Shown here one piece after another: positions 1 through 59,513 of a stretch of 59,513 nt of DNA; within the stretch, counting starts at the first letter, position 1, and each line of letters opens with the position of its first letter. The stretch covers positions 1 to 59,513 of the forward strand of contig JAOAIH010000010.1 of the NCBI GenBank assembly GCA_026414805.1, written 5' to 3'. Under the pieces are notes generated by a model. The model was given only the letters and a program-made list of their open reading frames with translations, was not told the DNA's origin and made no database searches. A program made the translations under genes and the position numbers. This DNA comes from Spirochaetota bacterium (GTDB taxonomy: Bacteria; Spirochaetota; UBA4802; UB4802).

Positions 1-581
1 TCATAAGCCACTTCACCTCTGATCTTACTTTGTAATAATTTTTCGCGCAAATTTAATAAATCATTTTTCAAAGAAGCATCTATAATTAAATCATCTACTT
101 GCACTATAATTCCACCTAAAATAGTTGGGTCTATGACCTCTTCAACAATAATATTCTTATTAAATCTATCCTCAAGACTCTTTTTAATCCTGTTTATAAT
201 ATCTTTATCAAGCTTTATACTGCTAATTAAAGTGATTTTCTGGCGGTTATTAACTATATCAAGTAATTCGCTAAAAGCGATATTAATATCCGGTATGTCC
301 TGTTGACGCCCATTGTCAATTAATACTTTAAGAAAGTTAACCATAAGTTCAGATAGTTCACTGCCAAAAACTTTATCCACAAATTGCTTTTTTGATTCCT
401 TTGTAATTCCTGGCGCACTAAAATAACGCATCAAATCCTGATCATTTTTTAATAATTCAGCAAGGAAGGATAGTTCCTCCTCAATTTTTGATATTGCGTT
501 TTTCTCATGCGCAATTTCTAACAAAGCACCTGCATAAACTTTCGCTACTTCACTTGTTGCCACAGCGATAACCCTACTCAT
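1..581 (-). CDS. atpH: F-type ATP synthase delta subunit, 3' end outside window
   Basis: The open frame runs from an ATG at 581 to the left edge without a stop (193 codons), so the C-terminal end is missing. The product begins MSRVIAVATSEVAKVYAGAL and carries the typical OSCP/delta pattern: helical N-domain, a middle with LLDIVNNRQKITLIS, and a C-terminal portion with DPTILGGIIVQVDDLIIDAS. In the family this subunit links the F1 head to the b-subunit stator. It lies 23 bp downstream of atpF on the same strand, in the standard order a-c-b-delta. Family members are about 180 residues, so only a few residues should be missing. Assignment is by motif and by operon position. Confidence 0.9.
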   Translation of the reverse strand, partial: MSRVIAVATSEVAKVYAGALLEIAHEKNAISKIEEELSFLAELLKNDQDLMRYFSAPGITKESKKQFVDKVFGSELSELMVNFLKVLIDNGRQQDIPDINIAFSELLDIVNNRQKITLISSIKLDKDIINRIKKSLEDRFNKNIIVEEVIDPTILGGIIVQVDDLIIDASLKNDLLNLREKLLQSKIRGEVAY

Positions 582-604
582 TAAAATTTAAGGACAGTTC
601 AGTA

Positions 605-1114
605 TTACTGAACTGTCCTTATTTTTTGTAATGCCTCTTCAACAAGGGCTTTCTGATCTTCTACTTTGAGATTCTTTGCGATAATTTTTGCAGCAATATC
701 TGTTGATATTGTTACAACTTCAGCATGAATCTCTGCCAGCGCTTTATCCTTAGCAAGATTAATCTCACGTCGCGCTCTCTCAATGAGGTCCTTGGCTTCC
801 TGATTTGCTTTTTCAACTATGGAATTTCTCAACCTTTCCGCATCAGCCTTGCCTTCAGCGATGATGCTTGCTGCCTCCTCTTTTGCCTTATCCATCATTG
901 CTTTATGCTCAGCAAATAGCCTTTCGGCTTCAAGACGGGACTTCTCTGCAGATTCAATATCACCACGAATCTTCTCAGCCCTTGCATCAAGCGCCTCAAC
1001 AATAGGCTTCCATGCGGCTTTCCATAATATCAATAACAACACTATAAAGGTTATTATTGTCCATAACAGGAGGCCGGGATCAACCTTTAGCAAGCCTTCT
1101 TTTAAAACTTCCAT
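605..1114 (-). CDS. atpF: F-type ATP synthase subunit b
   Basis: This 169-residue protein has one N-terminal membrane helix (about residues 14-33, LLLWTIITFIVLLLILWKA) followed by WKPIVEALDARAEKI and a long, charged, Ala/Glu/Lys-rich helix. That is the typical build of the peripheral stalk b subunit, which dimerises and binds delta. It lies 22 bp downstream of atpE and 23 bp upstream of atpH. Length and layout are normal for the family. Only one b-type gene is visible, so the stalk is probably a b homodimer rather than b/b'. Confidence 0.95.
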   Translation of the reverse strand: MEVLKEGLLKVDPGLLLWTIITFIVLLLILWKAAWKPIVEALDARAEKIRGDIESAEKSRLEAERLFAEHKAMMDKAKEEAASIIAEGKADAERLRNSIVEKANQEAKDLIERARREINLAKDKALAEIHAEVVTISTDIAAKIIAKNLKVEDQKALVEEALQKIRTVQ

Positions 1115-1136
1115 AGTGAACTACCTGTTAAAAGAT

Positions 1137-1421
1137 TTACTTAACTTCAGTCTGCGCTGCTGCTGGTTTTTCAACTGGTGGTGTAACAACTGGTGACTTA
1201 GTTGCTAGCATAAATGTTACAACGAGAGCAAAGAATGTGAAACCTTCAATAAGAGCAGCAGCAATAATCATTGCTGTTCTTAAGTCACCGCTCAACTCAG
1301 GTTGACGAGCCATACCCTCTAAAGCACCAGTAGCTAACTTACCAATTCCAAGTGCTGCACCAAAAACTATCAAACCGGCTCCAAAACCAGCTCCCAAGTA
1401 AGAATAGCCTAGATATTCCAT
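1137..1421 (-). CDS. atpE: F-type ATP synthase subunit c (proteolipid)
   Basis: The 94-residue protein is a two-helix hairpin with the polar loop ARQPEL near residues 38-43. The ion-binding carboxylate is Glu59 in AALIEGFTFF. Helix 1 reads FGAALGIGKLATGALEG, close to H+-type c subunits. The Gln used for Na+ coordination in Na+-ATPases is not at the aligned place, so proton coupling is more likely, as an inference. After helix 2 there is an extra tail of about 20 residues rich in Pro, Ala and Lys (from about residue 75), which most c subunits lack. Gene order atpB-atpE-atpF is standard. Confidence 0.95.
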   Translation of the reverse strand: MEYLGYSYLGAGFGAGLIVFGAALGIGKLATGALEGMARQPELSGDLRTAMIIAAALIEGFTFFALVVTFMLATKSPVVTPPVEKPAAAQTEVK

Positions 1422-1511
1422 TGACTCCTCCTCGTAAATTTTTGAGTATTAAAATTTAACACCAATATGTTATTGCGAACATAATATATTGAATACCTCT
1501 TTCCACTCAAA

Positions 1512-2381
1512 TTAATGAGCATGCATAGAGGCACCAATAAACATAGCTGAAAGCACAGCAAAAATATACGCCTGGATAAAGGCTACCAATAACTCAAGCA
1601 AATAAATCATTAATGAACCGGCAACAGACCCTATGCCAACCCAATAACTCTGGAACATCATGACAAGATAAATGAATATTATTATCACCACATGGCCAGC
1701 TGTCATATTTGCAAAAAGTCGGACTGTTAAGGCAAAAGGTTTAATTAAAAGTCCAATTATTTCAATGGGGAACATTAAAGGCAATACAAAGGCAGGAACC
1801 CCGTGTGGTACTAAACCCGCCCAGTAACCAAATACTCCTTGTTTGATCATTCCTATTCCAAGCATACCAACAAGTGTACAGAGAGCAAGACCACCCGTTA
1901 CAGCTAGGTTACCTGTAGCCGTTGCCATGCCAGGGATTAACCCAATAAGATTGCAGAAAAGTATAAAGAAAAATACAGTAAGAAAATAGGGCATCGCCTT
2001 TTTCACATAATGATGGTCAAAATTAGGCTCTACAATTTCATCATGTACAAATGCTATTAACACTTCCCATAAATTAACCCATCGTGAACGCGAACCATAA
2101 GACGCATTTTTTATTTTACGAGCAACCGGTATAAAAACAATTAAACATAAAAATGCTGACAACCATAGCATTAAAACCCATTTGGTAATTGTCATATCAA
2201 AAATACCAAATAGTTTTTCATGAAAAAATTTCTGGTTAATTTTACCGATAAAGCCATCATGGATGGGGTGATCAGTTAGGTGATGCATTACGATATCATA
2301 CATCGACTCTTTTTCACCACTTTCAGATGATTGGATAATAGCCTGTAAACCTTGTAGCAGTTGAATCATAGCCTTAAACAC
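1512..2381 (-). CDS. atpB: F-type ATP synthase subunit a
   Basis: The 289-residue protein has several membrane helices. The segment KPFALTVRLFANMTAGH holds the essential arginine (about residue 221) that faces the c-ring carboxylate. LLELLVAFIQAYIFAVL near the C terminus is the conserved last helix. The soluble N-terminal stretch of about 70 residues (with HHLTDHP and a His/Glu-rich segment) is longer than in E. coli but common in deep-branching bacteria. It lies 42 bp downstream of the AtpZ-like gene and 90 bp upstream of atpE. Confidence 0.95.
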   Translation of the reverse strand: MFKAMIQLLQGLQAIIQSSESGEKESMYDIVMHHLTDHPIHDGFIGKINQKFFHEKLFGIFDMTITKWVLMLWLSAFLCLIVFIPVARKIKNASYGSRSRWVNLWEVLIAFVHDEIVEPNFDHHYVKKAMPYFLTVFFFILFCNLIGLIPGMATATGNLAVTGGLALCTLVGMLGIGMIKQGVFGYWAGLVPHGVPAFVLPLMFPIEIIGLLIKPFALTVRLFANMTAGHVVIIIFIYLVMMFQSYWVGIGSVAGSLMIYLLELLVAFIQAYIFAVLSAMFIGASMHAH

Positions 2382-2423
2382 CTCATCAAATTTTTTTATT
2401 ATCTGACTGATGTAACATAAACG

Positions 2424-2696
2424 TTACATCCATTTACGCTTTTTAGAACCGCTACTATTGTTGTTATCACCTTGCTGCGACCGCTTTAAAAGACGCTCAA
2501 GCTCGGATAAGCTTTTCATTAAATTATAAAAACCTGCTCCCATTCCAATAATTGTCCCTATAACAACAAAAACTGGACTGCTATTGAAATGTTTATCAAG
2601 TAAATACCCACCATATAAGAACACAAGAATCGTAATTGCAAGTTGAATGCCAATTGTTGAATATGCAAGTATGATTCTTGTGATATCCCTTTTCAC
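2424..2696 (-). CDS. atpZ: AtpZ/AtpI-like small membrane protein, first gene of ATP synthase operon
   Basis: A small protein with two membrane helices and the motif GGYLLDKHF followed by PVFVVIGTIIGMGAGFYNL, typical of the AtpZ/AtpI family found ahead of atpB. I chose a GTG start at 2696 because GAGG lies 5 bases upstream; this gives VKRDITRIILAYSTIGIQL and 90 residues, a normal size. A longer open frame reaches 2804, but its extra N terminus is AT-biased and lacks a Shine-Dalgarno sequence, and a candidate promoter lies inside it. Roles proposed for the family are c-ring assembly and Mg2+/Ca2+ transport; the sequence does not show which applies here. Confidence 0.8.
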   Translation of the reverse strand: MKRDITRIILAYSTIGIQLAITILVFLYGGYLLDKHFNSSPVFVVIGTIIGMGAGFYNLMKSLSELERLLKRSQQGDNNNSSGSKKRKWM

Positions 2697-3026
2697 ATAA
2701 ACCTCAAAAACTAACACTGAATTCCATACAAGCACCATACCTTTTTTTGTCAACAAAATAAGTCTGATTTTTTTTAAAAAAATTATTATTGTTATTATAT
2801 ACAATATTTAATATTTATTATACATCTCTTTGAAATTAGTAAAATTAGTTACTAACTTAAGTAATATTATATAAAATATTTTATATACATATTATTATAA
2901 AGAACCGCTCTATGAAATAATAAACCCTTATAAGATATATATTACTCTTCAACAATATTATTTTTTTTAGGCTCAAAGTCGATAAATGAAAATGTGAAAC
3001 AATAATGCTACCACTGAGGGTTTGCA
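2697..3026. other. AT-rich intergenic region between atpZ and hicB
   Basis: This divergent region holds the candidate atp promoter near its left end. It also contains a perfect 20-base palindrome made only of A and T at 2868-2887 (TATATAAAATATTTTATATA). I see no open frame of credible composition. The palindrome may be simple low-complexity sequence or an operator; nothing else supports a function. Confidence 0.5.
2725..2753 (-). promoter_or_regulatory. Candidate promoter of the ATP synthase operon
   Basis: On the minus strand a perfect TTGACA (2753-2748) is followed after 17 bases by TGTATG (2730-2725), a weak -10. Transcription would start near 2718, about 22 bases ahead of the GTG start at 2696. 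The -35 is good and the -10 poor, so this is only a candidate. Confidence 0.35.
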
Positions 3027-3278
3027 ATGAAATTATCAATTAAGCTTATCGAAAAAAATAATGAATTTATTGCTACATGTCCCGAACTTGATATAAGTTG
3101 CTACGCTTCAAATAAAATTGAAGCAATTAAAAGAATTCAAAGCATTCTTTCATTTTACATTCAATCAGCTCAGGAATTAGGTTACTCTGTAGAAAATTTT
3201 GAGACTATTGACGTTGATGGCACGCATTATCAGTTTAACCATGACATTTATCCACCATTAAATTCCACTATGCACTAA
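3027..3278 (+). CDS. HicB-like (UPF0150) small protein, no HicA partner
   Basis: The 83-residue protein starts MKLSIKLIEKNNEFIATCPE and continues with SCYASNKIEAIKRIQ. This is the partial RNase-H-like fold of HicB antitoxins, in which a short strand pair is followed by CPELD and a helix with EA.. residues. GAGGG lies about 7 bases before the ATG. No HicA toxin (about 60 residues) is found on either side, and no C-terminal DNA-binding helix is visible. It could be an orphan HicB or a HicB-related regulator. A hairpin follows directly. Confidence 0.6.
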   Translation: MKLSIKLIEKNNEFIATCPELDISCYASNKIEAIKRIQSILSFYIQSAQELGYSVENFETIDVDGTHYQFNHDIYPPLNSTMH

Positions 3279-3282
3279 TAAC

Positions 3283-3307
3283 AGAGCTGGCTTTAAAAGC
3301 CAGCTCT
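3283..3307. terminator. Hairpin between convergent genes, probable bidirectional terminator
   Basis: AGAGCTGGCT (3283-3292) pairs perfectly with AGCCAGCTCT (3298-3307), with a loop of about 5 bases. It lies just after the hicB-like stop and 31 bases before the end of the convergent PpiC gene. Neither side has a strong T-run, so its strength as a terminator is uncertain. Confidence 0.6.
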
Positions 3308-3337
3308 ACTATTACATTTATCACTTTATTAACTTAG

Positions 3338-4723
3338 TTATTTTCCTTCAAGTTGGTCCTCATGTATTGTAAACTTATTGATATGCAACATATCTCTTTT
3401 CCACTTTGCTAAATTTTCAGCTCTTTTTTTTCGGTATATCATATTTTCAATCTGATCCTTAACTTTTTCAAAAGACATAACCTGCTTAATCTGTTTTCCT
3501 TTTTGATTAATAAATGTAGTGAATCTGGTATCTTTATATTTTTCGTATTCATCGCGGATTTCCTTTGGAGTAATAACAATTCCACGGTCTGCAATATAAT
3601 CCATATATTCTTTTGCAAAGAGCATGTTTTTTCTTTTTTCAACTTCTTTCTTTAACTCCTCATTTGCTTGTAAGTTATCTTTTATTGCTTCTCTTTTAAG
3701 AAGAGCTACTTTAAAGGCATTCTTTGCAATATCTATTCTTTTGGTGTCATCTACCGTAGCCTTTGACAACGGGCTCCCCTTGTGCTGAAAATATGAAATT
3801 CGCTTATCTAGGTCTGCAACGGTAAAGGAGCTATCTCCAACCTTAAAAATAATATCATTGGGATTTTTACTTTTGCAATTTTTCTCATTAAATTGCACAT
3901 CTGACGCATTCATTAATTTTTCAATATAATTATTAGCAGCTTTCCTCAACAATAATTGTTCAAGCCTTTTTGCCTGCATTTCATCATCAATTATTTTATT
4001 AAGGTTTTTTTTGGTTAATTCTTTTTTGTCTACCAATTGCACAATATATATCCCCTGTTGAGTTTTAATAGGAGTTTCAACAATACCTGGTTTTTTTTGT
4101 TCGATAGCTGCTACGATTTCTGGTGACAGCATATCCTTTACTACATAACCAATATCACCACCATTTTTCTTTGAGAAATCGTCAGAGTACATTTTTGCAA
4201 GTTCTTCAAATTTTTCACCATTCTTTAATTTACCAATTATTTCATTTGCCTTGCTTTGTACTTCAGCATAAGCTTTTTCCAGCTCCGCACCTGATAGGTT
4301 TACACGTTTATTATTAATAATCTTAAAATCCCTTACACGCAGGAGAATCTGTTTTAAATGATATGCTGGTTCTTTGAATTCGGCTTTATCTTTAATTTCC
4401 CTGTCATACAGATGCTTTAACAAAACCGATTCTAATGCCATGTCCTCAAGGAATCTATATTTCTCTGTATTTAAGAGATTCTCTTTTTTAGCTTCTTCTA
4501 AAGCTATATTTTCAATAGCCATCATTTCTAGTTTATCTTTTTGCTGCTTTTTGCTTTTCATTATTGCTTCAACAGAAAATTGTTTATCCTGAAGCCACTG
4601 CTTAAATTGTCCTCTTGTAATAGTTGCACCGCTATATGTAGCCAAAACATCAGAACTGCATTTACACCCTATTAGAGCAGCAACAACTAGCATTACTACT
4701 GTTACAAACAAGAGCCTCTTCAT
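3338..4723 (-). CDS. PpiC/SurA-type peptidyl-prolyl isomerase lipoprotein
   Basis: I place the start at the ATG at 4723 because GGAGG lies 6-7 bases upstream. It gives MKRLLFVTVVMLVVAALIGC, a lipoprotein signal with lipobox ALIGC. Then come a SurA-type N-domain, and a parvulin domain at about residues 120-245 of the mature frame with HLKQILLRV, GEKFEELAKMYSDD, NGGDIGYV and IYIVQLVDK. The C-terminal half is helical with a second chaperone-like segment. Expected role: folding of exported or outer-membrane proteins in the periplasm. At about 461 residues the length fits SurA/PrsA-like proteins. The gene is monocistronic by spacing. Confidence 0.85.
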   Translation of the reverse strand: MKRLLFVTVVMLVVAALIGCKCSSDVLATYSGATITRGQFKQWLQDKQFSVEAIMKSKKQQKDKLEMMAIENIALEEAKKENLLNTEKYRFLEDMALESVLLKHLYDREIKDKAEFKEPAYHLKQILLRVRDFKIINNKRVNLSGAELEKAYAEVQSKANEIIGKLKNGEKFEELAKMYSDDFSKKNGGDIGYVVKDMLSPEIVAAIEQKKPGIVETPIKTQQGIYIVQLVDKKELTKKNLNKIIDDEMQAKRLEQLLLRKAANNYIEKLMNASDVQFNEKNCKSKNPNDIIFKVGDSSFTVADLDKRISYFQHKGSPLSKATVDDTKRIDIAKNAFKVALLKREAIKDNLQANEELKKEVEKRKNMLFAKEYMDYIADRGIVITPKEIRDEYEKYKDTRFTTFINQKGKQIKQVMSFEKVKDQIENMIYRKKRAENLAKWKRDMLHINKFTIHEDQLEGK

Positions 4724-5145
4724 ATAAATCCTCCACCTATAGATAATATCCCAACCCTTATTCAAACCACACTAATCAATTGTAGATACAACGTGATTAA
4801 TAATTATATGGAAATATACTATTTTTTTAGTACTACAACATTTTATTCAATAGTATTAAATAATCTTTTTATTAATTGTTTGCTATAGTGCAAAGCATAA
4901 TAATTTTTGCAATTATCTTTTTAGAAAAAAATGTATATTTTTGGTTACACGATATTTACAATGAGTTTTCTATAAATAGTACCATTCTTCTATAATTTTA
5001 TGAATTAATTCATATAACCATTAGATATAAATTTTTTTATTTTCAATGTATTCTATAAATTTTTATTCAAATACTATTGACAGAAATTACTATAGTGCAT
5101 AGGATTCACATTACCAGGATAATTTAATTATATTGTTATTTGCTT
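4724..5145. other. Intergenic region with a 10-base direct repeat and a promoter
   Basis: This very AT-rich stretch separates the divergent PpiC and TPR genes. CTATAGTGCA occurs twice in direct orientation, at 4883-4892 and 5090-5099. The second copy lies in the spacer of the candidate promoter of the TPR gene. The first copy is also followed by a -10-like TAATAA. I see no coding sequence. Confidence 0.5.
5077..5105 (+). promoter_or_regulatory. Sigma70-type promoter candidate for the TPR gene
   Basis: TTGACA at 5077-5082 is followed after 17 bases by TAGGAT at 5100-5105 (4 of 6 matches to TATAAT). The start of transcription would be near 5112, leaving a leader of about 34 bases before the ATG at 5146. 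Confidence 0.55.
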
Positions 5146-5679
5146 ATGAGAGATAAAGCTTTCTACAGAAATAAATTGAATTCGCTTATCCATCAGGATA
5201 ATTCCTTTGATTGTGAAACATTAATTGAATATGGTTACGATGCAATTGAAAAAGGTAATTTTAGAAAAGCATTCAGACTCTTTGCCCTTGCATACCGTTT
5301 AATTGGCAATCACCCTGAAATACTCAATGGTCTTGGACTGACATTGTGTGAAATGGGGAAATTAAAATTTTCAAAAAACTTTCTTTTATTTGCGTTAAAA
5401 AAATTTCCTGATAATGTTTTGATTTTATCAAATCTTGCAACTGTGTATTTTGAAGAATATGATTATGACAGGTCAATTTATTATTATACACGTGCACTTG
5501 AAGTTGATCCTAACTTCATTGAGGCACATATAAATCTTATTAATGTATACTTTGAACGGGGAGATATTTTCATGGCATACATTTCATGCCTTGACCTACT
5601 CAAGAAAGATCCACATAATCCCGAAGTCCAGGAATTGTGTAATGATATAATACTTAATATGGGATTATCGCTAGTGTAG
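5146..5679 (+). CDS. Tetratricopeptide-repeat protein
   Basis: The product is about 177 residues, with no signal peptide. At least three TPR units are visible, with the pattern G..LCEMGKLKFSKNFLLFALKKFP, then LATVYFEEYDYDRSI.YYTRALEVDP, then LINVYFERGD. The ATG at 5146 is preferred over an in-frame TTG at 5140; neither has a clear Shine-Dalgarno sequence. TPR folds mediate protein contacts and no partner can be inferred. The gene ends 2 bases before the stop of the convergent lipoprotein gene. Confidence 0.8.
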   Translation: MRDKAFYRNKLNSLIHQDNSFDCETLIEYGYDAIEKGNFRKAFRLFALAYRLIGNHPEILNGLGLTLCEMGKLKFSKNFLLFALKKFPDNVLILSNLATVYFEEYDYDRSIYYYTRALEVDPNFIEAHINLINVYFERGDIFMAYISCLDLLKKDPHNPEVQELCNDIILNMGLSLV

Positions 5680-5681
5680 TA

Positions 5682-6113
5682 TTACGGTTGTGTCAATTGC
5701 TCACGTAGATCAATTTTCCACTTACCGTTTTCTTTAACCAGCTTATGAACAACTTCCATGCCAATAGCATTTTGCTTGTTATGCTTCACACATTGTAATG
5801 TCACCGTAGCATTGTCTTTTGTCTTTTCTATCTTTACGACATCCCATTTTGAATCTGCATCATGATGAACCCATACAAACGGGTACACAGCACCATGTTT
5901 TTTCTTCATATTTTCAACCTGATTTCGTGATGTGCTGTCTAGAAATTCAAGCAACTGCTTTTCATCAGTTGTTGTAAGATAGCTCATAACAACAGATGCT
6001 GCTTCGTCAAGGGGCTCATGCTTACACGAAATAAACTTAAGAACAAGTATTAATATAAGCAGTATTGTTAAAAAGCTTATGTTTTTAGTATATTTTAGCA
6101 TTTGGTTTAGCAC
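5682..6113 (-). CDS. Small lipoprotein, DUF4878/NTF2-like
   Basis: The 143-residue product has a hydrophobic N-terminal segment ending in LKFISC, a lipobox-like site. It is followed by about 110 residues with DEAASVVMSYLTTTDEKQLLEFL and ending VHKLVKENGKWKIDLRE. The terminal 'v.e.GkWKid' strand is typical of DUF4878 and NTF2-like lipoproteins. Function in the family is unknown. It is transcribed towards the TPR gene with almost no gap, and is separated from the upstream pfp gene by 105 bases containing one GCGATAGCTC word. Confidence 0.65.
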   Translation of the reverse strand: MLNQMLKYTKNISFLTILLILILVLKFISCKHEPLDEAASVVMSYLTTTDEKQLLEFLDSTSRNQVENMKKKHGAVYPFVWVHHDADSKWDVVKIEKTKDNATVTLQCVKHNKQNAIGMEVVHKLVKENGKWKIDLREQLTQP

Positions 6114-6218
6114 CTTACTCTTTTTATAATAGAGTTGATTATCTTACTTAAAACCTTGCGATGTGTATGACTTTTTCATCTGGGTGAATTGTTACGTTGA
6201 GCTATCGCCAATACTATT

Positions 6219-7418
6219 TTATTCCCATGATTTGCGATATGAGAGTCGCTCTTTTAAAGTATAGAAATCGCTGCCTTTGGGTACATCGCGCAGACGTGTT
6301 TTCAGAGTATCGGGATCAATAAGCTCGCTGAACGGAACGGCTTTTAGGTCAAAATTATCAGTTACCGAAACCATAACCCCAAACATATTTTCACTGTAAA
6401 ATTTATATGCACCATAACCAAGCATTGCACCTAGTACCACATCAAAACTTATTGGTGGAGCCGATCGTGTTTCATAACCAATCTGCTTTGCCACTATCTT
6501 TACTTCCATACCTGTTTTTTCCTGATAGCGTTTTTTAACGCGCTCAGCCAGTATCTCACCAATTTTTGCTTCTCGGTAAAGGATGTTTCCATGTTTATCA
6601 GTATGTTTTGGCTTATATTCATCGGGCAATTTATCAACAATGCCTTCGGATACTGCAATAACTCCATAAGGGCGCCTGTTATTTTCACGAGCAAGGATAA
6701 CATTAGTAATTTTATCCACAAGCACATCGATATCGAGTACATCTTCTTCTATATCTTCAGCAGCTACCATCATAATTGCTTCAGCAGCAATACCCGCCGC
6801 ATAGGTAATCCACCCTGCTTTGCGACCCATAAGTTCAACAATGAAAAAGCTATCTGTTGCCTGCGCATCAGCTTTAAGGTTCAACATCATCTTTTGTGCA
6901 GTATCAACTGCAGTCCAATACCCAAATGTCCAGGGTATTCCATAATAGTCGTTATCTATAGTTTTTGGTATGTGGATGACAGGGAAACCCATAAGGTTAA
7001 GGAAATTTGCTGTCTTTAATGTATCGTCGCCACCAATTGAAATTAGTGCACCAATTTTTAAATATTCAAATGCATCAATAATGTTTTTTAGCTTTTTACT
7101 TTTTTCAGGATCCTGTAAATCATTAAGCGTTTTAATATCCTTTCCGGGATTAGCACGTGAAGTTTTAAGGTATATTCCCCTTTCATTACGGACATGAGTA
7201 ATATTGTAATCTATTTCTTCGTAGTGAACTCCCTTTTTAATTTTAGGATAATTGATGTTGAAGTCTTGTAAAAACTCATACCCCCTGTAAAAACCTATAA
7301 CAGGAATACCATTATCTAAAAAATTGAGTGCTACTGATGAAATAACTGTATTTGCACTTGGCGCAGGGCCTCCAGAAAAAAGCATTCCTATCTTTTTATA
7401 CGCAGGACGCAGTTTCAT
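6219..7418 (-). CDS. pfp: Pyrophosphate-dependent 6-phosphofructokinase
   Basis: This 399-residue protein phosphorylates fructose 6-phosphate, by inference with PPi as donor. FSGGPAPSAN near the N terminus is the phosphate-binding loop. GGDDT at residues 129-133 carries the second Asp that marks PPi-dependent enzymes, where ATP-dependent ones have GGDGS. PKTIDNDY at 151-158 includes the catalytic Asp, and ELMGRKAGW binds substrate. The size fits the short PFP group. The reaction is reversible and saves ATP in glycolysis. The gene lies upstream of the small lipoprotein gene and downstream of the acyl-CoA synthetase pair on the same strand; gaps of about 100 bases make a common operon uncertain. 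Confidence 0.9.
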   Translation of the reverse strand: MKLRPAYKKIGMLFSGGPAPSANTVISSVALNFLDNGIPVIGFYRGYEFLQDFNINYPKIKKGVHYEEIDYNITHVRNERGIYLKTSRANPGKDIKTLNDLQDPEKSKKLKNIIDAFEYLKIGALISIGGDDTLKTANFLNLMGFPVIHIPKTIDNDYYGIPWTFGYWTAVDTAQKMMLNLKADAQATDSFFIVELMGRKAGWITYAAGIAAEAIMMVAAEDIEEDVLDIDVLVDKITNVILARENNRRPYGVIAVSEGIVDKLPDEYKPKHTDKHGNILYREAKIGEILAERVKKRYQEKTGMEVKIVAKQIGYETRSAPPISFDVVLGAMLGYGAYKFYSENMFGVMVSVTDNFDLKAVPFSELIDPDTLKTRLRDVPKGSDFYTLKERLSYRKSWE

Positions 7419-7501
7419 AATACAATCCTCTTATGATAAATTCAATACAAACAATCCCAGTTAAATAATACGTATATATTTTCTTAATAGCAATTATTTT
7501 T

Positions 7502-8176
7502 TTATTGCTTCAAAATAACCAAAGCATCAACTGCAACTGGTTTATTCCCATCAATAATAACTGGATTTATGTCAATTTCTGCTATTTCATCATATTTGCT
7601 TACAAGCTCACTTAACCCTACAAGAGCTTTTGCCATTGCTTCTCTGTCAACAGCTGGAGAACCTCTAAAAGGTCCTAATAATTTTTTTGTTCTAAGCTCA
7701 TCCATCATTTCATGGGCATCAATTTCGGTTATTGGAGCAACTCTGAATGACACATCCTGCAGGGCTTCAGTGAAAATGCCTCCTAACCCAAACATGACAC
7801 AGGGACCAAACTGCGGATCACGAATAGTCCCAAGTACAAATTCTCTGTTATCTCCATCAAGCCATTCTTGTACTAAAACTCCATCCAGTGGCACTCCTTT
7901 ACCGGTTATTTCATCAAAAGCCCGTGCTACTTCTTCTTCGGTTTTCAATTTTAATTTTACCATTCCTAACTCGGTTTTATGAGTCAGCGTGTCTGCGCAC
8001 CCTTTTAACACAACGGGGAATCCCAATTGCTGTGCATACGCAATTGCTTCTTCTCTTGTTTTTGCTAGATAGTTTCTTGAAACAGGAATACCTGCCATCT
8101 TTATTACATTCTTTGAATCATACTCGGATAATGCCTTTTGCTTGTTAGCTATCGCCCTTTCTAAAATCTCACGCAT
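7502..8176 (-). CDS. acdB: ADP-forming acyl-CoA synthetase, beta (ATP-grasp) subunit
   Basis: The 224-residue protein is an ATP-grasp domain: PVVLKGCADTLTHKTELGMVKL binds nucleotide, LVQEWLDGDNREFVLGTIRD and VMFGLGGIFTEALQDVSFR are the conserved core, and EIDINPVIID is the Mg2+-binding end. It is the beta subunit of NDP-forming acetyl/acyl-CoA synthetases, which make ATP from ADP while releasing the free acid. Its start overlaps the end of the alpha-subunit gene by 8 bases, indicating translational coupling. One GCGATAG word lies in its first codons. Confidence 0.9.
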   Translation of the reverse strand: MREILERAIANKQKALSEYDSKNVIKMAGIPVSRNYLAKTREEAIAYAQQLGFPVVLKGCADTLTHKTELGMVKLKLKTEEEVARAFDEITGKGVPLDGVLVQEWLDGDNREFVLGTIRDPQFGPCVMFGLGGIFTEALQDVSFRVAPITEIDAHEMMDELRTKKLLGPFRGSPAVDREAMAKALVGLSELVSKYDEIAEIDINPVIIDGNKPVAVDALVILKQ

Positions 8177-9638
8177 ACACCTTGCTCCTTTTTGCTACGA
8201 AATTATAATATTGATACATTTTTGATAGGCACAACACTGCCTCTTCCGGGGAATCATAAATGACCACTTTATACTTATCCCCATTTGAATGAACTGTTTC
8301 ATCGCCGGGCATCTTTGACAATGAAACCGGTAAAATTGGTTTATTATAACGATTCATAAGCTCTACTAATCTGTCAAGAAATTCCTTTTGATGTATATAC
8401 AATAAATTTTTGAAATCATCAAATACACTTTTATCCATCTTTCCAAGATTATATACCGCTTCCGCAGCACGGTATGCAAATACCTTGGAACCAACTATGC
8501 CCAACACTATAACAGCATCAAAATCTTCATGAGCAACCATGAACTCAACTGCATCTTTAAATAATTGAAAATCTGGCTGCCCAACAAGATCCACAGGATT
8601 TCCCCTGCTCCAGAATGGTGGAAGCCTTTTATCAAGCTCATCTTTAATGGACTGTGGCAGTTGTGGTATTGCAAGGCCCCGCTCAGCACATTCATCAGCA
8701 GTAACAACACCCCACCCTCCACCAAGTGTAATAATCCCAATCCTATTACCCTTTGGAAGTGGAAATGAATCAAACGCAGCTGAAAGTGTTAATAGTTCGC
8801 GAGGGGACTCCGCAAATACAATCCCTGTTTGCTGCATAACACCTTTAAATATAGAAAAAGAGCCTGCCATTGCACCTGTATGTGATGCTGCTGCTTTACT
8901 CCCTATTTCAGTTCTTCCAGCCTTAAGAGCAATTATTGGCTTATGGAGCGATGTCTCTCTGGCTATTTCAACAAATACTCTGCCATCATCAACTCCCTCT
9001 ACATACATGAGAATTACTTTTGTCTGACTATCGCTGTGAAAATATTTAAGGTAATCTTCAATTTTGAGAACTGCTTCATTACCTGAACCAACAAATTTTG
9101 CTATTCCAATATCTTCACTTTCTGCCCATTCCATAATCTGGTAACCCAGATTTCCACTTTGGGCAATTATTGAAATACCACCGGGTTTTGGGCGGGTGAT
9201 AGCTCCTGTTGCATAAAGCGAACAATGAGTATTGACTATACCCATTGTATTTGGCCCAACAATATTCAGCCCATGAGTCTTTGCAAGTGCAATAATTTCT
9301 TTTTCCATTTGAAGACCTTCAGCGCCTGTTTCGCTGAAGCCCGATGTTATCATAACTACATTTTTAATTCCTTTTGTTATGCAATCCTGCAAAATCTGCA
9401 TAACTGTCTTTGCAGGTGTAGTGATAAAAACCAGATCAACCGTTTCTGGAAGATCCACTATTGAAGGATAAGTTGTATACCCAAATACCTGAGATATATT
9501 GGGGTTCACTGGATAGTATCTACCTTGAAATTTGCCATCCAGTATGTTACTTGAAATGTACGTACCCCATTTAAAAGGTATTTCTGAAGCGCCAACAACA
9601 GCAACTGACTTTGGAGCAAATAAGTTATCAAGCATCAC
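8169..9638 (-). CDS. acdA: ADP-forming acyl-CoA synthetase, alpha (CoA-binding) subunit
   Basis: The 489-residue protein has an N-terminal Rossmann CoA-binding domain (VAVVGASEIPFKWGTY), then the ligase-CoA part. ASHTGAMAG carries His253, the expected phosphohistidine. IITLGGGWGVVTADECAERG begins the second ligase domain. Together with the beta subunit encoded just downstream it would convert acetyl-CoA or another acyl-CoA plus ADP and Pi to acid, CoA and ATP. The reaction is typical of fermenting archaea and some anaerobic bacteria. Substrate preference cannot be read from the sequence. Confidence 0.9.
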   Translation of the reverse strand: MMLDNLFAPKSVAVVGASEIPFKWGTYISSNILDGKFQGRYYPVNPNISQVFGYTTYPSIVDLPETVDLVFITTPAKTVMQILQDCITKGIKNVVMITSGFSETGAEGLQMEKEIIALAKTHGLNIVGPNTMGIVNTHCSLYATGAITRPKPGGISIIAQSGNLGYQIMEWAESEDIGIAKFVGSGNEAVLKIEDYLKYFHSDSQTKVILMYVEGVDDGRVFVEIARETSLHKPIIALKAGRTEIGSKAAASHTGAMAGSFSIFKGVMQQTGIVFAESPRELLTLSAAFDSFPLPKGNRIGIITLGGGWGVVTADECAERGLAIPQLPQSIKDELDKRLPPFWSRGNPVDLVGQPDFQLFKDAVEFMVAHEDFDAVIVLGIVGSKVFAYRAAEAVYNLGKMDKSVFDDFKNLLYIHQKEFLDRLVELMNRYNKPILPVSLSKMPGDETVHSNGDKYKVVIYDSPEEAVLCLSKMYQYYNFVAKRSKVYA

Positions 9639-9784
9639 CGACCTCTTGGATAATTATTAATATACTCAAGGTTAATTAGTAAGACATATATATGTATGTC
9701 AACGATTTTGCACCAAATTTTTATAACTTTTCCACCACCAATTGTAAATAACCTAGAAAAAAGCGTATTGATTATTATTATCAT

Positions 9785-10771
9785 TTAATATCCCTTACGC
9801 TTTTTCTGTGATTCCCATTTCCATGCAGATGCGACAATAGAATCAATATCAGTATACCTAGGTTGCCAGTTCAAAGAATTTTTAGCTTTCTGTGATGAAG
9901 CAACAAGTACCGCAGGATCTCCAGGCCTACGCGCTCCTTCTTGTACTTTAAATTCTTTTCCTGTAATGCGTCGTACCGAATCAATGACTTCTTTGACACT
10001 GAATCCCCTGCCATTTCCTAAATTAAACACATCGCTTTTGCCCGATTCCAGCAATTTCTCAAGGGCAAGAATATGTGCATCACCAAGGTCATTTACATGA
10101 ATGTAATCACGAATACAGGTGCCATCAGGCGTATTATAATCGGTGCCAAAAATAGTTATTGTATACCCTGGATCAAGCACTGCGCGTATCACAAGCGGTA
10201 TTAAGTGAGTTTCTGGCACATGGCTTTCACCAATTTCACCAGATTCATCAGCACCTGCTGCATTAAAATAACGCAGGCTAATAGCACTAAAATTATCCGA
10301 GCTTGACAGATCTTTTAATACTTCTTCAATAAAATATTTTGTTTTGCCATAAGGGCTTTCAGGTTTCATTTTGCTTTCTTCTGGAATTGGAACAATTTCT
10401 GGATTGCCATATACTGCAGCAGACGATGAAAAAATAAATCGCTTTACATTGGTTTTTATCATTGCTTCAAAGAGCGTAAGTGTTTTTGCTACATTATTTT
10501 CATAATATTTGAGTGGATACTGTACTGACTCACCAACTGCAATATATGAAGCAAAATTCATAACACACTCAATTTTATAATGCGATAGTACATGCAAAAG
10601 TTTATCAAAGTCGCCAATATCACCTTCAATAAATTCAAATCCTTTCACAAAATCCACAAATCCACCGCTTAAATTATCATAGACGATAGGGTTAAATCCT
10701 TTTTTTGCCAGTAGGCGAGTTACATGGCTTCCTATGTATCCTGCTCCACCAGTTACTAGAATATTTTTCAT
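9785..10771 (-). CDS. galE: UDP-glucose 4-epimerase
   Basis: An extended SDR protein of about 328 residues. VTGGAGYIGSH is the NAD-binding loop, FSSSAAVYG holds the catalytic Ser region, and SPYGKTK gives the catalytic Tyr and Lys (about residues 141-145). RYFNAAGADESGEIGE and DGTCIRDYIHVNDL are GalE hallmarks. It interconverts UDP-glucose and UDP-galactose for surface polysaccharides or galactose use. Two ATGs stand side by side; the second (10771) has the better distance of 7 bases to AGGAG. No other sugar-nucleotide genes are adjacent. Confidence 0.93.
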   Translation of the reverse strand: MKNILVTGGAGYIGSHVTRLLAKKGFNPIVYDNLSGGFVDFVKGFEFIEGDIGDFDKLLHVLSHYKIECVMNFASYIAVGESVQYPLKYYENNVAKTLTLFEAMIKTNVKRFIFSSSAAVYGNPEIVPIPEESKMKPESPYGKTKYFIEEVLKDLSSSDNFSAISLRYFNAAGADESGEIGESHVPETHLIPLVIRAVLDPGYTITIFGTDYNTPDGTCIRDYIHVNDLGDAHILALEKLLESGKSDVFNLGNGRGFSVKEVIDSVRRITGKEFKVQEGARRPGDPAVLVASSQKAKNSLNWQPRYTDIDSIVASAWKWESQKKRKGY

Positions 10772-10821
10772 CATAATTCTCCTTAAATATTCACATTCTT
10801 TTTATCCAAAAATACTTATTT

Positions 10822-11841
10822 TTAATACCCTGCTGCCATGATGATTGATCCAACTATCAAACCCACTATAAGATTGATGCCTTTTATCAATAAAAAATCT
10901 TTTCTTGATTGCGCTAAAAGTGGCAGCATAGTATGCCCATCCTGAACAATTGAACTTGTTACCAGCACTGATAAAGGAACCAGGCCTTTTGCAAACATCA
11001 CCACAAATAAAAGATGCGGTCCAGATTCTGGTATTACTCCAATAAGAGCTGCAATAATTAAAATGACCCATCGTGCACTATGTATTAATGAATCAAGATG
11101 CATAATATCTACCAGTAGGTGAATTACAATTAAAGCCGATAGCGTCCACAAAAAGATTCTTAAAAGATGCCGTTTAATAACATGTTCCCATAAATGCTCC
11201 TGTAAAAAATGCTCAGGAACTATCGCCACTATTATTATAGCTATTGTGATAATTACCGGCAATGCAATTTTTATAAAGCCTTCTTCTTGATGAAAAAAAC
11301 CTGAAACAATTAATAACAATGCAACTGCCAACAAAGACATCAAAGATGCCCTTGATAAAGAAAGATTTTTCCACAATGAAAGTATATTTTCCAGAGTATA
11401 ATGCATAAATGGAATTTCATCATGAACTACCAGTCCATCACAGCAATGCTCAGCATGCACATGTTTTTTAAATATAATATCAGTGCAATATCCTGCTGCA
11501 ATCCCAATTGTTGCAAGAGCAATATTTAAATATATTGCAACAACAGGGAACATGGCAAACATAACAAATGCTTCATCACCGCTTGTTGCAATCATGGTAG
11601 CCACTATTGCACCCAATGTAATGGCACCATGAGAATACATTGCTGCGGCGGCAAACCCTCCTAAACAACCTGGTATTATACCCAATACAACTGAAATTAC
11701 ATACTGTTTAAATCGTGTGGTTTTGAGATTTGCTATTTTACCCTGTGTAACAACATTAATATACTCTACCAGCAGCATAATTACGATGACAAACATTGTA
11801 ATAAATAAAGATTCTTTAATTACCTCAAGCAAGGTATGCAT
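10822..11841 (-). CDS. Putative 10-TM metal exporter (ArsP_2/putative manganese transporter-like)
   Basis: The 339-residue protein has about ten membrane helices in two halves. Conserved features are IIPGCLGGFAAAAMYSHG in the first half and IIAALIGVIPESGPHLLFV plus SSIVQDGHTMLPLLAQSR in the second. The repeated IPxxGxH/G theme resembles the family of putative 10-TM heavy-metal exporters. The central loop contains HVHAEHCCDG, a His/Cys cluster that could bind a metal. The substrate is unknown. It precedes galE by about 50 bases on the same strand and is divergent from the small lipoprotein gene at 12134. Confidence 0.65.
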   Translation of the reverse strand: MHTLLEVIKESLFITMFVIVIMLLVEYINVVTQGKIANLKTTRFKQYVISVVLGIIPGCLGGFAAAAMYSHGAITLGAIVATMIATSGDEAFVMFAMFPVVAIYLNIALATIGIAAGYCTDIIFKKHVHAEHCCDGLVVHDEIPFMHYTLENILSLWKNLSLSRASLMSLLAVALLLIVSGFFHQEEGFIKIALPVIITIAIIIVAIVPEHFLQEHLWEHVIKRHLLRIFLWTLSALIVIHLLVDIMHLDSLIHSARWVILIIAALIGVIPESGPHLLFVVMFAKGLVPLSVLVTSSIVQDGHTMLPLLAQSRKDFLLIKGINLIVGLIVGSIIMAAGY

Positions 11842-12017
11842 TCCAGATCTCCTTAATAAAAGAGGATTTTACCTAACCCCACTGCAACTTCTACTTTTAT
11901 GAGTTTATCCAGCATTAAATATCACTCATCAGCCGTTTTAAGCTATCCTATATCACTAAAAGTATCCAGTATTATATCTATGCACAATTCTTTTTTATTA
12001 ACTACACATAAAAATTA

Positions 12018-12046
12018 TTGACATCAGACTCATTGATATATTTACT
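12018..12046 (+). promoter_or_regulatory. Candidate promoter of the lipoprotein/LeuA-domain pair
   Basis: A perfect TTGACA (12018-12023) is followed after 17 bases by TTTACT (12041-12046), which matches TATAAT at 4 of 6 positions. It lies about 80 bases upstream of the ATG at 12134, in a 292-base divergent intergenic region with no other visible feature. Confidence 0.45.
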
Positions 12047-12133
12047 TCTGAACAATACGTTATTATTTATATTAACATCTGTTATTTTAGAAAGTTTAAA
12101 TTTTTACTTAATTTTTACGGTAATACAATAATA

Positions 12134-12514
12134 ATGAAACAATCAATATTTAAAAAATTAATTTTAGCAATTTTTATATTACTTACTCTTATACACATTG
12201 TAGCATGTGAAGATGAACCTATAAAAATTAAACTTATGGTAGTATCAACTGCCAAAGGATTTCATGGATATTATATTGTCAATGGTGGCACACTTACCCC
12301 ATTTTCTGCTACTGAAGATGCGTATGGCATAGCATTATATGAAAAAGAAATTGAAGATGTTGAATATTTAGAAGTTAGTGCAACAACTGAAGATGGTGCA
12401 ACTTCAATAGAAATCAAGATATACAAAGACAATAAAAAAGTAAAAAGCTCTCAGAAAACAATTGAAGATCCATATAATAGCTACACATTGAATTTTGAAT
12501 ATGAAATGGGCTAA
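12134..12514 (+). CDS. Small lipoprotein of unknown function
   Basis: The 126-residue product has a charged start, a hydrophobic core and LIHIVAC as lipobox, so the mature protein would begin at Cys25. The rest looks all-beta: IKIKLMVVSTAKGFHGYYIVNGG and YLEVSATTEDGATSIEIKIY. I do not recognise a family. There is no good Shine-Dalgarno sequence. It is followed after 52 bases by the LeuA-domain gene, and the two may share a transcript. Confidence 0.65.
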   Translation: MKQSIFKKLILAIFILLTLIHIVACEDEPIKIKLMVVSTAKGFHGYYIVNGGTLTPFSATEDAYGIALYEKEIEDVEYLEVSATTEDGATSIEIKIYKDNKKVKSSQKTIEDPYNSYTLNFEYEMG

Positions 12515-12566
12515 GAAGAAACATCTGAATAAAAACTATAATACTTTTTACTAAAAAGGTAGGATT

Positions 12567-13022
12567 ATGTTAAATTTTGAGATACACGATGCAACACGTG
12601 AGCTTTCCATAGCTCGAGCTTTAAAGAAATATGAACCTCCATTCAAAGTTATCGATAACTATCGCTTAATAGATGATGGGTTTAACCCTGAAGCAACTGT
12701 ACAGATTGAAGCCAACGGCACGTTTATTCATGAAGCTTCAACCGGCAATGGCCCTGTTGATGCACTGGCAAAAGTATTAAAAAAAGCCCTCATCCCGCTT
12801 TTTCCCGAAATTGAAAATGTTAAGCTAGTTGACTATCGTGCAAATATAATGGATGCAAAGCGAGGAACTAGCACCGATGTTGAAGTAACAATAATATTTA
12901 CTGATGGCGAACAGGTGTGGAAGGTTTATGCCATATCTGAAAATATCAACGCTGCATCATTTAGGGTATTGCTGGATGGTTTTGAATACGCAATTCTTAA
13001 AAAAGACAAGAAAATACCCTAA
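12567..13022 (+). CDS. Stand-alone LeuA/citramalate-synthase regulatory domain
   Basis: The 151-residue protein matches only the C-terminal allosteric (dimerisation) domain of 2-isopropylmalate/citramalate synthases. PPFKVIDNYRLI, ATVQIEANGTFIHEASTGNG, PVDALAKVLKKAL, VKLVDYRANIMDAKRGT and ISENINAASFRVLLDGFEY are in the same order as the end of CimA. The TIM-barrel catalytic part is absent and no such gene is nearby. It has a good start (AAGGTAGGATT before ATG). In the full enzymes this domain binds Leu or Ile. A free-standing copy could be a ligand sensor or a subunit in trans. Its end overlaps the convergent SpoIIE gene by 4 bases. Confidence 0.85.
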   Translation: MLNFEIHDATRELSIARALKKYEPPFKVIDNYRLIDDGFNPEATVQIEANGTFIHEASTGNGPVDALAKVLKKALIPLFPEIENVKLVDYRANIMDAKRGTSTDVEVTIIFTDGEQVWKVYAISENINAASFRVLLDGFEYAILKKDKKIP

Positions 13023-14173
13023 GACACTTCAAGTGCAATAAAAGCAATATCATCATCAATTGCTGGATTTTTCTTTAAAACTGTATTGATGATTTCCTTG
13101 GTTGCATCAGCAAGCGGAAGATGACATGAGTTTTTAATTGCATCATGCAACAATTCAAACCGTAAATCTTTTTTGCCTTTTATCTCAATTTCTATAAGCC
13201 CATCTGTGTATAAAAACAATCTATCGCCTTTTGCAAGAGGAATATTTCTGCGTGTAATGCTGATATCTCTATGAATTCCTAAAATTGTACCGGAGCTATC
13301 GAGCATAGTAATAGTATCTTTAGATAACAGCATAGGATATGGATGGCCACAACGGGCGTAATGAAAACTAAACTCACCCTTTAAATTTGGAATAATCACT
13401 CCATACACAGCGGTAAAATAATACCCCGAAAGTACATCTATAAGCTCATTATTTAAATTAAGCAAAAATTCATCAGGTTCAATTATTCCATCATTCCATA
13501 ATCTTTCAGTTGCATATTTTAATACTGTAGAAAATAACGCTGCCGGAACACCATGACCTGTAATATCAGCTATGAATACGCATAATTTTTCATTTATAGC
13601 TTTGAGAGTGAAGAAATCGCCACCCACGTAATCATACGGAATATACTGCGTGTAGATATTCAAACCCGGAAATTGGGGAACATGCGTATTGATTATAGAA
13701 TGCTGTACTCTGCGTGCATATTCCAGATCTTTATTAATAATTTCATTTCTCTTCCTAAGCTCCTCTTCGCTTTTGCGTAATGCTTCTTCCTGTTGTTTTT
13801 TTTCGGTTATATCTTCTTTTATGGCAACAAAATGCGTAACGGTACCCTTTTCATCAACTACCGGTGCGATAACACAGTGCTCCCAGAAATATGTACCATC
13901 TTTGCGTTTATTATGGAATATGCCGTCCCATACCTCACCTTTAAGAATAGTGTCCCACATGTGCTGATAAAATTCAAGTGGCTGAAAGCCTGATTTCAGT
14001 ATCCGTGGATTTTTACCTATAGCTTCTTTAAAACTATATCCAGTAATTGATTCAAATTTTGGGTTAACATACTGTATTATGCCGTTTGTGTCGGTTATGA
14101 CAATTGAGGCAGGGCTTTGTTCGATAGCTCTAAGTAAAACGGATTGTTCTATTGATGACAAGATATTTTTCAT
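13019..14173 (-). CDS. PAS-SpoIIE (PP2C-type) serine phosphatase
   Basis: The 384-residue cytoplasmic protein has a PAS domain (about residues 12-125: ASIVITDTNGIIQYVNPKFE, then WEHCVIAPVVDEKG and IKEDITEKK), a short coiled-coil linker (about 128-160) and a PP2C phosphatase of the SpoIIE/RsbU class. Metal-binding motifs are YVGGDFF, ADITGHGVPAALFS, LYTDGLIE and DDDIAFIAL. Such enzymes dephosphorylate STAS anti-sigma antagonists in partner-switching. STAS proteins occur at 50617 and 55877, but a link to either is only a possibility. The PAS ligand is unknown. Confidence 0.9.
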   Translation of the reverse strand: MKNILSSIEQSVLLRAIEQSPASIVITDTNGIIQYVNPKFESITGYSFKEAIGKNPRILKSGFQPLEFYQHMWDTILKGEVWDGIFHNKRKDGTYFWEHCVIAPVVDEKGTVTHFVAIKEDITEKKQQEEALRKSEEELRKRNEIINKDLEYARRVQHSIINTHVPQFPGLNIYTQYIPYDYVGGDFFTLKAINEKLCVFIADITGHGVPAALFSTVLKYATERLWNDGIIEPDEFLLNLNNELIDVLSGYYFTAVYGVIIPNLKGEFSFHYARCGHPYPMLLSKDTITMLDSSGTILGIHRDISITRRNIPLAKGDRLFLYTDGLIEIEIKGKKDLRFELLHDAIKNSCHLPLADATKEIINTVLKKNPAIDDDIAFIALEVS

Positions 14174-14339
14174 AGTATAAAGCTATTCCACCTTTTCAAC
14201 ATTATTCATTGCTTTTTTCATTAATCCTTTAATATAATATAGTATATTTATACATATTGTAAAATTATTTTTAAATATCATTGTTTGGCACTTGTTACAT
14301 CACGCATATCATGAGTATGTACCTTTTCTGCAGTGTTAT

Positions 14340-14402
14340 TGCATGGGTATTAATTTTATTGCATATTTTGTAAGTATAAAAGAAAATTTCTTGACCCATG
14401 CA
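14340..14402. repeat. 9-base inverted repeat upstream of the tetR-family gene
   Basis: TGCATGGGT (14340-14348) is repeated inverted as ACCCATGCA (14394-14402), 45 bases apart, ending 24 bases before the TetR ATG. TetR proteins usually bind palindromes in their own promoter, so these could be half-sites or two separate operators. The wide spacing argues against one ordinary operator. Confidence 0.4.
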
Positions 14403-14425
14403 GTATAAACCCTTTGAGTGTATTC

Positions 14426-15016
14426 ATGCGAAAGAATAACCGACAACAAATACTTGATATTGCACGTAAACTTTTTCTTGAATTTGGATACAATGGGATA
14501 TCCATACGCAATATTGCAAAGCGTGCAAAGCTGACAACCGGAGCTATCTATTTCCACTTTAAAAACAAAAAAGAAATTTACAGCACTATTTGCCTTGAAG
14601 CCATTAATACATTACACCGGCTATTCATTGAAGGTATGCAAGCACGAAGAACACCTGCCCAAAAGCTGATATCTACTTATGACTCATATCTTAAGTTTTA
14701 TTATGAATACAGGGATTATTATAACATCTTAACAGAATATAAAGCAGAATACGATGATGAACCTGACCCACATAAAGATGAAATCCAGAAGAAGAATTTA
14801 GCACTGCTTGAAATGATGGCAGGAGCGTTCATGGATGGAGTAAAAAAAGGCGACTTCAAGGATTTAGACCCCAAGATGGTTGCCTTCTTTCTGTCTGCAG
14901 TTGCAGAAGGCATGCTACAGTTTAAAAAATTAGGCGTGATGGATGCTGCAGGAATTAGCGATAAAAATTTCAGGGAATTCATGAAAATTATCGTTGGTCA
15001 GGGAATACAAAGATAA
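14426..15016 (+). CDS. TetR-family transcriptional regulator
   Basis: I prefer the ATG at 14426 over an in-frame TTG at 14414. The product (about 196 residues) starts MRKNNRQQILDIARKLFLEF and has the helix-turn-helix IRNIAKRAKLTTGAIYFHFK, typical of TetR, with KNKKEIY after it. The C-terminal ligand-binding part is helical and ends near EFMKIIVGQGIQ. TetR proteins repress a neighbouring efflux or metabolic gene until a ligand binds. The convergent SDR gene 9 bases downstream is the nearest partner, but it would need its own promoter. Confidence 0.9.
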   Translation: MRKNNRQQILDIARKLFLEFGYNGISIRNIAKRAKLTTGAIYFHFKNKKEIYSTICLEAINTLHRLFIEGMQARRTPAQKLISTYDSYLKFYYEYRDYYNILTEYKAEYDDEPDPHKDEIQKKNLALLEMMAGAFMDGVKKGDFKDLDPKMVAFFLSAVAEGMLQFKKLGVMDAAGISDKNFREFMKIIVGQGIQR

Positions 15017-15025
15017 ACATTTACA

Positions 15026-15829
15026 TTACTGAAATTCTTTTTTAACACTATCAATCATTAATTTTTCATACAGGCAAGGAAATACCCTTGCCACAATATA
15101 ACTCAGTTTGCCCACAGGCGTAAGTACAAGCGTTCGTTTTCGTTTTATAATGCCTTTGTACACAGCTTTGGCCACAGTATCAGGCGTAGCTTCTTTACCA
15201 ACCACTGCCCTTTTACTGATATTAACCGACCCATTTCCCGAAAGAGCTCTCAACTGAAGGTTTGTCTGCGTAAAGCTTGGGCATACCATCATCACATGCA
15301 CACCGTAGTGCGTAAGCTCAGACCGCAGGCTTTCAAATAATCCATGAAGTGCATGTTTGCTTGCACTGTACCCTGTCCTGCCGTAAAGTGGTGCAATGCC
15401 GGCAATGCTTGTAATCACTACAATGACTCCTTTTCTTTCAATAATACTATGAACTGCTGCTTTTGTACAGTAGAGAGCACCAAAAAAATTTACATCCATT
15501 ACTTTACGGAATACTTTAGTGTGAGTATCAACAAAAAGGCTTCGTTGCGTTATGCCGGCATTGTTAACCAAAATATCAATTCCACCACATTTTTTTATTA
15601 TTTTGGCGATAGCTACTGAGCATTGTTTTTCTGAAGCAATATCACACTGTATACCAATCACAGGTATATTTTTACTCTGCAATAGAGCAACCTGTTTCTG
15701 CAGAGCTTTTTTATCAATATCGACTATTGCTATCGATGCACCGTGAAAGCCAAACTCATGTGCAATTGCAGCACCAATGCCACTTGCACCACCTGTAATA
15801 AGTGTGACTTTACCATCTAAGTTCTTCAT
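15026..15829 (-). CDS. Short-chain dehydrogenase/reductase
   Basis: The 267-residue classical SDR has TGGASGIG at residues 12-19 (cofactor loop), NNAGIT, the catalytic Ser in ITSIAGI and YSASK. IVDID at the end of the second strand suggests NAD(H) rather than NADP(H). The C terminus (YIVARVFPCLYEKLMIDSVKKEFQ region) is long and hydrophobic, as in SDRs that act on lipophilic substrates. Substrate unknown. It is convergent with the TetR gene; 68 bases separate it from the GltS-like gene upstream. Confidence 0.9.
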   Translation of the reverse strand: MKNLDGKVTLITGGASGIGAAIAHEFGFHGASIAIVDIDKKALQKQVALLQSKNIPVIGIQCDIASEKQCSVAIAKIIKKCGGIDILVNNAGITQRSLFVDTHTKVFRKVMDVNFFGALYCTKAAVHSIIERKGVIVVITSIAGIAPLYGRTGYSASKHALHGLFESLRSELTHYGVHVMMVCPSFTQTNLQLRALSGNGSVNISKRAVVGKEATPDTVAKAVYKGIIKRKRTLVLTPVGKLSYIVARVFPCLYEKLMIDSVKKEFQ

Positions 15830-15897
15830 GGCTAACCTTTGTGGTTTTACTATGAGCTATCGCACACCATATTGAAATAAAAACTATTGTTGCTTCT

Positions 15898-17265
15898 TTA
15901 CGATTTTGTCTTCCTCAATATAAGAAAGCGCTGTATTTCTGTAAGGGCTAAAGCCACCACAAACATACCTACAAAAACTAAAATGGTTTTCATCAAACTC
16001 CATTGCCACAGCACTGGTGCACTTACCCACAGCATTCCAAGGATAATATACGGTGAAGCAAACATGAGCATAACACCTGTTTCAAGCGCAACAGTGGTTT
16101 TAAACTCAGGATCAACTATACGCAAAAGCAATAAGCCACTTGATACAGTACCAGTTACCGTACCATATATAACAAGCATTCGCTCAAGATTGTATTGCCA
16201 TAGCTTTTTACCATAATACACACATACAAGCGTTGTGACAACTCCACCCGTTATACATATAACCAGTATTGGAATTATGTACTGCCATACAACCACAACC
16301 TGGATTGCCATTATGGTAGCAACAAGCAAATAATCCACAGCAAATCCGGTAATACGGCGCTGAATGCCCGGGTCAATAAGATATAAACCCCCAAGCTTTG
16401 AAATGATAAGACGTGTAATAAACGCAATCACCAGGCCAATAAAGAAAAAGAACCCCCACAGCATCTGTCCCATTTCAGGACTCAGTAATCTGCCAATTGC
16501 ATACACAACAGCATAAGTAATCATATATACTAGCCCCATAATGCTTGCCTGAAATGCCATTGCATCAACATTTGATGAATGTGTAGTAAGTTCACCAGCA
16601 CTTTCTTTTTGGGTGGTAGGCGTAATTATACCCTTCCGTATTTCTGGTGACAGTTCTTTTGGAGTGTGCACTGCCATTCCTTTACGTATACCCCAGTTTG
16701 CAAGTGGAACACCAACAAAAAATGCAAACAAAAAACCGGCAACAGCAAAGGTAAGCCCCAACGTTGCCGAATGCGCATAACCCAAATTTTCCCATACCTT
16801 GCCAACAGATAGTGCCTGACCAGGCCCTTCAGTAAACCCTAATGGAGTAAAAAATCCAAACGCAGGAAAAAGATTGAAACCTATTGCATTCAACAAAAGT
16901 ACACATAATCCACCAATTATAGCCTGTATTGAAAACGCAATCCCTTCAATATTTGCCATCCATATAGAACCCTGTACCACCTCACCGGCTCGCTTTAAAT
17001 CTGCTTTTTCTTTATTATAGGTGAGACCAATTGATATAAATGAAATATTGAACAAATGAAATGCCATTGTTTCTAAAATGTCTGCAGAAAGCGGTATAAT
17101 ACCATAACTTCGCAATATAAGTCCTATAGCTCCGCCAAGCAAACAACTGGGTATTAAAAATGTCTGAAACGCTTTAATCTTGGCACGTAAAATGATCCCA
17201 ATAAGAAGCATTATTGACATCCAGCCAAAAGCAATCATTGCATCAAATGTAAATGGTATCTTCAT
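15898..17265 (-). CDS. Sodium:glutamate symporter-like (GltS family) membrane protein
   Basis: The 455-residue protein has about 11-12 hydrophobic segments. The N terminus (GIILRAKIKAFQTFLIPSCL, then LGGAIGL) and the middle FFTPLGFTEGPGQALSVGK match the GltS signature, in which the GPGQ-type loop takes part in transport. The second half repeats the inverted topology, with ITGGVVTTLVCVYYGKK. GltS transports glutamate with Na+; substrate could differ here. It has 230 bases of divergent upstream DNA shared with the cyclase gene. Confidence 0.8.
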   Translation of the reverse strand: MKIPFTFDAMIAFGWMSIMLLIGIILRAKIKAFQTFLIPSCLLGGAIGLILRSYGIIPLSADILETMAFHLFNISFISIGLTYNKEKADLKRAGEVVQGSIWMANIEGIAFSIQAIIGGLCVLLLNAIGFNLFPAFGFFTPLGFTEGPGQALSVGKVWENLGYAHSATLGLTFAVAGFLFAFFVGVPLANWGIRKGMAVHTPKELSPEIRKGIITPTTQKESAGELTTHSSNVDAMAFQASIMGLVYMITYAVVYAIGRLLSPEMGQMLWGFFFFIGLVIAFITRLIISKLGGLYLIDPGIQRRITGFAVDYLLVATIMAIQVVVVWQYIIPILVICITGGVVTTLVCVYYGKKLWQYNLERMLVIYGTVTGTVSSGLLLLRIVDPEFKTTVALETGVMLMFASPYIILGMLWVSAPVLWQWSLMKTILVFVGMFVVALALTEIQRFLILRKTKS

Positions 17266-17467
17266 GGCAACCCCCTGTGATGATATTTATATTTTACAAT
17301 GGCCCTACCTTTAGCTTCAGAAATTACTCTACACATATATTTAAAACGATGTCAATTTATTTATCTCTTATTGATTTGTAAGGTACTTATACAACAATTG
17401 TCTATATACTACACCATATATTTATTGATATAAAAAAATATTTGCAATAATGTAACAGCCCATTTAG

Positions 17468-17473
17468 TATAAT
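17468..17473 (+). promoter_or_regulatory. Candidate -10 element for the cyclase-family gene
   Basis: A perfect TATAAT stands 35 bases before the ATG at 17509. The best -35-like word, TTGCAA at 17442-17447, is 20 bases away, which is long. A start near 17480 would give a leader of about 29 bases. Confidence 0.4.
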
Positions 17474-17508
17474 AAATCAAAAAAATACTCTGGTAAATGG
17501 AGAACGCC

Positions 17509-18267
17509 ATGAAAATAATTGACCTTTCATCAACCATTGAGCCATCACCACCGCAGACACCTGATTTTCTAAAAATTGATATACAATACCACTCGCACGC
17601 TGATGGTGCAAAACAGGTTGAAGCGCTCCTGAAAGTACCCTCTCATCTTATGCGAAATGGTGAAGGCTGGGCAACGGAAACCATCACACGACTTGGCACT
17701 CATGACAGCACTCATGTTGATGCGCCTTGGCACTATAATACCACAATACAGGGCAAACCTGCCCCCACCATTGATGAGCTTCCACTGGAGTGGTTTTATG
17801 GCAATGGCGTTAAACTGGATATGACACACAAACCCGAAGGCAATCCCGTCACTCCAGAAGATATCGAAAAGGAGTTACAACGCATACACTATAGCATACA
17901 ACCTAATGACATTGTTCTCATACAAACAGGAATGGACAAGTATTATGGACAGCCTGATTACATATTCCGCGGCTGTGGAGTTACCTATGAAGCAACAGTA
18001 ATGCTTTACAACTTTGGTGTGCGGGTGATGGGGATAGATGCATGGGGATGGGATATGCCACTTAACCTGCAGGCACAAAAGGCATTGGAAGCCAACAAAC
18101 CAGGAGTGTTCTGGGCTGCACATCAGGCTGACCTTGCTTATTCACATATGGAACGGCTTGTCAACTTAGACAAACTGCCCTCAACTGGATTTAAGGTTGC
18201 ATGTTTTCCGCTGAAAATTAAACGTGCAAGTGCGGCACCAGCACGTGTAGTTGCAATAATTGAATAA
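17509..18267 (+). CDS. Cyclase-family (kynurenine-formamidase-like) metal hydrolase
   Basis: The protein of about 252 residues carries the family motif HxGTHxDxPxH as LGTHDSTHVDAPWHY (near residue 60), the metal-binding core of the cyclase/KynB superfamily. IVLIQTGMDKYYG and GVRVMGIDAWGWDMP are also typical. The start is set at the ATG at 17509 because GGAGA lies 6 bases upstream; an earlier ATG at 17497 overlaps that Shine-Dalgarno sequence. Family members hydrolyse formamides, isatin or cyclic substrates; the substrate here is unknown. It is divergent from the GltS-like gene. Confidence 0.85.
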   Translation: MKIIDLSSTIEPSPPQTPDFLKIDIQYHSHADGAKQVEALLKVPSHLMRNGEGWATETITRLGTHDSTHVDAPWHYNTTIQGKPAPTIDELPLEWFYGNGVKLDMTHKPEGNPVTPEDIEKELQRIHYSIQPNDIVLIQTGMDKYYGQPDYIFRGCGVTYEATVMLYNFGVRVMGIDAWGWDMPLNLQAQKALEANKPGVFWAAHQADLAYSHMERLVNLDKLPSTGFKVACFPLKIKRASAAPARVVAIIE

Positions 18268-18313
18268 TTGTACTATTTTTTTTATTATCACAACCTGTGA
18301 AGAAAAAAATTCA

Positions 18314-19111
18314 TTACTGTGGCACAACACAAATTCTAAAGGTGTAAAAGGGGCTTCGTGCAGTAGGACATCGCCTGAAGCGGTATTCTCGCGTCCTCTG
18401 CAATGGATGACTAAAATACGAGCCACCACGAAGCACCACATAAGTGGTTCCATATTCCTTATGTGGCCGGCAACCAGGATAGCCTATAAAGTAACTATCG
18501 GTCCACTCCCACACGATCCCGGGTGGTATTTCATCTTTCTTTGTTGCTGTAACTAATACATTACAGTAATCATTAAGATTTATAATTTTATTGGGCGATA
18601 GCTCAACACATTGTTCCATCGCCGGTACACCATACACACTAGCAAACGCCTCCCACATGTACTCCGTGGGAAGTATAACTTTATTACCTGTCTTTGCTGT
18701 GAGATATTCACAGTATGCACGTGCGTCATTGCAGCTTACTTGTAGCACACACATTGTATCTGAATGTGACATATACAGTGCATCAAGTGCGTCAATGCCA
18801 AAAGGCCTTTGCCAGGTAAGACCATTCTTTTTTGTCCACCTATCCTCCCACGTCCACGACCATCCATCTTTTTGCGCCTGTGTCACAAACCCTGTATCAG
18901 CAACAAATTGTGCAAATTCTTTTACGGTAACATAGCGCTTTGCAATAGCAAATTGATCTACTTCCACTATATGCTGCGGATATGAATGATACAGATACTC
19001 AGGTTTTATATCAGGTGGCAAAAGAGGTAATAACTTTTCAACAGTGCATGCCACAATACCCATTTCATAGTTTCCTGACAGTATATTAAATAATGTATTG
19101 GCATCAACCAT
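18314..19111 (-). CDS. Formylglycine-generating-enzyme (SUMF1/FGE-sulfatase) domain protein
   Basis: The 265-residue protein follows the FGE-sulfatase fold: QHIVEVDQFAIAKRYVTVKEFAQFV, then VSCNDARAYCEYLTAKTGNKVILPTEYMWE, IVWEWTDSYF and VVLRGGSYFSHPLQRTREYR, ending in FYTFRICVV. There is no signal peptide. True FGEs activate sulfatases through a Cys pair in the C-terminal part; the Cys residues seen here (RRC and RIC) are not clearly at those places and no sulfatase gene is near. The domain is also used as a general scaffold in other proteins (EgtB, PvdO, kinase fusions), so the activity is open. Confidence 0.8.
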   Translation of the reverse strand: MVDANTLFNILSGNYEMGIVACTVEKLLPLLPPDIKPEYLYHSYPQHIVEVDQFAIAKRYVTVKEFAQFVADTGFVTQAQKDGWSWTWEDRWTKKNGLTWQRPFGIDALDALYMSHSDTMCVLQVSCNDARAYCEYLTAKTGNKVILPTEYMWEAFASVYGVPAMEQCVELSPNKIINLNDYCNVLVTATKKDEIPPGIVWEWTDSYFIGYPGCRPHKEYGTTYVVLRGGSYFSHPLQRTREYRFRRCPTARSPFYTFRICVVPQ

Positions 19112-19166
19112 GCTCTGACCCTTTGACTATATTTTTTCAATGTTAAGTACTACCGTGCATGTCAAC

Positions 19167-19194
19167 TTAAAAAGCATATTTTACTTGATATAAT
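19167..19194 (+). promoter_or_regulatory. Candidate promoter of cstA
   Basis: TTAAAA at 19167-19172 is followed after 16 bases by a perfect TATAAT at 19189-19194. The expected start near 19201 leaves a leader of about 68 bases before the cstA ATG. The -35 is weak. Confidence 0.4.
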
Positions 19195-19268
19195 ACTATA
19201 ATTTATTACAGTACTTATCCATTACTACGAGCAGTTGTAATTATCATAGATAGGAATGGGGGTTCTTT

Positions 19269-20876
19269 ATGAATGCCATTACGTTAATGGTTATTGCCAT
19301 AGCATTATTTATACTGGCATATACTTTCTATGGGAGGCTGATTGCAAAGCTTTTAGGTATTGACCCTGCACGTCAAACTCCTGCCCATACCATGTATGAT
19401 GGTATTGATTATGTTCCAGCAAAAGCGCCAGTGCTATTGGGACACCATTTTGCCTCTATTGCTGGTGCTGCTCCTATCATTGGGCCGATAGTTGCTGCTA
19501 CATTTGGCTGGATACCTGTTGCGATATGGATATTCATTGGTGGTATATTTATGGGTGCGGTTCATGACTTTAGTGCATTAATTGCATCAGTGCGCCATGG
19601 TGGCAGGTCAATTGGCGAAGTAATAGAGGAGCAGATAGGCTCACGAGGGAAGTTTTTCTTTCTTATATTTTCATGGTCAACGCTTGTACTTGTGATTGCA
19701 GTTTTTATTATTGTGGTTTCAAAAACATTTGAAGAAATACCTGCCGCAGCCAGTTCTTCATGCCTGTTCATTTTTGTTGCTATACTATTTGGATACCTTT
19801 TATATAAATTAAAACTATCATTATCTTTAGCCACAATTATTGGCGTCATACTGCTGGCGGCTTCTTTATATATAGGCTACATATATCCAGTTCAACTTAC
19901 TGCAATGCAGTGGTCGTACTTCTTGATGATATATATTTTTATTGCATCGGTGACTCCAGTGTGGATATTGCTGCAACCACGAGATTATCTTAATTCTTTC
20001 ATATTGTATGCACTTATAATTTTAGGCATCTTAAGTATTATTATAGCAAAACCAGAAATCAGTTTACCTGCATTTTCAGGCCTTCATGCTCCGCAGTTAG
20101 GATATCTTTTCCCTATTTTGTTTGTAACCGTTGCATGTGGCGCTATTTCTGGGTTTCATTCGCTGGTGGCATCTGGAACAAGCGCCAAGCAACTCAACAA
20201 CGAAATGGATGCACGCATTGTTGGATATGGCGGCATGCTCATTGAAGCAACTCTTGCTGTAGTTGCACTCATCACTGCTGCTATGCTGGCAAAAGAAAAT
20301 TATATTCAAATGAAAACAAACCCTGTTGCAATATTTTCCCACAGTCTTGGAAACATGATGACGTTACTAGGAATACCGTATGATGCTGGTAAAACGTTTG
20401 CATCGCTTGCAGTATCAGCATTTGCACTCACATCACTTGACACTGCAACCCGCCTTGCACGATTTGCCTGGCAGGAATTATATTATGATAAAGATATGTC
20501 TGATCATCAACAATCATTATTTTATAAAAACCGCTACGCAGCAACCATTGTAGCTGTTATAGTAGCTGGCATTCTTGTCATAAGCGGGCAGGGATTGAAA
20601 ATATGGCCACTATTTGGCTCTGCTAACCAACTGCTTGCTGCATTAGCTCTGCTTGCTGTAACTGTATGGCTCACAAGGCTCAAACGCTCAACCTGGTTTG
20701 TAAAAATACCTATGATATTTATGTTTGTAATAACATTGAGTGCTCTTGCAATAATGGTGTATCACAATTTTATTAGCGCACATTATATAGTGTCAGGAAT
20801 TGCAGCATTATTATTTATATTAGCAATATTCTTAGCATACGAAGCAGCTATCAGTCTTAAAGCATCAAAACAATAA
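19269..20876 (+). CDS. cstA: Carbon starvation protein A (CstA-type transporter)
   Basis: The 535-residue membrane protein has the CstA core: the N-terminal YVPAKAPVLLGHHFASIAGAAPI, the GPIVAATFGW segment, GGIFMGAVHDFSALIAS and, later, GFHSLVASGTSAKQL and LFGSANQLLAAL. GGGGG lies just ahead of the ATG. Members import pyruvate or peptides during carbon limitation. The length is short compared with E. coli CstA (701) and close to the compact versions in anaerobes. It is convergent with ispG and has its own promoter region. Confidence 0.9.
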   Translation: MNAITLMVIAIALFILAYTFYGRLIAKLLGIDPARQTPAHTMYDGIDYVPAKAPVLLGHHFASIAGAAPIIGPIVAATFGWIPVAIWIFIGGIFMGAVHDFSALIASVRHGGRSIGEVIEEQIGSRGKFFFLIFSWSTLVLVIAVFIIVVSKTFEEIPAAASSSCLFIFVAILFGYLLYKLKLSLSLATIIGVILLAASLYIGYIYPVQLTAMQWSYFLMIYIFIASVTPVWILLQPRDYLNSFILYALIILGILSIIIAKPEISLPAFSGLHAPQLGYLFPILFVTVACGAISGFHSLVASGTSAKQLNNEMDARIVGYGGMLIEATLAVVALITAAMLAKENYIQMKTNPVAIFSHSLGNMMTLLGIPYDAGKTFASLAVSAFALTSLDTATRLARFAWQELYYDKDMSDHQQSLFYKNRYAATIVAVIVAGILVISGQGLKIWPLFGSANQLLAALALLAVTVWLTRLKRSTWFVKIPMIFMFVITLSALAIMVYHNFISAHYIVSGIAALLFILAIFLAYEAAISLKASKQ

Positions 20877-20926
20877 AGAATATAAAAATCGTTGCTATAT
20901 AATGTAGTGGGATCAAAACTATGATC

Positions 20927-22015
20927 TCATGGGTATAGCAGTTTGGCAACTTCATCTTCTATTGCCTTTACAGCTTTATCTGCAGTCACTATTTTTTTCT
21001 TTTGACCCTTTGCAAACAGCACTACCCTGCCATCACGTGCCCCTGCAATACCCACATCCGCATGGCGTGCCTCACCTGGACCATTGACTTCACAACCCAT
21101 TATTGCAACAGTTATGTGCTTTTGCTGTTGTATTAATTCTTTCTGGAAGCGTGATATAAGCATTTCTTCTACCCGTTGGGTCAAATCCAGAATGTCAAGC
21201 TTTGTGTCGGTTCTGCCACAGGTTGGGCACGCAATTATAGTAAAAGGACTGAATCTAAAACCGCCTATCTCCAGTATGCGTTTTGCAACCTTTACTTCAT
21301 TCACCGGATCCCCAGTCATTGAAACGCGAATGGTATCGCCTATGCCTTCATACAGCAATGTGCCAATTACCATACTGCTTGCTATGATACAGTCGGTGCC
21401 GTATCCTGCTTCGGTTAAGCCTATATGGATGGGATAATTTCGCTTTGATGCAAAGAGCCTGTTTGCTTCTATTGTCTGCAGCAAATCTGATGATTTAATT
21501 GACACGACAATATTAGTATAACCACAATCCTCAAGAATGTGCACATGCTCCATAGCAGAAGAAACCAGCGTGTGCGGATTTACCTGGCCATATTTTTTTA
21601 TATCAACGGAACCAGAGTTGACACCTATACGTATGGGAATATTTCTTTCACGCGCTGCATTCACAAGTGTGATGACATTGTCCTTGCTTCCAATATTGCC
21701 GGGATTAATTCGCAGTTTATCAATTCCGTTATCAATAGCTTTGAGAGCAATTTTATAGTTAAAGTGAATATCCGCACACAGTGGTACTGCAACTTCTTTT
21801 TTAATCTGCGTTATGTACTGTGCATCGTCCTCAGTGCGCAATGCCAGTCGTACCAGCTGTGCACCTTCTTCCTGCAACTTCTGAATTTGCTGAATTGTCT
21901 CTTTTACCTGGCGTATTGGGATATTGGTCATTGACTGTACCGACACAGGTGCATCGCCACCAATAGCCAAACTGCCTGCATAGACAGTAAGAGTTTTTCT
22001 GCGTGTGTAATTCAT
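20927..22015 (-). CDS. ispG: 4-hydroxy-3-methylbut-2-enyl diphosphate synthase
   Basis: The 362-residue enzyme catalyses the penultimate step of the MEP isoprenoid pathway. PVSVQSMTN at the N terminus, LRINPGNIG in the TIM barrel, and the [4Fe-4S] ligands in IACPTCGRT and IMGCEVNGPGEA are all present. Length is normal for bacterial single-barrel IspG. It is the last gene of the rpsB-to-ispG block, 22 bases downstream of rseP, and dxr of the same pathway is two genes upstream. A weak hairpin (20907-20930) lies at its end. Confidence 0.95.
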   Translation of the reverse strand: MNYTRRKTLTVYAGSLAIGGDAPVSVQSMTNIPIRQVKETIQQIQKLQEEGAQLVRLALRTEDDAQYITQIKKEVAVPLCADIHFNYKIALKAIDNGIDKLRINPGNIGSKDNVITLVNAARERNIPIRIGVNSGSVDIKKYGQVNPHTLVSSAMEHVHILEDCGYTNIVVSIKSSDLLQTIEANRLFASKRNYPIHIGLTEAGYGTDCIIASSMVIGTLLYEGIGDTIRVSMTGDPVNEVKVAKRILEIGGFRFSPFTIIACPTCGRTDTKLDILDLTQRVEEMLISRFQKELIQQQKHITVAIMGCEVNGPGEARHADVGIAGARDGRVVLFAKGQKKKIVTADKAVKAIEDEVAKLLYP

Positions 22016-22037
22016 TAATTAGTTACTATCGGCCACT

Positions 22038-23600
22038 TTAAAATAAATCCTTAAAGAAAGGCAAAAATGATAAATCATTAAATATAACAAATATTCCTAA
22101 AAGCACCAGTATGGCAAAGCCAATCATCTGAATTTTTTCCAAAAGTTTTTGGCTAAACGCGCGGCGGGTAATTGCCTCATATAAAAAGATGAGAATAAAG
22201 CTGCCATCAACCATTGGTATGGGAAGTAGGTTCATTACCATAAGAATGATTGATATCTTTGCCATTAGAATAATAAAGGCTGACACACCACGATAGTATG
22301 CGGTATCACCGGCAATCTTGGCTATACGTATTGGCCCTGACAAATTCTGCCGCACATCAAGCTCACCTGAAAACATCATTCCAATGCCCTTGAAGTTGAG
22401 CGCAATAAAATCAAACGGGTCAACCAGAGATTTCACAAACGCATCATACACTCCATACCGAATAAATTTATTTTCAGGGGAAATAGCTGTTTCTATTCCC
22501 ACAAATCCGTAACGTTCAAATTTCATAATACCCTTATAGGTGCCACCAGGAGTGTGCAGGGTAATTGCACCCCGTGAAGCATTAATGATATCCTTCATTT
22601 GTTCATACGATTGTACTACTTTGTCATTAATCCTGACCTTTCCCTTGTCAGCTGCTGCTTGTATTAATGCTAACGAATCAACGGTAATTGAATATGTTTC
22701 TTTTGGGAATCGCATATCAGTAAACTGGTCAATGCGCAGCACTTCTTTGGTTATTGGTGTAATGGGCACGGTTATAAGACGGCCACCCCTGTTAATGGTC
22801 AGGGATAATTCCTTTTGTGGATGTTTTCGTACAAATTGCGTAAATTCTTCGGGCGAGTGAAATTGTGTACCGTTAGCTTCAATGATTTCATCCATTTCTT
22901 TTAAGCCTGCTTTCTTAGCTGGTGAATTATCAAGTATACCCATAACAAGAACCCTGTCGCCATACGGCATCACACCAATGGTATAGTATCCTTTCTTAGT
23001 GTATTTTTTTGGGGCGATAGTAACTGTAAATGAATCATTGCCTCTCACCACTCTGACAATGATAGGCCTGCCTTTGGAAAAAGCTACCTTGCTTTGAATA
23101 TCCGTAAAACCTGTTACCTGCTCGTTATTTATTGCAACAATAATATCTCCTGTTTTAAGTCCCGCTTCATACGCTGGGGAAACATACTCCCCTTTAGTGA
23201 GATATTCGGGAATATAAATTTTGTTTGTTTCAACCGGATAGCCATGCATATTCATAATGAAGAAAAGTATAATGCCAAAAAACAAATTAAAAAGTGGTCC
23301 CATAAGTACTGTAACTACACGCTTGAGAGGATGTGCGCTTAAAAACTCATATGGTTTGCCTTCACGCTGATCATTTGGGTCTTCGCCATAAAACTTGCAA
23401 TAGCCACCAAATGGAATAAGAGTTATTTGATAGGTTGTATCGCCCCACTTTTTCTTGATAAAGCCCTTGCCATACCCTATGGAAAACACTTCAGCCTTAA
23501 TGCCTACCATTTTTCCACCTAAAAGGTGACCCAACTCATGAACAAAAATACACAATCCCAATAAAACAACTGCTGCCACAATATACGTAAGTGTTACCAT
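22038..23600 (-). CDS. rseP: Site-2 membrane metalloprotease RseP/MmpA-type
   Basis: The 520-residue protein has the zinc motif HELGH in the first membrane helix, SIGYGKGFI after it, two PDZ-like domains (around residues 125-205 and 205-290, the first with SPAYEAGLKTGDIIVAIN and the second with SPAKKAGLKEMDEIIEANG) and the second active-site element NLLPIPMVDGS near the C terminus. It cleaves membrane-spanning substrates such as anti-sigma factors and signal-peptide remnants. The Met-Val before Asp replaces the more usual Leu. Eight bases separate it from dxr. It is about 70 residues longer than E. coli RseP, with the extra part between PDZ2 and the C-terminal helices. Confidence 0.92.
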   Translation of the reverse strand: MVTLTYIVAAVVLLGLCIFVHELGHLLGGKMVGIKAEVFSIGYGKGFIKKKWGDTTYQITLIPFGGYCKFYGEDPNDQREGKPYEFLSAHPLKRVVTVLMGPLFNLFFGIILFFIMNMHGYPVETNKIYIPEYLTKGEYVSPAYEAGLKTGDIIVAINNEQVTGFTDIQSKVAFSKGRPIIVRVVRGNDSFTVTIAPKKYTKKGYYTIGVMPYGDRVLVMGILDNSPAKKAGLKEMDEIIEANGTQFHSPEEFTQFVRKHPQKELSLTINRGGRLITVPITPITKEVLRIDQFTDMRFPKETYSITVDSLALIQAAADKGKVRINDKVVQSYEQMKDIINASRGAITLHTPGGTYKGIMKFERYGFVGIETAISPENKFIRYGVYDAFVKSLVDPFDFIALNFKGIGMMFSGELDVRQNLSGPIRIAKIAGDTAYYRGVSAFIILMAKISIILMVMNLLPIPMVDGSFILIFLYEAITRRAFSQKLLEKIQMIGFAILVLLGIFVIFNDLSFLPFFKDLF

Positions 23601-23608
23601 TATCTACC

Positions 23609-24763
23609 TCATATAAATGTTAATGCTAATTGCCGTGCTTCTGCATCTGCTGCAAAAATTGCTGCAAGGTCAGGGTTGTCAATACACTTGTGCCTGTACA
23701 ACACCTTTTCTACAACAGATACAATTTTAGTAAATGCAATTTTCTTATGCAAAAATGCCTGTACTGCAATTTCATTTGCAGCATTGAGAACAGCTGGTGC
23801 TGTTCCGCCTTTTTTGCCCGCCTCATAGCACAATCCAAGTGCAGGATAGCGAGTGCTATCAGGATGAGCAAAATGCAATGTGGATAACTGCAGTAAATCA
23901 ACTGATCCAAAATTATTACTAACAACCTCAGGATAATTCAATGCTTTCTGAATAGGATACACCATATCAGTAATACTCATATGTGCCAGCAATGTGCCGT
24001 CAACAAGCTCAACCATGCCATGCACAATACTTTCAGGATGAATAATAACATCAATTGCTTCATACGGAAGTGAAAACAGATAGTGAGCTTCAATAACCTC
24101 TAGCCCTTTATTCATTAATGTAGCAGAATCTATTGTTATCTTTTTGCCCATGTCCCAGGTAGGGTGCATTAGTGCTTCTTCTACCGTCACAGTATCAAGA
24201 GCATCAATGGGCTTATGGCGTACACTTCCACCACTTGCTGTTAAAATTATCCGTTTTATGGAATTGCTTTGTTTACCATCCAGCAATGTAAATATAGCAC
24301 AATGTTCACTATCAACAGGTAAAAGTTCTACCTTATATTGGTTAAGAAGACGTAAAAAAAGGTCACCCGCCATTACCAGTGTCTCTTTATTTGCAATGGC
24401 AATGCGTTTTACATGTGGCAAAGCCTCAAGCGTTGGTTTAAGCGCAGCAGCCCCTACTATTCCAACAACCAGAATATCAGCATCGTGTGTCACCAGCTGG
24501 CATAATCCGTCAAGTCCTTCATAAAAAACTATAGAACCAAATTCTTTTTTCAAGGTTTTAAAATCATCACTGTTGCATGTTTGTTCATCGCTCACTGCAA
24601 CATACTGTGGATTAAATTCACGTATCTGCTCTTTTAAGAGTGCTATATTTTTATGGCACGATAGCCCAGTGACAACAAATTTGCTGCTAAATTGACGTAT
24701 CACTTTAAGAGTAGAAATTCCAATAGAACCGGTTGAACCTAATATTATCACGCGTGAAAGCAT
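23609..24763 (-). CDS. dxr: 1-deoxy-D-xylulose 5-phosphate reductoisomerase
   Basis: The 384-residue enzyme makes MEP from DXP with NADPH. LGSTGSIG is the NADPH-binding start, IANKETLVMAG, PVDSEHCAIF and LTASGG hold the substrate and metal ligands, and HPTWDMGKKITIDSATL is the family signature. The length is normal. It sits between cdsA (15 bases) and rseP (8 bases) in the typical order uppS-cdsA-dxr-rseP. Confidence 0.96.
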   Translation of the reverse strand: MLSRVIILGSTGSIGISTLKVIRQFSSKFVVTGLSCHKNIALLKEQIREFNPQYVAVSDEQTCNSDDFKTLKKEFGSIVFYEGLDGLCQLVTHDADILVVGIVGAAALKPTLEALPHVKRIAIANKETLVMAGDLFLRLLNQYKVELLPVDSEHCAIFTLLDGKQSNSIKRIILTASGGSVRHKPIDALDTVTVEEALMHPTWDMGKKITIDSATLMNKGLEVIEAHYLFSLPYEAIDVIIHPESIVHGMVELVDGTLLAHMSITDMVYPIQKALNYPEVVSNNFGSVDLLQLSTLHFAHPDSTRYPALGLCYEAGKKGGTAPAVLNAANEIAVQAFLHKKIAFTKIVSVVEKVLYRHKCIDNPDLAAIFAADAEARQLALTFI

Positions 24764-24778
24764 AAATAATATACAACC

Positions 24779-25666
24779 TTATGCAATTCCTCTTATCATT
24801 AGATAATAGTAAAACAATGGCATCGCAAATATTGTTGAATCAAATACATCCCACATCCCACCATGTCCCGGAATAATTGAACCAGAGTCTTTTATGGCAC
24901 CATCGCGTTTCATTGCTGATTCAAGCAAGTCACCAATATTGCCTACAATACTGAAGATAATCCCTATGATAGCTGACTCAACAATACTGAAGAAATATCT
25001 GCCATAAAATGTTTCAACAAATTGACTATACAACACTGCAAACACAATGCCAAATAAAAGTCCAGTAAAATACCCTTCCCATGATTTGTTTGGCGATGCT
25101 TTGAAACCTGCCTTATGTTTTCCAAAATATACTCCGCCAAAGTAAGCACCGGTATCGTTAATCATAACAATGAGATGGACAAAGATTATGAAGATAATCC
25201 CATCACGTAATGGTTTTAAGAACATTATATGAGCATACGGTATAACAATAATAAACCATCCCAGTATAGTAGCACCTAATGAATAGATGCCACCTTTTAA
25301 CGGTCGTTTTAAAATATGTATTGTAGCTATCACACTTATTGCTATCATCACAACAGCAAGCAAATAGCGTACATCAAAATTCAGTGTAATACTACCAATA
25401 CCAGTTATGTTGCCATACGCATACGAATACATAACAATGTTAATGATAATTGCTGAAATAATTCCAGCTTTAATAAATGGTTTGTAGCCGGTTTCACCTT
25501 GGGCAATTTGATAAAATTCCCACAAACACACACCGGTAACAATTATGCTTACCAAAAGTATTGGCAATGAATATAATGCATCAGTAACAATCAAAAACAC
25601 ATACACCGGCAATGCTACAATTGCAGTGAGAATCCGTATTAATGTATTTCGGGTGCGCTCTTTCAT
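24779..25666 (-). CDS. cdsA: Phosphatidate cytidylyltransferase
   Basis: The 295-residue membrane protein converts phosphatidate and CTP to CDP-diacylglycerol. It has about eight hydrophobic segments and the C-terminal signature region ASPNKSWEGYFTG, VGDLLESAMKRDGAIKDSG and IIPGHGGMWDVFDS. Its ATG overlaps the uppS stop codon as ATGA, so the two are translationally coupled. Confidence 0.95.
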   Translation of the reverse strand: MKERTRNTLIRILTAIVALPVYVFLIVTDALYSLPILLVSIIVTGVCLWEFYQIAQGETGYKPFIKAGIISAIIINIVMYSYAYGNITGIGSITLNFDVRYLLAVVMIAISVIATIHILKRPLKGGIYSLGATILGWFIIVIPYAHIMFLKPLRDGIIFIIFVHLIVMINDTGAYFGGVYFGKHKAGFKASPNKSWEGYFTGLLFGIVFAVLYSQFVETFYGRYFFSIVESAIIGIIFSIVGNIGDLLESAMKRDGAIKDSGSIIPGHGGMWDVFDSTIFAMPLFYYYLMIRGIA

Positions 25667-26385
25667 ACGCCACCAAACCTCCTCTCCCTGTGTTGGTATT
25701 CATATATTGCCTGGTAGAGATGTTTCTCATTAAAATCTGGCCACAATACCTTCATAAATACTAATTCCGCATATGCTATCTGCCACAACAAAAAATTGCT
25801 TATACGATATTCACCACTTGTTCGTATTAAAAGGTCAACATCCGGTAAATCGTGTGTATATAGATATTGCTCAAACGTTTCGGGTGTAAGCGATAGCTCC
25901 TCTGAATGCCTTTTTTGCAACCATTCATTCACCGCATGAATAATCTCATGTCGTCCGCCATAGTTAAGGCAAAAGTTTAAAATAATTTTGGAATTGTCTT
26001 TAGATTTCTCTACTGCTTGGGTGATGATACGTTGCACATTTGGAGGCAACTCTTTAAGGCTGCCGGAATGTCTGACCTGTACACCTTTTTCAATTATAGT
26101 ATTTAATTTCTTTTCAAAGAATGATTCAAGAAGGTTCCATAGGCCATTTATCTCTTCTTTTGGTCGTGACCAGTTCTCGGTTGAAAATGCAAAGAGCGAA
26201 ACAACCTTTATACCCAGCTGGAGTGCTGTATCCATGCAACGTTCAATAACTTCAGCTCCTCGCCTGTGCCCTTCAATACGTGGTAGCCCCCTTCTTTTTG
26301 CCCATCTTCCGTTGCCATCCATGATGATGGCAACGTGATGAGGAATATTGGTATAGTCTATTTTTTTCTTATAATTAATTAGCAT
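25663..26385 (-). CDS. uppS: Undecaprenyl diphosphate synthase
   Basis: The 240-residue cis-prenyltransferase builds the lipid carrier for peptidoglycan and other cell-wall polymers. AIIMDGNGRWAKRRGLP (catalytic Asp), GHRRGAE, FAFSTENW and IRTSGEYRISNFLLWQ are conserved. The length is standard. It lies 30 bases downstream of frr. A GCGATAGCTC word falls in the codons for ELSLT. Confidence 0.96.
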   Translation of the reverse strand: MLINYKKKIDYTNIPHHVAIIMDGNGRWAKRRGLPRIEGHRRGAEVIERCMDTALQLGIKVVSLFAFSTENWSRPKEEINGLWNLLESFFEKKLNTIIEKGVQVRHSGSLKELPPNVQRIITQAVEKSKDNSKIILNFCLNYGGRHEIIHAVNEWLQKRHSEELSLTPETFEQYLYTHDLPDVDLLIRTSGEYRISNFLLWQIAYAELVFMKVLWPDFNEKHLYQAIYEYQHRERRFGGV

Positions 26386-26415
26386 ATTAATTAGTATAAT
26401 AAAGAGCTTGTAAAG

Positions 26416-26973
26416 TTACAAGCTCATAATCTCTTTTTCTTTGCTGTCGGTCATTGACTGGACTTCAGCAACAAACTTGTCAGTAATCTTTTGAATCTCG
26501 TCCAGAGCATTCTTTGCTTCATCTTCAGATATTTCTTTAGACTTTTCAAGGTCCTTTACCATATCATTGCCATCACGTCGAATATTACGAATGGCAACCT
26601 TACATTCCTCAGCTTTTTGCTTTATCATCTTTACATATTCTTTGCGGCGCTCTTCGGTAAGTTCAGGTATCTGAATACGAATGATATTGCCATCATTATT
26701 TGGAGTCAAAGAAAGATTGGATTTTAATATAGCTTTTTCAATGGCACCAAGGTTGGTCCTGTCCCAGGGCTGTATTACTACAAGCCGTGGCTCAGGGCAG
26801 GATATTGTTGCGACCTGGTTAAGAGGCATCTCAGTTCCATATGCCTCCACTTTAACATTATCAAAGATAGCAGGGTTAGCCCTGCCAGTACGAATTGTTG
26901 CAAAATCCTTAGCCAAAGTCTGAACACTTTTCTGCATCCTACTTTTTACATCATCAAGGATATCTTTTATCAT
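26416..26973 (-). CDS. frr: Ribosome recycling factor
   Basis: The 185-residue protein has the full RRF pattern: TIRTGRANPAIFDNVKVEAYG, PLNQVATISCPEPR, IQPWDR and LTEERRKEYVKMIKQKAEECKVAIRNIRRD. With EF-G it splits the 70S ribosome after termination. GGGGGA lies ahead of the ATG. An unusually long gap of 319 bases separates it from pyrH upstream. Confidence 0.97.
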   Translation of the reverse strand: MIKDILDDVKSRMQKSVQTLAKDFATIRTGRANPAIFDNVKVEAYGTEMPLNQVATISCPEPRLVVIQPWDRTNLGAIEKAILKSNLSLTPNNDGNIIRIQIPELTEERRKEYVKMIKQKAEECKVAIRNIRRDGNDMVKDLEKSKEISEDEAKNALDEIQKITDKFVAEVQSMTDSKEKEIMSL

Positions 26974-27292
26974 ATATTCCCCCAGAAATAGGTTCTATAG
27001 TTTTTGTAAAGGGCAATTATCACGCTTACATGCCCTCTATCATCAATGTAAAGACGTCTCTTACAACAATGTACATTACTTTCTTATTATTTTATAGTTA
27101 TTTATTAGTCCTTCCACTGTGGGTTTTGGAACAACACCTTTATAAGGTTCTGTCCCCACCCTCATTTGTTGTGCATATTTAAAAGCAAATCTTAGGAATC
27201 ATATTTAAAAAATGAATGAACACCTTTCACTAGTTCTTTGCTTCTACATTGATTGTAGATGTACAAATACTGGTATCAGTACAACATCATTG
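26974..27292. other. Non-coding gap between frr and pyrH in an otherwise tight operon
   Basis: Elsewhere in this block the gaps are below 50 bases, so a gap of 319 bases is unusual. It contains two adjacent hairpins next to the pyrH stop (27243-27283), and further on a G-rich stretch on the minus strand (GGTGGGGACAGAACC, around 27155). That stretch begins a very short minus-strand open frame of about 29 codons (MRVGTEPYKGVVPKPTVEGL then NNYKIIRK). I see no complete gene. It may be a small inserted element or a transposase relic. Confidence 0.5.
27243..27283. repeat. Two adjacent hairpins just downstream of pyrH
   Basis: TCTACA/TGTAGA (27243-27259, loop of 5) is followed directly by a second stem, TGTAC/GTACA with an inner ATAC/GTAT (27260-27283). 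Neither is followed by a T-run on the minus strand, so they look more like mRNA-end structures or processing sites than classic terminators. Confidence 0.5.
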
Positions 27293-28030
<738 letters not shown>

Positions 28031-28037
28031 TTAATAA

Positions 28038-28637
28038 CTATCGCTGACCAACCTGAAACCGTACAAAACGACCTACAGTGATGTTTTCGCCATAGGTGGC
28101 TATCCTGTTTTTAATGAGGTCTTTGATAATTACTTTGTTGTCTTTGATAAACTCCTGTTCAAGCAGACACACTTCAGAATAAAACTTTGTGAGTTTTCCT
28201 TCAACTATTTTTTCAATTACGTTAGCGGGCTTGCCGCTATCTTTAAGCTGTTCACGGTAAATTTCTTTTTCGCGCTCTAACACTTCAGCAGGAACATCTT
28301 CAGGAGACACATATAATGGATTTGCCGCTGCTACCTGCATACATAAATCCTTAGCAAGGTCATGGAAATCCTGATTGCGTGCAACAAAGTCAGTTTCGCA
28401 GTTAAGCTCTAGAAGAACGCCAATCTTATTGTTGCTATGGATATAGGAAGCAATGATACCTTCCTTTGCTACCCTCCCCTCACGCTTATTGGCAGCGGCC
28501 AATCCTTTTTTACGCAAATAGTCAACTGCTTTTTCCATATCGCCGCCACATTCAATTAATGCCTTTTTACAATCAAGCATCCCTGCCTGAGTTTTTTCAC
28601 GTAATTCTTTTATCATTTCGCTCGTAATTTCTGCCAC
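28038..28637 (-). CDS. tsf: Elongation factor Ts (short form)
   Basis: The 199-residue protein starts at a GTG with AGGAG 7 bases upstream and has [32 protein letters not shown] and [12 protein letters not shown]. It is the short type, as in Thermus and many deep branches, lacking the second half of the core present in E. coli (283 residues). It exchanges GDP on EF-Tu. Its last codons CAG CGA TAG make up the GCGATAG word, so that the dispersed motif supplies the stop codon. Confidence 0.95.
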
Positions 28638-28684
28638 GGTACTACTCCTTATTTTGTAAAAATATATAAAAGTGTAAATTACAA

Positions 28685-29497
28685 TTAACGACCATCATCC
28701 TCATATTCTTCAATTTCATCGGCATATTCTTCAGCGTAATCCTTTTCAGGTTTTGCCTCAGCCTCTTCTTCCACAAAGTCAATTTTTGCTTCAACAGCTT
28801 CACCGCTCACCTGGCCTGCTGATTGGCCTTCGATAATAGCATTGGCCATAACTTCTAAAAACAGGGCGATAGCTCTTATAGCATCATCGTTGCCCGGAAT
28901 AGGATAATCAATTTCATCCGGATTGCAGTTTGTATCAACCACTGCAAAGATTGGTATTCCAAGCTTTCTGGCTTCCTGTACTGCAATAGCTTCCCGCTTT
29001 GGATCAATGATAAACAGGGCATCTGGAAGCCTATCCATATCTTTGATACCTTCAAGAACCTTTCTTTTGCGTTCTAGCTCACGGGTAAGCTCTAAAATTT
29101 CCTTTTTGGTTTCTGCTTCCCATTTGCCAGTTGCTTCCATTTGTTCAAGTTCTTTCAAACGCTGAATTGAACGCGAAACGGTTTTATAATTTGTAAGCAA
29201 TCCACCCAACCAGCGCTCTGACACATAAAACTGGCCACACTTCTGCGCATATTCTTTTACTGCGGCCTGTGCTTGCTTCTTTGTACCAACAAAAAGCACC
29301 CTGCCACCCTTTGCAGCGATATCCTTCATAGCTGCATAGGCAATTTTAAGTCGCTGCATCGTTTTCTGCAAATCGATAATGTGAATACCATTACGCGCAG
29401 TAAATATAAACTGTGCCATTCGAGGGTTCCACCTTCGAGTCTGATGCCCAAAATGAACCCCGGATTCCAACAAAGCTTTCATTGATATTACTGACAA
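28685..29497 (-). CDS. rpsB: Ribosomal protein S2
   Basis: I place the start at a TTG at 29497, because AGGAGG lies 7 bases upstream and the product then begins (L)[19 protein letters not shown], exactly like other S2 proteins. A longer frame from 29527 would include the Shine-Dalgarno sequence. Other motifs are [48 protein letters not shown] and [17 protein letters not shown]. The last 50 residues form an acidic tail (Glu/Asp-rich, about residue 230 on) that many S2 proteins lack. It leads the operon. Confidence 0.96.
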
Positions 29498-29716
29498 TGA
29501 AATACCTCCTGTAAATATAAAATTCAATACTTACAAAGCATAACTAATACATATCAAATAAACATTGTACATGTCCATTTGAACTTTATTCACTATATGC
29601 GATAGCTCATACTAATAAACTTATGGCATGTGGCAACCGGCCTTTAAACGCCAGTTTACATTTTTACATTCCGTATTATCCAGAATGCGTGATAGTTGCG
29701 GGTGCAACCGTACAGC

Positions 29717-29986
29717 TTAAATCCATTTAAACAAAAGAACACCTGCAATCATTCCAATAATTGCAGATATATTAAACCTAAAGTAAACACTTAGTATTTC
29801 AAGATCAAAACCTATTGGTTTTGTGAGTGGCGCATTAATCAGGGCTAACGATGGCGCCAGCTTTACTAGAAAAGAACCAAATGCTATTCCAAGTATACCA
29901 CCAAGAATAACAAATCCAATAAAATATCCAATATGGTCACGCGAAAATGTCATAGCTAAACCATTTAATAATTTAAAGAGATGCAC
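29717..29986 (-). CDS. DUF4321-like small membrane protein
   Basis: The 89-residue protein has two to three hydrophobic segments: GYFIGFVILGGILGIAFGSF and NISAIIGMIAGVLLFKWI. The middle contains FDLEILSVYFRF, and the pattern 'GY...ilGgilG...G....FdL..lsltfgf.....nl..iiG...g..l' is that of DUF4321 proteins found beside cell-shape or Maf genes in several anaerobes. Function unknown. It stands alone here, upstream of the rpsB operon on the same strand with 219 bases between the two coding regions. Confidence 0.6.
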   Translation of the reverse strand: MHLFKLLNGLAMTFSRDHIGYFIGFVILGGILGIAFGSFLVKLAPSLALINAPLTKPIGFDLEILSVYFRFNISAIIGMIAGVLLFKWI

Positions 29987-30280
29987 TACATGTAGTATTA
30001 AAAACTGTCAATATATTTTTTGTATTTTCATAATATCCATGATAAAAAATTTAAAATTATACCATTAAAACATTATGATTTTAGATAGCTCCTTAAGTGC
30101 GCAATAACGTGTCCACTTATTCATAATAGTTCGATATATATGAATAATAAATTAATAACTTCAAATAACAATTAAAAAAGTTAATTACATTTCAACCATT
30201 TTTGCAATTTTGAAAATATTATTCAATAGAACTTTTGTTGATTACATAAAAGATTGCTGGTATATCTTTCTATTTTATAT

Positions 30281-30748
30281 TTATAAGGCTTTTTGTATTA
30301 TTTTTGGATGCGGACCCCAATATAACTTATAAAAAAATATATTTTCTTCAAAACCAACTTCAAATGTGTAACCACTATATCGATAGTTATCGGTATAATA
30401 GTCTTGTTCCTCCTCTGCTTTTGATAAAAATTTCAAAAATTCATCCAAAACATTATCAAGACAAAACGCAATTATTAAGGCCAACGACATCTTCCACAAC
30501 TTCTTTAAATCCATAAAAAACTCATACTCTTCATCATACAGCACAAGATGCAATCTCTTCCACTCACCAGCACCTTTAGCCCGGTATTTCAGCTGTTTAA
30601 AATATTTTATATCACCCTTTTTGGTGTGTGCGGCAAAATTGATAAGCGATGATACAAAGGTTCTCAGCGACATATTGTGCTGTGCAGCAAGTAGTGTGAG
30701 AATATCCAAATGATGGTATGATATACATGTAGTTGTTTCAATGCTCAT
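30281..30748 (-). CDS. Unknown protein, paralog A (see 49294-49749)
   Basis: The start is set at 30748 so that the N terminus reads MSIETTTCIS, matching its paralog MTIETTTCIS; an earlier ATG lies 6 bases upstream, and GGGAGG is present. The protein (about 155 residues) has an N-terminal helical region with HLDIL and MSLRTFVSSLINF, compatible with a ribbon-helix-helix-like DNA-binding fold. Then come WKRLHLVLYDEEYEFFMDLKK, KMSLALIIAFCLDN and a C-terminal block DNYRYSGYTF and YWGPHPKIIQK, shared with the paralog. I do not recognise the family. About 45 percent identity to the other copy by eye. Confidence 0.7.
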   Translation of the reverse strand: MSIETTTCISYHHLDILTLLAAQHNMSLRTFVSSLINFAAHTKKGDIKYFKQLKYRAKGAGEWKRLHLVLYDEEYEFFMDLKKLWKMSLALIIAFCLDNVLDEFLKFLSKAEEEQDYYTDNYRYSGYTFEVGFEENIFFYKLYWGPHPKIIQKAL

Positions 30749-31014
30749 ATCCATTTTCCTCCCAAAGTTTCTACTTTATTCTATTTCTATAATCTTAATA
30801 TTACATATATAATAAAATACGCAAGTATATTTTCTTTGCTACTGAGCACATATGGTTGTATTCACCATCGTGTGGATTTAATCAATTGAATAGGTAAACT
30901 CATTTAAATATGTGGATTTTTATAATAACTATCGCTTAAAATAATTTTACCTTCTCTATTGATATTTTATTGTAAATATATTATTTTATATTAATTTTCT
31001 AAACGGAGGTACCC

Positions 31015-32397
31015 ATGACTAAAGTAAGCCAAATTCTTGCTGCTCAAAAAAAGTTCTTTGAAACTGGTGTAACAAAAAATATAGATTTCAGATTAAAGCA
31101 GCTTGCTACATTGCGTAAAGCAATTAAAGCGTATGGGAACCGTATAATTGAAGCATTGGATAAAGACTTTAAGAAACCAAGATATGAAACTATAGCCACT
31201 GAAATTGCTGTAACAATATATGAAATTGACTACATCATAAAGCATCTGAATCAATGGGTAAAGCCACAAAAGGTAAAAACTCCTGCTGTGCATCTTTTTG
31301 CAAAAAGTTATATCTTTCCTGAGCCTTACGGGGTTTCACTCATTATTGGTGCATGGAACTATCCAATAAATTTAGTACTCAATCCTCTAATTGGTGCGAT
31401 AGCTGCCGGCAACTGCGCTGTGATAAAACCTGCCTATACAGCACAGGAAAGCTCAAAGATTCTGTATGATATGATAAATGAATTTTTCCCTCAAGAATAC
31501 ATTGCAGTAGTGCAGAAATACCCTGGGGTGTATGAAGAGATCCTCAATCAAAAATTTGACTATATCTTCTTTACAGGTAGTACTGATGTGGGAAAAACCA
31601 TAATGCAGGCAGCCTCACAACATTTGACTCCAGTTACACTTGAACTTGGGGGCAAAAGCCCTGCAATAGTATTCGAAGATGCCGATATTGATGCATCAGC
31701 CCGGCGTATTGTATGGGGTAAATTTATTAATGCTGGGCAGACGTGTATTGCACCGGATTATGCACTGGTGCACAAATCAAATATAAGTGAGTTTATTGAT
31801 GCAGCCCAAAAATATATAATCGAATTTTATGGCGCAAACCCTGAAACAAGCCCTGATTTTGCACGTATAATTGATCATCAGCAGTTTGATCGATTAGCAC
31901 CAATGTTGAATGATTGTACGATAGTTATCGGTGGCCACACTGATAGAGAAAATCGCTACATTGCTCCCACTGTTATAACTAATGTAACATTGGAACATCC
32001 ATCTATGCAGCAAGAAATATTTGGGCCAATACTACCAGTACTTGAATTCAATTCCATTGATGAAGTAATTACAACAGTCAAATTATTTCCAAAGCCTTTA
32101 GCTACATATATCTTCACTAAAAAGAAGAGTGTGTGGCAAAAAGTAATCAGTGAGCTATCATTTGGTGGGGGTTGTATAAATGATACTATCTCCCATTACG
32201 TTTCACCGTATTTGCCGTTTGGTGGTGTTGGCGATAGTGGGATTGGACATTATCATGGAAAAGCAAGTTTTGATACATTTACTCACTATAAAAGCGTATT
32301 AAAAAAACCTTTTTTTATTGATATATTCCTTCGCTATCCACCATATAACAAAGGCAAAGTATCATTCATTAAACGCTATTTCAGGTTTAAACTTTAA
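31015..32397 (+). CDS. NAD(P)-dependent aldehyde dehydrogenase (class 3 type)
   Basis: The 460-residue enzyme has the short class-3 layout, including GAWNYPINLVLNPL (residues 112-125), GNCAVIKPA, FTGSTDVGK, the catalytic Glu210 in LELGGKSPAIVF and Cys244 in NAGQTCIAPDY, and later EIFGPILPVLEF. The C terminus (FFIDIFLRYPPYNKGK) resembles class-3 fatty-aldehyde enzymes. It oxidises medium- or long-chain aldehydes to acids; the substrate is unproven. AACGGAGGTACCC gives a good ribosome-binding site. It has its own transcript. Confidence 0.92.
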   Translation: MTKVSQILAAQKKFFETGVTKNIDFRLKQLATLRKAIKAYGNRIIEALDKDFKKPRYETIATEIAVTIYEIDYIIKHLNQWVKPQKVKTPAVHLFAKSYIFPEPYGVSLIIGAWNYPINLVLNPLIGAIAAGNCAVIKPAYTAQESSKILYDMINEFFPQEYIAVVQKYPGVYEEILNQKFDYIFFTGSTDVGKTIMQAASQHLTPVTLELGGKSPAIVFEDADIDASARRIVWGKFINAGQTCIAPDYALVHKSNISEFIDAAQKYIIEFYGANPETSPDFARIIDHQQFDRLAPMLNDCTIVIGGHTDRENRYIAPTVITNVTLEHPSMQQEIFGPILPVLEFNSIDEVITTVKLFPKPLATYIFTKKKSVWQKVISELSFGGGCINDTISHYVSPYLPFGGVGDSGIGHYHGKASFDTFTHYKSVLKKPFFIDIFLRYPPYNKGKVSFIKRYFRFKL

Positions 32398-32681
32398 TTG
32401 TTGAATTTGCCAGTATTGTTGAATATTTATATAAAATTATAATTGATTTTTTAATATTTTCTATCTTAACTTGAATTTCATAATAAAATTTAAAATCTCA
32501 GCAATGTTTTATTTTATAATAAGTTGCAATCATCATTGTATGCAACAACCAAACGTAATTGGAACATGATAACATGCCATTTTAGGGTAAACAATGAATC
32601 CCATTGAAACAAAAGATTCTATAGCACTATATATTTTAAAATGGCATCAAAATGTTTTAGTGTTGCAGGAGGCATCTCATT

Positions 32682-33218
32682 ATGACAAAAGCCAAGCAAA
32701 AAGAACCCAAAAAAAATTCTACAAGCAAATCCAAAAAACAAACAAAAACATCTTCTCACAATACCATTCAACAATATATCAAAGCTATAAATATATTACT
32801 TAAAAAACTGGATGAAGAAAGCCTCAACTTTTTATATGAGCAGGCCAAAGTACTTTTGCATAATATAGAAGTTAAAAAATTACAACAGGAATTTCAGGAC
32901 CTTGATGTTAAAACCATCACTGCAAAACGACAGGATTACAGCAAAGATAAGCTTGAAGTGGTAGAAGCTGATGACCTGCGTCATTTTATTTTTGTGATTA
33001 ATGGCGCACGTAATTTTTTTAGCCGTGATGAAATGCGAAAGATTGTAAAATTATGCCACAGTGCATCAACAGTAAAAGATGGAATGCGTATGCTATACCA
33101 TTGGTTTGAAAAAAACAGAAAAGATGTTATAATTGATACCTCTATTGATGGACCTTATGACAGAGCGTTAGAAACAATGTATAATTATATTATTAATAAT
33201 TATACTGTTAGCGGGTAA
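32682..33218 (+). CDS. Unknown protein with Lys-rich N terminus
   Basis: The 178-residue product has GGAGG before its ATG. It has a highly basic start (about 25 residues of Lys, Ser, Thr, Gln), a helical middle (IKAINILLKKLDEESLNFLYE, KLQQEFQDLDVKTI) and a conserved-looking C half (LRHFIFVINGARNFFSRDEM and LCHSASTVKDGMRMLYHWFE). I do not recognise it. It ends 3 bases before the GTG of the next gene, so both are probably one transcript. The basic start could bind nucleic acid; that is only an inference from composition. Confidence 0.65.
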   Translation: MTKAKQKEPKKNSTSKSKKQTKTSSHNTIQQYIKAINILLKKLDEESLNFLYEQAKVLLHNIEVKKLQQEFQDLDVKTITAKRQDYSKDKLEVVEADDLRHFIFVINGARNFFSRDEMRKIVKLCHSASTVKDGMRMLYHWFEKNRKDVIIDTSIDGPYDRALETMYNYIINNYTVSG

Positions 33219-33221
33219 ACA

Positions 33222-33719
33222 GTGAACAGTAACATAATTCCGCTCAATAAAATCGACAACGCAGAACAATATATAGTAATCCCCCGCAGAATTAAAGGTA
33301 AAATACAAAAAGTGATTAAGCCATTGAAGAAGGTAAAAGGCAATTGCTACTTTACCTGTAATATGCCTCATGCATTAATTAATTTTATCTACCGCAGTGT
33401 CAAAAAATTAGGCATTCAGGATACAAAACTCATATTTTCACGAGGGATTGTTCGTATTAACAATAGAATTGTGCATAATGCAGTTTCTAAAGTAGCACTT
33501 GAATGGGATTTGGGAATTTCATTCATTATACCTTTGAAATTACGGTACAATACATTTGTCACTATTGAAATAAATAACAGAGATTATACCGTGCGGTTAA
33601 TGGAACTGGCAATTCTCATTGCACTGATGGCACATGCTCATCCATCATTGCCACGTAAAAAACATGTTGAAGAAGCACAAAAAGTACTTGCGCTTGGATG
33701 GAAAAGTGTACTCACGTAA
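33222..33719 (+). CDS. Unknown protein, coupled to the upstream gene
   Basis: The 165-residue product starts at a GTG 3 bases after the stop of the upstream gene. No own Shine-Dalgarno sequence is visible, which suggests translational coupling. Features: IKGKIQKVIKPLKKVKGNC, then a beta-rich part TKLIFSRGIVRINNRIVHN and ISFIIPLKLRYNTFVTIEIN, and a C-terminal helix RLMELAILIALMAHAHP. I do not recognise a family. The C terminus lies 1 base before the stop of the convergent DUF6206-like gene. Confidence 0.6.
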   Translation: MNSNIIPLNKIDNAEQYIVIPRRIKGKIQKVIKPLKKVKGNCYFTCNMPHALINFIYRSVKKLGIQDTKLIFSRGIVRINNRIVHNAVSKVALEWDLGISFIIPLKLRYNTFVTIEINNRDYTVRLMELAILIALMAHAHPSLPRKKHVEEAQKVLALGWKSVLT

Positions 33720-33720
33720 T

Positions 33721-35250
33721 TCACCGTTCTATTTTTTCAGGCAATCGGTACATATATTTTTTTCGCAAAATTGACTCGGTCACAAATTTATCAACTCTGC
33801 GTGCAAACTGAAACAGACGCCATATAAATGCATCACTTTTATAATACTTTGCTACTTCTTCAAGCGTTATAGGTTGTAAGGATTCATCCAGCGTAGCAAA
33901 AAAATAATTTGCAGCTTTAACAAATCCTGGTATCAGGTCTTCTCTTTTTTCTTTATATAGATTGGCTATACAATCAATAACAACCGACCGAATATCATAG
34001 TAACGGTCTAACACCTCCTTCAAAAAGAAAGCTCGTATAATTGCTCTCAAAAACCATGGTGTGTTTTTTAAAAATAATTCTGCATTAAGTTGTTCCACTC
34101 CATTTACACGATATAACGGTGTACTGGTATCTATATAAAGCAGTGTATCATTTGTGCCAACATAATTGAGGGCCCCATCAATTGACAAAAGCACCCAATT
34201 CGATATCTGGCCGTCAATACCTACTGTAATGGTGCTACCGCTTTTATTAAACAAATACCATTTTCTTAATTCAGACAACACTTTATTGAACAGAGCAATC
34301 GCATTACTTTCATCTAATCGTTTTACAAGCGTATTACCAACCATGAGTGGATTAACTTTCTTCTGACCAGCGTATACTGTATACCAGCCATTGTTTTTAA
34401 AATACCGGAATTGTTGCTCTGGTACTTGTATCCCAATCTTTTTGGTTAATATTTCCCTGTATTCATAATATACCTTTTTTAGTGCTTCAACATCATCATA
34501 TGTGTCGATAGGGGGCATCCGCTTCCAAACCCAATCTGATTCAGTTATATTTATTTTTACAAACGATTCAGTGATTATTGCTCCATGCATTGTTTGCATC
34601 ACCGTCGATATCTCGCCATACCCAAGTATTTTAAGCTTAATCTCCTCTCGATACAAGCGGGCAAAATCTTTTACAAACTTTTTATACAAATCGGTATCTT
34701 GAATAAGATTATCACGAATACGATCATAGATCTCAATGATAGACCATATATTCTGCACATCAAACTGCGATAAGATTAATTCTTTTAGATTGTTAATCTT
34801 ATCAATTTTTTTAAATGTCGGCAGATATCGTTCTAAATATGGTAACTGTTCTCTAACAAGTTTTTCTATTGAAACGCCCTCATCACCATAAAACAGGTTA
34901 TACAGGTAGTGAAGTGCACGCGAATTTGCAACATGACGGATTAAATACTGATAAAACCTGATTTTATCAACAGTAAGAATGGCTTTGTTACCACGCATTA
35001 TAGTAATGATTTCATCATGCAAACCAAAAAGCCCTTTTATGACATCAATACTTTTTGCTTGATGGTGTTCATATTTTAGTACAAATCCTTTTGATGTCTT
35101 ATCCCAAATTTTGTAAAAGTTTTCTGATAATTCTTTTAGCTGGCTGTCAACAGATGCCAATTGCATAAATCTGATACGCTTGCGTTTAAGTTCGTAAACA
35201 GTATGTAAAAATGTAAGATGTTCAACAATATCTTTATGGTCATCTTCCAT
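33721..35250 (-). CDS. Unknown protein resembling DUF6206, possible kinase-like fold
   Basis: The 509-residue protein has a helical N half and a C half with GIDGQISNWVLLS and TLLYIDTSTPLYRVNG. In position and spacing, these recall the HxDxxxxNW and 'yIDfet' motifs of aminoglycoside/choline-kinase-like phosphotransferases, with the metal-binding Asp preserved in YIDTST. I recall proteins called DUF6206 with this pattern but am not sure. No signal peptide. It follows the class-III aminotransferase gene by 13 bases and is probably co-transcribed with it, so a role in the same pathway is likely. Confidence 0.5.
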   Translation of the reverse strand: MEDDHKDIVEHLTFLHTVYELKRKRIRFMQLASVDSQLKELSENFYKIWDKTSKGFVLKYEHHQAKSIDVIKGLFGLHDEIITIMRGNKAILTVDKIRFYQYLIRHVANSRALHYLYNLFYGDEGVSIEKLVREQLPYLERYLPTFKKIDKINNLKELILSQFDVQNIWSIIEIYDRIRDNLIQDTDLYKKFVKDFARLYREEIKLKILGYGEISTVMQTMHGAIITESFVKINITESDWVWKRMPPIDTYDDVEALKKVYYEYREILTKKIGIQVPEQQFRYFKNNGWYTVYAGQKKVNPLMVGNTLVKRLDESNAIALFNKVLSELRKWYLFNKSGSTITVGIDGQISNWVLLSIDGALNYVGTNDTLLYIDTSTPLYRVNGVEQLNAELFLKNTPWFLRAIIRAFFLKEVLDRYYDIRSVVIDCIANLYKEKREDLIPGFVKAANYFFATLDESLQPITLEEVAKYYKSDAFIWRLFQFARRVDKFVTESILRKKYMYRLPEKIER

Positions 35251-35263
35251 GATAATCCCCTTA

Positions 35264-36493
35264 CTATGACAAAGCTTTTAATGACTTCTCTACAGCAGCA
35301 ATAACTAAATCAGCTTCTCTCTGTGTTATTATCAATGGTGGCAAGAACTGAATCACTCTGGGATCATTGCCTGAATACACCACATACACTCCATTATCAA
35401 ATAACAGTTTAACCATAAAAAGAGCTGTCGTTTCATCAGCAAATGCAAGCCCCATCATCAATCCTAAGCCTCGTACCGAAAATGATGATTTTGAATACTG
35501 TGAAGAAAGTGCAGTGAGTTTTTTTATAAAATACTGTGCCATTTTGTTAACATGACTAAGTAAGGAGCTATCGCACATATCCAAAACCGCCATGGCTGCA
35601 AAGCAGCCAATTTCACTGCCACCAAATGTAGAAATATGGATGAAAGGATTTTCCTTGAAAAAGAACGCATAGTCTTCTTTATATATAGTTGCGGTTATTG
35701 GATAAATGCCACCGCTCATTCCCTTGCCCAATACCACAATGTCAGGTACCACATCAAAGTGCTCAAAACCCCATAGCTTGCCTGTGCGCCCAAAACCTGT
35801 TTGAACTTCATCAATGATTAAAAGCGCACCTTTTGAATGACAAAACTCAGACACTTTTTTAAAGTAATCTTTATCAGGAACAACAATACCCAATGTAGCT
35901 GGAATTGTTTCTAAAATTACAGCAGCGGTTTGTTCATCTATAACTGCTTTCATTGCTTCAATATCATTGAACGGTACTTGTAAAAAACCTGGAGCAAGTG
36001 GTTCAAACGGCTTTTTAAATTTTTCATCACCCGCGGCAAGAGCAAATCCCGTATGCCCATGATAGCCTCCAACTGCAGAAATTATCTTTGGACGACCTGT
36101 TACTGCACGTGCAATCTTAATTGCAGTATCTATTGCCTCGCCACCCGATACACCATACACCACTTGATTCAACCCAGCAGGCATGGTAGCAGCCAATTTT
36201 TGTGCAAGCATTGCCTTAGGCTGACTTATTAAATGGTGGTTGCCAATATCATACCGCTGCATAGCTTTTTTTACGGCATCCATTATTTTTTTATTGCGAT
36301 GCCCTACGTTAAACACACCACCATTGCAATGGCAGTTTATATAGCGCTTACCCGTAATATCATATATAAACACTCCTTGGCGTTTATGTGGTACCAGCGC
36401 AATATCATACTTTTTGTACATCAAAACCTTTCCTGGCGAAACAAACCGTGCATACAAATCCATTATTTTTTCTTTATTCACTGGCTCCTCCAT
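35264..36493 (-). CDS. Class-III aminotransferase (acetylornithine/GABA-like)
   Basis: The 409-residue PLP enzyme has GVSGGEAIDTAIKIARAVTG, SAVGGYHGHTGFALA, the PLP-binding LLIIDEVQTGFGRTG, VPDIVVLGKGMSGG with the catalytic Lys, and HISTFGGSEIGC. It belongs with ornithine/acetylornithine/4-aminobutyrate aminotransferases. The substrate cannot be fixed; no arginine-synthesis gene is near. It lies first in a probable two-gene unit with the DUF6206-like gene, and 88 bases (with one GCGATAGTTAC word) separate it from the unknown gene upstream. Confidence 0.88.
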   Translation of the reverse strand: MEEPVNKEKIMDLYARFVSPGKVLMYKKYDIALVPHKRQGVFIYDITGKRYINCHCNGGVFNVGHRNKKIMDAVKKAMQRYDIGNHHLISQPKAMLAQKLAATMPAGLNQVVYGVSGGEAIDTAIKIARAVTGRPKIISAVGGYHGHTGFALAAGDEKFKKPFEPLAPGFLQVPFNDIEAMKAVIDEQTAAVILETIPATLGIVVPDKDYFKKVSEFCHSKGALLIIDEVQTGFGRTGKLWGFEHFDVVPDIVVLGKGMSGGIYPITATIYKEDYAFFFKENPFIHISTFGGSEIGCFAAMAVLDMCDSSLLSHVNKMAQYFIKKLTALSSQYSKSSFSVRGLGLMMGLAFADETTALFMVKLLFDNGVYVVYSGNDPRVIQFLPPLIITQREADLVIAAVEKSLKALS

Positions 36494-36581
36494 ATTTTTA
36501 TACTACATCACAGCATTATATATGTCAAAAGCATTTTTTTATTATGCGATAGTTACTTTATAAAAAGTACTAAGACGACTA

Positions 36582-37427
36582 TCAGTAACTTTGTTCCACA
36601 CCAAACGCTCCCCTGCCTGGTAGTGGAATAAATTCATATTCAGGGTACAAATGCTTCAATGCAGTGGCAACTTGTTTTGCAGTAAAAAGTGTTGCTTTCA
36701 CACCGCGCCCAATATAGTTTGATCCAGCATCAACAAGGAATTGCTTTTTACCATCTACGATTGCATTGCATTTAATGTGGCCACCATGTGTGGGATTGAA
36801 TGCATACTCCTCCTGTTCAAGGTAGTGATGTGTCACTTCGTGTGGTTTGGTGCCAGCTGAATAAAATTTTGGCCTGTGTGATGCAATCCCTGCTACCGAG
36901 GCCAAATACGTGATGTGCTCACCAGGCCGTAATGAATCAAGCCAGAACTTGAACTTATCATGGCATACACGCTCAATATTACGCCGCTCTTTATATCGCC
37001 CTATCCTGAAAAACTGCTGAATAGGTACAAAAATTGCCTTTAGATTATCATTCTTGTAGTAGTCAATAATCTGTTCTGGTACAAAAGTGTTTTTTACAAA
37101 TTGCTCTATTTGTATTGATAATTCGGGATGGTTTTTATATAGTGGCCAGTCATACACAATTTTCAAAGCTTTATTTGATACAGGACTATTTGCAAAGGAA
37201 GAACGCGACTGATAGAATATATCATCTTTTGTAGGATATATAATTCCTTCGATAGCAATAAAACTGTGATTTTTATAATCAATAACATTTTTAAGAATAA
37301 TCCCACCATCACAATATGACGAAAAAATACCCTGCTGTTGCTTATCAGATAAAGAATTAATTCTTAAAAGTATTGTTCCTTCTTTAATATTGTCAATTGC
37401 TTCTATTCTTTCCCAGTATGATTCCAT
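36582..37427 (-). CDS. Unknown protein in the aminotransferase cluster
   Basis: The 281-residue soluble protein has no recognisable signal or membrane segment. Conserved-looking parts are WLDSLRPGEHITYLASVAGI, KPHEVTHHYLEQEEYAFNP, then FLVDAGSNYIGRGVKATL and ALKHLYPEYEFIPLPGRGAF at the C terminus. The density of Gly and the His-rich EVTHHYLEQE suggest an enzyme, but I do not recognise the family. It is upstream of the class-III aminotransferase in the same direction. Possible alternative: a member of a ligase or amidase group I cannot place. Confidence 0.65.
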   Translation of the reverse strand: MESYWERIEAIDNIKEGTILLRINSLSDKQQQGIFSSYCDGGIILKNVIDYKNHSFIAIEGIIYPTKDDIFYQSRSSFANSPVSNKALKIVYDWPLYKNHPELSIQIEQFVKNTFVPEQIIDYYKNDNLKAIFVPIQQFFRIGRYKERRNIERVCHDKFKFWLDSLRPGEHITYLASVAGIASHRPKFYSAGTKPHEVTHHYLEQEEYAFNPTHGGHIKCNAIVDGKKQFLVDAGSNYIGRGVKATLFTAKQVATALKHLYPEYEFIPLPGRGAFGVEQSY

Positions 37428-37613
37428 ACGCTGTTTACCATAAATTTACTAATGCTATGAAAGCAAAGAGGCTACTAATAGCTATAATGTTAGGTGAAGA
37501 TATGTATATTAATATGAGTCAATTGGAATATCAAAAATTTATACATCCTTTTGCACATCAGTGCTCTAATTATTCACACCATTGATGAAGAAATACTGTA
37601 AAAAATCCTAAAA

Positions 37614-40112
37614 TTATCCATATAATGCTTTAATTAAAGCCAGTCGCAAATCATCAAGTGTAAAAGGTTTTATTAGATACCATGAAAACCCATACTGAGC
37701 ATAATCGGCTATTGCACTGTTATCAGCATAACCGCTCATAACAATACCTTTTAAATTTTCGTGAATTTTTTTCATCTGCGCATAAGCATCCACACCACTC
37801 ATGCTACCTGGTATTGTTACATCAACCAAAACACAATCAAAAGGATGAGCTTCTTTTGATTTGAGTATTTTACCAATAGCGTCATCACTCCTTGTTGCAG
37901 TATCATAGGTACACCCTAATATATCCAGCATCCCTGATGTAACCTCAAGTATTTCCTGCCTATCATCAAGTATAAGAACATGCGCCTTGATTGAATCAAT
38001 TGCAGTATAATTTGTTTCATCAATAGCAGATTTTGATCCTGTCATTGGCAGATACACTGTAAAAGAGGCACCTTTATCCGATGATGAAACCATAATAGTT
38101 CCACCATGCTGCCGTATAATCGATAGCGAGGTAGTCAGCCCTAAGCCTGTTCCTTTTTCTTTTGTAGTAAAATACGGATCAAAAATTTTATTTATATGTT
38201 CACTGGCTATTCCCTCCCCGGTATCTGAAAACTGAATCATGATATATTTGCCTTCTGGTAGTCGTAATACATTTGGTTTATTATTTATACTTTTAACGGT
38301 AACCGTTAATACACCTGTATTATTCATTGCCTGCACAGCATTTAAAGCTAAATTCCTGAATACATGTGAAAGCTGATGTTCATCAAATTCAAAATTTTCT
38401 ATTGAATTATCAATATCATAATCAACCCTAACACTACTGCCATGAGTTACAAAATCTACCGTTTCATGAATCAGCTGTACAATATTGCCTGTTTTTTTAA
38501 TTGGTTTTCCACCTTTTGCATACGTCAATAATTGTGATGTCAATGATTGTGCAGATTTAACAGATTTTTTAATGCCTTCAAGTATATCTACAACATTATT
38601 AAATGTATTATTTTTTGTAAGTATTTGTTGTGCTATTTCAGCATTCCCCATAATAGCTGTAAGGATATTATTAAAATCATGGGCAATACCAGCAGCAAGT
38701 ATTCCTAATGATTCAAATTGCTGCAACTTAATAAGCTCATTTTGCATTGAAAGCATTTCGGTTATGTCCCTTATGACAGTAACAACACCAATAACAGTAT
38801 TTTCTATCATGATGGGAGATGAAACAACGGAAACGTCGAATTCCTTATTTTTACATTTGCATTTAAGATGATAATAAGTAACAACCCTTTTTAACTGTAC
38901 AGCTTCACTGCAAGGATGCACCTGTTTATGAGTTGATATTTCAGAAAAAGTAATCAAAGAACTAATATCTTTACCCAATGATATTGTATTTTCAAACAAA
39001 ATATCTGCCTGCTTATTTGAAAGTATAATATTACCTTCTGTATCTGTGCTTATAAATGCATCACCAATTGATTGAATTGTTATAAGTAACCTTTCTTTTT
39101 CAAGTACCAATTGTTCCTGAGTTTTTTTATGCCAGTACAACTCATTGTTCAACTGCTCAGTTTTAATCTTAACCTGCCTGCGTAATAACGCATTCCAAGC
39201 AACGATGCCTATAATAATAAATAAACCACCAGCTAGCAAGGCTGCTATAACATACCAAAATTCTTTTTCATAATACACGGGCTTTGGAGCAAGTGAAATC
39301 CATTTTCTGTAAATAATACTTCTTTTAGACTCAGGAATAGAATCAAGAGCTTTGGAAATTATAGAGAAAAGCATGGGGTTATCATTACGAACTCCAATGC
39401 ACAAATTCCAGTCATACCCCACATAGCCAGCAACACGTAAATTAGTAATGCTGTATGTATCAATCAAATATGAAACCGTTGACAGAGATATTACCATTGC
39501 ATCAAATTCACCAAAAGCCAGTTTCATTAATCCTTCAGTTTCATTTTTTACAAGATCAAATTTTATCTGGGGATTCTTCTTCAAAATGTAATCTACAACA
39601 GCATACCCTTTCACTGCGGTTACATGAAGTCCGGTCAAATCTTTTAAGGCAAGTACTCTTGTATCGGATTTTCGTGTAACTATCACATTAGGAATACGCA
39701 CATACGGTTTTGTGAAGCGCAAGTACAAGTGGCGCTCCGGGACATCCTGTATTGACAATACCATATCAACATTTCGTTCTTTGGCTGCTTGCAAAACTTC
39801 AGCCCATGACCCAATATTGGCAATTGTAAACTTTAGTGCTGTTTTTGTAGCTATCTCTTTTAAATAATCATGACTCAACCCAATAAAATTGCCATCATGA
39901 TCGGTAAAATCAATTGGCGGGTAGTCGGGGCAAGGAGCTGCAATAATTGGTTTTTGTAATAAAGATATGTATTGTTTTTCTTCAGGAGTAAGGTATAAAG
40001 AATTATTATTTTCCCAAGAACAAGTTGTGATAAATAATACCGTTAGTATGCACACCACACCATACCAACATGTAGATACACTTGCTGCAAAGCATTTCAA
40101 TTTATATGCCAT
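37614..40112 (-). CDS. Hybrid sensor histidine kinase with periplasmic solute-binding domain
   Basis: From the ATG at 40112 the order is: signal or lipobox-like segment (VLFITTC), a bacterial extracellular solute-binding type 3 domain (about residues 40-280, IIAAPCPDYPPIDFTDHDGN, VDMVLSI, LAFGEFDAMVIS), a membrane helix (FWYVIAALLAGGLFIIIGIV), a PAS domain, HisKA with phosphorylated His in GIAHDFNNILTAIMGN, HATPase with FSDTGEGIASEHINKIFDP and GTGLGLTTSL, and a receiver with LILDDRQE, LVDVTIPG and LIKPF. It senses an amino-acid-like ligand outside the membrane, as in family members. No separate response regulator is near. An alternative TTG start lies at 40130. Confidence 0.88.
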   Translation of the reverse strand: MAYKLKCFAASVSTCWYGVVCILTVLFITTCSWENNNSLYLTPEEKQYISLLQKPIIAAPCPDYPPIDFTDHDGNFIGLSHDYLKEIATKTALKFTIANIGSWAEVLQAAKERNVDMVLSIQDVPERHLYLRFTKPYVRIPNVIVTRKSDTRVLALKDLTGLHVTAVKGYAVVDYILKKNPQIKFDLVKNETEGLMKLAFGEFDAMVISLSTVSYLIDTYSITNLRVAGYVGYDWNLCIGVRNDNPMLFSIISKALDSIPESKRSIIYRKWISLAPKPVYYEKEFWYVIAALLAGGLFIIIGIVAWNALLRRQVKIKTEQLNNELYWHKKTQEQLVLEKERLLITIQSIGDAFISTDTEGNIILSNKQADILFENTISLGKDISSLITFSEISTHKQVHPCSEAVQLKRVVTYYHLKCKCKNKEFDVSVVSSPIMIENTVIGVVTVIRDITEMLSMQNELIKLQQFESLGILAAGIAHDFNNILTAIMGNAEIAQQILTKNNTFNNVVDILEGIKKSVKSAQSLTSQLLTYAKGGKPIKKTGNIVQLIHETVDFVTHGSSVRVDYDIDNSIENFEFDEHQLSHVFRNLALNAVQAMNNTGVLTVTVKSINNKPNVLRLPEGKYIMIQFSDTGEGIASEHINKIFDPYFTTKEKGTGLGLTTSLSIIRQHGGTIMVSSSDKGASFTVYLPMTGSKSAIDETNYTAIDSIKAHVLILDDRQEILEVTSGMLDILGCTYDTATRSDDAIGKILKSKEAHPFDCVLVDVTIPGSMSGVDAYAQMKKIHENLKGIVMSGYADNSAIADYAQYGFSWYLIKPFTLDDLRLALIKALYG

Positions 40113-40304
40113 ACAATAGTGGATGTACAATACATCCTGGAAATTTTCAATATTAATTTATATTTATTATTTTCATAATTTTACAAAATATTCTTTTCTA
40201 TTCCTTATTGTAGGAAACATAAACTGAATACCTACTACTTACGCAGCATGTACTTGCAACATAGCAAGATTGCAATAGTCTACATCTGTATATCACTTCA
40301 ATCA

Positions 40305-41588
40305 CTAAAAGTAATATTTCAGTTCACCTGCAATTAGAGATTTATTATCAAATGAATTGAAATCAGTGGAGCCCTTTCCAGTAACTATCGCATACAATAC
40401 ATACAATGTAATATCACAATTTTCTATGATATTATATACTATATTAGGAATAATCATAATTCCATGCCCCTGGACATCAATAATAGTTGTTACACTCCCG
40501 CTAAAAAGTGATGCACCTGAAAAACCTGTTGAAACACCAGCATAATGAGCATTATACGTTAAAAAATTATATGCAAGGTTTTTATAACGCTCTTCATTCA
40601 TACCAAATAACAAACTTTCATAATACGCATTTTGTAATTCAGGATTTTTTGAAAGACAATTGCCATTATAAAAATACTCAGCCAAAAAATTTATTCCACA
40701 TTCAAATGAATACTCATACCCTGCTCCTGCAATAAAGTACATGGTATTGCCATCCTTTGTACCAAGAATACTTCCTTTAAGCAATCCATCATAAAGGACA
40801 GTTGACACATCCACACCACTAACAATTCTTTGCATAATTTTTCCACACAAAACCGCAACGTCTGTACCACCGATAACTATCTTATTGCGCAAAAGATATA
40901 CAGAATTTGAAAAACTTTCACTGGATAAATCATCATTTTTTCGCTGAGGCACATATACAAAACTAACTTCAAAAAAAGGAGCTGGATATAGTTCAAAACG
41001 CATTGCATCCACTCCTTTTGCTTCTTCGGCTCCCTCAAATGCCAGCGGCGAAATAGGATTAACAATATCAAGTGGATTCCAGATTTTACCACTGCCAAAT
41101 CGTACAAGTTGTCTGCCAATAGTTACAGTAGATTTACCTGAAATTATTTTTACAAACGCCCGATGAAGTTTGAGGCGATAGTACAAGCTGTCATTGCTGT
41201 AATCATAATGTTCTGTGTATAATTGATTATATGAGTATCCAATCCACATTGTGGTAAAGTTTGGGCTATGTGTATAGTTAGAAATAATACATTCATTATC
41301 GATATCAGCATGTAACAGAATATTGTTAGTGATATCAATATCTGGAGACAGGCGAAACCTATTAACATCCGTCAATAACAGCTTTTCTTTCCTTAAATAA
41401 TCCTTTGTATAATACTCACTTGTTTTATACCCAATGAAAAGATTTTTGTAATAGCCATTGAGTGTAAACGCTTTATCATCATTTTGATCGTTGGTCTTTG
41501 CACACAATGATGAATGAAATCCAAGTAAAAGAATTGCAGAACAAAAAATGATAATTGTGAAAAAAATACTATATCCTTGCCTGGCCAC
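40305..41588 (-). CDS. Outer-membrane beta-barrel (porin-like) protein
   Basis: The 427-residue product starts at a GTG with GAGG 8 bases upstream. It has a cleavable-looking signal (FFTIIIFCSAILLLGFHSSLCA). The mature part has alternating strands ending in aromatic residues, for example FVKIISGKSTVTIGRQLVRFG, SGKIWNPLDIVNPISP and a C-terminal tyrosine-phenylalanine end (GELKYYF), as in outer-membrane barrels. RQxxxFGxGxIWxPLD is reminiscent of alginate-export/DUF1302-like porins. The substrate is unknown. A divergent promoter region is shared with the HEPN-MNT pair. Confidence 0.75.
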   Translation of the reverse strand: MARQGYSIFFTIIIFCSAILLLGFHSSLCAKTNDQNDDKAFTLNGYYKNLFIGYKTSEYYTKDYLRKEKLLLTDVNRFRLSPDIDITNNILLHADIDNECIISNYTHSPNFTTMWIGYSYNQLYTEHYDYSNDSLYYRLKLHRAFVKIISGKSTVTIGRQLVRFGSGKIWNPLDIVNPISPLAFEGAEEAKGVDAMRFELYPAPFFEVSFVYVPQRKNDDLSSESFSNSVYLLRNKIVIGGTDVAVLCGKIMQRIVSGVDVSTVLYDGLLKGSILGTKDGNTMYFIAGAGYEYSFECGINFLAEYFYNGNCLSKNPELQNAYYESLLFGMNEERYKNLAYNFLTYNAHYAGVSTGFSGASLFSGSVTTIIDVQGHGIMIIPNIVYNIIENCDITLYVLYAIVTGKGSTDFNSFDNKSLIAGELKYYF

Positions 41589-41617
41589 TATTATTCCTCT
41601 ATTGGATTTTGCAATCT

Positions 41618-41646
41618 ATAACATCTGTGTTTTATGTAGTTGTCAA
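41618..41646 (-). promoter_or_regulatory. Candidate promoter of the barrel protein gene
   Basis: On the minus strand, TTGACA (41646-41641), spacer 17, TGTTAT (41623-41618, 4 of 6). The start would be near 41610, about 22 bases ahead of the GTG at 41588. It lies back-to-back with the candidate promoter of the HEPN gene. Confidence 0.45.
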
Positions 41647-41665
41647 TATATAAAGAAATTATTGC

Positions 41666-41694
41666 TTGATTACAATGGAAAAATTTAGTATATT
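41666..41694 (+). promoter_or_regulatory. Candidate promoter of the HEPN-MNT pair
   Basis: TTGATT (41666-41671), spacer 17, TATATT (41689-41694, 5 of 6). The start would be near 41701, leaving a leader of about 57 bases. Confidence 0.5.
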
Positions 41695-41757
41695 ACCATT
41701 TGTTTATCAAGTAACAATACAAATATAAAAAAAATCAATCTGCTCCAAGGATATCCT

Positions 41758-42150
41758 ATGAATAGATGGAATGATTGGTACCAACAGGGTCTAAGAGATT
41801 TAAAGAAAGCAAAGCTTGACTTTGACTATGATTATTATGAATGGGCATGTTTTAGCTGCCAACAAGCTTCAGAAAAAGTTTTAAAAGCACTAGCATTACA
41901 CCACGGCCTTACTGTTTGGGGACATGCTCTCAATGAAATAATTAATGTACTATCAAAAAAAATAGAAATACCTGAAGAAATAAAAGAAAACGCCAAGCTA
42001 TTAGATATTTATTATATACCCACTCGCTATCCTAATGGATTTGCAGCTGGTAAACCATCAGATTACTTTACAAAAAAGCATGCACAGGAGGCATTAAATG
42101 CGGCAGATAGTATCATCAGATTCTGTCAAAGTATTTTCAATAAACAGTAA
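41758..42150 (+). CDS. HEPN-domain protein
   Basis: The 130-residue protein has the HEPN pattern: WYQQGLRDLKKAKLDFDYDYYEWACFSCQQASEKVLKAL, with YIPTRYPN in the C-terminal part, the 'TRYP' block of the PF05168-type HEPN proteins. No RX4HXY motif as in HepT of the type VII system is seen. HEPN proteins paired with minimal nucleotidyltransferases act as RNase toxins or as scaffolds. Its last 53 bases overlap the MNT gene in another frame. Confidence 0.88.
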   Translation: MNRWNDWYQQGLRDLKKAKLDFDYDYYEWACFSCQQASEKVLKALALHHGLTVWGHALNEIINVLSKKIEIPEEIKENAKLLDIYYIPTRYPNGFAAGKPSDYFTKKHAQEALNAADSIIRFCQSIFNKQ

Positions 42151-42442
42151 TGAGGTGATTAACACTGTGGCTCAGGTAAGCAAAAAAGCAAAGCTCAATT
42201 TCCCCGAAATTGAAGAGATCTGGCTTTTTGGTTCCTTTGCCAAAGGACAAGCTACAGGTTTAAGCGATATTGATATTCTGGTAATAGCTGACACCGCCAT
42301 TACAAATCCTATTGATCGCATAAAGCCGTATTACGTTTTTTTTGCTAATTGTCTCCACCTTGCCTGCGATGTACTTGTTATCCGCCCTGAAGAAAAGTTT
42401 ATGTATAGTGATATGCTCAAAGATGCAATACAATTGGCATGA
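42098..42442 (+). CDS. MNT-domain nucleotidyltransferase
   Basis: The 114-residue protein has the minimal nucleotidyltransferase motif GSFAKGQATGLSDIDILV, with the two catalytic Asp residues in DID. The start at 42098 is fixed by AGGAGG with a 6-base spacer and lies within the HEPN gene. MNT partners neutralise HEPN toxins by adding nucleotides to them in the studied HepT/MntA pair, and this is the obvious model here. The convergent ABC gene starts 8 bases beyond its stop. Confidence 0.85.
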   Translation: MRQIVSSDSVKVFSINSNEVINTVAQVSKKAKLNFPEIEEIWLFGSFAKGQATGLSDIDILVIADTAITNPIDRIKPYYVFFANCLHLACDVLVIRPEEKFMYSDMLKDAIQLA

Positions 42443-42449
42443 TTATATT

Positions 42450-43160
42450 TCAAATTTTATTTTTTTTCTTTATCATTCTATCCTTCACTATTACACCATC
42501 AGCTATTTGTATTAGCCTTCTGGCACGCTTCATCACCATTGGATCATGAGTAGAAAAAAGAAAAGTAATTTGCTTTTCTTTATTCAAATGTTCCATTACG
42601 TCAAGCAGCGAAGCAGCTGTTTTCTGATCTACATTGGCAGTGGGTTCATCTGCCAGAACTATCGCCGGGTTTGCCACAATTGCGCGAGCAATTGCCACTC
42701 GCTGTTGCTGCCCACCAGAAAGCTCGTGTGGAAAACGGTGCATTTCATTTTGCAAGCCTACAAGTGTTAGCACTTCAGCCGCTTTTTCTTTCTGGTAACT
42801 ATCGCCCATACCCTGTAGCAAAAGAATGTACTCAACATTTTCACGCACAGTCAGCACCGGTATAAGATTATACGCCTGAAATATAAAGCCAATCTTAAAT
42901 AGGCGCAAGCGCGATAGCTCCTTAGACGAAAGCTTTGAAATATCAGTCCCTTCAATATGCACACTCCCCTTGGTTGGATAATCCAATCCACCAATGCAGT
43001 TGAGCAAAGTGGTTTTACCCGAACCCGAAGGCCCGGCAATTGCAGCAAATTCACCTTTGTGCAAAGTAAGATTAACTCCACGCAGAGCATGCACCACCTG
43101 CCCATCTAGGTGATAATCTTTTATACAATGTTCAACCTTAATTATTTCCTTATCATTCAT
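42450..43160 (-). CDS. LolD/MacB-type ABC transporter ATPase
   Basis: The 236-residue protein has Walker [13 protein letters not shown], a Q-loop, signature [15 protein letters not shown], Walker [13 protein letters not shown] and the switch His in FSTHDP. It is the ATPase of the type VII ABC (LolCDE/MacB/FtsE-like) exporter formed with the two permease genes directly upstream on the same strand (16 bases). Three GCGATAG words fall within the gene. Confidence 0.92.
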
Positions 43161-43175
43161 GGTGCTATCCTTGTA

Positions 43176-44420
43176 TTACATAAAATGCAATGCATCAATA
43201 GGTTTAATGTTTGCTGCCTTATATGCCGGATATACTGATGCAAGAATTGTATTGCCAAATACAATGATTGTAGCTACTACAACATTTGTCATAGTGATAA
43301 ACGGATAGATCACAGTGCCCGTACCCCACACCCGCATTGACTGGCTATAGAATGCAAAGTTTAAACCTGTTGTCCCGGTTAATCCTACCAGAAGTAGAGT
43401 GATAAGCAAGCCTGCACATATACCAATAGCACCAATGCAGCATGCCTCAAATATCACAAAACTTGCCACCCATAATGGAGAAGTACCAATTGATTTCATT
43501 ATTCCGATTTCCCGATAGCGTTCCATAATTGCCATAATCATTGTGTTGGCAATAGTGAAAATTATTGATATGAATATGATTGCAAGAAACACATACATCA
43601 TAGTGTCAAAAAGCTTAATAGCTCGTACAATGTTTGGTGCCATCTGTTTCCAAGTAAGCACTTCAAGGCTGTCATTCCTGGGTGCATGTAATGCATAAGC
43701 TACACTTTGTGCATACTCTTTATCAGTGCAGCGCACTGTTATTTCTGATACTGCATTGCCCAGGCCTGTTATGATCTGTGCAGTACGTATACCAATGTAC
43801 ACTACATATTTGTCAAAACTTTCAATTGGCGACTGAAACAAACCCTTCACAATAAAGGCATGACCTGCAAGAACACCACTCTTATCCTGTAGCATCAGCA
43901 CACACTTATCGCCAACGTTTAGCCCCAACTTTTGCGCAAGTGAGCGCGATATGAGTATTTCATTTGTTGAGCTATCGCCAATATAGTTACTTAGATTTTT
44001 TCCCGCGTATTCATAAATATTGGAAACACATTTTTCTTTTTCAGGTTCAATTCCCAGCACCAGTACACCCTGACTGCTTCGGCTTGATTGTACCATTGCC
44101 TCAAATTTCACTCTAAGTGCAGTGCAGCGCACGCCTGGTATGGTATTAATTTTGCCAATAGTCCCATCGGGAACAAACGAAAGCAATAGATTCATATCAT
44201 TAAAAAATCCTTTTTTATGCACTGCCACATGACCAAGCGAAGTGTTAATTGTATTTTCTAGCATCTGCCGGTTAAATCCGTTCATGATTGCCATCGAAAA
44301 CATCATCACTACAAGACCCACAACAATGGAAGAGGCAACTATCGCAGATCGGCGCTTATTTCTGAATACATTACGCCAGCTAATAAGAATAATCGTTTTT
44401 ATATTCTGCATAGTATTCAT
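43176..44420 (-). CDS. FtsX/LolE-type ABC permease (downstream copy)
   Basis: The protein of about 414 residues has ILISWRNVFRNKRRSAIVAS with the first helix, a large periplasmic domain (about 50-280), and three C-terminal helices with RYREIGIMKSIGTSP. It is a mechanotransmission permease of the LolC/E/MacB class. The start is uncertain: a GTG at 44435 abuts the preceding stop; ATGs at 44420 and 44411 are alternatives, the latter 11 bases after AGGA. It lies directly after its paralog. Three GCGATAG words occur in or beside it. Confidence 0.88.
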   Translation of the reverse strand: MNTMQNIKTIILISWRNVFRNKRRSAIVASSIVVGLVVMMFSMAIMNGFNRQMLENTINTSLGHVAVHKKGFFNDMNLLLSFVPDGTIGKINTIPGVRCTALRVKFEAMVQSSRSSQGVLVLGIEPEKEKCVSNIYEYAGKNLSNYIGDSSTNEILISRSLAQKLGLNVGDKCVLMLQDKSGVLAGHAFIVKGLFQSPIESFDKYVVYIGIRTAQIITGLGNAVSEITVRCTDKEYAQSVAYALHAPRNDSLEVLTWKQMAPNIVRAIKLFDTMMYVFLAIIFISIIFTIANTMIMAIMERYREIGIMKSIGTSPLWVASFVIFEACCIGAIGICAGLLITLLLVGLTGTTGLNFAFYSQSMRVWGTGTVIYPFITMTNVVVATIIVFGNTILASVYPAYKAANIKPIDALHFM

Positions 44421-44435
44421 AATCCTATAACTCAC

Positions 44436-45674
44436 TTATATATGACGTATTGCTTCCACAGGATGAAGCTTTGCCGCACGCCGTGCAGGAAAAATACAAA
44501 AAAACAATGACACCCCAAGCGTAATGATCGAAGTAGTTATAATATTGGCGATAGTTACTGTGGCAGGAAATATGGTTGTGGAAATACCCCACACTGCAAT
44601 CTCATCTGCAAACTGTGAGTAATCAATTGGATGCACAGTGAAGTAATACGAAATGGAAACACCCAGTGCAACACCCAGTACAACACCAATCACTGTAATG
44701 TAAAAAGTCTCGGTAAGTATTAGCGCAATAATTTGCTGCGGAGTAGTACCCACTGCTTTCATTATGCCAAGCTCACGTGTTCGCTCATAAACTGACATCT
44801 GGATAGTATTCAATATTCCAAATGCCACAACTAAAAAGAGCATCAGGTCAAAAAGGAAACCGCTGACATCGTCCATGACAATAAATTGCACTAGCTCTGG
44901 CATGAGTTTTTCCCACCCAAGAACTTCAAACTGAATTCCAAGTTTATTGGAAAGGGCCTCAACAATATCATCAACAGCATCAATTGTTGTGGCACGGATA
45001 ACAATCGCGTGCACGTATCCCATCATACTAAATGTTTCATCAGCCTGCTTCATGGGCATTTGAAGTAAAAATTTATCATATTCAGGATTGCCACTTTTGA
45101 ATATACCAACAACTACAAGGTGTTCGGCTGCAATTGAGCCATCAAAACCCTGCGAAATAATTGCAACAGTATCGCCAATATTGACTTTAAGATTTTCTGC
45201 AAGTGTTGCACCAATCACTGCGTGTGTAGTATCACTATCGTTCAAATAGCGGCCATGTACAATCGTTGTATGAAGTTGTGATACCTTTATTTCAGATGAA
45301 GGCTCAACACCCTGAATCATAACACCTTTGGTAGTTGCACCTTTTGCAATGAGCGCATCGCACATGATGCGTGTACAATATGCCTGAATAATAGGAATAG
45401 TATTAAGCACTGTTTTAATCTTTGTATCACTGAAAAAAGCGTAGTCTATAGTTTTATTTTCCCAGTAGCCATTTTCATGTATATGTATGTGTCCCATTAC
45501 CATTCCGGTAGCATCTTCTATCATCCGGTCATGCCCACCCTTTGCAAATGCGTTGAGCAAAATAATCATGGCACAACCCACAATAACAGTTAAAAGCGTG
45601 AGTATGGTACGACGTTTGTTGCGCCACACATTACGCCATGCTAACGTGCTTATAATTGCTACATCTCTTTTCAC
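44436..45674 (-). CDS. FtsX/LolC-type ABC permease (upstream copy)
   Basis: The 412-residue protein starts MKRDVAIISTLAWRNVWRNKRR and ends with a three-helix FtsX domain containing ERTRELGIMKAVGTTPQQI. The periplasmic domain lies between residues 45 and 270. It is similar to the next gene, as in heterodimeric LolC/LolE. The LolA-like gene 135 bases upstream on the same strand probably feeds the same pathway. The pair plus the LolD-type ATPase could carry lipoproteins or another envelope substrate. Confidence 0.9.
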   Translation of the reverse strand: MKRDVAIISTLAWRNVWRNKRRTILTLLTVIVGCAMIILLNAFAKGGHDRMIEDATGMVMGHIHIHENGYWENKTIDYAFFSDTKIKTVLNTIPIIQAYCTRIMCDALIAKGATTKGVMIQGVEPSSEIKVSQLHTTIVHGRYLNDSDTTHAVIGATLAENLKVNIGDTVAIISQGFDGSIAAEHLVVVGIFKSGNPEYDKFLLQMPMKQADETFSMMGYVHAIVIRATTIDAVDDIVEALSNKLGIQFEVLGWEKLMPELVQFIVMDDVSGFLFDLMLFLVVAFGILNTIQMSVYERTRELGIMKAVGTTPQQIIALILTETFYITVIGVVLGVALGVSISYYFTVHPIDYSQFADEIAVWGISTTIFPATVTIANIITTSIITLGVSLFFCIFPARRAAKLHPVEAIRHI

Positions 45675-45809
45675 ATTTATTCGTTTAGAAATTATATAAT
45701 AAATCTTTATTATTCAAGAATAAGTTTTTACACATCATTTCAGAAATATAGATACTGAATCAAGTTCAGGATGACTTATGTTGGTGCATATATGTAAAGA
45801 ATACAACCT

Positions 45810-46556
45810 TCACTTTCGCTGTAAATTTTGAAACGAAAATATTGATTGTGGAATTTCATTGTCAAACTGAATATCCAGTATTTCCATTTTTGTAAATCGA
45901 TCTGGCTGAGCTATCGTTTTCATTATATACACTGTTGGGATTTCTCTTCCACCTATAGTTTTTATATCACTGCAAGTTAACACTTTTGTAATTTGATTAT
46001 GTTCATCATAAAATTCCTGCCTCACAGGAAGCAATTTGTAAACACTCACATAATATACAATCTTACCCCACACTACTGCAGCATTAGGTTTTGGGATAAG
46101 TACTACTTTATAGCATTCAACACCATCAACTACCTCTTTGCCATCAAGTGTATGGGTATAATCATCAATAAGACTTGACTGTTTCACAATATCATCATTG
46201 GTAAAATCTGAACCCATCCATGACTGCAACATCATGGATGGTGCAATTTTTATAGTCTGCTGTAGCTTGGGCACATAATGCCACATGTTGTTATGTTGTA
46301 ACAGAAAGCGGTTGCCAGCATCTTTTTTTGGTGCCAGAATTTCCGCAAATGACATTCGTTGTAACCTATTATCGTATGATACAAGCTTTAACGTACGCTC
46401 AAAACGTCGAGTTTTTATGGTGATAGCTACTGTGGATGTAGAAGTATTGCCACGAATTGCTTTTTCTGACTTCTCAATTATCTCTTTTGCAGATTGGCCA
46501 AATGTAATAGCAGAGGTAAAGCTAAAAAATAGAAATAACAGGAATATTCGTTTCAT
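45810..46556 (-). CDS. Outer-membrane lipoprotein-sorting protein (LolA-like)
   Basis: The 248-residue protein has a signal peptide (FLLFLFFSFTSAITFG) and the pattern KSEKAIRGNTSTSTVAITIKT, RFLLQHNNMWHYVPKLQQTIK, WMGSDFTNDDIV and VECYKVVLIPKPN. These mark the LolA-like 'outer membrane lipoprotein-sorting protein' family (PF17131 type). It likely carries a lipid-modified substrate through the periplasm for the ABC system encoded just downstream. The 265 bases upstream are AT-rich with no visible gene. Confidence 0.85.
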   Translation of the reverse strand: MKRIFLLFLFFSFTSAITFGQSAKEIIEKSEKAIRGNTSTSTVAITIKTRRFERTLKLVSYDNRLQRMSFAEILAPKKDAGNRFLLQHNNMWHYVPKLQQTIKIAPSMMLQSWMGSDFTNDDIVKQSSLIDDYTHTLDGKEVVDGVECYKVVLIPKPNAAVVWGKIVYYVSVYKLLPVRQEFYDEHNQITKVLTCSDIKTIGGREIPTVYIMKTIAQPDRFTKMEILDIQFDNEIPQSIFSFQNLQRK

Positions 46557-46736
46557 AGAATAACCTTGTATTTAGTTCTGGGATACATACATGAATGTAT
46601 TAGTTTACCTTTTTTAGGTCAAGCATTTAAATCAACAATATTGTTTTTATATCGAAACACCTAGATGTACTAGGACGTGCGCTGCATGGTAACTAAAACT
46701 CATTTAGTTAAAAAATACATTGTTAAAATAAAATAA

Positions 46737-46766
46737 TTGACATTGATAGATTCCAAGCACTATCAA
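46737..46766 (+). promoter_or_regulatory. Candidate promoter of the coiled-coil membrane protein gene
   Basis: TTGACA at 46737-46742, spacer 18, TATCAA (46761-46766, 4 of 6). The start would be near 46773, about 50 bases before the ATG at 46822. Confidence 0.45.
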
Positions 46767-46821
46767 AATAAAAATCAGTGTTTGTATTCATTGAAATTTC
46801 ATAGTTATAAAGGAATTACTA

Positions 46822-48249
46822 ATGAAAAGCAGTAAAAATATTATATTCACATTCATAAACAGTATTGCCATAATTATTCTTCCTTTGTTGATAGTATTTT
46901 CTGTAATCTATGTATTAATTACCTCACCATTTTTATACTCAACAATTCTTAAACGTACAGACATTGTTACTGTGTTCATTCAAGCTAAAAATTTTGAAAT
47001 AACTCAATCTATTCAAAAAGAAATTGATAATCAGGTTGGACTGGCCTCATATGTGCTTACATATCAAGCAATAAAAAATCAATATGAAGAAGCAAAAAAA
47101 GCTTATGACATAATTAATAAAACTTCTGAATACGAAAGCCTTACCAAACAGTATGACGAGGTGAAAAAAATTGCATATCAAGATGTAAAAGGGATTTATA
47201 AGGATGAAGACACATTTAAGAAAAATAAAGAAGCAGAATTACAAAAGATTAAAAATCAGATTGAATTAATTAAACTATACAGGGATGAACATAAAAGTGA
47301 TATTGAAGCCGCAGAAAATAAACTTGAAGAATTAGAAGAAAAATTTGAGGATGCTCAGGAAGAATATAATGATAAACAGCAAGAAGCAAACGATATTATC
47401 CAAAAACATCGCAATACCTTTGCTGCTCAACTCAATGATGATCTTGATATAATTAAGCCTATACTCACAAAAATAATCAATGAAAAGCTCATTGATGAGA
47501 ACATTATACCACTTATTGAGAAATATATTACATTCTTTACTTCGTATGATTCAATCAAATCCAGATACATATTAGAACTGATCGATAGCGCTGATCCATT
47601 ACATCCCAAAAAGGTTACTCAGATTTTATTGCCCGATATTACTATTAGCCTATGGACACAGGAAAATGGTATAAAAAAACACATACTAAGCGACATACTA
47701 GTACAGGAAATTAAAAAAGCGCCGGGTATAAAAAACAGAATATTCCTTACCACTGCACTTTCATTAGCAGACACTACAATAGGGGAGTTGTTTGGCCAGG
47801 GCTATCTTACAAAGGTAGGAGTATGGATTGACAATGGTGTTATATATAAACACAATATTGTGCTATCTGGTAGTACTGCAGAAACGGCAATTACCATCAT
47901 AAAGATTCTATCATATGCAAAATATTTAGTGTATATAACTATCGCCCTCCTAATTGTATATGTATTCTATATGGCATTCTCACCAGCAGAAAAGATTACA
48001 AAACGCATATGGCTAACTCGAATCTTAGTTTACCCATCTATTATATTAGTCATTATTGCACTATTGGGCATAGTGCTGCCATTATACGCAATTAACCCTT
48101 CGGAATCACTTTCACATATTTCAGCTTACATCATACGAGCAATTGCATTCAACACGGCGTTGTGTATTCTACTACCAGTTATAGCTATTTTTACAGTTTT
48201 AGGTGTAAGTGGACTGATTATAAAAAAGCTCTATTTATATAAAACATAA
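46822..48249 (+). CDS. Coiled-coil membrane protein of unknown function
   Basis: The 475-residue protein has one N-terminal membrane helix (about 10-34), a periplasmic or cytoplasmic domain with a strong coiled coil (about 85-200, rich in Glu, Lys, Gln), a second globular part (200-360) and a C-terminal block of three or more membrane helices (about 365-470). I do not recognise it. It stands alone, with its own promoter candidate and a GCGATAGTTAC word 10 bases after the stop codon. Confidence 0.7.
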   Translation: MKSSKNIIFTFINSIAIIILPLLIVFSVIYVLITSPFLYSTILKRTDIVTVFIQAKNFEITQSIQKEIDNQVGLASYVLTYQAIKNQYEEAKKAYDIINKTSEYESLTKQYDEVKKIAYQDVKGIYKDEDTFKKNKEAELQKIKNQIELIKLYRDEHKSDIEAAENKLEELEEKFEDAQEEYNDKQQEANDIIQKHRNTFAAQLNDDLDIIKPILTKIINEKLIDENIIPLIEKYITFFTSYDSIKSRYILELIDSADPLHPKKVTQILLPDITISLWTQENGIKKHILSDILVQEIKKAPGIKNRIFLTTALSLADTTIGELFGQGYLTKVGVWIDNGVIYKHNIVLSGSTAETAITIIKILSYAKYLVYITIALLIVYVFYMAFSPAEKITKRIWLTRILVYPSIILVIIALLGIVLPLYAINPSESLSHISAYIIRAIAFNTALCILLPVIAIFTVLGVSGLIIKKLYLYKT

Positions 48250-48333
48250 CCTTTGCCAGTAACTATCGCCTATTTTATTCATAGCTTTAAAGTGCATACA
48301 TGTATTCCAGTTTTTCCCTAAAAAATAATTTGC

Positions 48334-48363
48334 TTGACGTGTAATACTGTCATATTGTATAAT
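48334..48363 (+). promoter_or_regulatory. Strong sigma70-type promoter of spoVG
   Basis: TTGACG (48334-48339), spacer 18, perfect TATAAT (48358-48363). The start of transcription would be near 48370, 29 bases before the spoVG ATG. GGTGGTG is the likely ribosome-binding site. Confidence 0.7.
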
Positions 48364-48398
48364 TTACAAAATTATACATACGGTATGGTGGTGATCAC

Positions 48399-48698
48399 AT
48401 GAACGACATTATTACCGAAGTTAGGGTGTTTCCCAAGGACAATTTGGGGAAAACTCTGGGGTTTGCCAACATCACTTTGTTAGACAAATTTGTTGTTAAA
48501 AATTTGCGTATAGTGAAAGGCGACAAAGGCATTTTTATTGGCATGCCTTCCAACAAGCGCAAAAATGGTGAGTACATTGACCTGTTTTTTCCTATTACTC
48601 AGGAAGCGCGGGACATGATCACGCACGCAATAATTGACAAATATAACGAAGTGATGAATACCAGCTACTCAGTTGAGAACAAGATCAAGAAAGCATAG
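48399..48698 (+). CDS. spoVG: SpoVG, septation/RNA- and DNA-binding regulator
   Basis: The 99-residue protein matches SpoVG along its length: ITEVRVFPKDNLGKTLGFAN, ITLLDKFVVKNLRIVKGDKG and IFIGMPSNKRKNGEYIDLFF, with the C-terminal helix ITQEARDMITHAIIDKYNE. It binds nucleic acids and modulates gene expression; in Borrelia and Staphylococcus it acts without sporulation. The gene is monocistronic, with a strong promoter upstream and a terminator downstream. Confidence 0.93.
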   Translation: MNDIITEVRVFPKDNLGKTLGFANITLLDKFVVKNLRIVKGDKGIFIGMPSNKRKNGEYIDLFFPITQEARDMITHAIIDKYNEVMNTSYSVENKIKKA

Positions 48699-48730
48699 TA
48701 AGTAGCCCCCTTCGGAAACCGTGAAGTTGC

Positions 48731-48762
48731 AACCACACTATACAGAGTGCGGTGTTTTGTGT
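48731..48762 (+). terminator. Probable rho-independent terminator of spoVG
   Basis: ACCACAC (48732-48738) pairs with GTGCGGT (48747-48753) with one mismatch, followed by the T-rich GTTTTGTGTTT. It lies 33 bases after the spoVG stop. Confidence 0.55.
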
Positions 48763-48864
48763 TTAGGTGGGTTTAAAAAAGTTACTCATTGTAATTTTTA
48801 TAAGCGATAGCTCATATACTACACTATTGCCATGGATCTAATCATGCAGAAATTCTATATATTA

Positions 48865-49179
48865 TTAATCCTGCCGTAAGCGATTGAATACCTGCCGTAC
48901 AAAATTGGTCATACGTGTCAACACCAACGTACTGATAATAATATCAAAAAGAACCGGTATTTTTAATCCAGTGCCCCTGAATACATGTAACACATCAACT
49001 TTGTAGCATAGGAAAAATGCAGCAAGTAATATTATGACATCTCGGGTGGCTTCAACAGCACGTGTCATTTTCACATCACGGAAGGCTGACATGGAGAAAA
49101 TAGCCATTACAGCTGCTTCAAGGATAATTGCCATGACAAAAAGATTAATTATGTTCTGGATAAGCACATCGCCATTCAT
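48865..49179 (-). CDS. Small membrane protein of unknown function
   Basis: The 104-residue protein has three hydrophobic stretches (LFVMAIILEAAVMAIFSM, DVIILLAAFFLCYKVDVL, VLFDIIISTLVLTRM) and a basic C terminus (RQVFNRLRQD). It has its own strong promoter (49235-49264) and GGAGG ahead of the ATG, about 10 bases away. I do not recognise a family; a holin-like or small channel protein is possible, but nothing proves it. It lies between paralog B and spoVG and is enclosed by a 10-base inverted repeat. Confidence 0.6.
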   Translation of the reverse strand: MNGDVLIQNIINLFVMAIILEAAVMAIFSMSAFRDVKMTRAVEATRDVIILLAAFFLCYKVDVLHVFRGTGLKIPVLFDIIISTLVLTRMTNFVRQVFNRLRQD

Positions 49180-49234
49180 AAGGGGAAGACCTCCTTTTCT
49201 TTAGATAAACACCATCCTTTGGTACATCGCGCTT

Positions 49235-49264
49235 ATTGTACCAGTATTGAGTTGTGTATGTCAA
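49235..49264 (-). promoter_or_regulatory. Strong sigma70-type promoter of the small membrane protein gene
   Basis: On the minus strand, TTGACA (49264-49259), spacer 18, TACAAT (49240-49235, 5 of 6). It lies between the stop of paralog B and the ATG at 49179, so this gene is transcribed separately. Confidence 0.65.
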
Positions 49265-49293
49265 TAAAATTTTATTTTTAGGTTGTTTGGGGG

Positions 49294-49749
49294 CTACTGG
49301 GGTGTTTTTTGTAGTATTTGGGGCGGTGGTCCCCAGTAAAAATGGCAACAGGGTATCCCATCTTCTAGAAAAAACCCAAAAGTATAACCACTACAACGAT
49401 AGTTATCGGTATTATCATCTTTACTAAGTGCATCTAAAAAATCAAAAAGATAATTATCAACACAATATGCAATAACTCGTGCCAGGGACATCTTGGTAAC
49501 CTTCCTCACATCCATTAAAAATTCATACTCATGCTCATACAAGAACAAATGGACACGTTTCCACACATCCTGATGCCTTTGCCTATACCTCAATCGCGTA
49601 TACCCTTTTACAGGCATGGTTTTATACGATATGACATAGTTTATAAAATTAACAATAAAAGTGTGAAGCGATAGCTTATTGCGTTGTGCATGCTTTTTCA
49701 GTACATCCAGATGATTGCGCGAAATACACGTAGTGGTTTCTATAGTCAT
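49294..49749 (-). CDS. Unknown protein, paralog B (see 30281-30748)
   Basis: The 151-residue protein has GGGAG 6 bases before its ATG. It shares MTIETTTCIS, HLDVL, LSLHTFIVNFINY, WKRVHLFLYEHEYEFLMDVRK, KMSLARVIAYCVDN, DNYRCSGYTF and YWGPPPQILQK with paralog A at about 45 percent identity by eye. The C-terminal YWGP block is distinctive. Both copies have ACTTTGGGAG just upstream, so even the ribosome-binding region is preserved. The family is not known to me; the N-terminal half resembles small RHH-type DNA-binding proteins. Confidence 0.7.
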   Translation of the reverse strand: MTIETTTCISRNHLDVLKKHAQRNKLSLHTFIVNFINYVISYKTMPVKGYTRLRYRQRHQDVWKRVHLFLYEHEYEFLMDVRKVTKMSLARVIAYCVDNYLFDFLDALSKDDNTDNYRCSGYTFGFFLEDGIPCCHFYWGPPPQILQKTPQ

Positions 49750-50085
49750 ACTATACTCCCAAAGTATTTTTTTACATATAAATTAACAATTTAATCATTT
49801 TTGCAAGCATATTCCGATTGTAACAAAAAATTTAATCACACTTCAAATACAATACAGGCGACATAAAAATATTGACGCTATACCATGGATTCTGTTATGG
49901 TGATAATAGGTGGTGAGTAGTTCTATTATGAAGTTGCATTTTTAGTCTCAATAACATATTTTTAACGATTATACCTAGTGTGGCCATTATTAGTATTTGC
50001 AAGTGTAACTCAAAATGTACTATTACATTTTATTTGTAAATGTTACAACTATTACAACCGATACTATAATCACGGAGTATTCCTT
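49750..50085. other. Intergenic region between divergent paralog B and lipoprotein gene
   Basis: An AT-rich stretch of 336 bases. It contains TTGACG at 49872 without a good -10, and an in-frame extension of the downstream lipoprotein gene that lacks a Shine-Dalgarno sequence and is probably not translated. Nothing else is seen. Confidence 0.45.
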
Positions 50086-50610
50086 ATGAAAAATACTGTT
50101 GCACTATTTATATGCATATTGGCGATAGCAACCGCTATCTCTTGTGGTGATCAGTCTTCCAGTTCTTCAAGCAGTGCCTTCAAGATACAACCAGGCGATG
50201 TAAACACCTTTACTACAACTTTGACGGGAAAAGGAACAAGTTTTAATGTTACTTTTGGTGCTAATACCTATAACCCTTCAACCTCTGATGATTATGCCAT
50301 TATTATATCAAATGTCAACTCTACAGGAAATGTGGGTATTGCATTTGGAACAAATCCAAAATCAAATAGAAGCTTTAAGGTTTTTATTTATTTTCCATCA
50401 TCATTTCCACCACCAACAACAACATATTCTGGAACAGTAACAGTAATTGAAAATGGTGTAAAGTACACTAACTCTTCAGCAACTATCAATATCTCAAGCA
50501 TTTCTGGTCCAGATAGCAATAATTGTTACACAATAGATATAGATGACATTACTGTAGATGTAGGGAAAACTTTAAGCTTTACCTCACTAAAAGCATACCT
50601 GGTACAATAA
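50086..50610 (+). CDS. Ser-rich lipoprotein of unknown function
   Basis: I place the start at 50086, where GGAG lies 8 bases upstream and the product begins MKNTVALFICILAIATAISC, a lipoprotein signal. After the Cys comes a short linker of serines (SSSSSSS region), then a beta-rich domain with TYSGTVTVIENGVKYTNSS and DIDDITVDVGKTLSF. I recognise no family. One GCGATAG word is inside the signal peptide codons. The STAS gene begins 6 bases after its stop. Confidence 0.7.
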   Translation: MKNTVALFICILAIATAISCGDQSSSSSSSAFKIQPGDVNTFTTTLTGKGTSFNVTFGANTYNPSTSDDYAIIISNVNSTGNVGIAFGTNPKSNRSFKVFIYFPSSFPPPTTTYSGTVTVIENGVKYTNSSATINISSISGPDSNNCYTIDIDDITVDVGKTLSFTSLKAYLVQ

Positions 50611-50616
50611 CACTCT

Positions 50617-50907
50617 ATGGTAACAGTAGAAAACAACACTATCATCATACACTGCGAAAAAGCCACTCCTGATGACAAGATGGAAGTAGAATATGCTGTG
50701 GAGCGGTTACTACGCGCTGGTGCTACTGTTATCTATTTTGATTTATCAAAAACTATCTACCTGCCATCTACGCTTATGGGGTATTTGATGTGGAAAAAGC
50801 AGGAACTCCAAAAACAGGGCAAAGATATTCAGATAATATCCATGAGCGCTTCATTAAAAAAAGTATTTGAGGATATGCGCCTACTTGATTTTTTTGGAAT
50901 AAAATAA
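50617..50907 (+). CDS. STAS-domain protein (anti-sigma antagonist-like)
   Basis: The 96-residue protein is one STAS domain: beta strands VTVENNTIIIHCEKA, IYFDLSKTIYLPSTLMGYLM (with the Ser/Thr that is phosphorylated in SpoIIAA-like proteins at PST) and KDIQIISMSASLKKVFEDMRLLDFF. It may be a substrate of a SpoIIE-type phosphatase. It is encoded directly after the lipoprotein gene, but no anti-sigma kinase is near. Confidence 0.8.
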   Translation: MVTVENNTIIIHCEKATPDDKMEVEYAVERLLRAGATVIYFDLSKTIYLPSTLMGYLMWKKQELQKQGKDIQIISMSASLKKVFEDMRLLDFFGIK

Positions 50908-50912
50908 TTTAT

Positions 50913-51666
50913 TTATAATTTAAATTCATCAAGTTTAAAAATATCCATGTAATCCCACTTACGGTATGCCATTGCGTATATATTTTGATTAGTCACATAG
51001 TAAAGCATGCTTTCTTCATACTGCAGCGTTGCAAAAATTGGAATAAGATTTTTATCATTATATTCTTCAAAAAGAAATTTAAACCTTGATAGATTGTTTT
51101 GCTTGAAGTCATCTACACTATGCTTGCGCATAGTAGTTTTCACTTCAATAAGGAATACTTCATGATTGCTTACCGCTATTACATCAAATTCATCCTTTAC
51201 CCCGTCTTTTTTTCGTGTAATATTCATCATTGTTGTCATTAATTCGCATTTAAAATAATTTTCTATCACCGGGCGCGTTGCAGGGTAGATTATATTTTTA
51301 ACAATAGTGCCCATTTAATTTGCAAGTTCATCCCATTGTTTGTTCATTTGGCGGCGTTCCTGCTTCATTTCATTTTAAATTCTTTCATCTCATCTTTGAA
51401 ATCTTTCATTTCATTAACCAACATATTGAATTTTCTCTATCGTCTTTTCTTAACTGTTTTGATTCATCTAAAAATGTCTTTACCTGTTCAGTAACTATTG
51501 CAATTGTTCTTTTAAGTTTATTCACATCATTTGAAATATGATCATTCTCAACATGGCTTAGCATAAAAAGATTGTATACCTTGCTAAACTCAAGGCCAAC
51601 TGTACGTGTAAATTCTTCAAAAGCTGTTTCTAATCTGTTTATACGAATTTCATTCTTTTCCATCAA
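50913..51666 (-). pseudogene. Decayed DUF3782-like PD-(D/E)XK nuclease-family gene
   Basis: Read on the minus strand, the remains fit one protein: an N-terminal coiled coil (about 80 codons from 51666), then in a second frame NMLVNEMKDFKDEMKEFK (around 51370-51425), then in a third frame KQERRQMNKQWDELAN, a TAA, and MGTIVKNIIYPATRPVIENY continuing to 50913. 'NKQWDELANKMGT' is the junction seen in intact family members, so the stop (TAA where AAA is expected) is a nonsense change, besides two frameshifts. The C-terminal part keeps the nuclease-like DEFDVIAV and FLIEVKTT. The function of the family is unproven. Confidence 0.75.
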
Positions 51667-51878
51667 ATTACACTTCTTTCCATAAATATCGCTATGCTTC
51701 TTTTATAGTATTTGATTACTAAAATAGTAACTCTAATAGTAACTGTCGAAAAGAAAATCAATACTTTTCGTTAATTATTACCATGTATTATTTTTAAAGG
51801 CATTTTGCCAGGCAAAAGCTAAGCATTCTATCTGTAGACTACCATGTTAAGAATTGACTTTGTTACTAAAGGTATTAT

Positions 51879-52946
51879 TTATAAATTATTTATATATGCA
51901 ATCATTTGTTCAATATTCATTACTTTTTGTGCCGCACCGCGCTTAATAGCTTCGCGTGGCATACCAAACACAACTGATGAAGCCTCATCCTGTGCAATTG
52001 TCACACCACCTGCTTGTAGTATTTCACCCAACCCTTCAGCGCCATCAGCGCCCATTCCTGTGCATAAAATACCTACACTTTTGCTTACTACCTGCGCTAC
52101 CGAGCGGAATAGTACGTCCACAGAGGGTTTATGCCTGTTGACTGGAGGCCCATCATTTATTTCCACAAAGTAGCCGTTGGAATCTGCACGCACCAGCATA
52201 TGGCGATTCCCCGGTGCAATGAGTGCTGTGCCTCTGTACAGCCTGTCACCATTCTGCGCTTCTTTTACATATAGCTTTGAATTATTGTTTACTCTATTTG
52301 CAAATGCTTCGGTAAATTTTTCTGGCATATGCTGCACTATGGCGATTGCCGGTACATTTTCATGAAGGCTACCTAAAATTTTTGCAATGACTTCAGTACC
52401 ACCTGTGGAAGCACCTAGGGCTATGATGACATCACTATGAGTAGTTCGCACCTTGGAAACTGTTTTTGGCAATATTATATCTGCACTGAACTTTTCTTCA
52501 ATTTCAATTGCTTTTTCCCTGCTGTGCGCAGTAAACCGATCCGATTTTATTTCCGCTGCAGTTATGACTTTATCCCGCAACTCAGTTGCAAAGCGTTCCC
52601 ATTCCTGCGTATCATCAGAACGTGGTTTTAAAATAAAATCAACCGCACCGTATTCCAATGCTTTTATGGTTTGTACTGCACCTTTATCAGTGAATGCGCT
52701 CACCATTATTACCGGCATGGGGTTTGCTATCATGAGCTTTCGCAAAAACGTTAAACCATCCATGCGTGGCATTTCAATATCAAGCGTCAATACATCAGGA
52801 GCAAGCTGCTTAATTTTATTTACAGCAATATAGGGGTCTAAAGCGGTTCCAACAACTTCAATTTTATTTGATGCGTTAAGAATATCGGTTAATGTTTTGC
52901 GCATTACCGCAGAATCATCAACCACTAATACCTTTATTTTATCCAA
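51879..52946 (-). CDS. cheB: Chemotaxis response regulator and methylesterase CheB
   Basis: The 355-residue protein has a receiver domain (VDDSAVMRK; phospho-Asp56 in LTLDIEMPRMDG), a linker, and the CheB methylesterase with the triad Ser in ALGASTGG, His in VQHMPEKFT and Asp in CTGMGADGAEG. It removes methyl groups or deamidates receptors on phosphorylation. It is the last gene of the chemotaxis operon and overlaps cheD by 8 bases. The stretch downstream to 51667 holds only an imperfect hairpin (51747-51770). Confidence 0.95.
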   Translation of the reverse strand: MDKIKVLVVDDSAVMRKTLTDILNASNKIEVVGTALDPYIAVNKIKQLAPDVLTLDIEMPRMDGLTFLRKLMIANPMPVIMVSAFTDKGAVQTIKALEYGAVDFILKPRSDDTQEWERFATELRDKVITAAEIKSDRFTAHSREKAIEIEEKFSADIILPKTVSKVRTTHSDVIIALGASTGGTEVIAKILGSLHENVPAIAIVQHMPEKFTEAFANRVNNNSKLYVKEAQNGDRLYRGTALIAPGNRHMLVRADSNGYFVEINDGPPVNRHKPSVDVLFRSVAQVVSKSVGILCTGMGADGAEGLGEILQAGGVTIAQDEASSVVFGMPREAIKRGAAQKVMNIEQMIAYINNL

Positions 52947-53505
52947 CTATTGATAACTCCGTTGTAAAAGTTGTATCTTTTTCGTCAACCTTGGTTAATT
53001 GTTTACAATAAACCCTTCCCGATTCAACGTCAAAGACCACTTTACGGGCAACTGTTCCACCCACATCTTCACTTACAATAGGAATATCGGCCATTTCCAG
53101 TAATATCTTTGCAATTCTTACATTCATATTACAGATCCCATACTGCGTAGTTTGATAATCCAGAACTTTCCCGCCACCAAATATCTTAGCAACTATATTT
53201 TTTCTCTGGCCATACTGCTCCATCTGGGCAATAAGATTTTCAATTGCCCTTGTGCCATATTTCAGTAGTTCTTTCTGTTCATCGTCATCAACAGTCATTT
53301 TATGCTTTGTATGTTTCTGCACCACTTTACCTGGCAATACAAAGTGATTCATACCTCCTACCTTGTTAACAGGATCGTACAGGCATACAGCCACACACGA
53401 ACCAAGCAATGTCCCTATATATTCATCTTTATTGCTAACATAACAGTCACCGGGATACAGCACTTTTAAGGGCTTCTTTAATTTATGCGAATTTCGTATA
53501 TACAT
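52939..53505 (-). CDS. cheD: Receptor glutamine deamidase CheD (copy 1)
   Basis: The 188-residue protein has the CheD active-site pattern: TLLGSCVAVCLYDPVNKVGGMNHFVLP, with Thr, the catalytic Cys and His in their usual places, and KIFGGGKVLDY near the middle. CheD deamidates Gln residues of MCPs and, in some bacteria, binds CheC. No CheC is visible here. It lies between cheR (37 bases) and cheB. The related copy at 54359 is clearly distinct. Confidence 0.93.
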   Translation of the reverse strand: MYIRNSHKLKKPLKVLYPGDCYVSNKDEYIGTLLGSCVAVCLYDPVNKVGGMNHFVLPGKVVQKHTKHKMTVDDDEQKELLKYGTRAIENLIAQMEQYGQRKNIVAKIFGGGKVLDYQTTQYGICNMNVRIAKILLEMADIPIVSEDVGGTVARKVVFDVESGRVYCKQLTKVDEKDTTFTTELSIVG

Positions 53506-53542
53506 GGACTACCTCTTGAAACATCAGCAATGTGTCTATATG

Positions 53543-54355
53543 TTATCGTTTTTGATATACTGAATGGGCTACATAATGGAAAGGAAGATTGGCGCTTACT
53601 ATCGCTTCAGCATACCCTAAGAAAAGATAGCCACCTTTTGGTAAATAATCATAAAATTTTTTTAATACTTTTGATTGTACATCTTTATCAAAATAAATCA
53701 TGACATTTCGGCAAAAAATTATATCAAAATGCCCTTTAAGGCGATAGCTCTCATCAAGCAAATTCAGGTGCTGAAAAGAAATTTTTTCTTTAAGAAAGTT
53801 TTTGACTTTTGCATATCCAGTATACTGATCTTTTCCTTTTAAAAAATATTTTTTTAAAAGACTAACATCAAGTGTTTGTACAGCTTCAAGTGGGTAAATG
53901 CCGTTTTGTGCGGTGTGAAGCACTTTAGTGTCAATGTCAGTGGCAATAATAGTAAATTGTTTTTTGAAATTGCTCTCATATAACACAATGGCAATGCTGT
54001 AGGCTTCTTCGCCAGTTGAGCAACCTGCGCTCCAGATAACAATATTTTTATGCGATAGCTCCTGTTCAACAATCCGCTGCAATATAGAAAAATGTTCACG
54101 TTCCCTGAAGAATTCTGTTTTGTTAGTGGTGATACAATTTATTAAGTTTTCAATTTCATCATCATAATTGTCTCTAAGGTAATCGCAATACTCTTCATAG
54201 CGGTGCATGCCCAACTCACGCATTCTGCGAAGTAGGCGCGATTGCACCAGCGCACGTTTCATTTCAGAAAGCTTTATCCCTGATTCTTTATATACAATAT
54301 TTCTGATATAATCAAAATCCTGCTGACTTAACTGTTGATAAAAAGTAGTATTCAT
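53543..54355 (-). CDS. cheR: Chemotaxis receptor methyltransferase CheR
   Basis: The 270-residue protein has the helical N-domain (FDYIRNIVYKESGIKLSEMK) and the SAM-binding domain with IWSAGCSTGEEAYSIAIVL, IIATDIDTKVL and FDIIFCRNVMIYFD. It adds methyl groups to receptor Glu residues. It lies between the two cheD genes, 3 bases downstream of the second copy. Three GCGATAG words lie in the gene. Confidence 0.95.
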   Translation of the reverse strand: MNTTFYQQLSQQDFDYIRNIVYKESGIKLSEMKRALVQSRLLRRMRELGMHRYEEYCDYLRDNYDDEIENLINCITTNKTEFFREREHFSILQRIVEQELSHKNIVIWSAGCSTGEEAYSIAIVLYESNFKKQFTIIATDIDTKVLHTAQNGIYPLEAVQTLDVSLLKKYFLKGKDQYTGYAKVKNFLKEKISFQHLNLLDESYRLKGHFDIIFCRNVMIYFDKDVQSKVLKKFYDYLPKGGYLFLGYAEAIVSANLPFHYVAHSVYQKR

Positions 54356-54358
54356 ACA

Positions 54359-54922
54359 TTATTCAAATAGGATTACATTACCGTATTGAACTTTGTCATT
54401 CAATACTTTATCAATAAACTCTTTTTCCATTTTTATAAATTCTGATATGGTGTCATTTGCTTCAACTAGATAGCGATGCACTTTCCCTGTATCGCAAAAG
54501 AAATATATTTTGCGGCGATAGTTGCCTCCAATATCAATAGCTTCCAGCGACATATTTTCATTATTGCAATATTCAGTGATAAAATCAGTTGTATATTTTT
54601 GATTATAGGATGTACCAATACCACCAAACACTTTAACAACAAAATTTTTACGATCAGCACCTAATTTAACCATTTCACCAATGATATGTTCCATAAAGTT
54701 TATGTTGTAACTATATATCTCATCTTTCTTCATCTGTAATGCTGATAATACTGGAAGCAAACAATGCCCCATTCCACCAATTTTCTTTATTGGGTCATGC
54801 AAACACACCACAAAACAACTCCCTACAATAGTCGAAAGTATCAAGTCTGCTGCTGCATGATACTCTCCCGGAACTAATATGTTCACAGGTTTTTTTAACG
54901 TAGCATCAATTACATGTATCAT
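54359..54922 (-). CDS. CheD-like receptor deamidase (copy 2)
   Basis: The 187-residue protein has LSTIVGSCFVVCLHDPIKKIGGMGHCLLP, so Thr, Cys and His of the CheD site are kept. It also has KVFGGIGTSYNQ. Identity with copy 1 is modest, mostly in that core; the C-terminal part (about 145-187) differs. It may act on other receptors, or in part as an adaptor. It stands between cheW and cheR in the same operon. Confidence 0.88.
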   Translation of the reverse strand: MIHVIDATLKKPVNILVPGEYHAAADLILSTIVGSCFVVCLHDPIKKIGGMGHCLLPVLSALQMKKDEIYSYNINFMEHIIGEMVKLGADRKNFVVKVFGGIGTSYNQKYTTDFITEYCNNENMSLEAIDIGGNYRRKIYFFCDTGKVHRYLVEANDTISEFIKMEKEFIDKVLNDKVQYGNVILFE

Positions 54923-54950
54923 AGCATTGCTATCTCACAGTAGCATTATA

Positions 54951-55439
54951 TTAAGCTGTCTTAATATTAGCCAGTTCCTCTGAAGTTAAAAGTTTATCAA
55001 CATCAAGAATAATTACCAGGTTATCGTCTATCTGCCCTATCCCTTTAATATAATCAGTGGAAATATGTGCGGTAAAGTGTATGGTATCCTGAATTTTATT
55101 GACCGGTATAGTGACAACATCCTGAACTGAATCAACTATCATCCCAATCAGCTTACCTTTCACTTCAGTAATGATGATAACCGTAAATGCATTATACTCC
55201 ATTTCTTCCATCCCTATTTTTTTGCGCATGTCAATAACCGGTACCACCGAACCACGCAAGTTTATCACCCCTTTCATAAAAGGAAGCGTGTTTGGAACAT
55301 GAGTGATATGAGTCATACCAATAATTTCTTGCACCTTCAATACTTCAATACCATAGGTTTCATTTCCAATAACAAAGGTTACAAATTGCTCAGCCATAGC
55401 GGTATCTGCCTTTTCTATCGTTGTATTTTCAATATTCAT
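54951..55439 (-). CDS. cheW: Chemotaxis coupling protein CheW
   Basis: I choose the ATG at 55439, because GGGGG lies 6 bases upstream and an earlier start would run into the cheY stop codon. The 162-residue product has the CheW pattern FVTFVIGNETYGIEVLKVQEIIG, THVPNTLPFMKGVINLRGSVVPVIDMRKKIG and GMIVDSVQDVVTIPVNKI. It links receptors to CheA. There is an extra N-terminal stretch of about 15 residues before the domain. Confidence 0.93.
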   Translation of the reverse strand: MNIENTTIEKADTAMAEQFVTFVIGNETYGIEVLKVQEIIGMTHITHVPNTLPFMKGVINLRGSVVPVIDMRKKIGMEEMEYNAFTVIIITEVKGKLIGMIVDSVQDVVTIPVNKIQDTIHFTAHISTDYIKGIGQIDDNLVIILDVDKLLTSEELANIKTA

Positions 55440-55449
55440 ACTTTGCCCC

Positions 55450-55821
55450 CTATCGTAAAAATTTATGAACAACTGATTTAAGCTGTTCAGGCTTAAATGG
55501 CTTAATCATCCAGCCTGACGCACCGGATTTTTTGCCTTCTTGAATCTTTTCTTCCTCAGCTTCAGTTGTGAGCACTATAACAGGTGTAAATTTATCATTT
55601 TCCCTGAATTTTTTTATGAATGTTATTCCATCCATCTGTGGCATATTAATATCAACAATACACATTGCTATTTCTTCACCTTTATCTGTTAAATCTTTAA
55701 TCTTGTTCAATGCATCCTGCCCATTTTCAGCATGAACCATTCCATACCCTAAATCCTTTAATGTAAATTCCACACTTGTACGTATAGTTGGTGAATCATC
55801 AATAATCACTATATGTTTCAT
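55450..55821 (-). CDS. cheY: Chemotaxis response regulator CheY
   Basis: The 123-residue single receiver domain has VIIDDSPTIRTS, phospho-Asp57 in CIVDINMPQMDG, the Thr in VLTTEAEEE and Lys in MIKPFKPEQL. It carries the signal to the motor or another output. Its stop codon partly overlaps the ribosome-binding site of cheW. Confidence 0.95.
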   Translation of the reverse strand: MKHIVIIDDSPTIRTSVEFTLKDLGYGMVHAENGQDALNKIKDLTDKGEEIAMCIVDINMPQMDGITFIKKFRENDKFTPVIVLTTEAEEEKIQEGKKSGASGWMIKPFKPEQLKSVVHKFLR

Positions 55822-55876
55822 ACTCTAGTCCCCTCTTGTACAAATATATAACATTAAGACTGCATATACAAATAAT

Positions 55877-56131
55877 TCATCGTATAACACCACACAATTT
55901 TAACTGCTTCTTTATTGTATCGTTTACCCCTTTAAATTTAACTGTTTTATTTTGTTGCTTAGCTGTTTTTAAAAGAGATAAAATCACCTGCACAACTGAC
56001 AAATCCAGTCGCTTGGATTTTGTAAAATCCAGCACTATGTCCTTTTCAGCTCTTAAAATTGCAGCCACTTCATCAGCAAACTGTTTTATGTGTTTTACAT
56101 TTACAAATTCATCAATTTCAATTATATACAT
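55877..56131 (-). CDS. STAS-domain protein in the chemotaxis operon
   Basis: The 84-residue protein is a STAS domain: MYIIEIDEFVNVKHIKQFADEV, IVLDFTKSKRLDLSVVQVILS (the Ser in RLDLS is the usual phosphosite place) and KFKGVNDTIKKQLKLCGV. STAS proteins are frequent in chemotaxis operons with CheY-like or kinase partners. It lies between the MCP-like gene (9 bases) and cheY. Confidence 0.8.
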   Translation of the reverse strand: MYIIEIDEFVNVKHIKQFADEVAAILRAEKDIVLDFTKSKRLDLSVVQVILSLLKTAKQQNKTVKFKGVNDTIKKQLKLCGVIR

Positions 56132-56140
56132 GGCAACCTC

Positions 56141-57868
56141 CTAAAATACAATGACGCGATCTTCAGTTTTCCTTGTTGAATACTCTTTTAAAAGAGAAAC
56201 CAGCATCTGTCCTTTGTATTCATTGGCATAGAGTGCTTCAATTGTCTCTATAGTTTTATCAAGCTGCTTTGCATCAAATAATTCCCTAGAAGCTCCTGCA
56301 TCATCAAGCACTTGACATAATGTTTTAAGATTATCTTCAATATTCCTGAAGGCATCCACCTGCTCTAACTTTTCACTCAAAAATTGTTGTAATGCATTCA
56401 CATTCCGTTCAATCTGCTGTGAAATATCAATGTAATATTTTTTTGATTCATACAGTTTTAATGAAACCTTTTTCAAATTTGCAACACAATTCTGTAAAAT
56501 GGTATCCTGTACTGACATGGCCTGTTCATACAACTTGTACGTGGATTCCATAGTGCCAATAACATCTTTGTATAGATTTTCTGATTCCTCAACAATTTTC
56601 TTTATTTTCTTTGGCATGATGCTTATATCTGAAAGGGAACTTGCAATAGTCTTCTGCAACTCTCTATGGCGAGCAAGCTCAATACGCGTTAACATGTTTA
56701 CCACATCAAACTTTCTCACAACATCTTGTATTTTATTAAAAAAATCCTGAAATTTACGAAGTTGAGCCAGCACATCACCAGACACACCAAGCAAAAAAGC
56801 TTTCTTTTCCAATATTTCTTCAAGATACCTTACCGTTTCTTGCTGCAACACATCCAATGAATTATACACTTTATCAATGTTAAACTCGGTTCCATCAAAT
56901 ACTGATTCATATGTTTTTGTATATTCATGAGCTATCGCCTCAACACTGTTCTTCATTGTGGAAATTCCATCATGTGCACTTGTATACAAATGGACAAAAT
57001 CATTTTGAAGCGACAGTACCTTTTGATACATTCCCCACAAAATAATATCAGCGTGATCTTCGCTGATGCCAAATTCCTCAAGAGCCTCAAGTGCAAATAA
57101 TATTTTTTCAATATCCTGTCGTACAATATCTTCAACCTGAAACTCCTGCAACAATCCACTTATTCCACTATTTAACTGATCAGCAAAGCTCACAATAGAT
57201 TCAACATTGTGTGACAACGATTTCTGATGGCTTATAATGTCCTGTATTGAATTATTAAGTTTGATCTGTAAATGCGTGAGATAGTTCTCAACAATAGCAT
57301 CAACTGTCTGACACGTATTGTTAAATTTTATTCTCAACTGGTGTAAATAATCTATTATTTCCTGAAATTCAGATGAAACATCATTTACCATATCAGCTAA
57401 ATGTGACATCTCCACTGCAATAGTTGTCAGTGTGGAGCCCTCTTCTCCCGCTTTAATGGAAATTATCATGGTATTTTTTGCATATAGATCAATTGCTTCA
57501 ACTGCATCCAGTATCATTGCAACACTGTTACTTAATGTCAGCGTTTTGTTAATGGCTTCCTCAACCTCTCTATTTGTTGCTCTGTCAGCAATCATATACT
57601 TAACTACAGTATCAATATACCCATTTATTTCATCTTTTGTGCCCAGAATTACATCATGTAAAAAAGTATCAGGAATATTTTCCTCAGTGGTGTAAAAATA
57701 ATATATATATGGCTTGATCATGGTGAAAAATTCATCAATGCGTTTATTAATAATGGTAAAACGTTGAATTAACTCAGAAAAAAGAGAACCTATGCTGCCC
57801 TTCAATTCCTTGAGGTATGCATAATGATCACTTATTGACTTATGGTAGGCAGTTAAATTCATCACCAT
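56141..57868 (-). CDS. Soluble, receptor-like coiled-coil protein of the chemotaxis operon
   Basis: The 575-residue protein is almost all helical and has no membrane segment or signal peptide. Around residues 120-165 it reads AVEAIDLYAKNTMIISIKAGEEGSTLTTIAVEMSHLADMV, which aligns with the tip of MCP signalling hairpins (N..A.AGE.G..F..VA.E.R.LA). Later, LLQEFQVEDIVRQDIEKIL recurs in related cytoplasmic receptors. It lies between cheA and STAS. It could be a cytoplasmic receptor or a signalling scaffold that has lost its sensory part. Methylation sites are not evident. Confidence 0.6.
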   Translation of the reverse strand: MVMNLTAYHKSISDHYAYLKELKGSIGSLFSELIQRFTIINKRIDEFFTMIKPYIYYFYTTEENIPDTFLHDVILGTKDEINGYIDTVVKYMIADRATNREVEEAINKTLTLSNSVAMILDAVEAIDLYAKNTMIISIKAGEEGSTLTTIAVEMSHLADMVNDVSSEFQEIIDYLHQLRIKFNNTCQTVDAIVENYLTHLQIKLNNSIQDIISHQKSLSHNVESIVSFADQLNSGISGLLQEFQVEDIVRQDIEKILFALEALEEFGISEDHADIILWGMYQKVLSLQNDFVHLYTSAHDGISTMKNSVEAIAHEYTKTYESVFDGTEFNIDKVYNSLDVLQQETVRYLEEILEKKAFLLGVSGDVLAQLRKFQDFFNKIQDVVRKFDVVNMLTRIELARHRELQKTIASSLSDISIMPKKIKKIVEESENLYKDVIGTMESTYKLYEQAMSVQDTILQNCVANLKKVSLKLYESKKYYIDISQQIERNVNALQQFLSEKLEQVDAFRNIEDNLKTLCQVLDDAGASRELFDAKQLDKTIETIEALYANEYKGQMLVSLLKEYSTRKTEDRVIVF

Positions 57869-57898
57869 ATCCTGCTTGTATCATCTTGTATCATATTG

Positions 57899-59513
57899 TT
57901 AAGAACTGATAAACCCATGTACATCTATTATCAGGGCGATAGTTCCATCACCCAATATGGCAGCACCAGAGATTGCTCTTGAAGAAGTTATTTCTCTATC
58001 TAAGCTTTTAATTACTATTTGCTGCTGACCAATTAATTCATCAACCACAAGCCCTAACGCTTTGCCCTGCGATTCAACTATCACCACAAGTCCATCCCAT
58101 GGATTTTCAATTGTTAGCGGAAGGTTAAATTCTTTGTGGAGCCGCAACAATGGCACATATTCCCCTCTAACGTGGACCACTTCGCCTTTATTTTCCACCG
58201 TTTTTATATCTTTCATTGTTGGTTTGATGCTTTCGACTATAGAAAGAATTGGTATAATAAATGTTTCCTGTGCCACTTTTACCAGCATCCCATCAATAAT
58301 AGCAAGTGTCAATGGAAGTTTTATTGTAAATCGTGCCCCTTTATCTGGTTCAGAGAATATTTCAACACTGCCGCGCAGAGCTTCAATATTGGTCTTGACA
58401 ACATCAAGGCCAACACCTCTTCCTGAAAGGTCACCCACACTTTCCGCTGTTGAAAAACCCGGTGCAAAAAGCAAATCATATATCTTTGCATCAGGGACAT
58501 CCTCATTTTTACCAATCACACCTGTTGCAATGGCTTTCTGTAATACCCTCTGTTTATCGATACCACAGCCATCATCAGAAACTTCAATGAATATATTGCC
58601 TTCCTGATGATATGCCTTTAGCATCACAGCACCTTCCCGCGGTTTCCCTTTTGCTTCCCTTTCTTCAGGGGATTCAATACCATGATCTATCGCATTACGA
58701 ATTAAATGCTTTAACGGGTCACTGATGCGTTCAATGACAGTTTTATCAATTTCTGTATCGCCACCTGCTATTTCCAAGTGAATAGTTTTCCCATGTGCTT
58801 TTGCGGTATCGCGTATAAAACGCCGGTACTGCTCAAAAACTGGCCCAATCGGTACCATGCGTATGCGCATCAGATGCTCCTGAAATTCACGGATGATACG
58901 ATCAACACCATATAAGGCATTATTTAAACGATATGCCTTTTCATCTTCAATCTCTTCGGCAATACGTTTTACTCCAGAAAATCCAATGACCATTTCACCA
59001 AGTAAATTCATGAGGCTATCAACTTTTTTTGCATCAACTCTGAGTGTCGAAGTACTCAAATGTTTCTTTATATTTTCCTGTTCTTTTAATGCCAGTGAGA
59101 CATCATTTTCCTCAATATATCCCTTGGTAACAGCTATCTCCCCAACCTTCTTCTTTGTCTTTTCATGCTCACTGAGAACATCTTCATATTCTTGTTCGGT
59201 CAGCATTCCTTTTGACAACAACAACTCACCTAACTTTGGCACATCCTCAATGACTGGTTGAGCAACATAATTTTTTGTAACATCAGTGATTATGATTTCA
59301 TTGTCATCACGAACAAAAATAAACACATCATCCAGAGCTTCTTCTTTGCTCTTTGTTTTGAGAATAACATCCCACCAAATATAACATTTCTCAGAGTCTA
59401 GATTGTCAAGTAGTGGGACATCATTTCGATTAACACGCAATTCAGTAATCATACCAAGCGAGGCAAGATCTTCCATTATAATCAGTGGATCAATACCGGA
59501 TTTAAATATGTCC
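57899..59513 (-). CDS. cheA: Chemotaxis histidine kinase CheA, 5' end outside window
   Basis: The reading frame continues past an internal Met at 59476 to the right edge (IFKSGIDPLIIMEDLASLG), so the Hpt domain with the phosphorylated His lies outside. Present are the P2-like segment, an extra module of two similar units (59063-59236: KLGELLLSKGMLTEQEYEDV and KVGEIAVTKGYIEENDVSLA), the P3 dimerisation helices (VDSLMNLLGEMVIGFSGVKR), the HATPase with IRNAIDHGIESPEER, DDGCGID and GRGVGLDVVK, and the CheW-like C-terminal domain. It is the start of the chemotaxis operon. Confidence 0.93.
   Translation of the reverse strand, partial: DIFKSGIDPLIIMEDLASLGMITELRVNRNDVPLLDNLDSEKCYIWWDVILKTKSKEEALDDVFIFVRDDNEIIITDVTKNYVAQPVIEDVPKLGELLLSKGMLTEQEYEDVLSEHEKTKKKVGEIAVTKGYIEENDVSLALKEQENIKKHLSTSTLRVDAKKVDSLMNLLGEMVIGFSGVKRIAEEIEDEKAYRLNNALYGVDRIIREFQEHLMRIRMVPIGPVFEQYRRFIRDTAKAHGKTIHLEIAGGDTEIDKTVIERISDPLKHLIRNAIDHGIESPEEREAKGKPREGAVMLKAYHQEGNIFIEVSDDGCGIDKQRVLQKAIATGVIGKNEDVPDAKIYDLLFAPGFSTAESVGDLSGRGVGLDVVKTNIEALRGSVEIFSEPDKGARFTIKLPLTLAIIDGMLVKVAQETFIIPILSIVESIKPTMKDIKTVENKGEVVHVRGEYVPLLRLHKEFNLPLTIENPWDGLVVIVESQGKALGLVVDELIGQQQIVIKSLDREITSSRAISGAAILGDGTIALIIDVHGFISS

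Follow-up and report, generated by a model that had tools for sequence, protein, structure and literature searches.

BB0569 of Borrelia is described as an atypical MCP, polarly localized and required for chemotaxis (PMC5318424, PMC10703414). The second of these papers gives the gene order cheW2-bb0566-cheA1-cheB2-bb0569-cheY2 and reports that a Borrelia cheA2 mutant "ran constantly in one direction" (PMC10703414). In Bacillus, CheD binds receptors and increases their capacity to activate CheA. CheC, a phosphatase of CheY-P, binds to CheD, more tightly when CheY-P is present, and is believed to regulate it in response to CheY-P (PMC3513319). The phosphatase motif of a third protein, CheZ, is DxxxQ, with AXXF(Y)Q before it (PMC7750401). 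A report on CheT of Sinorhizobium meliloti describes a DXXXQ motif in a protein that resembles no known chemotaxis protein in sequence (PMC12654446).

The window analyzed here is one entire contig of 59,513 bases (G000:C10) from a Spirochaetota genome. Its minus strand carries an uninterrupted ORF with an ATG start (56141–57868) that, by its family profiles, encodes a BB0569-like soluble, MCP-derived protein of 575 residues. The protein combines two putative MCP-like halves, a CheZ-type DxxxQ site, and a tail, predicted to be disordered, that ends in Phe. Its family identity and anatomy are well supported, and the family itself is already known through BB0569.

Locus, family, and gene neighborhood

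The 575-residue protein is encoded between cheA (57899–59512, minus strand), the 5′ end of which lies past the contig end, and a gene for an 84-residue STAS-domain protein (55877–56131). Downstream on the same strand follow genes for a CheY-type receiver (55450–55821), CheW (54951–55472), a first CheD (54359–54922), CheR (53543–54355), a second CheD (52939–53505), and CheB (51879–52946), all assigned by Pfam, as are the STAS protein and CheA; for CheA, a full-length orthologue carrying an Hpt domain was also found in the related locus L093. The placement of cheR (53543–54355) between two diverged cheD genes is common to several close relatives. In the visible N-terminal part of CheA, two similar stretches, LGELLLSKGMLTEQ.. 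and VGEIAVTKGYIEEN.., precede the dimerization domain; we take them to resemble the N-terminal repeats of GspE/MshE, and Pfam gave no GspE/MshE-type match for them. The STAS gene (55877–56131) is a regular component of these che clusters, and a STAS gene also occupies the position of Borrelia BB0566 (STAS, E 1.1e-6). In the aligned sequences, the position following the conserved Asp, where SpoIIAA has its phosphorylated Ser, is mostly occupied by Leu or Ile and never by Ser. A weak second STAS-like ORF is found on the plus strand at 50617–50907 (E 0.015).

Among named relatives, the closest are Spirochaetota/Spirochaetia MAGs, one of them labeled "uncultured bacterium", at 69–78% protein identity. 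A search of 59 related genomes returned some match in 36, the weak ones being mostly ordinary MCPs and 16 being strong and essentially full-length (L001–L016). These 16 were aligned (A1) and used as a profile, which matches 70 of 392 phylum genomes at E ≤ 1e-12. NF052273, the NCBIfam model of the BB0569 family, likewise matches 70 of the 392 at E ≤ 1e-10, and its curated cut-off of 1000 bits is exceeded in 36, all from one family (f39) that, judging by the model name and gene order, is Borrelia. The two lists share 19 genomes, and their union gives 121 of 392 Spirochaetota genomes with a member. NF052273 has no match in the window protein at E ≤ 1. It is matched by 20 of the 37 sequences of a wider alignment, A2 (best 8.6e-44), in which identity to the window protein falls as low as 13%. 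In a separate alignment, Borrelia-type members can be aligned jointly with the relatives of the window protein. The f39 gene order, cheW-STAS-cheA-cheB-member-cheY, is the one published for Borrelia (PMC10703414). By sequence comparison, homology of the window protein to Borrelia BB0569, via intermediates, is well supported. The two proteins have in common a similar length, a degenerate MCP tip, the DxxxQ site, and a second tip; the Borrelia-type versions read FQDRLTQ at the DxxxQ site, SKIEVVK at the second tip, and VILF at the tail end. They differ in that the window operon carries two cheD genes and cheR and in that NF052273 is reached only via intermediates. No relatives of the family were found in plasmid or phage records.

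The neighborhoods of 56 members were inspected singly. A che gene, defined as a match to HMMs built from the cluster in the window, lies within 6 kb in 53 of them, including cheD in 44, cheA in 32, and a STAS gene in 29; L079, although intact, lacks any che gene over that distance. Within 300 bp, the gene that follows on the same strand is cheD at 23 loci, STAS at 13, cheY at 4, cheW at 3, and cheR at 2, and 11 loci have none. In several families that lack a nearby cheA, the member and cheD overlap or are separated by a few bases, so the two genes often form a unit of their own. Presence together with CheD in a genome counts for little by itself, because PF03975 (CheD) is present in 57 of the 59 relatives. 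The original prediction saw in this gene a built-in partner of cheA; the operon does recur in related genomes and the product is a che-cluster protein, but the pairing with cheA is too narrow a description, many lineages placing the gene beside cheD and away from cheA.

The same prediction called the gene the only receptor-like one in its operon, which is correct within the window and is probably an effect of the contig end. In 11 relatives (L091, L092, L093, L095–L098, and L101–L104), an MCP-like gene on the same strand lies just upstream of cheA, with gaps of 24–82 bp, except at L101 (435 bp); the L092 fragment is not long enough to show the tip. The full-length upstream MCP of L093 (L093:893–2941) has dCache, HAMP, and MCPsignal domains, and all of the upstream MCPs end in aromatic-x-x-aromatic, mostly GFEEF. 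The orthologue in the window genome is L114, an MCP truncated by a contig end (G000:C87), which shares 57% identity with the L093 MCP over 349 residues, whereas the runner-up MCP reaches 28% over 486. Not one of the 18 remaining MCPs in the window genome has a C-terminal Phe. Given the upstream MCPs of the relatives and the orthology of L114, the window operon very likely begins with a membrane receptor beyond the window.

Two probable chemoreceptor-like halves

The 575-residue protein was described at the outset as cytoplasmic, with a weak but readable receptor tip, and both points stand. No transmembrane segment was found: the best 19-residue Kyte-Doolittle mean is 1.24, compared with 2.29–2.96 for 18 MCPs from the same genome. 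Taken singly, the window protein matches PF00015 at E 7.7e-4 and 19.8 bits, below the gathering score of 34.6. Across the family, E-values of 1 or lower against PF00015 are obtained for 31 of 37 members (best 6.8e-9), and the family profile retrieves the soluble MCP of T. maritima (2ch7) at 5.8e-15, which places the similarity to the MCP signal domain beyond chance. The profile similarity to MCPs, soluble ones such as 2ch7 included, extends over the hairpin tip. The window protein differs from MCPs in lacking a sensor, a membrane part, and the Glu of the first tip and in having two halves, the DxxxQ site, and the Phe-ended tail. There is no sign of a ligand-receptor role in this MCP-derived cytoplasmic protein, in agreement with the original view.

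Profile comparison with the 18 MCPs of the same genome gives E 1.9e-14 for the first half, over the tip, and E 4e-6 for the second half, where RIELAR is aligned on the MCP segment NASIEAAR. The two halves match each other at E 8.8e-8 with their tips in register, and a helical control, MCP against CheZ, gives E 0.84. Because coiled-coil composition inflates these E-values, the presence of two degenerate MCP-like hairpins in tandem is considered likely rather than proven.

The first tip, defined by alignments and profile comparison, comprises residues 135–154, IISIKAGEEGSTLTTIAVEM (57407–57466, minus strand), and is immediately preceded by N132. N132, G141, and G144 are invariant in 57 of 57 sequences. 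The column of the canonical tip Glu of MCPs (residue 136) holds mostly Ile or Val and Glu in none of 38 aligned sequences. The second tip, residues 395–400, RIELAR (56669–56686, minus strand), likewise placed by alignment and profile comparison, has an invariant E397 (57/57) and always Lys or Arg at residue 400. The features of an MCP tip are thus divided: the first retains N132, Lys/Arg139, G141, and G144 without Glu, and the second retains E397 and Lys/Arg400 without Asn and Gly. Across the 38 sequences, the Glu of the MCP NxxxE tip is absent from the first tip and is found in the second only.

Two AlphaFold models (pLDDT 84.1 and 82.4, pTM 0.57 for both) consist of long helices, and the proteins most similar to them in fold are unrelated helical ones (TTYH and ClyA-type). 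The E. coli receptor 8c5v gives an end-to-end alignment with residues 268–525 (Z 9.4, 252 residues, rmsd 5.2), a predicted likeness that is suggestive only; 8c5v is missing among the matches listed for the second model. In that model, helix 112–264 runs unbroken through the first tip, so a U-turn at this position is not established. The predicted models leave the fold unsettled.

A DxxxQ site and a phenylalanine-ended tail

Apart from the tips, conservation is concentrated in two places: the CheZ-type motif D247-I-V-R-Q251 (57116–57130, minus strand) and the C-terminal tail, residues 567–575, which ends in F575 (56144–56170, minus strand) and is delimited by the models and the alignment. The invariant columns of A2 (37 sequences) number seven: N132, G141, G144, D247, Q251, E397, and F575. 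The same seven rank highest among the 575 positions in an alignment of the window protein with the 56 inspected loci, in which the sequences are nonindependent, several coming from one genus. N132, G141, G144, and E397 are conserved in all 57 of these sequences, and D247, Q251, and F575 each in 56. Twenty later-fetched loci were absent from the earlier alignments, two of them belonging to the Borrelia-type group already represented there; 19 of the 20 have DxxxQ and 19 of the 20 the Phe. The Phe is the last residue except at L094 and L163, where an extra Lys and an extra Glu, respectively, follow it.

Many helical proteins without any relation to the family are matched by its long helices. The resemblances described above could in principle be a chance likeness between coiled coils of separate origin, and the conserved motif an artifact of alignment. 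The full-length homology across the phylum, the che neighborhood at 53 of 56 loci, and the recurrence of motif and tail in 19 of 20 loci outside the earlier alignments (2 of the 20 Borrelia-type) make this most improbable.

Residues 567–575 are predicted to be disordered (pLDDT < 50), as expected for a docking tail, and family tails include TVIVF, EVTLF, and EITFF. NWETF is the C-terminal pentapeptide by which receptors bind CheR. A soluble receptor that tethers CheR or CheB through a comparable tail would account for the terminal Phe and for the presence of CheR in or near many of the clusters, and the MCPs of these operons do end in aromatic-x-x-aromatic. The first of the two aromatic residues, present in the neighboring MCPs (GFEEF), is missing from the family tails, and for this reason the tether is rejected as very unlikely.

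The comparison with CheZ gives a mixed result. When 70-residue segments around DxxxQ were scanned in isolation, the NCBIfam model of CheZ (NF041271) was matched by 6 of 37 (best 9.2e-4), and each of the other 18 NCBIfam families by a single segment; with full-length sequences, it was matched by 5 of 37. It is missing from the best 25 of 69 families for the 18 MCPs. The window protein itself has no match to the CheZ model. PF04344 (CheZ) was above its cut-off in 0 of 59 genomes, the CheZ family is not among the best 25 of 32 Pfam families for the DxxxQ segments, family-to-CheZ profile comparison gives E 0.18 or worse, and a profile of the DxxxQ segment searched against the PDB did not find a CheZ chain. 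An HMM built from eight proteobacterial CheZ proteins finds some domain in 40 of 56 family members, compared with 6 of 18 MCPs. A DxxxQ falls on the CheZ motif in 11 of the 40 best domains, one of which (L086) is apparently elsewhere in the protein. The best family score, 6.2 bits, is no improvement on the 6.1 bits reached by the MCP controls.

Overall homology to CheZ was rejected, nothing significant having been obtained by Pfam, profile comparison, or the custom HMM. Since this HMM fails to separate the family from MCPs, the resemblance is placed at the level of the motif and is probably convergent. What the two share (PF04344, NF041271) is a DxxxQ in similar surroundings and a Phe-ended tail; the window protein is larger and receptor-derived, and its conserved tail, predicted to be disordered, does not match DDLLxSLGF, the tail of CheZ, in sequence. 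CheT offers a second case of DXXXQ outside the CheZ family, as in the window protein, with the difference that CheT is a reported CheR binder (PMC12654446).

One member departs from this pattern. In L164 (genome G244), both tips are intact, D247 is replaced by Asn and Q251 by Arg, and the tail is gone, with no continuation of it encoded in any of the three forward reading frames there; the gene (L164:655–2448) is followed by an apparent ribosomal protein S16 gene. PF03975 has no match in G244, a genome that is 97% complete; CheD is present in all 24 other family-bearing genomes tested (6, plus 18 in the relatives set). In G244, CheW domains are matched 15 times, in several cases within ORFs of CheA size, and there is a CheC/CheX-type match, so its chemosensory systems have not been lost. 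Since chemotaxis proteins were retained despite loss of the motif, CheY alone cannot explain the motif. This one case, from a fragmented genome, ties the DxxxQ site and the tail to each other and to CheD.

L164 bears on two alternatives. According to the first, the protein is a client of CheD, with Q251 as a site of CheD deamidation or binding, the tail docking CheD, and CheY uninvolved. The gene pairing with cheD fits, as does loss of the module in the sole family-bearing genome found without CheD, a loss seen in one lineage only. Deamidation sites for CheD in receptors follow A/S-x-x-Q-Q/E-x-x-A/S, which the DxxxQ segment does not resemble, and a CheD client leaves unexplained both the partnered Asp and the match of the segment to the CheZ model. 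We regard it as rather unlikely. The second alternative is a purely structural array component, a cytoplasmic receptor-like scaffold of the kind described for BB0569, which aids receptor clustering and in which DxxxQ and the tail make noncatalytic folding or oligomer contacts. The two MCP-like tips are the most constant features of the family, and BB0569 is called an atypical MCP that is polar and without which chemotaxis fails (PMC5318424, PMC10703414). The final residue is nearly invariant, yet the tail is predicted to be disordered, and the joint loss of D247, Q251, and F575 with retention of the tips fits a separate binding module better. A scaffold alone seems on the unlikely side; the conserved CheZ-like site and tail suggest that a CheY signal is read or erased.

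A possible role beside CheD

The original observation of a soluble MCP-like protein is confirmed and its interpretation partly supported; overlooked were the second MCP-like half, the DxxxQ site with the Phe-ended tail, the membrane MCP at the head of the operon in relatives, and the association with CheD. Taking these features together, we tentatively propose, as a reading that falls somewhat short of probable, that the protein is a receptor-derived, CheY-P-responsive partner of CheD and perhaps a CheY-P phosphatase. The protein would reside at the receptor array and act with CheD, D247xxxQ251 would engage CheY-P in the manner of the CheZ DxxxQ, and the Phe-ended tail would dock a partner, either CheY or CheD. 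It would thereby fill the place that CheC has beside CheD in Bacillus, coupling pathway output back to receptor activation. The sequence family, the likeness to MCPs, the conservation, the pairing with cheD, and the joint loss in one lineage are observed; array location, contact with CheY and CheD, and phosphatase activity are inferred. More doubtful, though still a real possibility, is the broader form in which a duplicated chemoreceptor hairpin has turned into a CheY-P phosphatase and a sensor controlling CheD throughout the family, BB0569 included.

The behavior of Borrelia speaks against part of this proposal. BB0569 mutants are said (Zhang et al. 2016) to run constantly, like the cheA2 mutant. 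Constant running corresponds to low CheY-P, the opposite of what loss of a phosphatase would give, and it argues against a simple phosphatase, at least for CheY3. The phenotype suggests instead that the protein promotes clustering or the activation of the kinase.

BB0569 has so far been regarded as an unusual MCP, with no mechanism attached to it. The three residues that are almost invariant beyond the tips, lost jointly in a genome without CheD, supply a testable site and a partner. If the proposal is correct, spirochetes regulate CheD by a receptor-derived protein in place of CheC, DxxxQ chemistry has a further origin, and CheC-like feedback has been built from receptor parts across much of the phylum. 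No literature linking BB0569 with DxxxQ or CheD was found, nor any on the phylum-wide extent of the family, its double MCP-like anatomy, or the DxxxQ-plus-tail module, in material that consisted mostly of titles and the beginnings of abstracts and included few subscription journals.

CheC of Bacillus and Thermotoga is a CheY-P phosphatase that acts with CheD, as is proposed for the window protein (PMC3513319). The window protein differs in having no PF04509 or PF13690 (CheC/CheX) match at E ≤ 1 among the nine families listed for it. In those bacteria, the cheC gene is paired with cheD. In family-bearing genomes, CheC/CheX matches exist elsewhere, and none among those listed for 13 such genomes lies within 60 kb of a member, matches on other contigs being treated as distant. 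A search of the member neighborhoods with several individual CheX sequences, which has low sensitivity, found nothing either. That these genomes encode other CheY-P phosphatases (CheX/CheC) counts against the phosphatase reading. In the window genome, a 1022-residue ORF (G000:C40:27318–28505) has both CheC-type and CheW matches, which suggests a fused second kinase.
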